Shown: positions 1 to 64,000 of the stretch, one piece after another | How positions within the stretch are numbered: the stretch's first letter is position 1 | How the letters are laid out: every line of letters starts with the position of its first letter | Source of the DNA: Nannochloropsis salina CCMP1776 | Taxonomy: Eukaryota; Sar; Eustigmatophyceae; Eustigmatales; Monodopsidaceae | Assembly: GCA_004565275.1 (NCBI GenBank) | Contig: SDOX01000018.1 | Location: 380,072 to 444,071, forward strand | Direction: 5' to 3' | Length of the DNA: 64,000 nt | Position numbers and translations under genes: made by a program | The notes under the pieces: generated by a model | Database searches by the model: none | What the model saw: the letters and a program-made list of their open reading frames with translations, nothing else | Told to the model about the DNA's origin: nothing

Positions 1-190
1 CCTCTGTACGTGTCAGACGCGCTCACCGCGGCTTTTCCCTGGATCCATGACTTTGACTTCTTCCCCTTCTTGATCCTATCCACCTTCGTGTGAAGGGTGG
101 ATTTTCATCGTGTCGCTTCCGTGTGTTCCACAATTCATCCCTCCTCCTCTCCTTAACAGAGCGGCCTGACTCCCTCTCCTTCTCAGCGCC

Positions 191-3100
191 ATGAAGGAGC
201 CAGTGCGGGGAGAAATTGCCCCAAAAAAGATAAGCCACATCCAATTTGGGTTGCTATCTGCGAATCAAATGGAGCGCATCTCGGAATTTCAGGTGTACCG
301 CTCAGACCTCTTTACCATGCCACACCGCGCGCCCGCCCCCAACAGCCCCCTCGACCCCCGTCTCGGCGTTTCGGACAAGACCTCTTCGTGCGCCACCTGC
401 AAGCGCAAGTTGACCGATTGCGCGGGCCATTTTGGTCACGTTAAGTTAGCCCTGCCCGTCTTCCACATAGGTTTCTTCAAGCACTGCCAGACGCTGCTCG
501 CCTGCATATGCAAGACCTGCGGGCGCGTCCTCATACCCGAGGCGGAGCGCCGCTCTTTCTTGCGACAAATGCGGTCGCCCAGCGCGGATGCCCTCCGTAA
601 AGCCGGCATCTTTAAAAGGGTGGTAGAAAAGTGCAAGAAGGCCTCGTACTGCTTCGAGTGCAAGGCAGTGAACGGGAAGATCAAGAAGATCGCGGGCGCC
701 GCCACCCTCAAGCTCGTGCACGAGAGGTACAGTGGGCGGAACGGAGGGGTGGAGCACCAGGCGCTGGCTCGGGCCATGAAGACGGCCCTCGCTCACAACC
801 GGGAGATCGCGAACCACCTGGACAAGGCCCAGGAGGACATGAGCCCCCTCCGCGTGTACCAGCTCTTCCAGAAGATCACGGACGAGGACGCGGTCGTCCT
901 CTGGCTCGACCCCAAGCACGGCCGGCCGGAGGACCTGCTGCTCCACAACCTTCTAGTGCCCCCCGTGCCCATCCGGCCTTCAGTGGCTATGGAGGTGGGG
1001 GGCGGCTCCAACGAGGACGACTTGACCACGCAGCTGGTGGAGATCCTGCAGATCAACCACTCGGTGCGCATGCTCCTGGCGGGGGGGGGGCAGCAGCAGT
1101 CCATCATGGAGCAGTGGGGCTTCGAGCAGGCCCAGGTCTCGCGTTTCATTAACGGTGAGCTCCCGGGGAGCCAGCAGCACTACGGGGAGAAGAAGATCCG
1201 AGGCCTGTGCCAGCGCCTCAAGGGGAAGAGCGGGCGCTTTCGGGGCAACCTCTCGGGGAAACGCGTCGACTTCTCCGGCCGCACCGTCATCTCCCCGGAC
1301 CCGAACCTGGCCATTGACCAGGTGGGAGTGCCCCTGCAGGTGGCCAAGATCATGACCTACCCCGAGCGCGTCTCGGCCTCGAACCGGGAGCGTCTGAAGC
1401 GCCTTGTCCTGAACGGCCCTTCCCACCACCCCGGCGCCAACATCATCCGGCCTTCGGGCGACAATGCCTTCACCAAGAGCCTCAGCTACGCGGACGAGCG
1501 GCAGCGGCGGAAGATGGCGGAGGATCTGAAGCTGGGGGACGTGGTGGAGCGGCACATGGTGGATGAGGACGTCGTTCTCTTCAACCGACAGCCCTCCCTG
1601 CACAAGCTCTCCATCATGGCCCACCGGGTCAAGGTCATGCCCTGGAGGACCTTCCGCTTCAACGAGTGCGTGTGCGCGCCCTACAACGCCGACTTCGACG
1701 GCGACGAGATGAACATGCACCTGCCCCAGACGGAGGAGGCGCGGGCGGAGGCGGCCACCCTGATGGGCGTGACCTCGAACCTGGTCACTCCGAGGAATGG
1801 AGAGCCCATGGTGGCGGCCACGCAGGATTTCATCACAGGCGCCTATCTGCTCACCCAAAAGGACGTCTTCCTCACGCGCGAGGCCTTCTGTCGCCTCGCC
1901 GCGTACCTAGGAGACGCAGCCGAGCACATTGACCTTCCCCCCCCCTCCATCGTCCGGCCCCACCAGCTCTGGACGGGCAAGCAAGTCTTCAGCCTCCTAA
2001 TCAAGGCCTCGCACCGCGTGGATTGCGATGTGAACCTGGAAATGGAGGAGCGGAACTACTCCAAGGCGGATGCCATGGCCTACCTCTGCCCTCAGGACGG
2101 CTACGTGTGCATCCGGCGCAGCGAGCTTGTCTCGGGCAACCTGTGCAAGAAGACCCTGGGTGGACAGAAGGGGGGCCTCTACTACGTGCTGCTCAGGGAC
2201 CAGGGGACCGAGCACGCGGCTAGGTGCATGAACCGGCTTGCCAAGCTCTGCGGGCGCCTGATCGGGGGGCATCGGGGGTTTTCCATCGGCATTGACGACG
2301 TGATGCCCTCCCCCGTGCTCTTGGACCTGAAGCGAGTCTTGCTCGAGGCGGGCTTTAGCAAGTGCGACGAACAGATCCGGCTCTATGAGACGGGGAAGCT
2401 TCCTTTGAAACCGGGCTGCAATTCGTTGCAATCCTTGGAGTCGGAGCTGAACTCGGTCCTGGGAGGGATCCGACGCAAGTGCGGGGAGGAGGCTTTGAAG
2501 AAGCTCCCCTGGCACAACGCGCCGCGGATCATGACCGAGTGCGGGTCCAAGGGCTCCGACATCAACATCTCCCAGATGATGGCCATCCTTGGCCAGCAGT
2601 CCGTGGGGGGCAAGCGCATCGAGAACGGCTTTGTCAACCGAACTCTGCCCCATTTCCGCCCCGAATCCCTCTTCCCCGCCGCCCGAGGCTTTGTGCCCAA
2701 TTCCTTCTTCTCGGGGCTCACGGCCACCGAGTTCTTCTTCCACACCATGGGCGGGAGAGAGGGGCTGGTGGACACGGCGGTGAAGACGGCGGAGACTGGG
2801 TACATGGCCCGCCGGCTCATGAAGGCCCTGGAGGACCTCTCCCTCCAGTACGATGACACGGTACGGAACTCGGAGAAGACGGTCATCCAGTTCGTCTATG
2901 GGGACGACGGCCTCGATCCGGCCAAGATGGAAGACCAGAGTGCCCTTTTGGCCTTTGGCGCGGGAGATCATTCGCTGGGCGAGCACGGGGAGAAAGGGAA
3001 GGGGCCTCCCAGGTGGAAGAAAGCGCGCGCGAGCGCCGACCGGCCCGTGAACTTCCCTCGCCTCCTCCTCCAGACCCTGGCCACGCACAAAGCCCCGCAT

Positions 3101-4666
3101 GAGCGCCCGCTCTCTCCCCGACAGATCCGAGCCTTTGCCCAGGCCGCCGTGGAGTCCCCGCCCTTCCAACGCCTGCTGCCGCAGGGCGACAAATTCTTGG
3201 AGGAGATCGAGGGCTTCGCGGCCGACTTGGCCGAGGCCTTGGAATCCTTGCTGGTCTTTCTGGGCGCTCCCAAGGATGATAACCAAGAGGACGGTTACAG
3301 GGGTCTCTTGGACTTCGATGTGGACGCAGTGCGGGCCAAATTGACGGCCTTGACCGCGCTTGAGCGCCGGAACCGGGACGCGGTGGACGTCTCTGAGGAG
3401 CGACGAGGGATTGGGGCCCCGGCATTAGGCCAGGCCTGGCGGGAGACGGTGCAGGCGACGGTCTTCAATCTCGCCCGTATCACCGAGTCCCAGTTCCGGG
3501 TCATTTTGGAGGAGGCGCTGGGTCGTTATAACCGCGCGTGCGTCGAGCCTGGGGAGGCAGTGGGAGCCGTTGGGGCCCAAAGCATCTCGGAGCCGGCCAC
3601 GCAGATGACGCTGAAAACCTTTCACTTCGCGGGCGTGGCTTCCATGAACGTAACGCTGGGGGTACCGCGTCTGAAGGAGATCATCAATGCCTCCAAGGAG
3701 ATCTCCACGCCCATCATCACCGCCGCCCTTGTGCAGGACAGGTCTGAGACGGCCGCCCGCGTGGCCAAGGCGGCGGTCGAGCGCACCACCATCGGCCAGG
3801 TGGCCCGCCACATCAAGGAGGTGTATGCCCCCCACATGGTCTATGTGGAGATCCTGCTCGACCAGGAGGCTATCACCAAGCTCCACCTCCGCGTGGACGC
3901 GGCCTCCGTGCGCATGGCCATCCTGCGGGGCCCGCACCGAGCGAGCGTGCTCAAGGCGCTGAAGGAGCGGGACGTCCTCTACGACCCACGGCACCCGGAC
4001 CGTCTGCGTGTCCTCCCGCCGGAGCTGAAAGAGGGCCGGGCCGGCAATGCGGTCCCGTCGGAGCGGCGGATCTACTTCGTCATCCAGGCCTTGAAGGTCG
4101 CTCTCCCGGCGGTGATGGTGCGTGGCATCAGCACGGTGAACCGCGCGATCGTGAACAAGGTGGAGGGGGAGGAGGACCGGTACAACCTGTTGATCGAGGG
4201 CTACGGCCTGGCGGACGTGATGGGCACTCCCGGCGTCGACGGAAGACAGGCCAAGTCCAACCACATCATCGAGGTGGAGCGCGTGCTTGGGATCGAGGCG
4301 GCCCGCGCGGTGGTCGGGACGGAGATCGAGAACATCATGCAGGCATACGGCATTCGGATTGATACCCGGCACCGCATGCTCCTATCGGATGTGATGACCT
4401 TCAAGGGGGAAGTGCTGGGCATCACCCGCTTCGGCGTGGCCAAGATGCGAGAGTCCGTGCTGATGCTGGCCTCCTTCGAGAAGACAACAGACCATCTCTT
4501 CGACGCGGCTGTCCATGGTCGTACCGACGCCATCGTCGGAGTCTCCGAGTGCATCATTATGGGGATCCCCATTCCCCTGGGCACGGGCCTTTTCAAGCTC
4601 TTGCATGACGTGCCCAAGCCGGGAATTGCCGCGCGGAAGGGTTTACTGGACGAGCGGGTTGAGTGA
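191..4666 (+). CDS. RPC1: DNA-directed RNA polymerase III largest subunit
   Basis: Single uninterrupted frame of 1491 codons, close to the usual length of eukaryotic Pol III largest subunits (about 1390-1460). Seen: the N-terminal zinc ligands C67, C70, C77 and H80 followed by C107 and C110; the catalytic magnesium loop NADFDGDEMN with D501, D503 and D505; the bridge/trigger region beginning with EPATQMTLKTFHFAG at about residue 1134. It forms the catalytic core of Pol III in the nucleus, which makes tRNA, 5S rRNA and U6. Pol III rather than Pol I or II is chosen because there is no C-terminal heptapeptide domain and because the N-terminus and trigger region fit RPC1. The start is the first ATG of the frame and lies just before the conserved KISHIQFGLLS block. 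It converges on the HCP gene downstream. A run of G near 1080 encodes a short Gly stretch and leaves the frame intact. Confidence 0.96.
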   Translation: MKEPVRGEIAPKKISHIQFGLLSANQMERISEFQVYRSDLFTMPHRAPAPNSPLDPRLGVSDKTSSCATCKRKLTDCAGHFGHVKLALPVFHIGFFKHCQTLLACICKTCGRVLIPEAERRSFLRQMRSPSADALRKAGIFKRVVEKCKKASYCFECKAVNGKIKKIAGAATLKLVHERYSGRNGGVEHQALARAMKTALAHNREIANHLDKAQEDMSPLRVYQLFQKITDEDAVVLWLDPKHGRPEDLLLHNLLVPPVPIRPSVAMEVGGGSNEDDLTTQLVEILQINHSVRMLLAGGGQQQSIMEQWGFEQAQVSRFINGELPGSQQHYGEKKIRGLCQRLKGKSGRFRGNLSGKRVDFSGRTVISPDPNLAIDQVGVPLQVAKIMTYPERVSASNRERLKRLVLNGPSHHPGANIIRPSGDNAFTKSLSYADERQRRKMAEDLKLGDVVERHMVDEDVVLFNRQPSLHKLSIMAHRVKVMPWRTFRFNECVCAPYNADFDGDEMNMHLPQTEEARAEAATLMGVTSNLVTPRNGEPMVAATQDFITGAYLLTQKDVFLTREAFCRLAAYLGDAAEHIDLPPPSIVRPHQLWTGKQVFSLLIKASHRVDCDVNLEMEERNYSKADAMAYLCPQDGYVCIRRSELVSGNLCKKTLGGQKGGLYYVLLRDQGTEHAARCMNRLAKLCGRLIGGHRGFSIGIDDVMPSPVLLDLKRVLLEAGFSKCDEQIRLYETGKLPLKPGCNSLQSLESELNSVLGGIRRKCGEEALKKLPWHNAPRIMTECGSKGSDINISQMMAILGQQSVGGKRIENGFVNRTLPHFRPESLFPAARGFVPNSFFSGLTATEFFFHTMGGREGLVDTAVKTAETGYMARRLMKALEDLSLQYDDTVRNSEKTVIQFVYGDDGLDPAKMEDQSALLAFGAGDHSLGEHGEKGKGPPRWKKARASADRPVNFPRLLLQTLATHKAPHERPLSPRQIRAFAQAAVESPPFQRLLPQGDKFLEEIEGFAADLAEALESLLVFLGAPKDDNQEDGYRGLLDFDVDAVRAKLTALTALERRNRDAVDVSEERRGIGAPALGQAWRETVQATVFNLARITESQFRVILEEALGRYNRACVEPGEAVGAVGAQSISEPATQMTLKTFHFAGVASMNVTLGVPRLKEIINASKEISTPIITAALVQDRSETAARVAKAAVERTTIGQVARHIKEVYAPHMVYVEILLDQEAITKLHLRVDAASVRMAILRGPHRASVLKALKERDVLYDPRHPDRLRVLPPELKEGRAGNAVPSERRIYFVIQALKVALPAVMVRGISTVNRAIVNKVEGEEDRYNLLIEGYGLADVMGTPGVDGRQAKSNHIIEVERVLGIEAARAVVGTEIENIMQAYGIRIDTRHRMLLSDVMTFKGEVLGITRFGVAKMRESVLMLASFEKTTDHLFDAAVHGRTDAIVGVSECIIMGIPIPLGTGLFKLLHDVPKPGIAARKGLLDERVE

Positions 4667-5089
4667 GCCATATCGGATTGGCAAGTGGAAAGAGGGAAGA
4701 CGAGGTGATGGTACAGGAGGTATTCAAGAGAGAGGGCGCGCAGGACAATGTATTTATAGGGAAGAAGGGGGTCCATAGGATAGGGAGGCTGATAGTCTCA
4801 AGACCGTAGTGTACAGGATATGCCAAAAGCAATAAAGTACCACAACTTTTCCAGTCGAATCTTCGTGAGTCGTCCTTCATTCAATTTTATCATTACTCTA
4901 CGGTCAATTTAAATTTCGTGCTTAAGCCGACTGCATACGTCAAACCATGCTTGAAGCAAACTACTTACCTCCATTCTCGAGATGACTCCCTAGTCACAGC
5001 AAACGCACCTTCCCCCCTACCAATACCTCACATTCCGGTCATGTTTTTGTGGTCCCTTCATCCATTTTTCACTGAAACACATTCCAAGT
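4667..5089. other. Convergent 3' ends of RPC1 and HCP
   Basis: About 420 bases between the stop of RPC1 (+) and the stop of HCP (-). An AATAAA hexamer at 4831-4836 suits RPC1 polyadenylation. Nothing else is recognisable; presumably two 3' UTRs. Confidence 0.5.
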
Positions 5090-7974
5090 CTATCGAGGTG
5101 TGCGAGCAATCATCTCCTTCAAGTCTGCGTCGTGGTCTGCCAGGTTCACTTGCTTTACGCCATAGGTGTCCGCCAGGATCTGCAGGACATTTGGCGTCAG
5201 GAAAGCCGGTAGCTGAGGCCCTAACTTGATATTCTTCAAACCTAGAAAGAGCATTGTGAGGAAGACAGCCACGGCCTGCGGGAAGATCAGACGAGCAATA
5301 ATATGTAAGCAAATAATGGAACCTGGTGATGAAAATCTTCCTATATAAAAGCCACGACAGGTGAAACATACGGAAGGTACCCAAACCAACCAGGGTGGAG
5401 ACATCCGACCGCTACGATAATAGCATGGGTCAACCTACCTTCTGCTCGAACCAGGAAATGGCATACTGGAGAGGGAGATCGTTGACATCGCATTTGTAGA
5501 CTTCCGCAAGCGCAGTGGCGACCTTAATGGCTGAGTAAGCATCATTGCCTGTGGTGCATTCAAAAGTATTAAAAACGCGACAAATAGAAAGTAAGGTCAC
5601 AGTACTAAGGCACAGTCGTAACTTCAAAATGGTCTCACTCACATTGACCCATATCGAGCAGACGAGGAATGCCTCCAAGTGTAGGCTCGAAGGGAAGTTT
5701 GTTCCTGAGAGAAATCGTCGAGATAGAAGTGTTAGCGCTCTTCAAGAAGAAATTACCGGACATCTGCTTTCCCCTGTCTGCCTTAAGCATCCCCTCTTAC
5801 ATTCGATACTTTCCACAGCCCAGTGTGAGGATGACGGCGTCACGCGGCAGACCAGTGGCAATGTCACGGAAATATGTCCGGTTTGCCTCGGCCCCGTCAC
5901 AGCCTCCGATCAGGTAGAGTTGTTTGATATCTGTGCCGTGTTATGAGGACCACGAGTGTAAGATCTCACCCTCCGCTCCCTTCAACTCCTGCAGCAAAGT
6001 CTACCGGTCTTTGCGATGTCCTAAATCCACCCATGCCTGCTCCTCTCTGCCTCGCCTTGAGAGCCACGCACCTCCCGTGTTGATCGCGTTCACGATGTCC
6101 CCAGCCATGGAGAGGACCGCGTCGCGACCGTACCCTGTCGTGGTCACGTTCTTAGGCTTGTCCTCTGTAAATCCAGGCATGGCCAGCGCCTGTTCGATCA
6201 CTGCCGGAAATTGAGAGTCCCAGTCCTTGATGTGCTTGACCCCTCGCCATCCGACAACGCCCCTGTTCACGCGGAGAAGGAGATGTCAGACGAACTCTGC
6301 CGAGAGGGGAAGGCCGCATGGCTGGTGCTGACCTGGTATAAATGCGGTCCTTGTAGGCCTTTTGCGGCTCAATCAGACAGTTGGTCGTCACCACGACGGG
6401 GCCCTGGAAGGGAAAGAGAGCGCGAGGGCGGGGAAGACAGAAGGAGCAGCGATGTGCCATGAGGAATTTCCGCCTTTACTATTGCATCGCCCAACGCTCG
6501 TCCTGTGCAATGTCTCAAAGGGGTATACATAAGTATGTACGGATAGATTAGAAAGCGAGGCCTCAAGACCCACCGGAAAACGGGCAAACTCCACTTTCTG
6601 CGCCTGCCAGGCTCCCCCGTAGTTCCCCACCAGGTGGGGGTAGGCCTCTCGGATCTTGGGGTAACCGAAGGCGGGGAGGAGCTCGCCGTGGCTGTTGCGG
6701 TGGCATGAAGAAATGAAAAATAGAGAGACAAGAGAGAGATCGAGTGTCAAAATCTCCACAGCTTGCGCGGCCTCGTCCATCCCTCTTTCCTTCTCCCTCC
6801 AAATATTTCGACTACGTGTCCCTCCCCCTGAACGCACGTATAGACGTTGATGCCCCTGCCCGCCGTCCGCTTCAAAATTTCCTCCAAGTCCCGGAGGTCG
6901 TGACCCGAGACGGCGATGCACTTGCCTTTCACCGGCGTCGTGCGGACCTCCGTGGGGCGGGGGTGGCCGTACCTCCCTGTGGACCCGGCGTCCAGGAGTT
7001 CCATCACTTCCAGGTTGGTTTCTCCGCATCGAAGGGCCAGCTTCAGAAGACCCTCCGTACTCTGACTGGGGAGGTTGGCCAGGGCGGCCATGGCCTCATG
7101 GATGAAGGCGTAGACCGCCTCGCTCTCCTTGCCGAGGATCCGGGCATGGTCCGCGTAAGCCGCTGTGCCCTTAAGGCCGTAGAGGAGCAGCTCGCCCAGA
7201 GACCAGGCGTCGGGGTTCGGGGCCAGCTCTTTCCGGTGGTTTACCCCCACCATGTGCCCGATCGTCTCGAGTTTTCCGGCCTGGCCTTGCAAGGCGCTTA
7301 AGTCCATCTCGGCGGGCCCCGACAAGTGCGCACTCTCAATCTGCTTCCCCGCCACCGCCTTCTCATACAGAGACTTGGCACGGTCACGCGCCTCCTCAGC
7401 CTCCGCAAGAAATACCACGAAGCGATCAGCGTCGAAATTAACATTCGTGAGGGTGCTGTTACATGGTGAGGGAGTGCTGCAAGGTTACAGGCTGCCGTCA
7501 CTAACGTCCCCGCCGCCCCCAAATCTCTTACCTGAACAGGCTGTCCAGAAGGAAGCGATCTACGGATACGTCCGACAATCCACCGTGCACGCGGGCCAGA
7601 TGCGCGTACTGTGCAATTCCCATTGAGTAGTGCACGAGCAGGTCTTGAAGAGCGGCCGTCTCGGGGGTCTTTCCGCAAACCCCTTGAACCGAGCCTTCCG
7701 CGGGGCTGCAGGCCTTCCCGTGCTTGGTTTGTTCGCACTGGAAGCACATCATATCGTTGTTCCCAGCAGTGTTTTTTTCCAGTGTATCGATAGTGGATGC
7801 TCTCCGGGACAACACACGGGAACGAGGCGCACATTTGAAGACACTAGGCGTGGTGTGCAAGGAACGAACAAACCCCACAGAGGCGATGGTGACGCTTGGA
7901 CGCGAACTTGCGAGACATTGTTGCATCGATAAGAATGCAAGCGGCAGGAAGCGACGATTATGTGTCGTTAGCAT
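5090..7974 (-). CDS. HCP: Hybrid-cluster protein (hydroxylamine reductase/NO reductase family), organelle-targeted
   Basis: Nine exons on the minus strand: 7974-7532, 7455-6838, 6691-6574, 6403-6333, 6262-6072, 5930-5801, 5704-5643, 5548-5439 and 5275-5090. All joins are GT-AG and in frame, giving 642 residues. An N-terminal iron-sulfur motif has C77, C80, C89 and C100. Hybrid-cluster ligands can be assigned by family motif: His in GHDLRDLE, Glu in THGELLPA, Cys in [29 protein letters not shown] and GQCNDAYS, and the Glu/Lys pair in WFEQK. HCPs reduce NO or hydroxylamine and belong to anaerobic or nitrosative metabolism. The N-terminal 60 residues are Arg/Ser-rich without acids and look like a mitochondrial (or plastid) presequence. 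An in-frame ATG at 8040 would add 22 residues; 7974 is preferred because the targeting peptide starts there. Nine exons is unusual among its mostly single-exon neighbours. Confidence 0.93.
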
Positions 7975-8040
7975 GGTGGTGGTGCTTGTTTGACTTGAGG
8001 TCGCTGGGTGCTTTTCATTGAGAAGGAAGGGACATGTCAC

Positions 8041-8639
8041 GATCCGGCAGTGAGGACTGCAGATTCAGTAGGAATTATCACGCAACAATTGCTCACTTGC
8101 TCTAGAGTATGCGTGATTACTGTTGTCGACGGTTTCGGGGACATGTTTAACCGGCAAAAAAAGAAAAACATGCCACTCGTACGCTGAAGGAAGAGCGTGA
8201 ACCTGAACCAGAGGGAGATAAACGAAGAACACATGGCCCTTGGAAGATCAACTTGTGACGCCATGCGGTTGCTAGGCCAAGATCTCAAAATAACCTGCAT
8301 TTCCACCAGACTTATTACCATCGCATTGTCAAATCGGTTTTAATCAATCCATATCAAGGTTTATAATTGCTCAATCACCATCCTGGATCACTTTTTCCGG
8401 GTCTCAAAGGCTAATTTATAACCTCCTCCCTCCTCCAACGGCCCTCGCTGCTTGCCGCCCCATGAAATGCAGCCACTCGCCGTCTCCCCGCCCGGCCATG
8501 GAGGCCTACAAAGCCCCAGAGGCGACATTTCGTCGCATTTTTTGGACAGAACGGTGTCAATGGATTTTTTTCATATAGGACGATGTCAATAATTTGTTTC
8601 TAATTCCATCCGCAGACTGAGGACAGCGACCTGTGCAGC
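8041..8639. promoter_or_regulatory. Divergent intergenic region HCP/TRM5
   Basis: About 600 bases between two divergently transcribed genes, so both promoters and 5' UTRs should lie here. Composition is more AT-rich than the flanking genes. I see no clear TATA box or palindromic operator. Confidence 0.4.
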
Positions 8640-10390
8640 ATGAGCCCCGCTGGTACCATCCCTGCGAGGTCAGACACCTCTGATGCTGTATCCCATCCTG
8701 ATGCACATGAAGAGGTGTCGCTGGATCCTAGCGCTTTTAGGCGAACTTTACGTGTGGCAGCCTTGCGTCTTCCTGCGAAATATTGCAATTCCGCGGTCAA
8801 ACAATTACAACCACATCTGCTTCGACTCCGGCACGTGAAGGGGATCGTAAAGCCTGAAGATGGCGGCGATACACACCGCCTGTTGCTTCTCGCAACTGAA
8901 GTCAATGGGCAACACGAAGACACAGCTGTAGAGCTTACTGACCTTCCGGATGATGTCCAAATTTTTGTGCATGCAACAAATGTAAGTTTATGGTGTCGAC
9001 GGCTAAGACATATGTCACAGACACTTCAATGCTTCTTCCGCCCCTGATAATGTAAAGACGTCTCCCAGCACTCTCTCTGCTCGAAGGAAAAAATCGAGAG
9101 AAATTAGCAGGGTCTGTATGTGCAACGTACTTCTCCTACCGAGTGATACATTCCTTACCTTACATGCGTGCTCTGCGTCCACCTACCAGATTTTGATGTG
9201 TATACAATACCTTGCTTATTGACCAATCCTTACCACTTGCGACTCGGACGCAGGCACAAGAGGACCCGACGCCCGCCGCCGAGGCAGAGCCCCCTTGCTC
9301 GCGAGTCTCACTGACCACGCACCAGGTGCACCTCGACTACGCGTCTTTCTCGGCGGAAGAGGTGCTCAGGCAGGTGTTCGCCCCGCTTCGTCTCGAGGCC
9401 CCTACGTCCTTCGAAACCGTCGACCACGTGGCGCACCTCAACCTCCGCGACGCACACCTCCCTTACAAAAGGCTCATCGCCCAAGTCATTCTGGACAAGA
9501 ACGCGCCCCGCATCCGCACGGTGGTGAACAAGCTCGGGAGCATTCAGACCCAGTACAGGACGTTCCCCCTGGAGGTCCTCGCGGGCGAGAGCGATTTGAA
9601 CGTGTCCGTGCGAGAGGCGGGTGCCACTTTCCGGTTCAATTTCGCCGAGGTGTACTGGAACAGCCGGCTCTCCACCGAGCACGCGCGCTTGGTCAACGCC
9701 GTTGTCGCCCATTTCCACGCCAGCCGCCCGCGGGCCGCCCTTGCCTCCTGCGTCGTCTGGGACGTGTTCGCCGGCGTGGGCCCGTTCGCCATTCCCTTGG
9801 GCCTGAGGGGCTGCGTCGTGCACGCCAACGATCTCAACCCTCGCTCCCACCACTACCTCGTCGACAACATCGGTCGCAACAAGGTGGGCGCCTACGTGAC
9901 GCCCTACAACCGGGACGGGCGGGACTTTTTGAGGGAGCGAGCGCGGCTACACCAAGCCGTGGACCACATCATCATGAACCTCCCGGCCACCGCACTCGAG
10001 TTCTTGGACACGTTTGCCGCGAAGAGGGAGGAGCCCGCAGGCGAAGAGGAGGGAAGGTCCCGAGGGCTCTTCGATTACCTGGAAGCGCGACCCATCGTGC
10101 ACGCATACTGCTTCAGCAAAGCCGAGGATCCCACCGCGGAGGCCTTGGCGCGCGCCTCCACAATACTCGGGTGTGCGCTCGTGAATGGCAAAAACGGGGT
10201 AAGCGTGCATCGTGTCAGAGATGTGGCTCCCAAGAAAGAGATGCTTTGTCTCTCTTTCCCCCTGCCGCGGCACTGCGATTTAAACTTCAGTCGCAAGAGA
10301 GGGGTGGAAAGCGAGAGGGAAAAGGAAGGGCGCGAGGACACGGTGGACATGGTGCAGAAACGAAGCAAGGGTGTGGGGAAAGGGACGTGA
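8640..10390 (+). CDS. TRM5: tRNA (guanine37-N1)-methyltransferase
   Basis: Two exons, 8640-8981 and 9254-10390, joined in phase 0 across a 272-nt intron (donor GTAAGT, acceptor GCAG); 492 residues. The N-terminal exon carries the eukaryotic Trm5 block (LDPSAFRRTLRVAALRLPAK). The second exon has the SAM-binding motif DVFAGVGPF (from D284), the acidic NDLNP motif that holds the ribose, and the NLPATALEFLD active-site motif. The C-terminus VRDVAPKKEMLCLSF is also typical. The enzyme makes m1G37 (and in some lineages the wyosine precursor) beside the anticodon, preventing +1 frameshifting. It acts in nucleus or cytosol and often also in mitochondria; no obvious presequence is visible here. A basic tail of about 35 residues follows the catalytic domain. 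The ATG at 8640 is the first in the frame. Confidence 0.93.
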
Positions 10391-11327
10391 GTTTTATGGC
10401 GAAATGAGAATTTTGTAAATGCAAAAAGTTGAACGAATATGTAAGACGTTCATGCATTGGGCTGTATCGCTTCTCATTGCACCCGTTCGGTTTTTGTTAC
10501 TTTATTTCGGCAAAGCTTCTCATAACAAAAGACGAAATTGAGCACTACCTGGGAGACAGCAAGGCGTCATCTCACAAAGAAGCGTCGAACTTTTGGGGGG
10601 AAATGTTTGGTAGGTCGCAATTTGTCTTGCCAAGCCATAGCTGTTTCTAGTAGGACCTATTTCATCGGGGCATTCTTGAAGCTGCCACTTTTCTCCCGCT
10701 AGTCGTCCATAATGAGTTTACACCCCTGTCTAATTCAGGCACGCATGCACTGGAAGCAAATATAGGCAGGAAGTCGGCAATTTCGTTAACCTCCCCCTAT
10801 AACCATGACGGAAGCTAGCCATGAAAATGTCTTACCACGAGCCCCAACTTGCTTTCACGCTGGTGTCTTACACCAGGTATGCATTTTTCCCGCTAACCGC
10901 TATCCTTGCAAGATACCACTCTGGCTGCTTCATTTGTTCAGAGGTCGCGATTTCATTCCTTACATTCCCGTGCGACGTCCCTTTCTGTTGGTTGGAGCAG
11001 CGACAAACATCACTCACCGTTACTCCGACTCACACTGCGGACACAAAAATATCACTCAGCGTCACACGGACCAAAAAACCTTACATTGCGGGCACGACCA
11101 CGGCAACCCAAATGCCCACCACCACTGGCTTCCCATTTCCCCCTGTCTGATCGCGGGTCTCTGGGTGGGTGGACTTCGCGGTGCCTGAAAGGACGGGCGG
11201 CCCCAAAATTCATCATGTATGTAATTCGCGCTGTTTGTACAATGGACAGACTCTCCATCCTCCCTTTCCTTCGCGTTTTTATGCCCGCTTGTTGAACACC
11301 CCTACAGCAAACCTCAGGCCAAAAAGC
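10391..11327. other. Intergenic TRM5-VPS28
   Basis: About 940 bases holding the 3' UTR of TRM5 and the promoter/5' UTR of VPS28. Several short open frames exist (for example 10805-11188) but none shows a conserved motif or coherent composition, so I do not call a gene. Confidence 0.4.
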
Positions 11328-12053
11328 ATGCAGCCACCGCCCTACGACGCTGCCATTCAACAACAGCCCTCAAAGCCTCCTCGCGGCAAATACGAGTCGT
11401 TGTCACCAACTCCACCTTCCATGAAACAAGAAATCAAACTAATCAACAATGCAGCAGAACGTCGCAAATACGAGGATCTAGCCGATCTCTTCTCCATCAT
11501 AAAGGCGACAGAACACCTGGAAATTGCCTTCGCCCGCGATGCAATAAGCGAGGACGATTACACTGCTGCTTGTAGTAAGCTCATATCACAGTTCAAATCA
11601 ACCGAGGCGGCTGTGCTGGCAGCCAAGACTGTGGCAGATGCCCGTGCATTCATGACAGAATATCACATGGATTGTCCGCGTGCCGTGGAGCGATTGCTGC
11701 GTTTAGGAGTGCCCTCCACCGTGTTAAACCCCTCCGTTGACGACGGACGCGGGGATGCCATCAAAGTGGCGGAGACCGTGCAGTATTTCATCACGGCCAT
11801 GGATGGCGTGCGTTTGGAGCAACGGGCCGTGGACGAGTTGCAGCCCATGCTCACGGACATCATGACAAGTCTGAGGCGGGTCCAAGGCCTTCCGGCGGAA
11901 TTTCTGGGTAGCAAGAAGCTGGAGGAGTGGCTCGTGACGTTGAACGCCATGCGGGCGATGGACGCGATCACAGAGGAGCAGGCGCGGCAATTGCTGTTCG
12001 ACCTCGACCAAGGTTACAGCAGCTTTCACGCCTGGCTGAAGTCCTTGGACTAG
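11328..12053 (+). CDS. VPS28: ESCRT-I subunit VPS28
   Basis: Single exon, 241 residues, a little longer than animal VPS28 because of a Pro/Gln-rich head of about 35 residues. The family core is visible: the N-terminal VPS28 region (IKLINNAAERRKYEDLADLF, then the EDDYTAACSKLISQFK block) and the C-terminal four-helix domain (YFITAMDGVRLEQRAVDELQ, then QLLFDLDQGYSSFHAWL). VPS28 binds TSG101/VPS23 and recruits ESCRT-II on endosomes for multivesicular-body sorting. The start ATG at 11328 follows a pyrimidine stretch and an AG, so a 5' UTR intron just upstream is possible. The frame is open back to 11169, but the added residues are not conserved in type. Confidence 0.94.
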   Translation: MQPPPYDAAIQQQPSKPPRGKYESLSPTPPSMKQEIKLINNAAERRKYEDLADLFSIIKATEHLEIAFARDAISEDDYTAACSKLISQFKSTEAAVLAAKTVADARAFMTEYHMDCPRAVERLLRLGVPSTVLNPSVDDGRGDAIKVAETVQYFITAMDGVRLEQRAVDELQPMLTDIMTSLRRVQGLPAEFLGSKKLEEWLVTLNAMRAMDAITEEQARQLLFDLDQGYSSFHAWLKSLD

Positions 12054-12530
12054 GAGAAAGAAATTCCATCCCTTGTACACATGCGGGCATGGCGCCCCCT
12101 CTCCCTGTCCGCAGTGCGGCGAGATGGGGGGAGCTGGCGGGCGTTCGACACAATCGCTGTTTCTTTGAGCGCGTCCGGTTCCAGTGGTTTCGAATGGGCG
12201 ATGTAGGCTCTGCCCGGACGCACACCGCAGCCTCGCTTCCATCTATCCCCAGGCCCTCTCTCCCGCACGCTCCGCCCCAATCCCCGCCATCCCTGTCCCC
12301 CTAATCGTCCTTACCCTTGAGCGCTCCCGCTGCCCACCCCCTCCAGCGCTCAACCCCCCCCCCCCCGCAGTCAGGCCCCCGCCTCTCTCTCCTGAGATGC
12401 CTCCCTCCACCTCTTCCTCTCCTGAGACCGTCCAAGGCACCGTACACGCCCAGCTCCTGGCTTTAGCCTCCTGTCCTCACGAAAATGTACACCCCTCCCT
12501 CCCTCACGCCAGACCATCGAGGCGGTCGCC
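12054..12530. other. Convergent 3' region
   Basis: About 480 C/T-rich bases between the stops of VPS28 (+) and the export-adaptor gene (-). Contains a run of C at about 12354-12366. No gene supported. Confidence 0.4.
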
Positions 12531-13448
12531 TCAAGCTTTCCGACGCACCATCACCTGCCGTGACTTCCCCCCCACGAAACCCCCTCCCGCAGTCTTCTTC
12601 TTCTTCTTCTTCCCGCCCGTCCCCCCTGCCCCCGCCTGCGCCACGGGCACCTGCTCGGGAAAGGTCAGACCGCGGCTCTGGGCAAACAGTCCCTGTCGAT
12701 TGTTCTGGGTCACGGAAATGCGGCCCATGCGCCGGGTTAACGCCCCTGCTCCCATCTGCCGCTCTCTTTGGGCAGCTTTCAGACTCACGCGCTGCCCTCC
12801 CCCGCGATTGCCTCCCTTTGCTTTCAGGGGAACCCGCAAGCTTGGAACGGAGGCGGCGGCCGCCGGTTTGGGTGTGTTGCTGATGGAAATTTTCAGCGTC
12901 GTACCCTGGGGCAGTTTGAAACCCTCGTGACTCAAGGCTTTATCTCCTGCGGCCCCCCCCGAGCCCCCGAAAATGAATCCCGCAGCCATCGCCTTGCCTG
13001 CTTGGCTTGCACCCGATTTCGGTGCCCCCCCGTTCCCCGCACTTTTTATGTTTGCCGCAGCTTTCTTTTTCTTGGCCTTCTTCTTGCCCGTCGCGGCGCT
13101 GGTGATGCCAGTCATGGGCGTTACTTGAATGCCTCGTGACTGATTGAATGCGGTGTTTCGCTTGCTCTGGGCTTGTACAGCGCTCTTTTTCGCCGCTTGT
13201 CCCGGTTTTCGCATTTGTCCTGCCTGTACCTGCTTCAGAGGTTTGCGCGCTCCGCTTTGTTTGGATGCTCTAGCACTATCTTTGCCTTGCTGTTGCTGCT
13301 GCTGTGCTTTGGCAGCAGCAGGGGGAACAGTAGGCTTCTTTTTCTTCTTCTTTTCCACGAGCTGCTGCTTTCGATCGAGTTTAATGAGATCATCGAGGCT
13401 CATCTCCACTTTCTCATCGGCGCTGACAGTTTGCTGCGGGGTCGCCAT
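12531..13448 (-). CDS. UAP56-binding-motif protein, mRNA-export-adaptor type
   Basis: Single exon, 305 residues, ATG at 13448. Residues 13-28 (EVEMSLDDLIKLDRKQQ region: V-E-M-S-L-D-D-L-I-K-L-D-R) match the UAP56-binding motif at the N-terminus of ALYREF, UIF and relatives, which contacts the helicase UAP56/DDX39 in the TREX complex. The rest is low complexity: poly-Lys, poly-Gln, Ala/Gly-rich and Arg-rich stretches, with no RNP1/RNP2 and so no RRM. This fits a disordered RNA-binding nuclear export adaptor of the UIF/CHTOP style rather than a true ALYREF. The motif is seen; TREX membership is inference. A (CTT)n run near the 3' end (about 12597-12614) encodes Lys residues. Confidence 0.72.
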   Translation of the reverse strand: MATPQQTVSADEKVEMSLDDLIKLDRKQQLVEKKKKKKPTVPPAAAKAQQQQQQGKDSARASKQSGARKPLKQVQAGQMRKPGQAAKKSAVQAQSKRNTAFNQSRGIQVTPMTGITSAATGKKKAKKKKAAANIKSAGNGGAPKSGASQAGKAMAAGFIFGGSGGAAGDKALSHEGFKLPQGTTLKISISNTPKPAAAASVPSLRVPLKAKGGNRGGGQRVSLKAAQRERQMGAGALTRRMGRISVTQNNRQGLFAQSRGLTFPEQVPVAQAGAGGTGGKKKKKKTAGGGFVGGKSRQVMVRRKA

Positions 13449-14423
13449 GGCCGTATGCGGATTCTTGATGTGGAAACAGAAAAAGGAAGACTAAGAGACT
13501 CGCCAATTCTCAAGGCGCTTTAAGCACGCGCCAAAATAATCAATACAACTCAAGTTGTGTTACGCATTCCAGAAATAGTGTGTCCTCATTACTTTCACGA
13601 TGGGAAAAGTTGTGCAGACATTTTTCAAAAATTGAGCGGCTCGAGTGTCCCTCCTTGTGTTGCCATGCTGGCCGAGGCCGTGAGGGGCCTGGAGTTGCAA
13701 TTCAATCATCTATTGAAACATATCCCGCAGCACATCACCTCTCATGGAAATGGTTCTCGAGAAAATAAAATTGTGCAGGACAACCGCTGCTTCGAGATCG
13801 AGGCATGGCCATAAGGACACGTTTTGAGGCGCCGACGGGCGCAAACTGACCCCGCAGCGTGTCCTCCGGGTATCCTGTAGCCACGAGCAAGATGCCGCGT
13901 GTTGCTGCAGAGCTACATGTATATTTAGAGACAATAAAGCTGTTTACCATGTTTGATACTCTCAAATAAAGCTCACATATCTTTCCTAGTGATTAATTGA
14001 GCAAATCTTTTTCACAGGATGGAATATACATTGTACTCAAACTCAAAACATATAAGTACTTACTAGCATGAAATGGATGACCTTTCTTTTGTTAGTAATT
14101 TTATTTAAAGATTGATCTTTTAGGAAAGATAATTCAGATATACGTAGGTATTTAACATGTTCAAATCGATGAAGATTAAATCTTTTTGGACACGCCGCCT
14201 CCAAAGGCTTTTATTCCGTACAGAATGGCATACCCAGTAGTGACCCGGACATGTCATGAGCTCAGATTCTCATCTTCGCGCATCTATTTGATAATTACGC
14301 ATTTCTAATGCCTGTGCCAAACAGGAGAGCTTGAGATGCTCCACTCGCTATACTTTCTTGAATCGAGTTTCATGCTTGAAAATCGAAAGTGTACGCTAGG
14401 AAAAAAAACTTGATTGAGAGTGC
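13449..14423. other. Intergenic, AT-rich in its second half
   Basis: About 975 bases between the start of the export-adaptor gene and the stop of the TBC gene, both minus strand. It should contain the promoter of the former and the 3' UTR of the latter. Bases 13920-14320 are clearly AT-rich. No coding or RNA signal recognised. Confidence 0.4.
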
Positions 14424-17400
14424 TCAGAGATTGTATTCCTTCTGTACGTCTGCGAGGACCTGGGCACCCTCTGCGATGGCACTGGCTCGTCGAAGAAGGA
14501 TAGTAGGCATGCAAGACAAGGTTGACCTCGGTCCCGCCTCACCACAGTGAGCCATGCCACACTTGCCCCCTTTTTCTTCACCAACCACTCCTCGTATCGC
14601 TATCCCTTTCTCGCCATCTTGCAGAGGGTCGCCGTCTTGCCGAGCCTGTCCTCCGTCTCGCCCTCCCTCCTCTTCTTCTTTCTCCCTTCGCGAGCCCCCA
14701 TCCGCCCGCGTGGTCGAGCATGCAAGCAACGCTGCCCGAGGATCTTGCACAAGGCGAAGAATGTCCTCCAGGTCCAAATCGCGGAGCTGACCTTCCAGCA
14801 TTTCGATCAATGAAACAGCCACTCCAAAGATCACGCTCCAACCCTCCACGAGGAAGACATCCCATACCCGCAACACAGCCTGCGGAGGCAGCGTGTCCAG
14901 ATTGGCGTAGAGCGTGACGAACCACTTGCTGCTGAACATAGCCACGTGCACTCCAGTCTCGACGAAATGCGCGTGAAGACCAGGGGTGCGGATGCGGAGC
15001 AGTCGATCAAAGACGGCGAAGCACGCTTTGAGGCGCGGCATGCCCTCCATCCAGACCTCTCTCATCCCACACTCCTCCGCTAGCCCTACCAAGAGCCAAA
15101 AGGCCGCCTCCTCGTCATTCTTCGTCACCATCAAGAGTAAAGCCACACACGTATTCATGCCTTGACAGTATTTCAACCGCGGGTGGTACATGGCGTAGGC
15201 CTGGAGAACCCGGCTGAGGCGGGGACGCTGACGCTCGGGGGTGCATGGCCCCTCCGAGGGCGTCGGGGACCGAGGACACAGGCTTTCGCGCGCGTCTCCG
15301 TCTGGTTCGACCACATAGGTCCTCTGCACATCCACAGCGATCTCGTTTATCCAGTTGGAGCGATACTGGCCGTAGGTGTCGGCTCGCGCCAGGGGCATGC
15401 GGGGGGGAGGGTGATGCGGCTCGCGGGGTTCAAGTCCTCGTGCTCCTCCTCCTCCCCCGCACCGCCCCGTCCCTGCCATTTCCCCCCCTTCGTCTCCTTT
15501 CCCTTCCCGCGAAAGGCCCGAAGAGGCCTGCTGAGGTTTCTGCTCGTCTCTCCGTTCGTTGGCAGACCCGCCGCCTGCTTCGTCCAAGACGCCTTCAGGG
15601 GAGCCGGACCCTGCCATCCTCCCTGCCTCCTGATATTGGCGGATCTGCTCCTGAGCGCGCGCAACCAATGACTGGTAAAGGCCTGGAACCGGACGGTGGG
15701 GCCCCGAAAGAGTCCGCCCTCCATGCGCCCCCGTGGTCGCCTCGTCTTTCAGGTCAAGCGTGTGGACCGGGCTGCTTCCAGCCCATGCATCGGGTGCCGA
15801 CTTCGATTTGCCATTAGAATCTGTTCCCCTTCGAAGAGGAAAATACGGACGCCATGGGATCGAGGGACTGTACAGAAGGTAGTGCCAAAATCGTGCCCGT
15901 ACCCCTTCAGGCACCCCCCCGCCTCGCACTGCCTGTCTCCACGCCTCGTGTCCTCGCGCGTCCCTCCTCAGCAACCTTTCCCACTCCTTACTCACGCATG
16001 AGGCCTCGGCCAGGCCCACCACGTCCAGGAACCGAATGCCTGCACCGAGCCAGGCAAGCCGGTCCGGGTGGCGCTTTGAGACGAAGGGCGGCGGGGGCAG
16101 TGGAGGCGTGGTGGTCGTATTCGAAGAAGGGCAGAGATGCGAGGGCGAGGAGAATGCCCCGGGCATGCCTGAGGAGGTTGTTAGGGGCGTCTCGCTTCCA
16201 GCCGCTAAGGGTGAGGTGGAGCAGATGGGCAGGAAGGAGGGAAAGAGGATGCTTCGCATTGTAGCTATTTCCTCTCGGTGCGTGAGGCTTTGGTATTTCT
16301 CCGCGTCTCTCTCAGGGCTCCACCCCAATGCCTGAGGCCGCGTCTCCTTGTCTCTGGCGAGTTGATGCCTCGCCCCGGGAGCCGTACCCCAACTGTCCTC
16401 GCTGCGGTCGCATTGGGAGGGTGGAGATCCCAGCGCTCTCCCTATCGGTCTAAAGGGGCTGTGGAAAGCCTTGAAGCTAGCGAGGGAGGCCAGATAGCCT
16501 CTGCGAGCGCCGGGGCTGCTGGCTGAAGGGATTAACGTCCCTTCAGCCACTCCCGACGAAGATGCCTTTCCCTCCGCCGGCTCCTCCTCCTTCCTCCTCC
16601 ACCCACACGTCGGAATTTTCGAAGCCGCTTCCAGAAGCGATGCCTGGAAGTCGTCTTCCAGGCGTGCCCACCCGTCCTTCGCCTCCTCTTGACCCGCTCC
16701 TTGCCCTTCCTCTTCCCGCTCACTCTGCGTTTTCTGCGGATCCTCCTCTCTTCTCCTGCCTTTCCCCCCTCCCGATCCTCCAATAACGCTTTCTTCGGCA
16801 GCACCTCCTTCTTCTCCCTTCATTCCTCCACTTCCTAACATTTTCCTCAACCTATTCAACGGATTATCGCCCCTGGATCCCCCCCCGGTCCTGTTGCCGT
16901 GGACTCCAGTCTCCCCCGCGGCCGTCACGAAAGCGTTTCCTGGTGCAGGTGCAACAGGTGTGGTCTGTACAGGCAAGAGAGATTGAGCGTCGGAAGACGC
17001 CGTGGAGGCAGTGCTACCGGTCACGACGGGCCTGGGCTGAGCCGACAGGAAGGACAGGCGACGCTCTCCGCCCCCGCCTGCCGCTGCCACGACGTTGGAT
17101 AGAGCTATCAGCTCCTCTTCCGCTACTCGCTGCTCGCAGATTGCGATGGCTTCGACACGGGCCACCAACCCCTCCAAGACCGCCGACGCTACATCCATCC
17201 CGGGGGCCTCTCCCAGACGCGGTGCTGGACCGACGAACCCCTCCACCCCCCTCCCCCACTGACTGATGTCAGTCGCAGCAGCGTGCATACTGCTGTGGGG
17301 ATCCTTTCTCTCCCCTCCTTTTTGTCTTGTGTCAAAAACCTCACGGGCAGCGCCACTGTCTCCTGTGCCCGTCCTCTCTAGCTTCCTCTCCGCCTTCGTC

Positions 17401-18230
17401 TCCTCCCTTTTTGATGCGGGTACTTCAGCTCGGAAACCCGCCGACGTACCCAGGGCGTTGTACATTTTTCCAAGAAGCCTCAGCTGGATGTTACTCAATT
17501 TGGCCAATAATTCGTGGTAGAGAGCCGCTCGACCGGCAAGCAGGGCCCGGAGATCGCCTTTGATCAGCTCGTGCCCCCTCAAACAATCCGCACGGAGCCT
17601 TGCCACACGGCTATCCTGGTCATTTTCAGGGCGCGACGATAACCCTGTTGTCCTTTCCTCAAAACTACTTGGATCGGCAACCCCATTGCTTGCCGTTGTA
17701 GTGCCTTTACAGATCGCCCGAGCGCGAGCCAAGGCCCGAAAGGCAATGTCATGTGCCCGCAAGAGGTCGAGGCGAGCTCTCAATTTCATCTCGATGCGCC
17801 TGTTCTCCTGGGCGATGCAGTCTTTCGTGGAAATAATGATCTTTCGCAAAGCAATTTCAAAATCGCTTATCGCATCACCGGCAATGATCGTGGTGGCGTT
17901 CATGTAATCGCATGCCTCAAAAGATAAGCCTCCTCCACTGGTCGCGCCCCAACCGCTCCCGAAGGCCTCGGAAATGGCACACAAAGACTGTGCAGCCGTT
18001 CGAAATCGATCAATACTTTCTTCAATTTTCTCATGAAGCTGCGTGATGGAGACCTCATATTGTCTGTTTTGCCTTACAAGCAAGTTAAACTCCTCATCGA
18101 TGTTCTGCAGCATGTAACCTGCGTCCAAATTCGAAGGAGCAAAAGATGACCCTTTTGTCAAAGCATCATTGGACAATTTATTCCCACTTCCTCCTTGTTT
18201 CCCCGCTGTGCGTTGAAACCCCAAGAACAT
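14424..18230 (-). CDS. RabGAP with N-terminal BAR-like, central F-box-like and C-terminal TBC domains
   Basis: Single exon, 1268 residues. Residues about 40-270 are long amphipathic helices of BAR type (FNLLVRQNRQYEVS, later LIKGDLRALLAGRAALYHELLAKL). About 270-700 is Gly/Ser/charge-rich linker. From D723 there is an F-box-like helical block (RLAWLGAGIRFLDVVGLAEASCVSKEW) running directly into the TBC start (WRQAVRGGGVPEGVRARFW). A roughly 170-residue low-complexity insert separates that first TBC helix from the catalytic part: arginine finger in NEIAVDVQRTY (R970) and glutamine finger in YCQGMN (Q1023). Both catalytic residues are present, so it should stimulate GTP hydrolysis on a Rab. BAR would place it on curved membrane; F-box function (SCF binding) is unproven and the motif may be structural only. 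It shares the upstream region with TDP2. Confidence 0.85.
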   Translation of the reverse strand: MFLGFQRTAGKQGGSGNKLSNDALTKGSSFAPSNLDAGYMLQNIDEEFNLLVRQNRQYEVSITQLHEKIEESIDRFRTAAQSLCAISEAFGSGWGATSGGGLSFEACDYMNATTIIAGDAISDFEIALRKIIISTKDCIAQENRRIEMKLRARLDLLRAHDIAFRALARARAICKGTTTASNGVADPSSFEERTTGLSSRPENDQDSRVARLRADCLRGHELIKGDLRALLAGRAALYHELLAKLSNIQLRLLGKMYNALGTSAGFRAEVPASKREETKAERKLERTGTGDSGAAREVFDTRQKGGERKDPHSSMHAAATDISQWGRGVEGFVGPAPRLGEAPGMDVASAVLEGLVARVEAIAICEQRVAEEELIALSNVVAAAGGGGERRLSFLSAQPRPVVTGSTASTASSDAQSLLPVQTTPVAPAPGNAFVTAAGETGVHGNRTGGGSRGDNPLNRLRKMLGSGGMKGEEGGAAEESVIGGSGGGKGRRREEDPQKTQSEREEEGQGAGQEEAKDGWARLEDDFQASLLEAASKIPTCGWRRKEEEPAEGKASSSGVAEGTLIPSASSPGARRGYLASLASFKAFHSPFRPIGRALGSPPSQCDRSEDSWGTAPGARHQLARDKETRPQALGWSPERDAEKYQSLTHREEIATMRSILFPSFLPICSTSPLAAGSETPLTTSSGMPGAFSSPSHLCPSSNTTTTPPLPPPPFVSKRHPDRLAWLGAGIRFLDVVGLAEASCVSKEWERLLRRDARGHEAWRQAVRGGGVPEGVRARFWHYLLYSPSIPWRPYFPLRRGTDSNGKSKSAPDAWAGSSPVHTLDLKDEATTGAHGGRTLSGPHRPVPGLYQSLVARAQEQIRQYQEAGRMAGSGSPEGVLDEAGGGSANERRDEQKPQQASSGLSREGKGDEGGEMAGTGRCGGGGGARGLEPREPHHPPPRMPLARADTYGQYRSNWINEIAVDVQRTYVVEPDGDARESLCPRSPTPSEGPCTPERQRPRLSRVLQAYAMYHPRLKYCQGMNTCVALLLMVTKNDEEAAFWLLVGLAEECGMREVWMEGMPRLKACFAVFDRLLRIRTPGLHAHFVETGVHVAMFSSKWFVTLYANLDTLPPQAVLRVWDVFLVEGWSVIFGVAVSLIEMLEGQLRDLDLEDILRLVQDPRAALLACSTTRADGGSRREKEEEEGGRDGGQARQDGDPLQDGEKGIAIRGVVGEEKGGKCGMAHCGEAGPRSTLSCMPTILLRRASAIAEGAQVLADVQKEYNL

Positions 18231-19092
18231 GGCCAGCTACCGTAAAAGATGAGGCAAACAAAGGGGTTGAAGTCCTTCGGGAGGGCAATGGGCCGCTAAC
18301 AAGGGTACAATGTTTTTGCCCTGATAAACCTTGGACCTGGAGCTTTGAAAGTACACAAATTAATTTGAGAAATGAAATTTATTTTTCCATATCATACATA
18401 AGAGCCGCGACATGTGTGAGAAGGTGTTCTTTGTGTGACAGGATTGATCGAAACCGGACAAGCGAAACGCTTGGCTCGCCTCACGTCATCTGTTCGCCGA
18501 CACTCCATCTGGGGTCAGGTAGTGGCGTTATGCATTGGAAAAAAACTTTTTGTATCCGCGGGGTTTTGAAAATGAGAAGATTTCTCTTCTGGCCGGGGCC
18601 GAACGCTAGTTGACCGTACAGTAATGCATTAAAAAACCTTGCCAGTTGTAGCAAGTGCATGGTCTCCATGTCGAAGCCCGATGCGTGTCGTTGCTTCGTT
18701 TTCGCAAGCTATTGTAACAATCGTCAGGGTGGACGGCACAAATGACGATGATAGCGTGTATGGACACCTGGACCAGCAAGCCTTCAAGGGTATGCTTGTG
18801 CAGGTTGGTTTCCTCAGTGAGCCTTCGGCAGAAAAATCGGCAACAAGAGATCGGCTCTGCATGGAAGAAAAGACATCTTTTTCCCATAGACTTGCCCCCC
18901 AGACACAGGAAAATAACCCCGAGCTGCTCTCAGTCCAACACATATTGTCCTTACTATAATTTTGATCTTCACAAGGGGTCGACCATTCAGCAGCTTTCCT
19001 CCTTATTTTTATTCCTCCTGGGTCTGAATCCCTTCCACACTGTCATCGCCAAGTGGCACCCTTCGCCCACAACATTTGTAAAACCGTTCTCT
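18231..19092. promoter_or_regulatory. Divergent intergenic region RabGAP/TDP2
   Basis: About 860 bases. The TDP2 frame stays open back to 18742 but the added 117 residues lack EEP-family similarity. The promoter and 5' UTR of both genes are expected here; no specific element recognised. Confidence 0.4.
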
Positions 19093-20172
19093 ATGAAACG
19101 ATACCTGACCACATATCCTGGCAAAACTGCTGGAGCGAGCAGTTCTCGAGATTCGCCCTCGCCTGGGAGGAAAAAGGCCCGGCCCACCTTGGCTGCAACC
19201 GATTTCCTGCATGTATGTTCCTACAATGTGGACGGGCTGGACAGCAACCTGCTCCTCCAGCGCGCAGGAGAGGTGTGTTCTATACTTCTTGAAGAAACAC
19301 CCGACCGACCTCTACCGGATGTGATCTTATTGCAGGAGGTGGTGGAGGCGAACCTCCCTGTTTTTGTCTCCCGCCTGACCGCAGCGGGCTACGAAGTCGC
19401 GCCCCCCCCGAGCGAAAGCCTTCCCCCCTATTTCACCCTTGCCTTTTTCAAAACGTGTCGCATTCACATCACCAGTGCAGTGCGGATGCCCTTTCCGGGC
19501 TCTCGTATGGGACGTGACTTGATCAAAGTTCAAGGAAGACTGAACGAACCGGGAGCCGGCACCCATGCCCCATCGCCCGCCTCTCAAAATCCCCCATCGG
19601 ATTCTGGTCCCCCCGCCCTTCCTGCCACCGTCGACCTGCTCTTCATGACCGCACACCTTGAGTCCTTGGGGGACCCCCTCAGCTCGGAGCAACGCAGTCA
19701 TCAACTTGGTCACGTCCTGGAGACGCTCCTGGCCTTCCCCGGGCCGGGCCTCTTCGCGGGAGACACCAACCTCCGGGAGAAAGAAGTCCGCGCCGAAGGC
19801 CGATACAAGCTGGTGGTCGACGCCTGGGTGGCCGACGGAAGTCCCAAGACGGCCAGTGCCACCTGGGACATGGCCGTGAATGACAACAAGAAGATGGAGA
19901 CGGCGGGATTCAAGCCCCGGATGCGGTTGGACCGCCTCCTGCTCAATGGGAAGTGGGGCGATCGCGTGGGAGGCCAAACATTGGAGGGTTCGAAGGGGAA
20001 AGGGGGGGCGCAAAGGGGGAAGGACGGGGAGGGGAGGGTCAAAGGGTGGCGGTTGCTCGGGAGGGAGCGCATGGCGGAGGGAGTCTTCCCCTCCGACCAT
20101 TTCGGGATCTCGTGTTGCGTGCGACTACCCCCCCAGGGCGGGGAGAGCGCGGAGGCAAGGAAAAGAAGTTGA
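19093..20172 (+). CDS. TDP2: Tyrosyl-DNA phosphodiesterase 2 (EEP family)
   Basis: Single exon, 359 residues from the ATG at 19093, very near the length of animal TDP2. All endonuclease/exonuclease/phosphatase signature motifs are visible in order: SYNVDGLD (N45), LLQEVV (E82), MTAHLES, AGDTNLR (D224, N226) and PSDHFGI (D335, H336). The Asn-Val-Asp-Gly-Leu and GDTNLR motifs separate TDP2 from APE1 and inositol phosphatases. It removes 5'-phosphotyrosyl adducts left by stalled topoisomerase II. No UBA-like domain is seen at the N-terminus. Residues about 150-170 and 295-320 carry Pro/Ser and Gly/Lys inserts. A longer start at 18742 is possible but unsupported. It converges on the LHC gene. Confidence 0.92.
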   Translation: MKRYLTTYPGKTAGASSSRDSPSPGRKKARPTLAATDFLHVCSYNVDGLDSNLLLQRAGEVCSILLEETPDRPLPDVILLQEVVEANLPVFVSRLTAAGYEVAPPPSESLPPYFTLAFFKTCRIHITSAVRMPFPGSRMGRDLIKVQGRLNEPGAGTHAPSPASQNPPSDSGPPALPATVDLLFMTAHLESLGDPLSSEQRSHQLGHVLETLLAFPGPGLFAGDTNLREKEVRAEGRYKLVVDAWVADGSPKTASATWDMAVNDNKKMETAGFKPRMRLDRLLLNGKWGDRVGGQTLEGSKGKGGAQRGKDGEGRVKGWRLLGRERMAEGVFPSDHFGISCCVRLPPQGGESAEARKRS

Positions 20173-20504
20173 GTAAGAGGGACAGGAAATCAAAAAACGT
20201 GAGTACCTTTTGGCTCGGGCGAGCTTATTGCGTGAATGCTTCTTTTCGATGCGGAGAATACAAAAGAACGCACTGATGGGTGATACTGGGGATGACACGG
20301 GCAGCAGGCAGGTGTAAACCGGCGAGGGAGGACAGGCCCTTCCTTTGTCTCCGCACGCGTCGCCCCGGGCCCGTCTCCATCCCCGACCACTGGAAGGGAA
20401 AGGAACGGAAGCCGGGTCCCGGTCACACCAATATAGACTAAGTCCTAAACTTGCGCCGCACCGTCCCCCTAGTCTCCGATGGGTTTCCTTCCCTGGGAAC
20501 CTGC
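20173..20504. other. Convergent 3' region TDP2/LHC
   Basis: About 330 bases between two stop codons. Nothing recognised beyond presumed 3' UTRs. Confidence 0.35.
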
Positions 20505-21920
20505 TCAGGCCTTGAGAAGAAGCCCGCCCAGACCCTGGTCAATGGTGGAGAGGATATCCTGCCCCGTGGCGGCCGCGACGGCGACAAGGGCAATGAGCCC
20601 CAGCATGGCGATGCGGCCTGTGCATGGGGGGAGGTGAATAAACCAGGGTTTGGATAGGGACCGGAAGGTGTGTGGGCCAATGGCAGCTCGTGACAGGACG
20701 TGCGCATGGAAGGTCGATAACAATGGAGGAGACATTGCAAAAGGGAGGTGCGTGCGGTGAGGGGGGAGAGAGCTTTTACGGGACAGGAGCGAGAGAACAA
20801 CCCCGCTTCCGGGTTGTAAAGCCAAGGAGGACTCAAGTCCCTAACCCCCTCTCCACACGCCGTGATCCTACCCTCCTTCGACCCCGCCACCCCACGGCCG
20901 CCCTCCACACGCACCGTTGAGGATCTCGGCGTCCTTGGTCAGGCCGGGACGCAGGGCAGGGAAGAGGCCGGCAGGAGCCTCGTCCTTCTCCCCCGGTTCC
21001 AAGAGCAGCCTGTCCTTGACGCTGTTCTTGCTGTAGGCAGCAAAGACACCCACGGCCCCCAGGTGGAGGTGGGCAATGGCGATGGCGGCTCGGGCGGCGG
21101 GGATGGTGGTAACTGCGCCGGTGGCAGGGTCCGTGTTGACGATGACCCACTGGGAAAAAAGGGAAGCGGGAGAACGCCCGAGGCCTTCGTGAGCCAGACA
21201 CGCACGCCTCTTCCAATCACGCACACGCCATTGCCGGGCCGACCCCCCCTCTCAACCCACCGTGCCCCACTCCTTCGCGTCCATGCCCCCCTCCGGGAGC
21301 AGCCCGTGCGCCTGGGCGTACCCCGTCGCCAACAGGGCGATCCACCCAAACATGGCGTGCCGGCCGTTCCATCGCTCGGCCTTCACGCTCGGGCCCAAGC
21401 CCAACGCAGCCACGGCGGGGTAGCGGCCGTTGAAATCGGCCATGGCGCGCTCAAAGACGCTCATGCCGGACAGGGCTTTGTTCTCCACCGCCATTTCCGC
21501 CTTGTCAACGGTATCGAAGGGAGTCCCCTTCACTACAGTCTGAGTAAAATATAAAGAAAAATGCAAACGGGGATGTGCAATTGGGTTTGTGGTGGGAACT
21601 GAAAGCAGTGATTGGCTTTGACGACATGTTTGGACGCAAACAAAACGCGTGAGAGTCATTAGATCTGCTTTGTACGTCACGCAGTGCTATCACGTGAAAC
21701 AAGCCGACATTTCGGGGGGGAAAGGTCCTGAATTGTCCCATAAGAAAAGGACTGCCAGGCACAACGCCACCGATGTTTCATGAGTAAAAGCGCTGGAAAC
21801 TTTCCCGGACGTCAGAGGCCGTATGTCTTCTCTTGATCTTACCTGGGGAGCTTTGGGAGTAGGGAGCACAAAGGCGTTGGCGGCAACAGCCAACAGGGAG
21901 AAAATCGCTGCAGCCTTCAT
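20505..21920 (-). CDS. Light-harvesting complex superfamily protein, probably RedCAP type
   Basis: Four exons: 21920-21843, 21539-21261, 21149-20915 and 20617-20505; GT-AG, in frame, 234 residues. The N-terminus MKAAAIFSLLAVAANAF-VLP is a signal peptide ending in an A-x-A-F site followed by a short transit peptide, the bipartite plastid signal of complex red plastids. Helix 1 has the chlorophyll-binding motif ERWNGRHAMFGW and helix 3 has EILNGRIAMLG; a weaker hydrophobic helix (ARAAIAIAHLHLGAVGVF) lies between. The WNGRHAMFGW form and the long helix 2-3 loop fit the RedCAP group better than ordinary FCP/VCP antenna proteins, which carry HGR instead; that subfamily call is from memory of the family. 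It acts in the thylakoid membrane. It is divergent from Derlin and convergent with TDP2. Confidence 0.85.
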
Positions 21921-22761
21921 GTTCAGAAACGTAGGATGTGTGCTGAAGAAAAGGGAAGAAAAATGAGTGCTTAGAAAGCGAATGCCTGTCGGTAAAAGGG
22001 GGAAAGTCCAACCCCGTTCGAAGAACAGGGAGCGGCTCGCGCAGTGAGACCCGTTGCACTTTGCACTCTCCACATCAGCATGCATTGGCACCGCTGAGAC
22101 ATTCGTGCTGAATGTACAAGACAATTGCAAGTCAAAAACGCTGCTGGCATTCGACATCCTCTGAAAAAATGGCTTTCCGCCCCGTCTCTGTCCGAGCACC
22201 CCGAGACCCGGTCCCTCCTTACAAGCGAATGATCGCGCTTCACATTCCATTAAATGCCTGCTTAACGGGCCCCAGGCCTGAAAGATGAGGCATTAAACCC
22301 GCTTTTTGAACCTTTGGCGAGCGTGCGGGCAGCGCTCTTTCGTAGCGTTCGGAGGAACACTCCTGTGGTACTTTAAGGAATATTATGCCGGAAGACGTGG
22401 AGTTTTCCTGTAATTGTGTTGCAGCCACCGCATGGTTTGATGCATCGGGGCTAGTAAGTCGTGTGCGACCTCAAATTTCAGCCGTCCCGTCATGAGAAAG
22501 AATAATTGGGGGATGCTTCACGTCCTTTTTTCCTCTGCTCATCTTGCTAAGGGTACGAGGACATGTTCGATTGGGCAAACGTGGTACCTTGCATTGCCAT
22601 GGATGGTGTTGCTACAGGCCTGTGCCCTTACGCGGTTGCACGCCTGCCCTGGGACATGTAGGCCTCATTCCCCTTCGTGGCCACCGGCCCCAAGTCACAG
22701 GGATCGCCTCGTCTTCCCTCGTGCCTCTTCAACAGGTGGCTGGTTGCTTTCTCGGGAAAGT
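21921..22761. promoter_or_regulatory. Divergent intergenic region LHC/Derlin
   Basis: About 840 bases carrying the presumed light-regulated LHC promoter on one side and the Derlin promoter on the other. Open frames in it lack conserved content. No light-response element can be named by eye. Confidence 0.4.
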
Positions 22762-24128
22762 ATGCGTCCGCCGCGCCCACAAATCCGTCAAGTGGGCGGA
22801 GGTAACTCCCCAGGTACGAGACGTAGGAGCCACTCCTCTGGAGAAGGGCAAGGGACGTAGGAGGCCTCACCTTCCTCCCTGGCATCGTCTCACCCTCTCC
22901 CGTCCCTTGCCCTTCTCCAGAGGAGTGGTTCCGGAACCTTCCCCCCATCACGAAGGCCTACCTCGTCGCCGCCTTTGCCTCCACGATCCTCTCCCACTTT
23001 GGCGTCATAGGTGTACGCACCCTGGTCTGGGATGTGGCGGGGCTGAAACGCTTTCAGGTAAGGGGGGACCGGGGGGGCTCATGGGAGAGGGGAGACCGGG
23101 AGGTGGACAGGAAGTACGTCGACGCGAGGATGTGAGGGGAGGGAATGGGTATGTGTATGCCTCGTTGTTTTTTCCGAGGGCTGAGAGACGCATGGAGGCC
23201 GCCAGGGACACCCCGCCCGAGAGAAGAGGAAAGGAAGGGGAGGGGGGCTTTGACGGTTCCCCGCCTTGTGACTGGCTGAGCGTCTCCTCCCTCCCTCCCT
23301 CATTCCCTCCCTCTCCAGCTCTGGCGCCTGATCACCCCCTTCACCTATTTCGGGGACCTTGGCATGCAATTCGTGATGCAACTCTTCATGCTCGTCCAGT
23401 ACTCGAGCCGCTACGAGCTCTCCCCCTTCAACACGGGCGGGGGCGGCTCCTCGGCGGACTACCTGCTCATGCTCGTCTTCGGCGCGGCCGCCCTCCTCCT
23501 CCTGAACTGCTATCTCGGGTACTACGTGCTCGGCGGCAGCCTGGTCAGCATGGTCACCTACCTCTGGTCCTGTCGGGAGCCCCACGCGCTCGTCTCCTTC
23601 TGGGGCTTCACGCTCCAGGCCATGTACCTGCCCTGGGCCCTGGCCGCCCTCTCCTTCCTGATGGGGGGCACCTCGGCGATGATCAGCCCCCTGATGGGCA
23701 TCGGCGTCGGGCATCTGTACTACTTCCTGATCGAGACCTTGCCTTTGGAGTACGATGTGGACCTGCTCAAGACCCCAGAATTCTTCGTGGAGGCCTTCGA
23801 GGGACAGGGGGGGGGGAGGGGAGGGCGGGGGGAGGCTGCGGGGCCAGGGGGGGCAGGGCAAAGCGACTGGGGTACAGGAGGGCGAGTCCTAGGGGGGGGG
23901 GTAAGGGGGGGGACGTGGAGGGAAAAGGGTAGCACTGTACACATAGAGGCAGAGAGAGCTAGGATGGGGGGGAGGGAGGGCGAGAGGGGGGGGCCCACAG
24001 CCGTGGGAGGCGGGCGAAAGAGGGACGTGGTCGAGGAGGAAGTGCTAGATACCAAAGACTACACGTTACAATTCCATGCTGTCCCTCACGATCTTTGTCC
24101 GAATGGATTGCTTCGTTCTTTACGATGA
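22762..24128 (+). CDS. Derlin, ER-associated degradation rhomboid pseudoprotease
   Basis: Three exons: 22762-22801, 22921-23057 and 23319-24128; joins in frame, 328 residues. Seen: the Derlin opening EEWFRNLPPITKAY, the strongly conserved LKRFQ-LWRLITPF block split by intron 2, FGDLGMQFVMQLFMLVQYSSRYE, and several membrane helices; the WR motif typical of Derlins is present. Derlins retrotranslocate misfolded ER proteins; in algae with complex plastids a second Derlin set serves the symbiont-derived import machinery. No bipartite plastid signal is visible, so the ER form is likelier. The last 85 residues or so are Gly/Arg-rich from G-runs, and the true C-terminus may differ. Exon 1 is only 40 nt and was placed by phase. 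The stop lies 56 bases from the stop of the convergent GNAT gene. Confidence 0.87.
22830..22928. repeat. 28-bp perfect inverted repeat across Derlin intron 1
   Basis: Arms 22830-22857 and 22901-22928 are exact reverse complements (28 of 28) with a 43-nt loop; a further GGAG/CTCC pairing follows after a bulge. The right arm contains the intron 1 acceptor (CCAG ending at 22920) and the first eight bases of exon 2. Confidence 0.9.
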
Positions 24129-24184
24129 CGCCCGTTATGCACAGTTGGGTGCTTAGGGGGAGGCCCCCCTCCCTCCCTCCCCGC

Positions 24185-25207
24185 TCACAGTTCTTTCCGC
24201 AGGTACCGCAAGCGAAGACCCGTCCACCTGTCCACCCACGCCCTCCCCCTGCCCACGTCTCGGTAGCCCAGACGCTCGTAGAGCCGCACGGCCGGGAGGT
24301 AGTCGCTGTCGGCGTGCAGGTAGACCCAAGAGTGGCCCCGGGCCCGCGCCTGGGCTTCGGCCACGGCCACCAACCGCGCCGCGTGGCCCTGGCGCCGGAC
24401 TGTCACGTCCACGAGCAAATTGGAGATGTAGGGCTGCAGAGGCCAACCCAGCAGGGCGAAGAGGCGCTTGACGGCTGGGGAGAGAGGGAAGAGGGGGGGT
24501 GGCAGCCCCGTCGTGGGCTGCAGGGAGAGCTCGACCATCCCAAGAAGACCCGCCGCGCCTCCCTCCCCTCCGCCCTCCCTTGCCTCCTTCCCTCTCTTTC
24601 CCCTGTGGACCCCCTCCTCGCCCTCCACCAGCAAGAGCACCTCGTGGTCGTCCGGGTATAAATATCTAGCCAGCATGCCCCATCGGACTTTCTGCCGCAG
24701 CCCCCAGGCTTCGAACTCCTCCACGAGGCCCCCGGACGGGGTGCCTCCGTATTCCGGTAATTCATTTAAAGGGGTGAATTCACGTGCAGCTAGGTGTACG
24801 ACGGCCGAGAGGTCGCTTAAGGACATGCGGCGGATGTGGTAGGAGGCAGGAGAGGGAGGAGGGGCGAGGGAGGGCGGGGGTCGCGGCAGAAAGCGGAGGA
24901 AATTGTCGCGTGAGTGTGCCGCCGCAGGAAGAAGGAGGGGCTGACGAATTTCGATGGCATAATTTGTGGGAGATGTGCGTGGAGTGGGCGGGCACTGTGA
25001 CCAGGGTTTGCCGGCGGGAAAGGGTCGTGCTTGCGAGACGAATGGAGAGGGCGATGAGGTTGAACAAGGAAGAGAGCCGATGGCAGGGGTTGGCGTCAGG
25101 AATGCCCTAGCTGGATTTAAGCACAAGATGGCGTGTGCAGCAATAAAGCTCCATAGAGGCTCTCTTGACCTCCGTGGTGAACTTACTTGATTTGTGGCAG
25201 GTGGCAT
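24185..25207 (-). CDS. GNAT-family N-acetyltransferase, probably plastid-targeted
   Basis: Single exon, 340 residues. The C-terminal half is a GNAT fold: IRRMSLSDLSAVVHL opens the domain, then ISNLLVDVTVRRQGHAARLV, with the acetyl-CoA pyrophosphate loop R-R-Q-G-H-A, then the YLHADSDYLPAVRLYERLGY motif B. The N-terminus has a hydrophobic stretch (WSFIAAHAILCLNPARAF-LTP) ending in an A-F site, followed by a Ser/Pro-rich region, as in bipartite plastid signals. Within GNATs the LLVDVxVRRxGxA and LHADSDYxPAVRLYERLGY signatures recall plant plastid GNATs, which acetylate protein N-termini and lysines; that subgroup call is inference. The domain is interrupted by a Gly/Glu/Lys-rich insert of about 20 residues. 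Confidence 0.82.
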   Translation of the reverse strand: MPPATNQVSSPRRSREPLWSFIAAHAILCLNPARAFLTPTPAIGSLPCSTSSPSPFVSQARPFPAGKPWSQCPPTPRTSPTNYAIEIRQPLLLPAAAHSRDNFLRFLPRPPPSLAPPPSPASYHIRRMSLSDLSAVVHLAAREFTPLNELPEYGGTPSGGLVEEFEAWGLRQKVRWGMLARYLYPDDHEVLLLVEGEEGVHRGKRGKEAREGGGEGGAAGLLGMVELSLQPTTGLPPPLFPLSPAVKRLFALLGWPLQPYISNLLVDVTVRRQGHAARLVAVAEAQARARGHSWVYLHADSDYLPAVRLYERLGYRDVGRGRAWVDRWTGLRLRYLRKEL

Positions 25208-25633
25208 CTCCTGTCGGGGTTGTGATTTTGAGCACAGGACAAGAGGACATGTTATTCTAGAAAAACGATACTACGGCGTGCTAGTACATGGCTTGTCCAG
25301 CCAACAACACATGCATGCACTAATCGTGACTTTCGGGCCCCATAAATAGGCAGATGAGCATGCGAGTGACGTCGCCTTTCCGAGCAAGCAAGGGGGGAGG
25401 AGGTTAGAGCATAGGACAAGAGTCTCCGTTCCCCTGTGCATGCTGTACTCGCAGTTACCATGATTTTTTGCGTACGTAAAATGAGCACATTGAAGATCGA
25501 GTAAGTGAAGCACTTAATCAAGTTATATCGCACGGACGAAGAACGAAGTAGGTCCCAAAAAACAGATAGCTACATCATGCGGGTGTGTAAGTGAGGCGCT
25601 TACTTGATACAACGTTTCTGTTTTCTTTGTCAG
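25208..25633. other. Intergenic GNAT-TRM6
   Basis: About 430 bases between the GNAT start and the TRM6 stop, both minus strand. Presumed GNAT promoter plus TRM6 3' UTR; nothing else recognised. Confidence 0.35.
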
Positions 25634-27169
25634 CTATCTTTGATTTCTGTGCCTCTTCCTGTTGCCGCCGCCTTCCTTTCCCGAACTTCTCTCCCCCTCC
25701 TGTCCCTGCCTCTCCTCCTCCTCTCCTACCTCCCTTTGCCCCGCCTCGCCTTGACTGACCTTAATACCAGTCAAGAGGTACCCACCGTCACTGCTCATAC
25801 TCATGTGGGGGTGCGACCTGCCTGGCAAGATCTGGTATTCGCGCCACCAGGTGCTCAGCATCTGCAGTCGTAGCATGCCGGCCTCCATCAAGGAGGCGTA
25901 TAAGGCCACCAAAGGCTCGAGATATTCATGGTAGACCGCGAAGGCCGCGCCGTCCTCCAGGAAAGCGAGCAAGCGAGGGACCACAACGGATGGATCGTGC
26001 CGGCTGGCGACAACCAAGCAGTCGGCGCCCTCTATCAGCAATTTCCGTCCCTCCGCCAAGACGCAGAGTCGGCGCCGCTTTTTCTCCAGGTACTTCAACC
26101 ACTTGGCTCGGTCGAAATCTTCCTGCCCGGCCGCTTTCTCCTCCCCCTGCCCCTCGCCCTCCCTTGTTGTGTGCAATACAAATTTCCCCGATGCCTTGGC
26201 CCTCGCTTCTTCCTCGGCCGTGGGCAAAAACCTGGCATCGTCCTCCTCCCCGTCCTCCCCCCTTTCCGCCCTCCGCCGAGCCCTCCCTACCTCCACCTCC
26301 GCCAGCGCTGACGCCGGAAAATGCACGAGCGTCTGAGCGAGCTGGTCCGTAGGAAGGTTGAAATATTTTAGATGGTCAATGTGCGCCTGCGCGCCCGCGT
26401 AGAGACTTATGGCTTTCCCCTCACCCCCCAGGCGCTCCAGGATGCAGCCCAACACCACTCCCGAGTACGAGTCCAAAATCAGGACGCGGGCACCCGCAGC
26501 CACATTGCCGAAGGAAAGGAGTTGGGCAATGCTGTCGGGGCGGATGGCCGTCGTTTTAACCAGCCCGGACTTGACGAAGAGGGCTTCCGCGACGTTGCTC
26601 CCACACCCAGCCAATGCCCGGACGCGAACCACGTATTTGTGTGCCTTTTTCTGTGTCCACTTCTGCTTGGCAAAGGCCGTTTTCTTCTCCCAGGTGTCGG
26701 AATTAGAGGCGAGCGCCTGAATAATCGCCTGTCCCGAGGCCCCGCTCCGCTTCAGCTCCTCCACCTCCTCCATGCTCAGACGCTGGGCTGTATTCGTGTC
26801 GGCGAAATTCCGGTTGTCCAGGCTGACTCCATCGTATTCCCCGAGCGGGGCCCCACCGCGTGCAAAGTCGTTCCCGTCCATGTCACCGACGGACAGGTCC
26901 TCATAGAGCTCTGTGGCGCCGGGCAGGGGCACGAGGCGATCAGGATGGACCTCCAGGACGCTTCCGTACGGCACACCGATCAAGCCGCTGAGCGAGATGG
27001 TCACACGGCCCAGACGCATCATCCCTTTCTGTTGTGCGCAGGCGAAAAAATTGCGGCCGTCGCCCATCTGCAAGATGACCCAGGCGCCTTCCTGAATGAC
27101 TGCGGGGGGCGAGGCAGAGGGGGGAGGTGAAGACGGGGAGGGGAGAGGGGAGGAGGCGCTTGCGGCCAT
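25634..27169 (-). CDS. TRM6: tRNA (adenine58-N1)-methyltransferase non-catalytic subunit
   Basis: Single exon, 511 residues. Seen: the N-terminal barrel (GAWVILQMGDGRNFFACAQ), the hallmark DNRNFADTNTAQRLSMEEVEELK region, SGASGQAIIQALASNS, and the C-terminal STWWREYQILPGRSHPHMSMSSDGGYLLTG block. Trm6 pairs with catalytic Trm61 in the nucleus to make m1A58, needed for initiator tRNA stability. The Rossmann-like domain lacks a glycine-rich SAM loop, as expected for Trm6. The start at 27169 opens a Ser/Pro/Ala-rich head; the tail of about 45 residues is Glu/Gly/Arg-rich. Confidence 0.93.
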   Translation of the reverse strand: MAASASSPLPSPSSPPPSASPPAVIQEGAWVILQMGDGRNFFACAQQKGMMRLGRVTISLSGLIGVPYGSVLEVHPDRLVPLPGATELYEDLSVGDMDGNDFARGGAPLGEYDGVSLDNRNFADTNTAQRLSMEEVEELKRSGASGQAIIQALASNSDTWEKKTAFAKQKWTQKKAHKYVVRVRALAGCGSNVAEALFVKSGLVKTTAIRPDSIAQLLSFGNVAAGARVLILDSYSGVVLGCILERLGGEGKAISLYAGAQAHIDHLKYFNLPTDQLAQTLVHFPASALAEVEVGRARRRAERGEDGEEDDARFLPTAEEEARAKASGKFVLHTTREGEGQGEEKAAGQEDFDRAKWLKYLEKKRRRLCVLAEGRKLLIEGADCLVVASRHDPSVVVPRLLAFLEDGAAFAVYHEYLEPLVALYASLMEAGMLRLQMLSTWWREYQILPGRSHPHMSMSSDGGYLLTGIKVSQGEAGQREVGEEEERQGQEGERSSGKEGGGNRKRHRNQR

Positions 27170-27843
27170 GATGGTAACGCCGCTGTCGCCACGACGCCCT
27201 CAATTCGGACGTGCTCAGTCTATTGGTGTGTATACAGGAAAAAAATCTCGCCGGGTGAGCATTTTCGTGTCCTTGTGGAGTAGGAAGGGGGGGAGGTCGA
27301 GGAGGAGGTTCCCACTTATGCCCGTGTGACTCCACCACCATTCGTCCTTTGTCACCCACGACCGCGAGAAGGCATTCTTCTGACATCAATTGCACGGGGA
27401 AAGTATGCCGCTTGAGCTGGTACAGGCAGGACGGACAGGTTTCGCAAGCGTTGTGTGAAAGGTTGCAGACGGCTACTAGTAGTGGTACGCAGGCTCCGAC
27501 AATCGAACACGCCACTGCCGTCATGCGCCCCGGCACAGGGATCAATACTTTTTCGATAAAGAAGTCTGACCACCGCACACATGCCCACGCGGCAAAGCAG
27601 CTTGTAACACAGGTGACAGCCCTCGCTTAGGCGTCCGCCAGGAATGGTGGTGCCGCAAGACAAGCAAGGCCCTCGACGCAGACGCCGAGGGCCTGGGAGT
27701 TCCCCCACTCGGACTATCACCCTGTACACCGCCCTCCTCCTCCTTGGGGGGGTGGAAGGAAGTGAAATGCACGGTACGGTCGGAGGAGGATGGAGTCTGC
27801 ATAGTGCTGGCGGAGGCGTGGATCTCTAACGCGTGACTCTGTC
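27170..27843. other. Ambiguous segment: possible first exon of a + gene, antisense to Cys-rich frames
   Basis: Two readings compete. On + (27644-27773) a frame starts M-V-V-P, is Arg-rich, then has a hydrophobic core (TLYTALLLLGGVEG); its donor at 27774 is phase-compatible with the acceptor at 27853 of the gene below. On - (27802 down to about 27340) three frames carry Cys pairs (CLSCG, CHLC, CETCPSC) and a hydrophobic stretch (MTAVACSIVGACVPLLVAVC), resembling the second half of a LITAF-type zinc-binding membrane domain, but I could not find introns that join them. The TRM6 promoter must also be here. Confidence 0.3.
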
Positions 27844-30616
27844 TTTCTCACAGCTCCTGCGTGCCGCGCTCGACCATCGCGTCAGAAAGCCGTCCCCCCG
27901 GCTTTCCTGCCCACTCCATCATGCTCTTCTTCTTCCATCTTCCGTGCATCCTCTATCTCACCGCATCCCAAGTGTATAGACTTCTGTCCCGTGCGTATAG
28001 CCCCGCTTAGCGCGCGCGGGTGGGGTTCCGGGGGGGGAGCTGGCGGGCGTGGGAGGGGAAACGGCTTCAACGATGATGAGGACGACAACGACGAGATCGC
28101 TCGGGAGGTGTCCGTGTTGGAGGCAGAACAGGCACGGATCATGGCGGAGTTAGAAGCGGCGCGACTCAAAGCTCAGCTGGCTAAGCTGCAGCAAGAGCAA
28201 GCGGGACGGGGGGGAGGGGGGAGGGAGGGGAACGAGGTCGGGGGCGGGCTTCAGGGGGGGGGAAACGAAGCAGGGAGGAGAAAGGGGAGGATGAGGGGGA
28301 GGGGCCGGGGGAGGTTCGGCCCCCGGTGAGCCGCAGGACGGGTCTGGAGGCAGCCGTTCCCTTATCAGCCCGAGGGCCTCGGGGGGAGCGGTCGGGGAGC
28401 AAGGTGGAGCGGGCTTGGGGCGGGCCGACGGAGGGGCGGGGGGGAGTATGACCAGTCGTGCCACTCCTGTGTCCCCCAGTTTGCTGCCTGTCGGGACCGG
28501 GAAGGAGATGGAAAGGCAGGGTGGGGGAAAGGGCGGGAGGGAGGGCGGGAGGGGAAGGGAGGAGCCTTGACGGATCCGGAGAAGGAAGCGCGGTACACGG
28601 AGGTGGTGGAGGAGCTCGTGAATGCACTGCAGGACGTGAGTCAGGAGGCAGGTGTGGATTTCAAGACCATCGTGCGTGGATTGAAGGCGTCTCGAGGGGA
28701 GGGAGGGGGGGAGGGGGGTCTGGGGTTTCCGTCTTCAGGGGAGTCGGCGCTCAAGAAAAGCGTGTGGGACGAGAGGCAGGTGCTGGAGGCGATGCGGAAG
28801 GGGGCGGGCAATGCCTTGGTCAAGCGCATGATCGACGGGACGAGCGAGGGGGAGGAAGAGGGGGACGCGGGGGGGCTGGCACGCTTGGCGGCCTGGGGCT
28901 CTCTGGTCGAGAAGACGATCTCGAGCAGCAAGTACATGCTGACCGCCGAGAAGGTGCTGGGCATGAAGCACTTGGCTGACAGGCTGCTGCCCCCCGAGAT
29001 CTTCCACGGCGGGGACATCACCGTCGCCCACCTGGCCGTGATCCGGGCCGTAACCCAAAACATCGCCGACGAATACCCGGAGGTTCGACGCCGGCGGGGC
29101 AACATGCTGTACGTGCTCTTGAACCTGCCGTGGGCCTCGCGCGGCCTCGGTCAAGTGCACCAGCACGCGGAGGAAGTGGCTGTGGGCGCGGGCATCTCCA
29201 TGGAGAGCAGCCTGGGGCTGGGCTGTCGGGGGGTGTTTGAATCCACCTTAGCCGACAGTCTCCCGGGGTCGGCGGAGGCGCTCTCTCTGATGGAGCCGGA
29301 GGCCTTCCGCGCCACCATGCGGGCCTTGGGGGAGTTCGGGGGTTTGGCAAGGCAATTGCTGGGCCTGACGCGCATGTCGACGGAGGAAGCGCTGAAGGGG
29401 GCATCCTTCTACCTGGTGCCCTGGCTCCGACGAGTGGCAAAGCGGGCGTTGGAAGGCGGGGGGGAGGGCGGGGGGGAGGGCGGGACAGGGTGGGGGGGGG
29501 GAGGGGAATCTGAAGGAAGGCGTGGCCCGTTTGCGGATGGTGATGGAGCTGGGCCGGGGCGCGGCGGAGAGTTTGGCCGTACTTCGGGGTTTATCGGCCA
29601 ACGAAGACTCGGAGGGCTTTGAGGCCGGGGTGCAAGCCATTTTGTCGGAGAAAATCAACGGCATTGGGGTCGAGATGAGCTCATCGGTCCGTTCCTCCCT
29701 CCTGTCAGGCTACCTCCGCCAGTGGGTGGCGGAGGTCCTTCTCCACCGCTCCCTCCCTGTGCCCTGGGAGGACGGGGAGGGGAAGGTCCGGGCGGGGGAC
29801 ATCGGGGCCTGGGGTCTGGCCCGACAGGTGTTGTCTCTGTCGGAGATGCAGCTCCTCTACGTGGCCAAGGAGGCGGTTCCCACGGTCTTGGGAGAGCTGA
29901 TGGCGGAGGTGTGGGGGGAGCGGGGCGGGGAGTGGCCCGGTGGAGAGCTGGCGTTCGAGAAAAGCTGGGGCAGGGTGTACAGGAGGCTCAAGTACGACAG
30001 GTACGAAGGGGACACGGCCAGGACCAAGGCGGTGAGGGTGATGGCGGAGGTGGTGGAGGAGGGAGGGAGGAAGGGGGGAAAGGAAGGCGGGGAAGCTCGG
30101 CGGGAGCAAGCGGTCCGGTGGGGATGTGAAACGCTGGAATTGGAAGGGGAAGAATTCGAGGCATTGGCGGAGGAACAGGGCACGTTCGAGCTGCAGACCA
30201 AGGTGTTGGAGGTTTTCTTGGGCCCCGGGAGGATGACGGCGGAGGAGGTGGTGGAGGCGATTGAGGAGGAGGGCGGGCGGATGCGTTTGTCCAAGGGCAG
30301 TATGCGCAGAGCCACAACGGCCGCCGTCCAGGTCCATGTGGGGAATTTGGCGGCACGAGCTTTGTTCGCGGATATGGAAGGGCAGCCGCAAAAGGCGTTC
30401 AAAGAGATCCAGGGCACTTTGGAATTCTTGGAGAGGGACGTGGCTTCCTACCGGGACCGGCTCGGGTGCGACATCAACCCAATGGCGCGCATAGCGGACG
30501 AAGACGGATTGCAGCTGGCCAACGTCTGCACGAAAATGATCAGTCGCCGGCAGGCCCCGGATGCAGCGAAGGCCTTCTTGGAGGTGTTGGGGTACAGCGA
30601 TCGCGTGGGATTGTAG
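27644..30616 (+). CDS. Unrecognised large, mostly helical protein; frame broken at G-runs
   Basis: Three consecutive coding blocks appear to be one gene. Block 1 (possible exon 27644-27773, then 27854-28325) has an N-terminal hydrophobic or Ser-rich targeting-like sequence, an acidic DDEDDNDE patch and a coiled coil (VSVLEAEQARIMAELEAARLKAQL region). Block 2 starts near 28567 (DPEKEARYTEVVEELVNAL) and runs to about 29450. Block 3 continues in another frame to the stop at 30616 (SLSEMQLLYVAKEAV, later YRDRLGCDINPMARIADEDG). Blocks 1 and 2 share a frame but are separated by a TGA at 28327; a good GTGAGC donor at 28326 and CCCCCAG acceptor at 28479 exist but join out of frame. Blocks 2 and 3 differ by one frame across a G-rich stretch at 29455-29505. 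Either introns I cannot place or homopolymer errors explain this. I do not recognise the family; membrane or plastid location is only suggested by the N-terminus. Confidence 0.6.
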
Positions 30617-31328
30617 GAAGAGGGAGGGAGGAATAGCGGGGAAGGGTGAGAACGTCGGTGTGGAGGGAGCGGGGGGAAGGAGAGAAAGTCTTTCCTTTTT
30701 TTAATGACATCAAAAGGTGGCAGCGAGGAGACATGTTTCGTGGAATTAAATTAGGATATATATTTTGGGAGTCTGATTGGTTGTTGTAGCTCTGCGATTG
30801 CTTTCATTTTCTGAGGCACACCGTCGTTCCTGAGGACAGCGATCTATCTCTCTCTATATATATATATATACATACATATAGATAGATATATCTATCTATA
30901 TGTGTGTATGTGTGTGCGTCTCCGATTCGACATCATGCTTCCGCCGTAGCCCCACGGTGGCGCGGTCCTTCCTGCGTACCATCTTGTTTCTCCCGGTTGC
31001 TTTCTGGGTAAGAACCTTCCAAATCCATCGAAAACCTTAGTGCGTTTCGATCCCGGCGCTTCTCTTCGCTGTGGCGGCAATCCCACAGCGTCGTGCGTCA
31101 TTAAACTTTTTTTGGACTCCGAAGTATTTTCTTTTTCACACTCGCTCTGAACAAAAACTCAAATTCTCGTGCTCACAGTCTACCCTCGTGGCATCTTTCC
31201 CTCCCCCGCCCCCACGTCACGTCCAAGCCCCCCGCCCGTGCCTGCTAGCGTCTCTGTCCTACAAGCCCAGTCCGGCCCTTCCGCCCACTGCTTCTTCCCA
31301 CCCCCAAAAGACCCCCTTCCTCTTGGCG
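30617..31328. other. Convergent 3' region with microsatellite
   Basis: About 710 bases between the stops of the unrecognised gene (+) and the transporter (-). It contains the TA/GATA/TG microsatellite listed separately. No gene supported. Confidence 0.4.
30848..30919. repeat. Compound microsatellite (CT, TA, GATA, TG)
   Basis: Successive short repeats: CTCTCTC, a (TA)n run, CATA/GATA units and (TG)n with TATG. Polymorphic candidates of this kind are common in 3' flanks. Confidence 0.85.
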
Positions 31329-33352
31329 TCACATGGCATCGTCCAAGACCTCCTGACCCTTCACGCTCACGTAGTGCACGTCGGGCGTCCTTTTCCTCAA
31401 CCGCTCGAAATTCCAATACATGATGAGGCCGACGCCATGGATAAGGGTGCAGAGGGCCAGGGTGGTGCCCATGCTGATCTGCTTGACCTCGATCAGGCCC
31501 AAGAGGACGACCATGATCGCGTTCAGGGGAATGCGGAAGATGTTCATCACGCCTAAAGGGGCGAAGGAGATGGAGGGTGGAGAAGGGAGTGAGAGCGAGC
31601 GTTGGGTGCCAGTGCTCTTGTTGATTGCTCGGCCACGGTGGGACAGAGAGAAGCGGAGCATGAAGGAATGCACACAAATTCCCGCCTGCACCTGTGAACC
31701 GAGCATGCGAAGGCCTACTGCCGCCTTTCACGGAAAGAAAGAGACATTTTGGCGCAAAACCTACCTGAGCGCACTTCCTCAGGGATGTTCATGGACTTGA
31801 TGCTTCCGTAGGATGGGTAGAACATGCCTACGGTCAGCTCAAAGAGGAGGAAGGCCACATAGACGGAGGACGTCTGTTTGACGAAGTAGAAGGCAGTCAG
31901 GTTGGCCAGGGTGGCGATCAGGTGCACCATCACGGGGACCACGGTCAGGAGGTTCTTCTTGATGAGGATGGAGAAGATGTTCGAGCCCGTCATCGTGCAG
32001 ACCATGAAGGTGCTGAAAATGATGCCCAGGTAGGGGCCCACGTCCTCCCCCCCCGCCTGCAGGGCCGGGGTCCACACGAAGACGAAAGCATACATGGCCC
32101 CCTCAAAGCAGGACTGCCCCAGGCCCAAGTAGATGATGGCGGAGTTGTTCTGGATGTAGCTCCAGGCCTTTGGGAGGGCCATCGCGGGCCGCACGTTGGC
32201 GTCGCCGTAGTTCTCAGGCCACCATAACGTGGCGAGGATACCGACCAGGGTGAGAGGGAACAGGCAGAAAACGAACGGGCCTGAGAGTAGGGAGGGAGAA
32301 GGGAAGGCGCGAGGAAGGGCGGGAATCAGGTCATCACGGCATACACGATGCACGCGTTGACCAAAGCCATTAAACGTGCTAGTCAGTGCCCGCCCCTGGA
32401 GACATTCTGCAAAAAACAAAGGAAAAAGACACGCGGGAGAGCGCTACGCCCAGAGGCATCGCAAGCAGGCGGGATGACCTACCGATATATCCGTATCGCT
32501 CCGCGAAGAAATTAGCGACCAGGCCGGCCATCACCGCGACGAACCCGTTTCCCAGCGTCAGGTACCCGAACGTCTCGGAGAGCCATTCCGGGTTAAATCC
32601 CCTGGAGAGCGAAGCAGGAAGACAAGGAGGGAGGGAGGGAGGGAAGGAGGAAGGGAAAAAGGGAGGGAGGAAAGGAGGGAGGGAGGGAGGTCTGAAAAAA
32701 GACCAAAATTCTTGTCCCAGGTCGGGTGAGACATGCGGAAGTGGATGAAAAGCAGGGCAAGGGTAACGCTCGAGGAGGCCAAGCTGGGAAACTTGCCTCT
32801 TGTTGTGCTCGCAGACCATCCAGGCCTCGAAGGCCGAGAAGAGCAAGGAGGTGGCCACACCCGCGAAGAAACGTCCAAACATGAGGATGTAGTAATTATT
32901 CACGAGCTTGACCAGACAGGAGATGATATAAAACGCGGCGTAGACGACGCACATCTTCTTCCTTCCGTAGTTGTCGGCCAGGGCGCCGACAAAAGAGCCC
33001 GCTACCATGGACGAGAGGAATCCGCCCATGTAGAGCAGGGCGATGTCTCCCTGTGTGAAGCTGTCAAGAGAAGATGATACAAGTGGTCGCGTCAGGGGCG
33101 AAAATCACGGACAGGATATGAAAGACAATGCTGCACCGGCTACAACAAGGAGGTGCCTCTGTAAGCCATAGGTCGATAAACTTACCCATAATGGGCATAA
33201 AGAGCGTAGCTATAGGGTCCCTGGATCCAATCCGAAAACATAGCCAGGAGGGCTACCGTTAAAAAAGAACGTTGGAACACCTTGAAATCTCCACGACGCG
33301 ATATGTCATTGTGTTCTGTGTGTCGTTTGCGGTTGCATAAATAAATTTGCAT
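31329..33352 (-). CDS. MFS transporter of the MFSD5/MOT2 molybdate family
   Basis: Five exons: 33352-33186, 33060-32797, 32601-32483, 32280-31765 and 31552-31329; 429 residues in frame. Family blocks seen in order: FSDWIQGPYSYALYAHYGF, the MFS loop ADNYGRKKM, GRFFAGVATSLLFSAFEAWMV, NPEWLSETFGYLT, ALYAFVFVW-type block (GAMYAFVFVWTPAL), YLGIIFSTFM, FLLFELTVGMFYPSYGS and RSGVMNIFRIPLNA. These match the MOT2 group, which in Chlamydomonas and animals carries molybdate. Intron 2 uses a GC donor (AG-GCAAGT at 32796), the only choice that keeps the frame. The chosen ATG may be internal: family members have another N-terminal helix, and an acceptor-like TTGTAG lies at about 33384, so an upstream exon is possible. 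It acts in plasma or internal membrane. Confidence 0.88.
32622..32691. repeat. GGGA-rich tetranucleotide tract in transporter intron 2
   Basis: Imperfect (GGGA)n/(GGAA)n on the + strand, i.e. a long pyrimidine tract on the transcribed strand inside intron 2, between the GC donor at 32796 and the acceptor at 32602. Confidence 0.8.
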
Positions 33353-33910
33353 GGGATACTCTGGCAATTTGACATTAGCTACAACAAAAACTTCTCCGTC
33401 ACCGTGTGTGTCTCATGTCGCTCTACAAGGATGAAGCGCATAGAAACAAGACAAATTCTGTATAATTAGCTGTGCACACATATTTATATCTCTAGTTTGG
33501 TACCTTTGGAAGGCTTATTTGAGGACGTCAGGTCCACGACTTGTTTGCTGCTGCTAGAGAGCAAGACACGAGTTGTGACGCATGCCCCAATCGCCCAAAA
33601 GAGTGAATGAGTATACATGCTGCCCAAAATTGGGATGATGGTAGATGATTATTGGCCTTGTACAGCTCTTAAATCCCTGAAGCTTTGCCTGTAGGGAGCT
33701 GATGATGTGAGATCCGGGAAGGCACGGGATAACGGCATAAGAAATATATGTCGCCTATCGTCTGTTGACTTTGTGGCGCGTCTTTCGCATATTACGTACA
33801 CAGAAAGTAAAATTGAGTACCAGGACTACAAACTATAATACTTGTGCACACTCCGACTATCAAAAGCTCATAGTCGTTATGAAGAGAGAGCATTCGAAGG
33901 TTGCGGTCAG

Positions 33911-33947
33911 TGAAGAAACGGTTAGCTGGCCGTTTCTTCATTTTTTG
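33911..33947. repeat. Perfect 11-bp hairpin followed by a T-run
   Basis: TGAAGAAACGG (33911-33921) and CCGTTTCTTCA (33930-33940) are exact reverse complements around an 8-nt loop and are followed by TTTTTT. Looks like a terminator or short structured RNA, in an otherwise gene-free block. Confidence 0.7.
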
Positions 33948-36659
33948 AACCTGCCTGGTCGCATATGTTTTCCTGACCAGATAACGCAATAAGGATGTAT
34001 AGGCAACGATGTGCTCGAGAGGCACCAGAAAATTCACACTTATGAAAAGCGAGTGTGGGGCCGCTTAAAAGCTTTAAATGCCACTGACCAAGTACAAGGA
34101 TATATCCAGTTATTAAAAAAACGTTGCTTGATGAAGATCATGCGCATACGGAGCAAGTTTTTGCATATATAGGACAACTTTTCAATCTTTTGAAGGGTCT
34201 AATGTGCAAACATATTTGGATATCTTAGACTTTTCATTTTCTACCCAATACACCGAGAAGTGGCCAAGATACGAGGAAAGTATATTCGATGTCCTTCGAA
34301 CTCGCCGCACACATTTGCATCACCCTTGAGGCGTCAAGTCGGTGCTGTGCGAAATTTTATTAAGAAATGGAGGCGGAGCCGCATTCAAGAATCACCTCCA
34401 TCACAGTATTGATGGTCTGGATACATGTCCGTATTGTTTAGAGCCTTGGAAGCCGTAGCAATCTTCAAAATGCTCTTTGATATTTTGCCTTGAAAATACT
34501 TTTTCCGACTCTAGTGCTGCGCAGAGCTTTGTGCGATTGCCTCACAGAAATGATGCCAATACATGAGAAGCAACTATGTTTCAATGACTCTTATGTGAGC
34601 AGTGCCCTGAAGCAAAATTGCCCAAATAGGTGAATTTCAAAAGAAAAAAAAAGTTAAGACAAACATGGCAAATTTGCTTGATGAGATAGGTCAATCGATT
34701 AGCTTAGCCGTTGCCATGTGTATTAAATTTTACGTTGTTCGGTCAAGTGACTTGCCCTGTAGAAGTCCCCTGTCTCTATAGGCTAGCCAGCTGCCCCTAA
34801 AATATGGATGGCTGAGCATATGACAAGATTAGGGAGGCGCTGATATGACTTTGCTGATATGCCAGTTTTTGCAGCGGGCTGACAGATGTAGAGCCTCCGG
34901 CTCATTATAGAGGAAAGAAGCCATTTCAAGAACCTGTCTACTAAGCCATATTGTAGATAATGAAGACGAGACAAATTTGACAGCAATTGCACTGTAGTAC
35001 ATGTTGCGATGACTTCGATCATAAAGACTTTCTACTGTCGCTTATGGCTGCATGCGGCCCATGGCGCGATTTAGTGCGACACAGCCCCGAGGGCGGGGTC
35101 TCCCTCCTTCCCTCTGCCAATAAGATATACAGCCAGTTTTTTGAAGAAGTAAACTCGGCCTACTTCATTCACTCATAACGATTCTGCAAGCCAGCATACG
35201 TTTTATTGACTGTGTAGGAAGCTTGGAGCTGGTTTCTGGTGAGGACAAGCATTCACGAAGCGTCATACGTACCCCCCAAAGGCGAGGCTAAGAAAGCTTT
35301 TTGGGGGTTGTTTACCACCACCCAAACAAAATGACCCGCAAATCTGACTCACACTGTAGCTTAAGGAATCCTAGATCTCGCACGCCTCTACCTTGTTCTT
35401 GCTGAAAAGCGCCTTGCAGGCGTATGCCAGCGATATGTGCTGTAATCGCTGGCACCGTGACCTTCGAGGGTGAATCATGACATAACGTCGCGTTTTCTTG
35501 AGCTTCGATGCACGTGTGTCGATAAAGCCGCTGCTTGCTATCCCGGTGACTAAATCACATATTTACTTCTTTGTAGTGGCCCAAGAAATAATGTGATACG
35601 CGCGTGTGCTTACATTTTCCAGTTATGGATAACAGCGTCTCAAATGTATCTTCTAATTCTCTCGTTCCTCGTACTCCCCCCTCCTTCCAGTTTTCTGCGC
35701 ATTACACAAATGACCGCAAGATTGCCACCACAAGGTGATCATAAATTTAGGCGTTTCAATTGGGAAGTTTTTGGCGAGGTAAGAAATAACTTAATAATAA
35801 TAATAAATCCTGACATTTCTTTAGTAATTTGCAGCTCTGTATTTCTTGCTTGTGGTGTACTGGCAAATGCAAAGCCCTTGGGAAAAACATGTGTCCAATG
35901 CAAATCTTTGTCATGAACTGAGCAATCTTAAAGTCAGCAAAATAATGTTAGGTAAAGTGGAGTGACTGTCGTGAGGATGTGCCGTAAAAGACGGAGGAAA
36001 AGCCAACCGACAGCCTAGGAGCTATCATACTTACTCCGATTGCAATCCTCTGAGATCCTTACCTATCGCTCCTATTCTACGACTTACCTAGGTACAGGGA
36101 GTATTTTTCAGAAAATATACGAAGATGAAAGCACAGGAGTTAGGCTTGTGCGGCTGGTGTATGAATACTGGCGGGGGAACAGTGATAGGAAGCGCTGAGG
36201 GCAGTCCAGAAAGCCTGGAAATTTTCAGGTGCGCGACAAATTGTAACGGAGGGATATAATTTATTGATATTTTTTTAATTTGTAGAGTGTGTGTTGGACA
36301 TGAAAATGACTTCTACGCAGGATAAGTTTGTCGTGTATTCGTGGGACTCTTTAGAGACCCTCTCTCACGATTTTCTTTATAAAATAATTTCATTTGTCTC
36401 TACATCACGTATATTTTGATCCTTTCTTTTGGTTTTATTTTCTGGATTTCTAGGGTGTGGCTGGAAAAGGAAGGGTCACCTCTTTCTTCAGTTACAAAGG
36501 CAGTTTTTCGGGATGAGGCTCCTATCGCCACGTGTGGGTACAATGATTTCGAAATTCGCAGATGATAATTGAATATATATATTACACTTAGCCGAATTGA
36601 GTTGCAAGCGTGGTTAAGAAAAGAGGCGTTCAGATGCTCGAGCCCAATTTTCCCAATAA

Positions 36660-36814
36660 CCATCGAGTCGAGTTCCCGAATTAAAAGTCCCACGCGAGAG
36701 AACCAGCAAGTCGTGTCCTTGAGTCCGCTAATAAAGCATACCTACTCGGACTCAAGGACACGACTTGCTGGTTCTCTCGCGTGTGACTTTTAATTCGGGA
36801 ACTCGACTCGATGG
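36660..36814. repeat. Long inverted repeat, 68-bp arms, 19-nt spacer
   Basis: Arms 36660-36727 and 36747-36814 are reverse complements at 67 of 68 positions (single mismatch C36690/T36784). Outside the arms, GCTCGAG (36636-36642) on the left and CTCGAGC (36816-36822) on the right also pair, but the left side carries about 17 additional bases. The transcript of either strand would fold into a nearly perfect 68-bp hairpin. Confidence 0.92.
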
Positions 36815-37253
36815 CCTCGAGCCAGAAAGGACCTTTTCTCTGCCTGTCTAAGAAGATGAGAACCTTCTTTGGAGTCAGTTACACTCTCAGAATGTGTTGA
36901 TTTTTTATACCCTTTTTATTCCTTTGTTTTTACACATGTTGCATTCTTTCAACTTTTGCTTCAACTAGTTGTTTTCCCACTTGTCATCAAACTGCCCTTA
37001 CCTGCGTATTTCTGGACCTCGACAAAAGATCCCATCAATTTACATTTCTCCTGAAAATTCGTGATAAAGATCATAATATCCATAAATTCAATTTGATACC
37101 TCATCGCGTACTAATTGTGGACCTGCGGATGCCCCCCTGTGTTTTGGCCGGTTCGTCGGTGTGCCGCTCATGGGGAAACCTACCCGGAAGCTCCGATGGC
37201 GCCAGAGGGCCGGAAAAGAAGGTGCCGGGCACCTCAAAATGCCGCCACAATCT

Positions 37254-37413
37254 CGCTGCGACATACGTAATTTTTAGGACAGTGCCTGCGTGCCGGGCCA
37301 AGCACAGAATCCCAGAGTGACTGGGTGTACTCGTATTGGAGGATGTCCACGGGGGCGGAAGTCCAACTGTTTTTTCCTCCCTTCGCGGAAACAGAAACGG
37401 CGACCAATGCTTG
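37254..37413 (-). other. Possible short secreted-protein exon or degraded gene
   Basis: On the minus strand an ATG at 37413 opens MLVQALVAVSVSA followed by KGGKNSW and a soluble-looking stretch (TSAPVDILQYEYTQSLW) ending near a GTATGT donor-like site at about 37266. This resembles a cleaved signal peptide. The frame closes at 37234 without splicing and no second exon could be assigned, so it may be a relic. Confidence 0.25.
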
Positions 37414-37787
37414 CACCAGCATGAGGAGCGTAACCTCCACTTGAAAAGGCTATGCGAGGCATTGGCGCCACCTTCCAAGAACCTTTCGGATTGAAAAATG
37501 GTATGCCTGTCTGAAATCATGGATGTTAAACATTTCAGATGTCCTCGTTGAGTGTAGGACCTTTGTCTCCATTTTCTTGACCATTGATGGGGGCGTAATC
37601 GGCGCCTCGTCCTTTGTGGAATAGGCAATCCCCTGACAAGGATCGTCACTGGCCGGTCCTCCATGCAAATAAAAGCAATTTCACTCTTCAATATGCCTAT
37701 TTTCTCGAAACACAACAGCATGTCGATTTATGAAATCTTATCATAACAAATCCTGTCACTTGCGTCTTTTGATGGAACGTACTGATT

Positions 37788-40700
37788 ATGGCATACGGTT
37801 TACATCGCAGGGAAGCACGCGGCTCAACGCCCCCGTTGCCTTCTGCTAGTATCCACATTCATCCTGTAGGTACTGGGATGCATAGCAAGACGGGTGAATC
37901 CTCTACCTCGCCAACAAAGTCCCATTCTATGTCTTCTCACCCGAAGCCTGGGTCCTGTATTCACGGCGGATCCGGCAAAAATGCGAGCATGAATTGTGTT
38001 TTGAACGGTTTGAAGGGAGAATTACCAGCTCTTCCAAATTCGTCGGTCATGCCATCTTTTTTTCCGGGCGCAGACCCCTGTGCCGACGCCTGGCTCGCAG
38101 TACAGACGTCGAAGGAGAAGGGTGATGAGGACGGAAGCGGCGGTGGGCTATTGCGGAGGGACAGGTCAAATGGAGCATCGCCCACCCTTCTCGACGTCAT
38201 GACATGCAAAGAGGATGCGGTTGAGCTTGATCTAGCACTTCTCGGTCACGACGAGCCCTCTCCTTCCTCTACCTTGTCTTTCCTGTCCCCGTCCTCGTCC
38301 GCACTCCCTCCCGCCTTCCCTCCCTCCCTTGAAGGAATGCCAGGGCAGCATAGCAGCTCTCTACTACCCTCGGCACACAGAGAAGCCCAGCCTTCCTTCT
38401 CCCTCCTCCAAGGTGATAGCCCCTCCTCGCTTCCCTCCTCTTCCTCCCCACCCGCTTCGATGTCTTCCCTCCGCATCACCGGCCAGTCCCCTGGGTCCGC
38501 GACAGCTGTCCCTCCGACCCTGCCCCCGCCCATGCCGGAATGGATGCTCCTTCCCGTCCCATCACTTGGCCGAAAGCTACCCTCTCGTCCTCCTTCCCCT
38601 CGCCTTCCATCACCGGACAAGCCGACCCCTCGGTCCCCCAACCCTGGTCCTAATCCTCCTCCCAAGGCCCGTGCCGGCCTCCCTCTCCCCAGCCAGCGGA
38701 ACCCCTCCTCGACGCATTCATCACGTGCACGCGGGCAGACAGGGCTCCGTCTGCACGCACACGCATGCCAACAGGGACCCCTGCCCCCCTTCGAGTCCTT
38801 CGGTCCTTCTCAGATGGCAGAATCGACCTCCTCGACAGCCAAGCAGAGGGCGAAGAAGGGAAGGGGGAGGGGCGCATACGGCGGACTTCGGGAGACAAAA
38901 GCAAGCGAGGGACGAGGGAGACAAGGCATGGCTAGGCTCGAGAGAGAGACGAGGAGGCACGGGGCGCTCCAAGCTCGTCCACCGCCTTTACCCCAAGCGC
39001 GAGCACGCCACCCTTGTCCCTCCTCGGTCCTGGACGAAGACATTCCTCGACCAGACGCCTTCCTTCCCTCCTCTCCTGCCTCCAGCCCGGCCCCCGACCC
39101 CGACCCACGCGCGTTCCTGTCTCCTGCCTCGCCTCCCCACTCCCACAGTCCCCCCTCTCGTGTCTGCACCCAACCCTACCATCACCGCAAGCCAAGCCCT
39201 CCCTTTTCCCCACCCTCCGCCCGCCCCTCCCGCCGGGCCAGCCATCAAGCCCGCGCCGCCGCAGGTCTGAACAGGGACGGGCAACCCCTACAACGCCACA
39301 ACTGGACGCCGGCCGAGGATGCTTTGCTTCGCGCCAAAACCATGGAAATGGGCCACAAAAACTGGACCGCCATCGCCAAGGCCCTCCCTGGGCGCAATGC
39401 AAAGCAATGCTACCAACGGTGGGTGGCCCTTCCCTCCGTCCCTCCTTCCTTCCCTCTCTCCTTCCCTCCCCGAGATCTCTTTGCCTTGGGAATTCGCTCA
39501 TGTTTCCCCCCGTCATGCCCTGTCACCCTCCCTCCTCCCAGCTGGCACTACGCCCTCGTCCCCGTTGACGCGACCCGGACGTGGACCGCACTCGAGGATC
39601 TGCAGATCCTGCAATGGCACGCCGTCATGGGCACTGCCTGGTCGAGGATCGCGGCGCAATTGGAAGGGCGAAGCGGGTACGCGGTGAAGAACCGGTTCAA
39701 GCGGCTGGAGAAAGAGGCGCGGGGAGAGAAAGGTGGGGCGGGGAAGAGGGCCGGGGTCTTCGACATGCTGCTGGCCGCGCGGGCGAGGGAGGCAGTGGAC
39801 AGGACGGGCGTGGGGAGGAGGTTGGGCGGGACACAGGCACGCGGGCCGCGCGCAGGCAGACGTGGCGGGAGGGGAAAGGCGGTGGAGGGAGAGAGGGAGA
39901 AGGCGGAAGGCCAGGCACACCTGAACCCCACTGCCCAGAGGGCGAAGGAGGAAGGGGTAGAGGAGGGGGGCCAGGAGCGGGAAGAGAGGCAGGGACGGGG
40001 GGTGGAGAGAGGGAGGGAGGGAGAGCCGTCTCCCTCTAAAATGTCGAGGAACCCCATCGAAGCCTGTAAGGGCGAGCTTGGAGGGAAACGAAGCCTGCTA
40101 CATGCCTCTTGCTTCCCGCCTTCTGCTGACAAAGAGATGGGGCCGCAGGGCACGGTCCTTTCTCCCCCTCTCCCTCCCTCCCTCCCTCCCTCCCCTCGTC
40201 CACACCGGAGTTCCCCACCCCCTCACGATGCCTCCCCAGAAGACTTTGACATGCTTCTTCCTCAAAGCAAGCGGTCGCGACACCTTCCCTCCCTCCCTCC
40301 CTCCCTCCCTCCCTCCCTCCCTCGGACCCACCCCGTGCTTCTGAAGGGACAGGACAGCGCGTCCTCTCTGGCCGCGGACCTCCCTTCGTCCATGGCGCCA
40401 GGCGCAGACAGGGAAACGGGCCGTGGGGGGGGCGTCGACGCATGCTCCCAGCTCCACGACGGAAGGCCCACCCAAGGGCAAGCGAGCTCCGTGTGGAACC
40501 CCCTCCGCCCCTCCTATGCGTCTCCGCCTGTCGCATTCCCTTTCTCCCCCGTCCCTTCGGCCTCCCACCCCCCCTACACCTCCCTCCTCTCCTCTTTCAC
40601 CGCCACGCGCCCCTCGCTCCCGCACCGTTACAGCCAAGGCCATGGGGAAGACGAAGGAATGGAAGGAGGAAAAGCAAGGCGGGGTGGGAGAGCTCTTGCG

Positions 40701-41435
40701 TCCCCGCCCCTCCCGCCTTCGGAGACGCAGGAGGATGAAGAGGGAAAGGGAGGACAGAAGGTCGGGGGCAAACCTGGGGCAGAGAGGCTTCGGCGTCGTC
40801 CGAGGGTGCGAAAGAGAGGAGGGCAAAGGAAGGAAAAGAAGGGCAACAGAAAGAGGGGAGGGGCGAGTCACGCAGGCAGGTCCGTCACGGAAGAGAGCTC
40901 TCGGACAGGAGCGGCTAGAGCCTCTTCGGAAACGCCTTCTGTTCGTCCTCCCCGTGCTTCTCCGCCCCTCTTAATCCCCAGCCCGGGCAGTCCCTCCCCC
41001 TCACAGCCCCAGCAGAGCTCGCCAGAGTCACAGGAGCGATCCCGGCTTTTCTCTTGTCTCACCAGTGAAGAAAATGCTTTCCCCGCCACCTTCACCTCCC
41101 CCTCTCTCTCTTCCTTCTCCTTGTCCTTCTCCTCCTCTCCCTTCCCAAGGCCCTTCGACCAACCGGAAACCGGCGTCGGTCCATTTTTTTTCCCCTTTTG
41201 GAGCCCGCACAGCTCCCTCCAGCTGCATCAACCGCAAGACCATCCGCAGCAAGGGCAAGGAGGGGACGAAAGCACGCAGCCGACTCCCCGGGCGCACACG
41301 ACACCCCTGTTTCCCACCCCGTCCTTCACTACGCCGGCGGCACGGGTAAACCTGGCCTCGCCCCATTCTGCCTCGGCCGAGCACTTGGAAGTTGCTCCCA
41401 CGCGGCTGGGGTCGGAGCCCCACATGCCCCTATAA
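37788..41435 (+). CDS. Two-repeat (R2R3-like) Myb DNA-binding protein, large and low-complexity
   Basis: Two exons, 37788-39418 and 39542-41435; 1174 residues. The Myb repeats lie at about residues 503-600: repeat 1 NWTPAEDALLRAKTMEMG...WTAIAKALPGRNAKQCYQRW, repeat 2 RTWTALEDLQILQWHAVMGTAWSRIAAQL...VKNRFKRL. Repeat 1 has W/W/W spacing; repeat 2 keeps two Trp. The intron (GTGGGT donor 39419, CCCAG acceptor 39541) sits exactly inside the QRW-H-YAL junction; spliced, the sequence becomes the normal Myb linker. The intron is 123 nt with no stop, so the frame is also open unspliced. The rest is Ser/Pro-rich before and Arg/Glu/Ser/Pro-rich after the domain, with (CCCT)n tracts coding LPPS repeats. 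Nuclear transcription factor or CDC5-like role; targets unknown. Confidence 0.82.
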   Translation: MAYGLHRREARGSTPPLPSASIHIHPVGTGMHSKTGESSTSPTKSHSMSSHPKPGSCIHGGSGKNASMNCVLNGLKGELPALPNSSVMPSFFPGADPCADAWLAVQTSKEKGDEDGSGGGLLRRDRSNGASPTLLDVMTCKEDAVELDLALLGHDEPSPSSTLSFLSPSSSALPPAFPPSLEGMPGQHSSSLLPSAHREAQPSFSLLQGDSPSSLPSSSSPPASMSSLRITGQSPGSATAVPPTLPPPMPEWMLLPVPSLGRKLPSRPPSPRLPSPDKPTPRSPNPGPNPPPKARAGLPLPSQRNPSSTHSSRARGQTGLRLHAHACQQGPLPPFESFGPSQMAESTSSTAKQRAKKGRGRGAYGGLRETKASEGRGRQGMARLERETRRHGALQARPPPLPQARARHPCPSSVLDEDIPRPDAFLPSSPASSPAPDPDPRAFLSPASPPHSHSPPSRVCTQPYHHRKPSPPFSPPSARPSRRASHQARAAAGLNRDGQPLQRHNWTPAEDALLRAKTMEMGHKNWTAIAKALPGRNAKQCYQRWVALPSVPPSFPLSFPPRDLFALGIRSCFPPSCPVTLPPPSWHYALVPVDATRTWTALEDLQILQWHAVMGTAWSRIAAQLEGRSGYAVKNRFKRLEKEARGEKGGAGKRAGVFDMLLAARAREAVDRTGVGRRLGGTQARGPRAGRRGGRGKAVEGEREKAEGQAHLNPTAQRAKEEGVEEGGQEREERQGRGVERGREGEPSPSKMSRNPIEACKGELGGKRSLLHASCFPPSADKEMGPQGTVLSPPLPPSLPPSPRPHRSSPPPHDASPEDFDMLLPQSKRSRHLPSLPPSLPPSLPRTHPVLLKGQDSASSLAADLPSSMAPGADRETGRGGGVDACSQLHDGRPTQGQASSVWNPLRPSYASPPVAFPFSPVPSASHPPYTSLLSSFTATRPSLPHRYSQGHGEDEGMEGGKARRGGRALASPPLPPSETQEDEEGKGGQKVGGKPGAERLRRRPRVRKRGGQRKEKKGNRKRGGASHAGRSVTEESSRTGAARASSETPSVRPPRASPPLLIPSPGSPSPSQPQQSSPESQERSRLFSCLTSEENAFPATFTSPSLSSFSLSFSSSPFPRPFDQPETGVGPFFFPFWSPHSSLQLHQPQDHPQQGQGGDESTQPTPRAHTTPLFPTPSFTTPAARVNLASPHSASAEHLEVAPTRLGSEPHMPL
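40170..40323. repeat. (CCCT)n tracts inside the Myb coding region
   Basis: Two runs of TCCC/CCCT units at 40170-40193 and 40285-40323; in frame they code repeated L-P-P-S. Confidence 0.9.
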
Positions 41436-42621
41436 GCCGGGGGGGCTGTCCGGTATGCGCACCTCAGAACCTGTGCTACAGGATTGACCTTGGGAAGCAG
41501 GCTTTTGCCGTATATGACAAAAGTGTACATGCCTGCATTTATATAAAATTAAGCCCTAGAAAGCCGTAGATAACTCTTGCATACATAGCATTGACCATGA
41601 GGTGTGCCGCACAGACTGGGCGTCTTGTCAATGCATGAAGCATAATACTTGGAAGGAAAAATAATTAAGGCGAACTGCACCTAATCGAGCGCAAAACTTT
41701 TGTGTGAATATAGAATTGCACTATGAGTGCAGTGAAATGATCAACCATGCCGGGCCACGTGAGGGACAGACGGCATGGCAAAGAAGTGCTGCAATTTACA
41801 GGATATTTCAGCATGACAATGGATTGGCGGTAGATACCTAAAAGTACTACAACAGAAAAGATTAATACGGGTGTTATCGGCTGTATGAAGAGATGTAGTA
41901 AAATGGAGGTGGGCAAAACTCAAAGGTTGGATGCATGTTGAGAGGCTCTTAAATTAGATATTTTTTGCTTTTTAAATAACCGCAGGAAGGCAATGTCATT
42001 GTGGCCCGATAGAAGGTGACAAATACTTGAAAACTAAGTTGTTAAATTGTATTGTGTTGTCTGGTGCTCTCTCGTTTCCGTGTTCTCCACCTTTTGTGCA
42101 CGTGTGCAAAAATATTCAGGTATGTTTCATGTATGCTTTCCAATGCGAAAGCGCTTTGTACCATGGGGAAATCGAAGTTTTGAATTGTTTATCAGTTCGT
42201 ACTTAACCAGTTGCTCCTCTTAAAATGATGTGCAGATGATGTCAATGCTATTAAAGCTGAATATGGCTGAGAAACGTATAGAACAAATAATCACACCGTG
42301 GAGATAGCACCGGGAGAAATAGGATGCCCGGAAGCAAGGCGAGGAGGCGATGCCAGCGAGGGCTGACTCGTATCACAGCCTATCTCGTCTTTATTGTGTC
42401 TTATACGCGTTCCTGCTACCCAGTACCCGAGTCGTCTATCTCTTCAATGTTCAGATTGCTGGTTTGTTAGAATGGTTGTGTTCTTGAACGATTGATCTTC
42501 GATCCTCCCCACAGGCAGCGCCCTTGCTTTGGCTTCGTCAGCGAGCTTGGACAGGGTCCTCTTTTTTCTTACTGGCTTATTCAGACTCCTTTCTTCCGAG
42601 TGACCCTCAGCCCGCCGCATA
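41436..42621. other. Intergenic
   Basis: About 1.2 kb between two + genes, AT-rich in 41.5-42.3 kb. Holds the Myb 3' UTR and the next promoter; no gene or RNA recognised. Confidence 0.4.
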
Positions 42622-44523
42622 TTGCCACTTCTTCTCATGGAGATGGAGGAAATAAATATGCTTCCTCCTGATGAAAGAGCCGTCGTTACTTGGTCGCACA
42701 GTAAAGGACGCAGTCGGCTGCAAGATGAAGCCTCGCAGCCCCTTCCAACTTTGACTTCCATCCAAGCGCAAGATAGCGCCCTGCAACCGATTGTCGAAGC
42801 ATTGTCACACAGATCTCTTTTACCTTCATGGTTTTGTTTCTCAAGGAGGAATAAAATAAGACGAGGGTATCCGCAGCGTCCATCTCATGTCGCCTGCACC
42901 CTCCTCCATGCCCTCAACCTCCTCCTCCATTTGCACCTGGCTCATGGCGCAATAACACTATCACCCCAGGCCCCTCTGTCATTCATATCAATCCATCACT
43001 TCATTCCAGTCTTGCAAATTCATGGCATTCCTGCCTCCTTGCCTAATGGCATCCAACGTCGCGCGATGAAATCCTCCTCCTCCTCCCCCCCTTCCTCCGC
43101 TGCTCCTTCCTCCCCCTCCTCCTCCTCACCTGCCCCTGCGTCGACCACCTGGAAAACCCTGAAAAAGAATCGAACGCTTAACGCCACCGACCCCTCCCTC
43201 TTAGACCTGGTGGGGTTTCGAGCTGGCCTGGACAAGAGCTATCGGCTCAAGCGTCAGTCCGCCCTACAAGCCCTGTCAGGGGAGGCGAGCAGGAAGGAAG
43301 GCGGGAGGAAGGGCAGGAAGGGGGGGGGGAAGGAGGACGAAGTGACACCACAAGAAGGGGGGGAACGGAAGCCCTGGGGTTACTGGAAGGACATCTCCCA
43401 GATCAAAGTCTCGGTGGAGGAGTTCTGGACGCGGTTGAACGTGACGAGTTCCGCCATCCCCAACGAAATGCTCCTCCGCCTCTACGACGCCCACGGCCTC
43501 CGGCACGCCATCTACAAGCAAGGGGGCCGAGAGACCCTGGCCTACCTGCTGGAAACGGACTACATCCCCGGTGATTTTCGGGTCGCCATGAAATTCCCCG
43601 AGGTCCAGGCCCTTGTCGAGGCCGGCGTCGTTGTCCCTCCCGCCAGCCCCGAGAATAAAGTGCTCTTGGACTCGCCCTCCCTCCCTCCCTCGGCCCAGGC
43701 CCATCCTCTCCAGGAACGACGGCTGGTGATTGGTCCGCGGGGAGGGGCAGTAATTTTGAACGAGCGTTTAAAAAATGTCCGATTTCCGCCCTCCTACGGC
43801 AAACCTGACGGGCAAGGGCGCCCGGGGGGCTGGAAATACCAGAACCGCACCGTCTGGAGCATTGAAAAGCTGGCCGAGGAATGCTACACCTTGGCGGAAG
43901 AGCACTCTGCCTCCCTGCACGTGCCGCTCCTCTTCTTTCCCAAGCTGAGTGACCTGGTAGGCTGGGGTCGGGCCAACATGATCAACACCATCCGCCGCTA
44001 CGGGGGCTACGAAGCGGTTATCTCCTCCCTCGGGTTCATTCCTTTCTCCCAGTGGAATTACTTCTGCCGCTTCTACCTGCTTATGAAGGACCTCAAGACC
44101 TATCTGGACGAGGAGGAAGGTGGAAGCCGACAAATGCCGACGTTAAGGGATGTGAAACGTGCGGGATACCACCGGTTATACTCGGAGGTAGCTCGAAACG
44201 GCGGGCGGAAATTGGTGGCTGCCCGGCTGGGGCTTCCGCTCAAGGCAGGGAGCGGGGAGAAAGGTAAATTTGCGACCATGATCAGCTATGGAGCTTTTGA
44301 CTTCGATTTCGGGGTCGCCTTACTCGAGTACATCATGAACAAGTGCTGGGCCCAGCACCCCCGGGAGAGGGCGGCCCGACGGGAGAAGGAACGCGTGAAT
44401 CTCTTTTTACCCACTGCGGAAGAACTGGTGGGGGACGAGAGACAGGATTTGTTGGAGAAGATAGTCCGGTATGGCGGGTTTGAGAATGTGGCGCGGCGGT
44501 TGCAGTTGGGATTCAAGAGTTAA
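42622..44523 (+). CDS. Protein with four W-x-GR-x-RYGG repeats, unknown function
   Basis: Open frame of 633 codons. From W252 onward four related units of about 60-75 residues follow: an aromatic start (WGYWKDISQ; WKYQNRTVW; WNYFCRFYL; ALLEYIMNKCW), an acidic helix, a P-x-x-x-x-L core (FPKLSDLVGWGR, MPTLRDVKRAGY, LPTAEELVGDER), then (I)RxGGxxxVxxxL (IRRYGGYEAVISSLGF, VARNGGRKLVAARLGL, IVRYGGFENVARRLQL). Such repeats occur in algal and plant proteins of uncharacterised role, often organellar; that link is from memory. The N-terminal 150 residues contain a hydrophobic stretch (CTLLHALNLLLHLHLAHG) and a poly-Ser/Pro run, suggesting ER/plastid targeting, but the true start or a 5' intron is uncertain. 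A later in-frame ATG precedes the poly-Ser. Confidence 0.68.
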   Translation: MPLLLMEMEEINMLPPDERAVVTWSHSKGRSRLQDEASQPLPTLTSIQAQDSALQPIVEALSHRSLLPSWFCFSRRNKIRRGYPQRPSHVACTLLHALNLLLHLHLAHGAITLSPQAPLSFISIHHFIPVLQIHGIPASLPNGIQRRAMKSSSSSPPSSAAPSSPSSSSPAPASTTWKTLKKNRTLNATDPSLLDLVGFRAGLDKSYRLKRQSALQALSGEASRKEGGRKGRKGGGKEDEVTPQEGGERKPWGYWKDISQIKVSVEEFWTRLNVTSSAIPNEMLLRLYDAHGLRHAIYKQGGRETLAYLLETDYIPGDFRVAMKFPEVQALVEAGVVVPPASPENKVLLDSPSLPPSAQAHPLQERRLVIGPRGGAVILNERLKNVRFPPSYGKPDGQGRPGGWKYQNRTVWSIEKLAEECYTLAEEHSASLHVPLLFFPKLSDLVGWGRANMINTIRRYGGYEAVISSLGFIPFSQWNYFCRFYLLMKDLKTYLDEEEGGSRQMPTLRDVKRAGYHRLYSEVARNGGRKLVAARLGLPLKAGSGEKGKFATMISYGAFDFDFGVALLEYIMNKCWAQHPRERAARREKERVNLFLPTAEELVGDERQDLLEKIVRYGGFENVARRLQLGFKS

Positions 44524-45461
44524 AAAAAAGGCGGTCAGGAGTGGGAAAGGAGCCTTGAACGAGAGGGATAGGGTGTATTGGTGGATAGCTGGGCCATAGC
44601 TAGATGCCATGGGGGCGAGAAGAAGCGGCGAAGGCAGAGGGGCAGCACGAGGAAGCTGTGTAAAATTCTGATTTAAGGAACTAATGCAAGTAAGGATTGG
44701 AACAAAGGAATGAGGCCCAATGCAGAAATAGCGCCGTGCTGTCATGATTGTGTCGCTCTTCTTTTCAATGCGTCTTCCTTGCAAAATTGGTCGAGACCTC
44801 GTACACTAGGTCGCTCCGTCCACGGACTCTGACTGTCTATTCACACTCCCACACTGAATTGTTAAATCTCGTTTACAAGTCAGCAACCACCATCTTCCTA
44901 GACAAATGTGTGGGATTCCTCGCTATCATTCCTCCTTGCGCCTTGCCCTTTCCCTCAAATCGTGTGTACATGCGTCAGGATCTTCCTTAGTTGAGCTGTT
45001 CCATGATATCAATTGCAAGTCGACCCCCCCCCGTCGTGTTCGCTTTCCTGTTCATAAAACCCTTTGAAGCGCTAAAAGCCGACTTTCTCTCCCCATGTGC
45101 CCCCGCTCGGTGTCCGTGTGATCCTCATCCCATTGGTCCTAAGTGCTCTTTCTGACTGATTACCTTTCTCCTTGCCCTACCGACTACGCATTTTTTGAGA
45201 CTGTCCAATGTCTTTGGCTTCTTGCCCTACTCTCAGGATGATTCTGGAGGCCCCGTTCTCCCCCAATCATTTGTCCATGCCAAAGCTTGAACGCAATTTG
45301 CCACTGCACCCTCCCCTCGCCAAAATATTTTTCATCTTGACTTTCCAATCATACATGCCCCGAACGCTCTCCACCCCTACATACACCCTCTTGAATACCC
45401 CCCCCCCCCTGTTCCTCATCCTTCACCCCTACGCCTTGCCTGCTTCCTCATCAATCCAACC
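44524..45461. other. Convergent 3' region
   Basis: About 940 bases between two stops. Open frames here are not supported. Nothing recognised beyond 3' UTRs. Confidence 0.35.
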
Positions 45462-48400
45462 TCACCTCCGCCTCTCAAACACACTCCTGTTTATCCGCCT
45501 CTCCCTCTCGCATTCCTCTTCCTTTCCGACGGCGCTTCCAACACTCCCCTCCTCCGCCCACCGACTCTTGACCACCACCCGCATGCGCATTGTCCCCACC
45601 CGCACCCCACCCATCGAAAGCTCCATTGCCACTTGCTTCCGGCCCCTCTTTGAGACCACATCCCTCAAACAGACCACTCCTTGGCCCATATCCTGACCCT
45701 GACAATCGAGGAACTTCATTGCCATGTGCATTCCTCCGGCGGAGGAGACGAGGCCTTCGAACCTGACAGGAAAAAGGGAGGAAAAAAGGGAGGAAGTGAA
45801 GAAGAAGAACAGGGAGGGACAGAGAAGCAGGAAAGGGTCAAAGTGTACAGAAAGGGAAACACAGCCAGCCGAATAAGCAAGCACATGAAAAACAAGCACG
45901 AGGGAGGCGCAGAAAGATAGGGGAAGCGAAGAAATTTAGAGAACTTTGACGAGAAGAAAAATCAGAACAACGACTAAAAGAGACAGAATGGAGAACTTTT
46001 TGGGTTGATGACAACTCCATTACCTGAGCTCTCCTTTTTTCGTCACATCCGACCACTCGTAACGATGCGCGTGTGGTACCTCCTCCCACACCCGTGCCGC
46101 TTTTGTCCCACCTTCCTCCGCCGTTTCCGGCAATCTTGTGGCAGCACTGGAGGAACGTTTGCTCACCGGCGGTAGCTCTTCGCTGGTCTCAGTCACCAAA
46201 GAAGTGGAGGGAGTGAGGGAGGGCGGGGTCAGAGTCGAAATGGTGTTGCCCAGCAGCACGACACGGCGATGTGCGGCCCAAGGATCTTGTCCTGGGATCG
46301 GCATGAGGACAACAACAGAGCTGATGCGTGTTTCGCTGGAGGGGAAGGAGGAGGGACTGAAAAAATTTGTAAAGGAGGAGGTGGTGGAGGGCATAGAGAC
46401 GCGCCTGAGAGAGGGGGGAGGAAAAGGGGGATGCGCCGAGGCAGCCTCTTGGTTTTGCAGTGGGAGGTGAGAGAGGGACTGTTTCCGAGCAGAGGATGTG
46501 AAGGAGGAAGCGCCTTGGGGCAGAACGGGAGGAGCGCGGACGAAATGTGTGGCAGACGCGGCGGGAGTGTAGGCGGAGGGCGTGGCGTAGGACGCAGGAG
46601 TGCGCCTGAAAAATCCCAGGGGCCGGGGGAGGCGAGGAAGAGGATGATGGCGGGAGGGACGGCTGAGACCTGTTTCCAGGTCCTTGTCGTCATCTCCCTT
46701 TCCTGAGAGTGGGAGCACGCTCTTCCTTGTCTCCTCCTCCCTGGTTTGGCCTTCTCCCTCCTTACCCTCGGAATCATCTTCCTTCTCTTCCATCTCCAAA
46801 TCCATCCGTCCCATCCCTCCCACATGCGTTCGCTTCTCGCTACTCAAGGTCCCTTCCATTCCCTCACATCCCTCCATATCCCTCTGTGGCAATTCTGAGA
46901 GTACCGCCAGATGTTCCCCCTTCCTGATAAAAGGTATGGAGGCGAAGGGCAGAGGCGTGAGAGGAGGATAGGAGGAAGGTTCCAGACGCAAGGACGACCA
47001 CAGCGGCTTCTTAGGCGGGAAGATATCAAGGTGAAAGTGGGAAAGGCGGACGGAGAGGAGGATGATGGCAGATGGGGAGGAGGAAGAAGTAGGGGCTAGG
47101 AATGGGAGAGAATTGGAAAGGGAAGGAGGAACAGGGGGGGAGATGGTGGGAGCCAGGACGCGGGGGGGAAGGATAGGTAGAGACGAAGAGCGTCCCCCTA
47201 TGAAATTCTCGGCTACTCTTTCTGAGCCTTTTTCCTCGCTGCTGCGGCTCCAACTTTTCACTTTTTCATCCCAATATCCCTCAGTCCTTCCTTCTTTCTT
47301 CCGAAAGCGACGCTTCCACCATTTTTTTTCTGCGCTCCCGCCACCATGTTCCCCTTCCAGCCATCCTCTCTTCATCTTCCCTTTCTCCGACGTCACCAAG
47401 GAGAGTCGGAATGCCGCCACAATGGGCCGATGGTCGCTCCCCACAATGGCGTCGCACATGTCGTAAGCTTCCAGTTCCAACATCCCCTCCATTCCCGGCA
47501 ACGAGTGATACAAGACCCGGTCCGTCCAGGAGGGAGGGCGGCTTTCCCCGCTTCCCCCCGTCGCCTTTCCGGCATGTTTGTTGATGTAATAGGCATATCT
47601 TAAATCGCTTACGTTTGTGTAGTCCTCCACACTCCGTCCCGGATTAAATTTGAAGGTGGGAGGGAAGGTCAGGGGGCCTTCGCGGAAACCCGACAATGCC
47701 ACGCCCGCCCTTCTGGAAAGCGAAAGCTCATCGACTTCGTATACCCATTTCCAATGCTCCTGATCATTCCTAGTCTTTCGTTCTGGGCGCACAATGGAAG
47801 GGTAAGACGTTCCCCGTATGGCCCCCGCGACCACTTCCCGGCCTGCTCCGCATGCCTCCTCCCCGCCCTCCTTTCCTCTTTCTGACTCGTCTCCATCCCA
47901 TATTCGATTCTTGAGGTCGAACGCCTTCTCCTGGGCCTGCCCTCCGCCTCTAGCTTCTCGGAGAGGCTTTGGTTGGTTGAAGAAACGGTTGTAAGCATCA
48001 TCCCTGGTATAGAAAGCACGTATAAAGGTTATACACAGCGAAAATTGAGTACACCGGATACATGGTCTATCCTGTTACTTGTAAAAATCTGAAAATAGAA
48101 AGTACGGACGAAGCGACGGAGAGAAAAAGCATACTGGAAGGTGTCTCTCCGACTCCCCCTCTGACACAGCGCGACGGACAAGGATGCGTGGAGGCCGAGG
48201 TACACGGACGAGTGGAAGAAGACAGTCAAAAGGAAAAAGGGAAAGGGGACCACCCACCTCCAAGTGTGGCCCGAGTAGACAGGCCACCCTCTCTTCGCCT
48301 TTTCTACTTCGGAGGAGGCGGCGAGACGGCTCATGATCTCACCCACCGGGCACTGGGTCCGGTAGTTGAGGTCGCCCTGTAGAGCAATAGAAGGGGGGGG

Positions 48401-51400
48401 GATAAGGGCAAAATGAAAAGGATGGTAGATGGCACGTGTTGAGTGAGAATTTAACATCTTGAGTGGTGCGATCGCACCTTTTACTTTCCTTCCCCCCTTT
48501 CTCGCTCCCTTCTTTCCGTTCTGCGTACCAGTAAAATCACGTGGTCGTGTTGGAGGTGGACGTCGAATTCCTCCACGTCGCCTGCGACAAGCCAGGGTCG
48601 GGAGGCGAAGGGGGGGGGGAACAATCAACACTTTGTGAAGACAGGGAAGGTGTGACGGGGGCGAGAAATGCGGAGGCGAGAAATACGAAAAGTAGATCTT
48701 TTGTTAAAAACATGGGATAGGAACCAACTTCGTACACTCCTTCATACACACAAGGGCGTATTGGCCGTGGATGCATTAAAAAATAACAGAGAAGAAATAG
48801 AAAGAGAGGACAAGAGAAAATTACCTGCCAAATGCATCATGTGCAGGGTGCGCCAGGCGTCATCGTCGCGTCGGTGCCACCGTTTCTTGCCGCCACTGTC
48901 GCTCGCAAAGTGGCCCACTAGGAAGGCTATGGCCGTACCGTAGTACTGGAGGGCTACCCCGACCACGCCTGAAAGGAGGACAAGAAGTGGAAAGCGAGGG
49001 GGGGAAACGACGGGACGGGGTAAAAAGGAGGATGTAAGGCAATCTCAGCATGCAACATGATTTTCCTTTCAATCACAAAGTGTACTGAGAAGAAAAGAAA
49101 ATCAAAACCACAGAATGAAAAGGAAAGAGGAAGTATAACAAGGGAATGATTGAATAAGTGAAGTAAGGAAAGAGTTGAATCGCCCTAACCCTTGTTATGA
49201 AACCGGGAGAAGAGAAGATCAATGCCTGTCGCAACGCGACCCATGCCCCCTGTCTCGGCCAGCCGGAGGACCCCTTGCTGGACGTGATCCCGCCGTCCAA
49301 AGATGAGGAGGGCGATTTTGCCTGATGGAGGACAGGAAGAAGAGGAGGAACAAAGGCTCTAGAAGTAAGTGCGATGAGAAAGCATGGGTCAAAAGCGGGA
49401 AGAAACGAAGAGAAACGATGTGGATCTGGAGGAATTAGCGAGAAACAGCGAAAGAGGACAAGGAAAATAGGGGAGGGAGAAGGTAAGAGTGAGTTAGAGA
49501 GGTACCATGTGATAAGACTGAATCGCCAAGGGCTTGTTCAAAAAGAAAGAAGGCGCGAGGGCCTCCGATGTGACGATAGACAGCCTTGCGAATTTGTGAG
49601 AGGATACGGCACTCTTGGAGGGCCAGCACGTACAGGTCGTAGCCGCCTGTGCCAGAGTGGGAAGAAAGGGGCAAAGACAAGGAATAAAAAGACGATGTCA
49701 CTACACAAATGGCTCATGGAGGATATACATGGACGAAAAGGACAGAAAAATACGTAGTAAGAAGCAATGGAAGACAAAGCAGGAATTGAACAAAAGCGAT
49801 TAAAGCAAAGAAAGGGGAGGGGGCAGGGAATAGGGGAAAGGTCGGGGACTCGAAAACATACAAAGCTGCACAATATGTTTTCCCTGAAAATCTAAAAATT
49901 ATGTGGAAGATCTTCCGCACAGAATCACCTTAGGCAAAGATAAGAGACAGTAGGTAGGAACAGTGGATGGTGGAAAAGCGGGCCGAAAAACACAAGAAAA
50001 TTGACCAGTGAAGGCCCCGCAAAGGGGAGGAAAGATCACGCCCAAGATCTCCCTTACAAAAACGAAGGTTGGGGCAAAACATCCTGTGACCCGGAGCGTA
50101 CATGTCGGTATCCACTCATCCAGGCAGCCCATCTCCTCAACCCGCATACACGGTCCACAGTTAAGGCTGGTGGCGAAAATGCGGCATTCTAGACCCTCCT
50201 CCCTTTCCATTCCCGTTACATCCTCCCTTTTCCCGCTCTCGGCAGCCTGTCCCGGTCGGGATGAGGCAAGGGAGGAGCCTGACGCGAAGAGAGGACCATT
50301 GCCTCCCTGCCGCGTTTCTACATCCCTCACAAGCTTTTGAATGTCCGAGCGACCTTCAAATTTCTCCTCATTTTGCAACTCCTCCATCTCTTCCTCTTCA
50401 CCGTCCTCAGAAATTCCTATTGCGGTTTTGTCCCCCGCTTCCGTATCGCTCACCCACGAAAGCGCCTTTTCCCCTCCAAAATACCGGTATCTTCCAGAAT
50501 CTCCACTTCTTTCTTCCCATTCCAGCATTCTTCCAGGGAATAGGGTGAACCAAGAGCTAGTCCGTTCGTTCTGAGTTTCTTTTCTCCTGCGCCCATCACT
50601 CCCTCCCTCCCTTTCCCTCTCTCCCTCTTCCTCTTGGCCCCCCTCCTCCCCGGCCATGGTCCTGCTCCTCCACACCGTCATCAACCACTCCCTAATTTTT
50701 CCTCTCGTTCTTTCGCAGTTCACTGTAATGCCACCCATGGAAAAGGTTCCATAAGCGTAGGCAAGGGCGTCCAGAAACCCGATAAGGTAGTAGAGTTTCC
50801 CAATCAAGCCTAGGACGAGGACGGGAGGCAGAGCCCGGGGGAGGGTATCCGGTCTAACAGTCAAGATGATGTACCAAAGGGTGTTGAGGAGCCAGGCAAG
50901 GAAAAAAATGAGCGTAAAGAGCAGAAGGCGCCGGCGAAGGCTCCGGTACGACTGAGTGATGGAAGCCGGGGCGGTGAAGGAGGCCTGTCGGCGGATGTGA
51001 TAGAGTGTGTGGAAGTAGTTAAATCCTACGTAGAGCCAGCAGATGGGAAGGACGATTAGCTTGTTGATGAGTGCCGGCAGATTTGTCATATGGATGTCGC
51101 TGATCCAGCAGGTCACGCCCGGGCTCCCCCCAAAGGCGTGGTGGGCGAGCGGGATGGACGTTATTGCCAGGGAGACAACAAGCGTTAGGACGAAGAGGAC
51201 GAGCATCCGACGGTACAACTTTCGCAGTAAAACTTTTTGGACAATCCAAGCGTGCAGACTGTAGGACAAGCAGCTATGCCACAAGTAGAGGGCAATGTCG
51301 AGGGCGTAGGTAAAGCCTCCTATCACCTTGCAGGCAACCTTCCGGCCTTCCATTTCGGCTGTGGTAACCTTGGATCGAGGGGCGCTTCCAAACGGGCTGC

Positions 51401-51878
51401 TGCCGTACAGCTGCTCGGAGATTATGGTGCCAGTTATCCAATTCACGGATTGCCAGAGCTCGAGGCCCATCAAAATGGTCACAATCAAGTCGAGGAAGCG
51501 ACGGATGCCGCGGTGTCGACGTCGTTCGTCAGGGTGCGGTGCTTGGCCCTGGCCATGCCATCGTCTGACGGGCGGTGAGAAAGGGAAGCGTAAGAAGAAT
51601 TCTGTGCAAAAATCTCGACATGTTTGTACCGCAAGATGGACAAGTGGTAACGTCAAAGGGAGGAGATGAAAATGGGGCGTAAAATTGAGCTCGTACCTGC
51701 CCCAGATCCCCACAAGCACTGAGGACGTGGCCGCGATCGACAAGGAGAGAATGACCAGGCTCTCTATAAAGAGTATTTCACTGCCTCGCAGGTGACGGCT
51801 GTGGTTTTCTGTGGTATCCTTTTCCTGCTGCGCGTCAAAAAAACCCGGGGTAGGGACGGTAATGCCAAATGTCGCCAT
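45462..51878 (-). CDS. Seven-helix GPCR fused to inositol-polyphosphate 5-phosphatase and C2-like domain
   Basis: Nine exons: 51878-51697, 51564-50102, 49646-49506, 49321-49190, 48968-48825, 48581-48529, 48376-48258, 48003-46024 and 45762-45462; total 4515 nt, 1504 residues, all joins in frame. Residues about 33-335 hold seven hydrophobic helices in GPCR arrangement, with C139 at the start of helix 3 and C213 in the loop before helix 5 placed for the usual disulfide. About 340-510 is a charged linker. The 5-phosphatase (IPPc) domain follows: RIFATSLNCG, YDLYVLALQE, GHFAS, GDLNYR (G706 on), PPSWTDRVLY (W904) and SDHRPIVAAF (H936), so the catalytic set looks complete. After a disordered stretch of about 430 residues the end (HRYEWSD...RFEGLVSSAGGMHMAMKFLDCQGQDMGQ) resembles a C2 lobe. 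Intron 1 (132 nt) has no stop and could be retained. It would couple a receptor directly to phosphoinositide turnover at a membrane. Confidence 0.86.
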
Positions 51879-53135
51879 TGCTATGGTCAGTATCCAAATA
51901 AGCCCCTCTTGATGAATTTACTAGGCTTTTCATCCCTGCCCCTGCGCATACATATAAGTTTGAATCAATAAGGTACATTGTAAGTACACTCTGCATTCAC
52001 ACATCAAAAAGCACACAGCAAAAGCAGCCTGGACCTTCACCAAGAGATTGCTCGCCTCGCCTTTCGACCTAAAAATTAACAGAAACATCATACGCTCCAC
52101 AGCTGCATCCAAACGAGCTAATTGAAGTGAAGCATGCAGTGCCACCTTAGCAAAAAATATTCAATCAAAGTCACGCTCCATCCAGTCATTATCAGCCTTC
52201 GCTCTCGTCGGGCTTTCTCGTCTCCAGACCTTTCTTGGTCCTTCGACCTTCTACAAAACCGCATTTTCACCTTTGATATGTCAACACGACGCAGAAAATT
52301 ATTAATGAAATGGAGGAGAGTATGCTTAAAAATCGTGTGATTGACGCAGGACGGGGGGGCAGTGACTAGCGTGTTTTTGCCTTGCGGGGTTATACGACGG
52401 AGGACGCGGGCGATTTACGTTCCGTCTGACAACCAACTTTTCTTGTGTCGAAAACTGGACAACGACAAAGTAACGAATTTTCCGCGTGAATCATCCGTTT
52501 AATTTAATGAAGTATAATTTGATTTTGTCCGAAGGGCCAATTTTGGAGATGTCAAAAACTCCTGAGACATATTAAACTCGAATTAAGCGTCTTGTACGAA
52601 GTTGCTCACTTTTTCAGCCTCTTTACTATCCGATCATTCATGTCGCAAACTTCGTTCTCTTTAACATCTCCGTCATTTTTCTTCTTGTTGCACGTCGTTT
52701 TCTCTCATTTATCGCTTTGCATGGCTGTGTCATCCTCGATTTGAATTCTGACCACTTAAGTCCGTCTGTCACTGGTTTCAAAAGTTTTGATGACCTATAG
52801 TACCAATCTCACTACAGGTGCAAAAATTTAAAGCAAAAAGCGCACCAAAACCATAATCTTATAATGAACCATTATTTGTCACAATTAGTGCGGATTCTCT
52901 ATTACAAATCTAAGCGCATGGACGAGGACAGAAATCATTGTTGTTTCCCACTAAAATTATGTGCATGGGACTTTGTTACTCCATCCTTTCATCCGCGAAA
53001 AGCCATCTTCCCAGCCTCCTCCCCATTGCAATCTTCAACTCAAGAGACATATTTCCAACTCCAAATAAGCCAAATCACTGCACATGTCCAGGTCTTTTGA
53101 CGTGCGGAGCGTGATGACTTCCGAGATTTGCTTCC
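51879..53135. promoter_or_regulatory. Upstream region of the GPCR fusion gene
   Basis: About 1.26 kb, AT-rich from 52.1 to 53.0 kb, between the GPCR start and the end of the next minus-strand gene. Promoter of the former, 3' UTR of the latter; no element recognised. Confidence 0.4.
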
Positions 53136-55120
53136 CTAACGATATCCCGACAAGGTACGGAGTAAGTGCCACAGCTCGAAATCAAAGCTTTCCTTGGCCT
53201 GCAGCCAGGGATCTGTCCCGTTGTTCTCCCGCATGAATTCCTCCCTCTCCCGCATCGTCTCATTCCGCGCCCGCGCGTAGTCGCGGCGCCACTCCTCGTT
53301 CATCTCCGCGGCCTTCTTGCTCCATCCCTTCATCTTCTTCCACTCCCCTCCTTGCGCCCTCAAAACCACCCTCGCCACCCCCCTCTCCCCCTCCCTCCCT
53401 TTCCATTTCCACACGCCCCCCTTGCCACCGCTCCATCCCTGGACCCCTGCCAGCGCCCACGACATCGTCACCGCGACGCGTCGACAACCGCCTATCACCC
53501 TCCTGGTCAGGGAGGCAATGGCCACTGCCTCCCTCCTCCCCCCCTCCTCCCTCCCTCCCCACCCGTACGAACGGCCCATCTCCCTCCCCTCCCCCCGCCC
53601 TCCTCCCCCCATGCTCTCTCCCCCATACAAGGACGACAACGGTGCCAAAACTCCCACACCTACTCCTCCAGCGCTGTGCCACCCCTCACCCCCTCCCCTT
53701 TCCATAAAACCGCCCTTCATAAACCCTCCTTCCCCATCGATAAGCCATGGATAAGAAAGGACCCCGTCCCAGCCCATCGTCTGCGCCGCTCTCTGGCCCT
53801 TCCCCTCCCTTCCTTCCACATCCATCCATTCTGCCTTTCGTCCCCAGCGGACACCGGCCGCCCCTCGTCATCTAGACAAAACCCCGCTTGACCTGCCAAG
53901 CTTCCATCCCTCCCTCCTTCCCTCCCTCCCTTCCGCCCGCCCGCCCGCCCGCCCGCCCGCCCGTCCAGAAGCACCTTGGTCCTTTCCAAGGCCGCAGAAA
54001 TGGCGCGAACTGGCACGTATTTCCCTTCCCGATACGCCCTCCACACATTGCGCAAGATCAATTCCTCCTTCCCCACCTCCTTCCCCAATTCTTTTCCCCA
54101 CCTTAAAAACCGGACCCGTCGTCCTGCTTTTCCCGCCAAAAGGATCGCCTCCTTGAAGTCACGAGCCTTGCTGTTCGTGTTGCCCCACGCGACCGGCCCG
54201 GGTCCACAAAGGCTGCGACTCAATCGCTGGTAGCTTCGGCGAATGGCCTGGGGGAGGAGATCGGGGAGGAAGAGCTGGTAGTGGGAGGCTGCGGGGGGGC
54301 TCCAGGTAGCCACAGTATCGACTTTGGTCGTCGTTGCGATAGTGGCTCGCACTTTTTCAATAGCATGTAGGAGTAAAGCGATCCACTCGTCTTCTTCGGA
54401 GGGGTAGGAGGAGGAAGAGAAAGAGGAAGAGGAGGAGAAGGAAGAGGAAGAGGAGGAGGAGGAGGAGGAGGAGGAGGAGGAGGAGGAGGAGGAGGAGGAG
54501 GAGGAGGAGGAGGAGGAGGAGGTGAGGGCTCGAAGCCCTTGCTCTACGTTTTCTATTTCCCACATCCCGTGCAAATATCCCAGGACTAATCTGGACTCAA
54601 CTGTTGCTGAGTCATCACATCGAGAAGAAAGTGTCCGGCCTTTAATCAGCTTGTCCTGACTTCCCGCCCTCCCTCCCTCCCTTCCTCCCTCCCTCCCCCC
54701 CTCCAGGAAAAGAGGCATCGGAAGAGGCACATAAAGACCTGCCTGATCATCGATGGCTACATCCACCAAAGGAGGCGCGAATGAAGGCCGGCTTTCGTTG
54801 AGGTGCTTGAGGAGGGTGGTCTTCCCCGCACATTGGGGGCCGACGGTGATGAGGAGGGAAGGAGGACGCTTAAGGTCGTATATGTCTTGCTGGAGGGAGA
54901 GAAAGGCATCCCTATCGATATGCCCATAATTGCTGACACTGTTTCGGCGTGAGTTATGTCTACATGTGCGCCCACATTGGGAGCGCGAGAAAAGAGGAAG
55001 CTGAAAGGCGGAGCAGGGTTCCAAGAGGAGTCCCAAGACGAGGAACGATGCAACAATACAGGACAGCCAAAAAAAGGCTGCTATAAATAAACTTCGTGGC
55101 TTGGCCATAAGTCCTGTCAT
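53136..55120 (-). CDS. Plastid-targeted P-loop (AAA_33/PNK-like) kinase, 3' part unresolved
   Basis: The main frame runs 55120-53717 (467 codons). Residues 11-38 are a strong signal helix ending CSAF-QLP, the bipartite plastid motif. Walker A is GPQCAGKTT at 94-102; VDVAIDDQAGLYVP follows. The C-terminal half has PVAWGNTNSKARDFKEAILLA, RRVRFLRWGKEL and NVWRAYREGKYVPVRAISAAL, which resemble bacterial and fungal polynucleotide-kinase-like P-loop proteins. A poly-Ser run of about 40 residues comes from the (AGG)n tract. A second minus frame (53825-53136) ends in a convincing C-terminus (EWRRDYARARNETMREREEF, then FELWHLLRTLSGY) and probably is the last exon, but I could not fix the junction; the first frame may read into an intron after DDEGRPVSAGDE. 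Substrate unknown. Confidence 0.68.
53907..53963. repeat. (CCCT)n/(CCCG)n tract in the kinase coding region
   Basis: Tetranucleotide units on the + strand; on the coding strand they read as G-G-R-A/E repeats. Confidence 0.9.
54401..54522. repeat. (AGG)n trinucleotide tract
   Basis: About 120 bases of AGG/GGA units with few AAG interruptions; on the minus strand it codes poly-Ser. Confidence 0.95.
54665..54704. repeat. (CCCT)n tract
   Basis: CCCT/TCCC units inside the plastid kinase frame, coding a G-G-R-E repeat on the minus strand. Confidence 0.9.
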
Positions 55121-55929
55121 GGGTGGTAGGAATAGCCGGGAAGGAGATCATCCGACTGTGCAGACAGGGCATATGCACGCCACTTGCTTTTGCTTGTGAT
55201 TTGCGGTTGAAGTGCTTCAAGAAAAGAGAGAGAGGGAGCCATACAAAAAATATGGCTCTACAGGAATCCAAAAAATTGTCTGAACCTTGGTACTAAGTTT
55301 TACTTCCGAAAGAAAGGCATGTCTTTGTGCGGAACCACGGCTGTCTTTGTCCTGGCTGAAGCAAGGACGCATAAATTGTTCGTATGACCAGGGTGGGAAA
55401 ACACCGTGTCTTTGGCGACACAGGAATGCAAAAATAAACCAAACACGTCGAGGTTGCAGTGCTGGGCGGTGATCTCCGGTCAAGTGTAAGACGGGAGACC
55501 GCTTGGCCATGCGTGACGATCCGGCAGGTATGTGTGGTGGCCATGGCGTGGCTTCCACACGATGTCAAGGTATTTTTTCCCCCTTCTTACTTGCTTCCCC
55601 TCGTCCGCTATGCCGTTCATAGATCGATCCATATGGCTATTGACATGGGGGCCTTAAGTCTGAAAGCCGCTCGACACCACTGTCTTTTCAGAGACCATGA
55701 ATGCCATGGGCTACGTGACGATGTGGATGGCAGGTCATGGTGGGCGGTGTATTATTTGTGACGTAATTAACGCAATCGAACTCTTGCCTAGGGTTCAGTC
55801 GGTTGCCTGGTGATGTCACAGGATCGAGATCGGTCGCCGCTCCTTTATTGCCACTCTTTGTCAAAATCCCCACACTCCGTCCATCATCTGCTGACCACAC
55901 CTCGAAACCTGTATAATTTCACATTTCAG
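55121..55929. promoter_or_regulatory. Divergent region between the two P-loop kinase genes
   Basis: About 800 bases. A possible first exon of the + gene lies at 55633-55732 (ATG at 55633, weak GTCATG donor); its phase fits the acceptor at 55929. Both promoters are expected here. Confidence 0.35.
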
Positions 55930-58317
55930 GTGCTTGCGTTGTGTTTTTGTGGCTTACTATCGCAGTGTCCGTCAGGGCAGCGTCTGGCTCGAGTGCACCA
56001 CGACAGGCATTGCTACTGGCAGTGCTGCCGCCTCGCGCTCCCGTCGCCGCTCTCCCACTGTGCATACCACTGCCCCCCCCCCCATTCCTCCTACATCCTC
56101 GTCGCCCGTAGTCCTTTTCGCGTCGGGCCAGCTACTGGATAGTGGTGCAGGTGGTGCTACGTTCGACGGCGGTCCGCACGAGTCGGACTGTCACGTCTGT
56201 CCGCCGGGAGGCAGGGCACGGTTTGAGGCAGACAATACTGTCAACGCCATTTTAACGGAGAACAGTGCCTCACGGTGGCCCATCTGTGAGTTACGAACAG
56301 GCTCGGGCCTCATTGCGTCCACTCTACATGATCCCGCCCAGGCAGGTACGGGGGACGTGGACAGCACGCTTCACCTGATCCGCACGCGGAAACGTTGTGT
56401 CAAGAGCAGTCCAGCCCACGCCGAGGACTCACAGCGAGCAGAAAAGCAAAAGAGTATCAGTGCCTTGGGCAGCGGGGGGAGCGGGGGGGAGGAACCGAGG
56501 ATCCCGCGAAAGGGCAGGGGGTGGTTGGGGCGGGCCGCAGTGGGCGCGGGTCTATCGCTGACGGTCCTTTTCGGCGTCCGCACCACGTGGATCAGAGACC
56601 TATCGACCGAAAGGATGCGAAACAGTGGTCTAGTGCAGGAGAATATGGCACACCTTGCTGCCTTGTCCGACGAGGGCGGGGCCTGGCCTTCAGGGACGGA
56701 GGCGGGCAAGGGCAAGAAAGGGGAGCTGGAGCAGGGAGGAGATGGAGAGAAAAACCTCCTATCTAACACACCGCCAGCGTGGAGCGGATGTGGGAGCAAG
56801 AGCGCGAGTGGCAGCAGCACAGAAAACGGGCGGGATGCTTTGGAGCACCTCTATGGGCCGAGACCTGCCCCGCACGGCTGGGAGGAGGAAGGGAGGGAGG
56901 GAGGGAGGGAGGCGGGGGACGAAGGGGTTCCTGCGGACGGTTTCGACTACAGTAAATCCACGACGGAAGTGTACGGCACGTCCGACCGAAACTTTTACGG
57001 ACCGTACGCGCCGGTGCGGAGCCAGTTGGACTACAGCTTCCACGTGAACTACCACCGGCGACGGCAGGCGGTTCAGGACGAGATCATTCGCGCCATGCTC
57101 GAGGGCCGGAAGAGGGGCTCCCTGACAAGTTGTGGGGAAGGGCAGGGATCGGGCGAGGGAGGGGAAGCGCTCCCAGACGGCGTGTCTTTTCCGCCCGGTG
57201 CCCGTGCTTGTCCGCACCAGCTCGGGCCGGAGGGTGGGAGGGAGGGCGGGCGGGAGGGAGGGCGGGAGGGCGGGCGGGAGGGAGGGTGGGCACACGTGAG
57301 TCAACACCCGAGCACGCCTCAGCAGTGGGTGGTGTTCACAGCAGGGCCAATGGGGGCGGGGAAGAGCCACACCCTGCGTTGGCTGGCGCTCCACGGGCTT
57401 TTCCCTTTGAACGATTTCGTGCTGGCAGATCCGGATGTGATCCGAAACGAGCTCCCCGAAATGAAGGGGTACATCCAGACCTGCCCGTTACGCGCGGGGC
57501 AGCTGACGCACCGGGAGGCGGGCTACATGCTGGAGATTGTGGTGGAGGAAGGGTTGAAGGAAGGGAAGAACGTGCTTGTCCAAGGATCCTTGCGCGACGC
57601 GGATTGGCATGATCGTTACTTTCAGGTAAAGCCGAGGCAGCAATGAGGGAGGGAGGGAGGGAGGGAGGGAGGGCCGGCGGACCATTGGTGCTGGCCTCGA
57701 CCACGCGGTATTACCGCACTCTATTGTCCTTCACTTCATTCCCTCAATAATTGCTCTCGCTCCTATTCTGAACCTGGACCGCCTGACAGGACCTGCGCGC
57801 ACGGTTCTCGGGGCTACGGATTGCCATCATCCACGTCACCGCCAGCTGCGAGACGGTGCTGGCCCGGTGAGGGCGGGGGGGAGGGCGGAGGCAGGGAAGG
57901 ATACGAGGGGATGGCTACGGGATTAGACCGTCGTAAGTCGGGTATGAAGGCTTATGTTCCTCCTCCCTCCTTCCCTCCCCTCCTTCCCTCCCTTGTTTAT
58001 TTCCTGGCAGCGCCCGGCAGAGGGCCCAGACCACCCAAAGGGAAGTTCCTGAGGACGTGTTGCTGGCCTCTGTGCACGAAACTCCCTGGGCCGTAGCGGC
58101 CCTGCGACAGGTAGTGGATTATTGCGTGACCATCGACAATGACGTGGGGGGGGAGCCGCGCCTGGTGGGTTTATGCGAGGAGAGCGGGCAAGAGGGGGGA
58201 GAGACGGAGGCAAGGGAGACATGGAGGGAATTTCGCGAGGTGTGGCGTGGGGATGATGGGGTCGGGAGCCAGTTTTCGGAGGGAGGAGAGGAAGGAGGAT
58301 GGCCCGAGGAGGGATAG
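55930..58317 (+). CDS. Zeta-toxin-family-like P-loop kinase with N-terminal membrane segment
   Basis: Exons 55930-57625, 57790-57866 and 58011-58317, GT-AG and in frame. The first listed exon begins after an acceptor (TTTCAG) and has no ATG near its start, so the 5' end is missing; a candidate start exon is at 55633. Order: Ser/Thr/Pro-rich head, one hydrophobic helix (AAVGAGLSLTVLFGV), charged linker, a GREG repeat, then the kinase domain: Walker A TAGPMGAGKSHTLRW, VLADPDVIRNELPE, LTHREAGYMLEIVVEEGL, NVLVQGSLRDADWH, and a lid region RQRAQTTQREVPEDVL. This is the fold of the zeta-toxin/PNK clan; in eukaryotes such proteins are not toxin-antitoxin modules and their substrates are mostly unknown. 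No antitoxin-like gene is adjacent. Kinase assignment is good; the physiological role is unknown. Confidence 0.72.
57231..57291. repeat. (GGGA)n/(GGGC)n tract coding a GREG repeat
   Basis: Tetranucleotide units in frame in the zeta-like kinase, giving G-G-R-E repeats just before the P-loop domain. Confidence 0.9.
57645..57673. repeat. (GGGA)n tract in intron
   Basis: Seven GGGA units near the donor of the second-to-last intron of the zeta-like kinase gene. Confidence 0.9.
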
Positions 58318-58938
58318 AGAAAAATCGTCACAAAGAGATGCCGTGCATGGGAAAGCGAAGATCTCACAGCTTTGTTATCGTCGTGCTTGTAATGAGTTCC
58401 TTTTCCAGTGGGTTGTGCAAGATTCAATTGTATCTCAGCTTCCTGTCAAGCTACTTTGAAGTCCTCTTCTCTCACCCCATTTCCCTCTATCTGTTGCTTC
58501 GCCGCGCGAGCCCGGGTTACCCTTGCAACTACACAGTGCCTCATGTGCAATGATCTCACATTCTGACTGCCCTTTTGATTCATACCTTTCGTGTTGTTTG
58601 ACAGCCTCAAACATGCGTGTCAATCCCAATGATTGCATATGGCCCCCCCTTAATGAACGTGGGTAAAGCTCTTTATCCGTCAGATTTTAGCTCCTATTTT
58701 CAATCCGTACGCACACCCGCAGCATCCCCTTTTTTGCGGGCATTTTCTAGCCTTACCTCCCCCGGCGGCCCTACTCTGTATTACAATTGTGCAATCATCT
58801 CCTCTTTTTTTTCCAACTCGCGCGTAAAGGTATTCTCTTTTGACATTGCCTTGACAGCAAAGATCGCTCTAACATTGTACCCGATCGTCTCGTTTTCCTT
58901 TCTCCCTCCCTCTTCCTCGAGCCAGGAAGTTCGCCCTT
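58318..58938. other. Convergent 3' region
   Basis: About 620 bases between the stops of the zeta-like kinase (+) and the PAS protein (-). No gene supported. Confidence 0.35.
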
Positions 58939-60291
58939 TCAATCCTCCCGCCGAATCACAAGGATCAAGCCTTGCGTCCCTCTACGCACCGACACTGCCA
59001 CCGGAACCTCCCTTCCTGCCCCGCCTGCCTCTTTGCTACCCTGTCCTTTCGAGGTTCCGAGACGACAGCGGGCCCGACCCACTTCTTCCTTCTCCATCAC
59101 GGCTGAGGCGAAGGCGCCCATCACGGTCTCTTTGTCCTCCCGGTGTACGACCTCCCATACGCTCCTCCCCACGCACCTCTCGGGATGGCAGGGGAAAAAA
59201 CGCGCGAAAGCTGCGTTTGCATACAGGACCTTGGCCTGGCTGTCCGCAGAGAGGACGGCAAATATCTCAGGTGCCTCGTCCACCATTAATTTGTACACAC
59301 TCAACTCCTGGACCTGCTGACGGAGGGCATGCAGCTCGGCATTTTGCCGTTCCCGGACTTGGGCACTGTACATGCGTGCGCGCTCTTTGCGCCGTTCCTG
59401 TTTTTCTCCGGGCGTGTAACCGCTTAAATCCGTCCGACGGGCCCGTTTTCCCTCTGAGGGTCGGGCGGACGGCGGGAGGGAAATGGTGGCCGACCCCTCA
59501 GGGGGGGCGACGGACAAGAGCGGGTCGGGCCTTTTGGAAAAGGCCTCTGTGTCCGAAGAGGAGTTGGACGAGAAAGACGTGGAAGGGGAGACGGACGTGC
59601 AGGAGGAAGACGTCGTGGGGGAGGTGGAGGAGGAGGAGGAGGAGGAGGAGGAGGAGGAGGAGGAGGAGGAAGGCCCAGTGATGGAGCCAGAGGGAGCGAA
59701 GGCAGGAAGGTGCTTGGGAGCATTCTGATATCCAGAGGCCAGGTACCCATCAGGGATGAAGGAAATGGATGCTCCTCCAATGACCTGAGCCCCCTGTGCA
59801 CGACTCTGCTGTTGTGATTGCAGAGGATGTGAAGCGAAGGGGTAGTGCGGTTGCACAGGACGGTGATTTTGGTAGCTGGAAAGGAAGGACCGGGGAAGCT
59901 GGTGGCTTCTGACGCCCGGAGTACCTTGGAAGGGCTCTTGATTGATTCCTGTACGAGCGCTGAAGGACAGTGAGGGCCAACATTGCTGAGCAGTAGAATT
60001 CTGTGCGAAAGGATTCATGCGAACACCGTGATCCGTGCCTTCCATCCTCGTATCCTTGGCAGACTCGCGCGGGAATTCGTAGAGCAGATCGCTCATGCGA
60101 CTTTGCCCCACGCTAGTCCTTATCTTGCCTGAAGCGGCCGAGGCAGTGAGGTCTTTCGGTTTCGAAGATTGACGCGACGGGAAAGAGATTCCAGACATGT
60201 CCTGCTTGCGTAAGCCTCCTTCATTTCCCGCCGGAGCCAGCTGGGTCGCTGCATGCAGCAAATCTTTCATAGCTGTCCTCTCTGTTACCAT
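58939..60291 (-). CDS. bZIP-like/PAS transcription factor
   Basis: Single exon, 450 residues. Residues 1-285 are Ser/Gln/Pro-rich with a poly-Ser run from a (GAG)n tract. A basic region and short zipper follow (GEKQERRKERARMYSAQVRERQ, then LHALRQQVQEL), leading straight into a PAS domain (DEAPEIFAVLSADSQAKVLYANAAFARFF, then VGRSVWEVVHREDKE). bZIP-PAS proteins are a known stramenopile family; aureochromes are the bZIP-LOV relatives. The LOV flavin-cysteine motif is absent, so this is not an aureochrome. The basic region lacks the usual N-x7-R asparagine. It is predicted nuclear, and the PAS may bind a small ligand or a partner. Confidence 0.75.
   Translation of the reverse strand: MVTERTAMKDLLHAATQLAPAGNEGGLRKQDMSGISFPSRQSSKPKDLTASAASGKIRTSVGQSRMSDLLYEFPRESAKDTRMEGTDHGVRMNPFAQNSTAQQCWPSLSFSARTGINQEPFQGTPGVRSHQLPRSFLSSYQNHRPVQPHYPFASHPLQSQQQSRAQGAQVIGGASISFIPDGYLASGYQNAPKHLPAFAPSGSITGPSSSSSSSSSSSSSSSTSPTTSSSCTSVSPSTSFSSNSSSDTEAFSKRPDPLLSVAPPEGSATISLPPSARPSEGKRARRTDLSGYTPGEKQERRKERARMYSAQVRERQNAELHALRQQVQELSVYKLMVDEAPEIFAVLSADSQAKVLYANAAFARFFPCHPERCVGRSVWEVVHREDKETVMGAFASAVMEKEEVGRARCRLGTSKGQGSKEAGGAGREVPVAVSVRRGTQGLILVIRRED
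59623..59671. repeat. (GAG)n trinucleotide tract
   Basis: About 48 bases of GGA units; codes poly-Ser on the minus strand in the PAS protein. Confidence 0.95.
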
Positions 60292-62630
60292 GATTGTGCA
60301 ATGTAAAGTCTAGCGGGGGGTTTGAATTCGTTTTGTGAGCTTCTTGCTGACAGCGTACACTGCGTACACGGGGAGTTCGTAATTTACGCAGTGACTTGAA
60401 ATCATAACCATAAACTCAAAGTCGACAAAAAGTCCTGAAGGCAGTTTTCGATATAGCATGTGCATGCATGCGATATATCATCCATCTCATGTCTGGATAG
60501 ACCCATCCTTGGTCACAGTTTTCTACGTCGAGGTGCTGCCCAAACAAGAAGTGCTACGTTTCCCTGCAAAACCCCCGGGCGCAGGGGAATACGCAGGTGC
60601 AAGACCGAGGTGTTGAAAAATTCTATCATCCGCGAGACCCCGGCTCTCCTGCCACTACTTGTGCCCGGACAATCGAGAACAGTGCGAAAGGAACGCTGGG
60701 CAGGGCTGGTCGGTGCAGTGGGAAAACTTGCGGTGTTGTGTTGCCGTGGCCATTTTTTCCGGGCGCTCGTTTTTTCACTCCAGGCGCCGACAGCCGAAGT
60801 GACAAACGGGAATACCCCGACATTCGTGTATGCCCAATGCGGTGTCCCAGAACCCGGCGCACAAGATCCGCGCTCGTGGGTGGCGTGTGTCGTGGGAAAG
60901 TCTTCGCTGTAAAAGCCTTTTACGTGTGGACATGAGTGTGGTTCCTATCGTTTGATGTTTGTTTTCGTTCAGTATAGAAAGTGCTCTTGATTCGTTGACG
61001 AGGTCAAAGCCGTTGCTGGACCGGAGCATACACCACACTGCATATTTCCGTATTGGACTCCGAGGTGCAAGAGCGAACGGGGACCGACGCCGAAATGCAT
61101 GTGCTCTGAAACATGTGCCGCATTTTCATGTCGGGACACCGCTGAGATAAAAGTCGAATGTAGCGCTCGGAAGCCTCGGGTTGTTGTGGGACCGCCGCCC
61201 TCTGTTCTCTGATGTGTGGCACGAAAAGACCGAGATGAATCTGTGCCTCCCATTAAATAGAAAAAACCTCGTCTCGTCTTCTGAGTCATCCAGAGATTAA
61301 ACAAGTGGACCAACGTTACGCGGGTTGTGAAGCTCGCTTTCTCCGTGCATCATAAGTAAGTACTAAATCACCCACACCCACGTCGACGTGAAATTATGTA
61401 TTATTCGACAACGTCTGTTGACACTGCGTCAATCCATATTCTCTACAGCCTCAAAAAGTGCACCGCACGTATGCTAGAGCACATTGCGTCTGATCCTTTT
61501 CATGTTTGATGGAGCATTTTTAATCGCTGGATTCTAAAATTGTATTCGAAGTTTGCTCTGGGCTTTTTTGAGCCTCAAACGCATGGCTCGTTGGCTTATT
61601 GTACAGAGTCTAAGTAGTAAGAGATTAAGCTTGCTATGTGTTCAGAAAGGCGACCTACTTAGCGTTATTCTTTGCGTGCCTTATTAAGATCACGCCAAAC
61701 ATTTAAGCTGAGGTAAGTATGCATGCGTGGACTCTTCTTCTACGGAGTTGGAAGATACAGGAACATCACTATGGAATGTCGACGTTAGTTCTGTCACTGT
61801 CTTACTTTTATATCCCTCATTAAATTGTATGAAGGCGTGCTTTATATCAGGACATGTCCAGTGGCCAATTGGACAAGTATGTCAGTACTCATATTATCCA
61901 GCCTCAAACCCTGCGCAAGATGTCGCATAGAAGAAAATAATTGAAATTGTAGCTTTACATCATCACTTTGTTGTTTCGAACGCTTCGCTTCCTAGGACCT
62001 ATCTTTTGGTTTTTGCTCTTGAACAACGTACATGTGAGGTCAATAGTCTGTCACAGCGCATTATATCGTCCGAGCGACAACTATCATAGGGTTTAAAGGC
62101 TTCCTGCCAAGGAAATGAAGGTACAATACTTCAGTTTCGGCAAGACAGTCCAACTGTCCTGCATTGAAACTTCTGTACTGTTTTATTTTTAAGGCCACAT
62201 TCTCGAAGAAAAACACCGTGTCGGACCCGTATTAATTATTTCTAGTGGTACATTTTCCTCGAGACAACATGTGCACGAATGCTGGGGCAATAGCGCCGGT
62301 TGAAATGCATTCCAGTGCCTCCTTATGTGAAGGTCGGTTGGCTGCGAGAAAAATATATTATCTTAAGTCTTGCAAGCAGCGTTCTTTCCCTTTCAAAGAG
62401 ACAAATAGTGCATCTCCACATCACAACACAAAATTCTGGAATTTACGCCTTTTACATTTCAAATTCATGGTGTGGCTTCTTGTTTTCTTTTTGGGACCTG
62501 GCTAGGAGGCAAGGAGGCTGTGAACAGATCGGATCTCCACGCGCGGGCCAACCAAGTTGGAAACGAATAAAACCCTGCCGTGACCATCGTCTCACATTGT
62601 CACGCAATTCACAGCCTTGTGGAGACAGCA
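60292..62630. promoter_or_regulatory. 2.3-kb divergent intergenic region
   Basis: Lies between the PAS factor (-) and the RS-rich gene (+). 61.3-62.4 kb is AT-rich. Open frames such as 60460-60912 show no motif. Promoters expected at both ends; nothing else recognised. Confidence 0.4.
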
Positions 62631-64000
62631 ATGGGGGACGTGGATGGCGTCGAGGCCTATTTGGAGGCGCAGGTCGATGAGAAGGTGCGTTCAAGGAGAG
62701 CCAGTGGGATGATGAGGGAGGCGGGAGGGAGGATGTTCTATGCCCGTCTGCTATCCTTTTCGATATCGGCCGTGAAGACCCCGAGAAATCCAAAACCGTG
62801 GTATGAACGGTGCTGAAGGCAAAGGAGGAAGAATGCCGGGTATTGTTGGCGCGATTTGTGTTGGCGTCGTATATTTTGTCATCGTCCTTACCGTTTCTTT
62901 TCTGGCCGCTTCCATGTCTTTCTATTCCTGCTCTGTCTACGACGGAACCAGACGCATTCCTACCAGCTGTCAAGATTTGATCAGACTCGTGGATCCCATT
63001 TTGATTCCCACATACGTCGCACCCACTGCCCTTTCTTTCCCGACATATGCCTGTCGATATGCTTTTGAACTCTCGAAAATAGGTGGCCTCCAAATCCTCC
63101 AAAGTACGCACCGAAGAGGCCAGGGGCCGCGACTCCCGGCACAGGGACGAAGGCAGGGGCGGGGGTCGAAGCAGGCGTTCCAGGTGTGTAATAAGTGGGT
63201 GAAAAGGGAATAGGTGTGGGTGGATGGAGGAGGAAGACGAGGAGCCGCCGGGGGGCTTGATACTGTGCCTGCTGACCCTCGGCCCCTTCATCCTCCCTCG
63301 GCAGGCGTGGTCTGTGTGAGTGGAAAGAAATAGGGAGAAAAGGAGGGGAAGGGGCAGAAAGGGGGGGAGGATGCCTGCGGGCAAAGCACAGGGTGACCCA
63401 TGGAGGGGCTCCGTCCGCACACCTTGTCCTCCCTCACGACCTGCGTGTCTCTCCCTCTCTCCCTCTTTGGCGTGCCACCCTGTTTGTTTTCTTACCTATA
63501 CCCTGGAAGACGATTCATGTCGACGTTTGGTATTTGTTGCAGCAACTGGCCCCCCTTTTTCTCCATCCCTTCATTTCTCCCTCCCTCCCTCCCTCCTCCC
63601 TCCCTCCCTCCCTTCCTCCTTTCGGCTCACTTTTTTCTATTGGAGGATTTATACCGTGTGTTAATCAAGAAATAGCTGCTCTAAGCATTATTTATTACCT
63701 ACCTCGTCCACCTTGATTTCCTTACCCTCCCTCCCTCCCTCCCTCTCTCCCTCATTCCTTCCTTTCACCGCGCTGGTGGCAAGCTTTTTATCAAGTAGCT
63801 CGATCAGGCCTTTGTATACGTGCTGATTTATAAGACCTCGCATTCCACTTTCTTCCCCCCTGCCTCTCTCTCGTCGGTTTTACTCAAACAGGAGCCCAAG
63901 AGAGTCTTCGCGCCGAGACCGGGAGAGAGGGGAGGGAGGGAGGGAGGGAGGGAGGGAGGGAGGGGGACCGGAAGCGGAGTCGGCGCTCTCCCTCTCGATC
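62631..64000 (+). CDS. 5' exons of an RS-rich protein, possibly RBM39/CAPER-like splicing factor (truncated by window)
   Basis: Exon 1 is 62631-62684 (MGDVDGVEAYLEAQVDEK) with a GTGCGT donor; exon 2 is 63083-63183 (VASKSSKVRTEEARGRDSRH, then GRSRRS) with a GTGTGT donor; a further exon starts at 63892 after AAACAG and reads toward DRKRSRRSPSRS at the window end. The acidic M-x-D-x-D/E-x-E-A-x-L-E-A start followed by an Arg/Ser domain is the pattern of RBM39/CAPER proteins, which bind U2AF and act in splicing. The RRMs would lie beyond the window. The join of exon 2 to the last exon gives the RS reading only in a different frame, so an extra small exon or an error in the (GGGA)n tract at 63928-63964 is likely. 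Confidence 0.5.
63575..63616. repeat. (CCCT)n tract, intron of the RS-rich gene
   Basis: CCCT units, with a second short run at 63725-63752, in the presumed intron. Confidence 0.9.
63928..63964. repeat. (GGGA)n tract in the last visible exon
   Basis: Eight or nine GGGA units close to the window edge; if coding they give G-R-E-G repeats. Confidence 0.9.

Follow-up and report, generated by a model that had tools for sequence, protein, structure and literature searches.

The minus strand of a 64,000-nucleotide stretch of Nannochloropsis (Microchloropsis) salina CCMP1776 DNA (the window; contig SDOX01000018.1, positions 380,072 to 444,071) carries one gene that encodes a predicted bundle of seven transmembrane helices (7TM), a domain of the inositol polyphosphate 5-phosphatase type (IPPc) whose catalytic motifs are intact, and a C-terminal module conserved among homologues. 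We think it fairly probable that this is a GPCR-INPP bigram of N. salina, in which an outside signal acting on the helices would tune 5-phosphate removal in the same membrane. The sequence evidence agrees with the original prediction that all three parts belong to one gene in a photosynthetic stramenopile. The kind itself is known from a sister species; what this analysis adds is the conservation of the C-terminal module, along with a paralogue that has lost catalytic residues.

The gene runs from 51878 to 45462 in nine exons joined by eight introns, all GT-AG, and encodes 1,504 residues and a stop. This reproduces the single frame-keeping gene predicted earlier, with its exon 2/3 junction at 50102/49646. 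A model with eight exons and 1,548 residues, which leaves the 132-nt intron 51696–51565 (in frame and free of stops) as coding sequence, was rejected. Once this intron is spliced out, the first inner loop reads GIWGRRWHGQ...RRFLDLIV and matches the same loop in the paralogues, and seven non-overlapping hydrophobic 19-mers precede the IPPc domain, as against eight with the intron retained; we prefer the nine-exon model on both counts. From exon 2 onward there are seven junctions (after residues 548, 595, 639, 687, 705, 744 and 1404); at every one of them at least one of six aligned homologues runs across with no gap, though not all homologues do so at all junctions. The junction at 548 is ungapped in P0001 only, that at 687 in P0034 and P0036 only, and that at 1404 is ungapped in P0005 and gapped in P0003.

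Table 1. Exons and predicted protein parts of the window gene (window coordinates)
Feature	Position	Strand	Content and evidence
Exon 1	51697..51878	-	Start codon, N-tail with N-x-S sequon (N25), TM1; hydropathy, loop charges
Exon 2	50102..51564	-	TM2-TM7, charged low-complexity linker, first IPPc strand (FATSLNCG...LDEWIPT); one open frame
Exon 3	49506..49646	-	IPPc, LALQEC (Glu of QE motif); junction aligned to P0001
Exon 4	49190..49321	-	IPPc, ending NK/G across the junction; homologue alignment
Exon 5	48825..48968	-	IPPc, GVVGVAL and GHFASD; homologue alignment
Exon 6	48529..48581	-	IPPc, short core exon; homologue alignment
Exon 7	48258..48376	-	GDLNYR, Asp707 as equivalent of the SHIP2 catalytic base; alignment to SHIP2
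Exon 8	46024..48003	-	IPPc end (PPSWTDR, SDHRP), low-complexity stretches, first strands of C-terminal module; PF22669, E 6.7e-16
Exon 9	45462..45762	-	Last part of C-terminal module (GGMHMAMKFL...GQGVVCLRD...VVVKSR) and stop; conserved in homologues
7TM receptor-like bundle (predicted)	50757..51779	-	Residues 34-330; C139/C213, TM7 motif FLDALAY
IPPc domain (inositol polyphosphate 5-phosphatase)	47403..50180	-	Residues about 523-945
C-terminal module	45555..47075	-	Conserved; possibly SHIP-type C2; interrupted by low-complexity inserts

The gene model might in principle have merged two adjacent genes, and the intron at 50101–49647 is, at 455 nt, the longest of the eight. However, exon 2 by itself holds TM2–TM7 and the first IPPc strand in a single frame, so that this intron cuts within the phosphatase, and a break there would split the enzyme, not part it from the receptor. 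The paralogue on contig C14 carries receptor part, IPPc domain and C-terminal module in a single 1,554-codon open frame, and the paralogue on C1 has the same architecture in one of 1,223 codons. Because of the content of exon 2 and the single frame of C14, the predicted 7TM–IPPc fusion is independent of splicing guesses, and we rejected the two-gene reading as extremely improbable. Chance likeness was also rejected, since six further loci in this genome likewise have a multi-helix part followed by an IPPc domain.

The TxN, QE, H and SDH motifs have catalytic roles in 5-phosphatases. In the window gene the set TxN, QE, H, GDxN and SDH is complete, as had been predicted: TSLN (526–529), LQEC (558–561), NKG (638–640), GHFASD (658–663), GDLNYR (706–711), PPSWTDR (901–907) and SDHRP (934–938) were all located. 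The profile PF22669 matches exon 8, taken without its first base, at E 6.7e-16 (59.1 bits, cut-off 27), and the spliced domain matches the SHIP2 structure 3nr8 at 2.4e-18. Asp707 in GDLNYR aligns with SHIP2 D607, which the accessible part of a SHIP2 paper describes as the catalytic base (PMC5550278). By its sequence, then, the IPPc domain is real and its catalytic motifs are intact. Intact catalytic residues and predicted topology together suggest that the window protein would remove 5-phosphates.

Hydropathy predicts seven helices ahead of the IPPc domain, as non-overlapping 19-mers at thresholds of both 1.0 and 1.2, in line with the seven hydrophobic segments seen originally. The same test gives six helices in P0034, six or seven in P0036, and eight or nine in C14, counting linker peaks. 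Loop charges, with helix ends set by hand, fit an N-terminus outside and a C-terminus inside. The predicted pairing of a helix 3 cysteine with a loop cysteine holds in part: five aligned rows invariably have C139 (TM3) and C213 (second outer loop), but cysteines do not align at both positions in C14, C57, C36 and C55 (1.13 Mb), and these four, each lacking one or both of the pair, are outside the five-row 7TM profile.

Profile searches had been proposed as a check on both halves; PF22669 exceeded its cut-off, but no Pfam 7TM family did. The best for the window gene was Dicty_CAR (E 0.059; 12.9 bits, threshold 21), and for the paralogue at C55 (1.13 Mb) 7tm_1 stayed below threshold (E 0.029, 14.3 bits against 30.5). 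The 7TM profile matched 0 PDB chains, and the Dicty_CAR profile found no match across the genome, where its control was silent too. An AF2 model of the receptor half, built from DNA that included the 132-nt intron, reached a pLDDT of 49.7. We therefore apply the label GPCR to this part for its predicted topology only.

A C2-like end had also been proposed. The C-terminal module is indeed conserved among homologues, but Pfam C2 families, PF24147 (C2_SHIP1-2_2nd) included, match neither the window gene nor its paralogues. Aligning the module to a SHIP-like C2 with hhalign gave E 0.0054 but a probability of 6.8, and AF2 placed strands in it at pLDDT of about 43–72. Among SHIP phosphatase–C2 chains in Foldseek, five SHIP1 rows extend over about 860 columns (rmsd 16.6–20.1), and the SHIP2 rows and one SHIP1 row (6dlg) end at about 570 columns. 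The VIA-align ranges do not include the C2 part of the second AF2 model, an absence that the tool itself classes as uninformative. The module is possibly a SHIP-type C2 domain.

Across the genome PF22669 gave 20 matches, which group into 12 loci. Ten of these resemble the window gene; C55:610 kb and C52 stand apart. Seven of the ten have a clear multi-helix part before the IPPc domain (window, C99, C14, C1, C57, C36 and C55:1.13 Mb), two have a partial one (C72, C13) and one is indeterminate (C11). The C14 member, a GPCR-INPP at L020 (G000:C14), lies at 807–5468 on the minus strand. The C1 member is NSK_000083 of N. salina CCMP1776, a protein of 1,219 residues with which it agrees at all 616 positions compared. 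Two other records, P0036 (1,215 residues, ENA) and P0035 (572 residues, eukprot), have this domain order too. G000:C55:610433-611428 (L018) encodes what by eye is a separate OCRL/INPP5B-like 5-phosphatase with extra C-terminal sequence. It has the IPPc superfamily in common with the window gene, but shows no multi-helix part in its frame and falls outside the GPCR-INPP clade.

In an IPPc tree of 26 rows, nine GPCR-INPP-labelled rows, P0001 and P0002 being counted among them by likeness, form one clade with support 100/100. The tree took 26 of 39 gathered rows; 13 were lost to motif cutting (C52, P0009, P0014, P0018, P0022, P0024–P0030, P0033), and P0003–P0005, P0035 and the loci C36, C72, C13 and C11 are outside it. 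A full-length protein search with the 1,548-residue query gave no match among 7,992 scored candidates, perhaps swamped by low-complexity words. Scoring of the IPPc part used the 1,548-residue letters, whose 44 surplus residues belong to the first loop and not to the IPPc domain. None of the protein-search matches was recognized as a GPCR-INPP from an oomycete or from N. gaditana; one is from N. salina.

The catalytic Asp of GDxNYR is present in the window gene and in six of the nine other loci; it is Asn in C99, and the motif was not found in C13 or C11. The C99 paralogue lies at L014 (G000:C99:47500-55500; oriented positions 3120-6125) and includes a 7TM part. At the sites of SLNCG, LQEC and GDLNYR in the window gene, its IPPc domain reads FDMA, VQRS and GNLNYR, and it sits on a long branch of the IPPc tree. 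Because GNLNYR replaces GDLNYR and SHIP2 D607 is the catalytic base, the C99 domain is probably inactive, a pseudophosphatase. A member without catalytic residues implies that activity is not essential in every member of the family.

Other signalling genes were surveyed alongside. A G-alpha profile gave one match above cut-off (E 1.1e-113) and five below it; the one above is G000:C52:540680-541759, with one internal TGA, perhaps an intron. A PI-PLC-X profile found no match across the genome, and its control was silent too. Six PIPK loci were scanned for open frames of at least 60 codons ending at most 4.5 kb upstream: none has a multi-helix bundle there, and no GPCR-PIPK was found at these loci. 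At L042 and L045 one frame each has a single hydrophobic stretch (overlapping windows) and no bundle. Two frames flank the window gene. On the minus strand, 53720–55147 encodes a P-loop, GPQCAGKTTLLKHL (AAA_33, E 0.0027, under its cut-off), together with a long stretch of serines; on the plus strand, a 639-codon frame at 42604–44520 adjoins the gene's 3′ end and has no Pfam match at 0.01.

GPCR-INPP bigrams were described in 2018 by van den Hoogen et al. in mBio (PMC5784254). In the accessible part of that survey, P. infestans has seven, other oomycetes have between one and nine, and N. gaditana has seven; the paper places them in no other taxon. This published precedent led us to reject a categorically new system. 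It also modifies the original view that such bigrams belong mainly to oomycetes and Dictyostelium: the architecture is like that of oomycete bigrams, but N. gaditana, on the same partial text, already has seven GPCR-INPP genes. Among the literature matches listed, none beyond PMC5784254 concerns algal GPCR-INPP. As far as the survey's accessible text goes, the window gene shares with the published proteins an N-terminal 7TM part, a C-terminal inositol polyphosphate phosphatase and membership of a multigene family; it differs from them in its species, N. salina, and in the conserved module after the IPPc domain and the catalytically altered paralogue described here. That text also gives GPCR-PIPK as absent from N. 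gaditana, which the six PIPK loci of N. salina parallel.

Two other comparisons place the protein. It resembles SHIP1/SHIP2 (INPP5D/INPPL1), its best solved match by sequence, tied with INPP5E by fold, in keeping the catalytic Asp (SHIP2 D607) and in having a conserved module after the IPPc domain. Unlike them, it has no visible SH2 domain and no PF24147 match, and it has a 7TM part in front. The GPCR-PIPK bigrams (RpkA of Dictyostelium, GK4/GK5 of Phytophthora) also join a 7TM part to an inositol-lipid enzyme, a kinase in their case and a phosphatase in the window gene; GPCR-PIPK is mentioned in the part available of a paper on oomycete IP3 signalling (PMC9694693).

Basic inner loops and the N-terminal sequon N-x-S at N25 suggest that the N-terminus would face outward and the IPPc domain would face the cytosol. 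An outside signal could then shift the helices, and this shift would raise or lower 5-phosphate removal from PI(4,5)P2 and/or PI(3,4,5)P3 in the same membrane. By analogy with the C2 domain in SHIP2, the C-terminal module might boost the enzyme; the G-alpha protein may work in parallel with the receptor or upstream of it.

The linker between TM7 and the IPPc domain spans about 190 residues of low complexity, which makes tight mechanical coupling less likely. Its length also suits a simpler account, in which the 7TM part is a mere membrane anchor and the enzyme is tethered and constitutively active, and so does the fact that 7TM parts are far less similar among paralogues than IPPc parts. A single helix would suffice as an anchor, however, and a multi-helix part has been retained at seven loci. 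The window, C1 and C99 groups retain the cysteine pair, though C14, C57, C36 and C55 (1.13 Mb) do not, and the fusion is present in P0035 and P0036 as well. We regard the anchor as unlikely.

It is more doubtful still that the protein signals chiefly through G-alpha, with the IPPc domain as a scaffold or slow signal terminator. The genome's single G-alpha match above cut-off would fit, as would C99, whose TxN, QE and GDLNYR motifs are replaced by FDMA, VQRS and GNLNYR; yet the catalytic Asp, superfluous in a dead scaffold, is kept in the window gene and six of the nine other loci. Compared with both, receptor-tuned 5-phosphate removal is the reading we favor. A bolder extension, in which Eustigmatophyte surface receptors would be SHIP-like phosphatase–C2 enzymes that act with no G-protein step and C99 would be a regulatory pseudophosphatase of active members, is a conjecture we hold at low confidence.

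With receptor and inositol-lipid enzyme in one protein, a signal from outside could reach membrane lipids in a single step; no GPCR-INPP in the literature examined is described as doing so. The review and survey literature examined centers on oomycetes, many of them pathogenic. The N. salina genome paper (PMC6953503) calls Nannochloropsis tractable to genetic modification, reports 254 million transcriptomic reads and names the public transcriptome SRR9992829. As a harmless organism, Nannochloropsis would suit experiments on gating of the enzyme by the receptor part, with C1/NSK_000083 (a single open frame) and C99 (altered catalytic residues) as handy test pieces.
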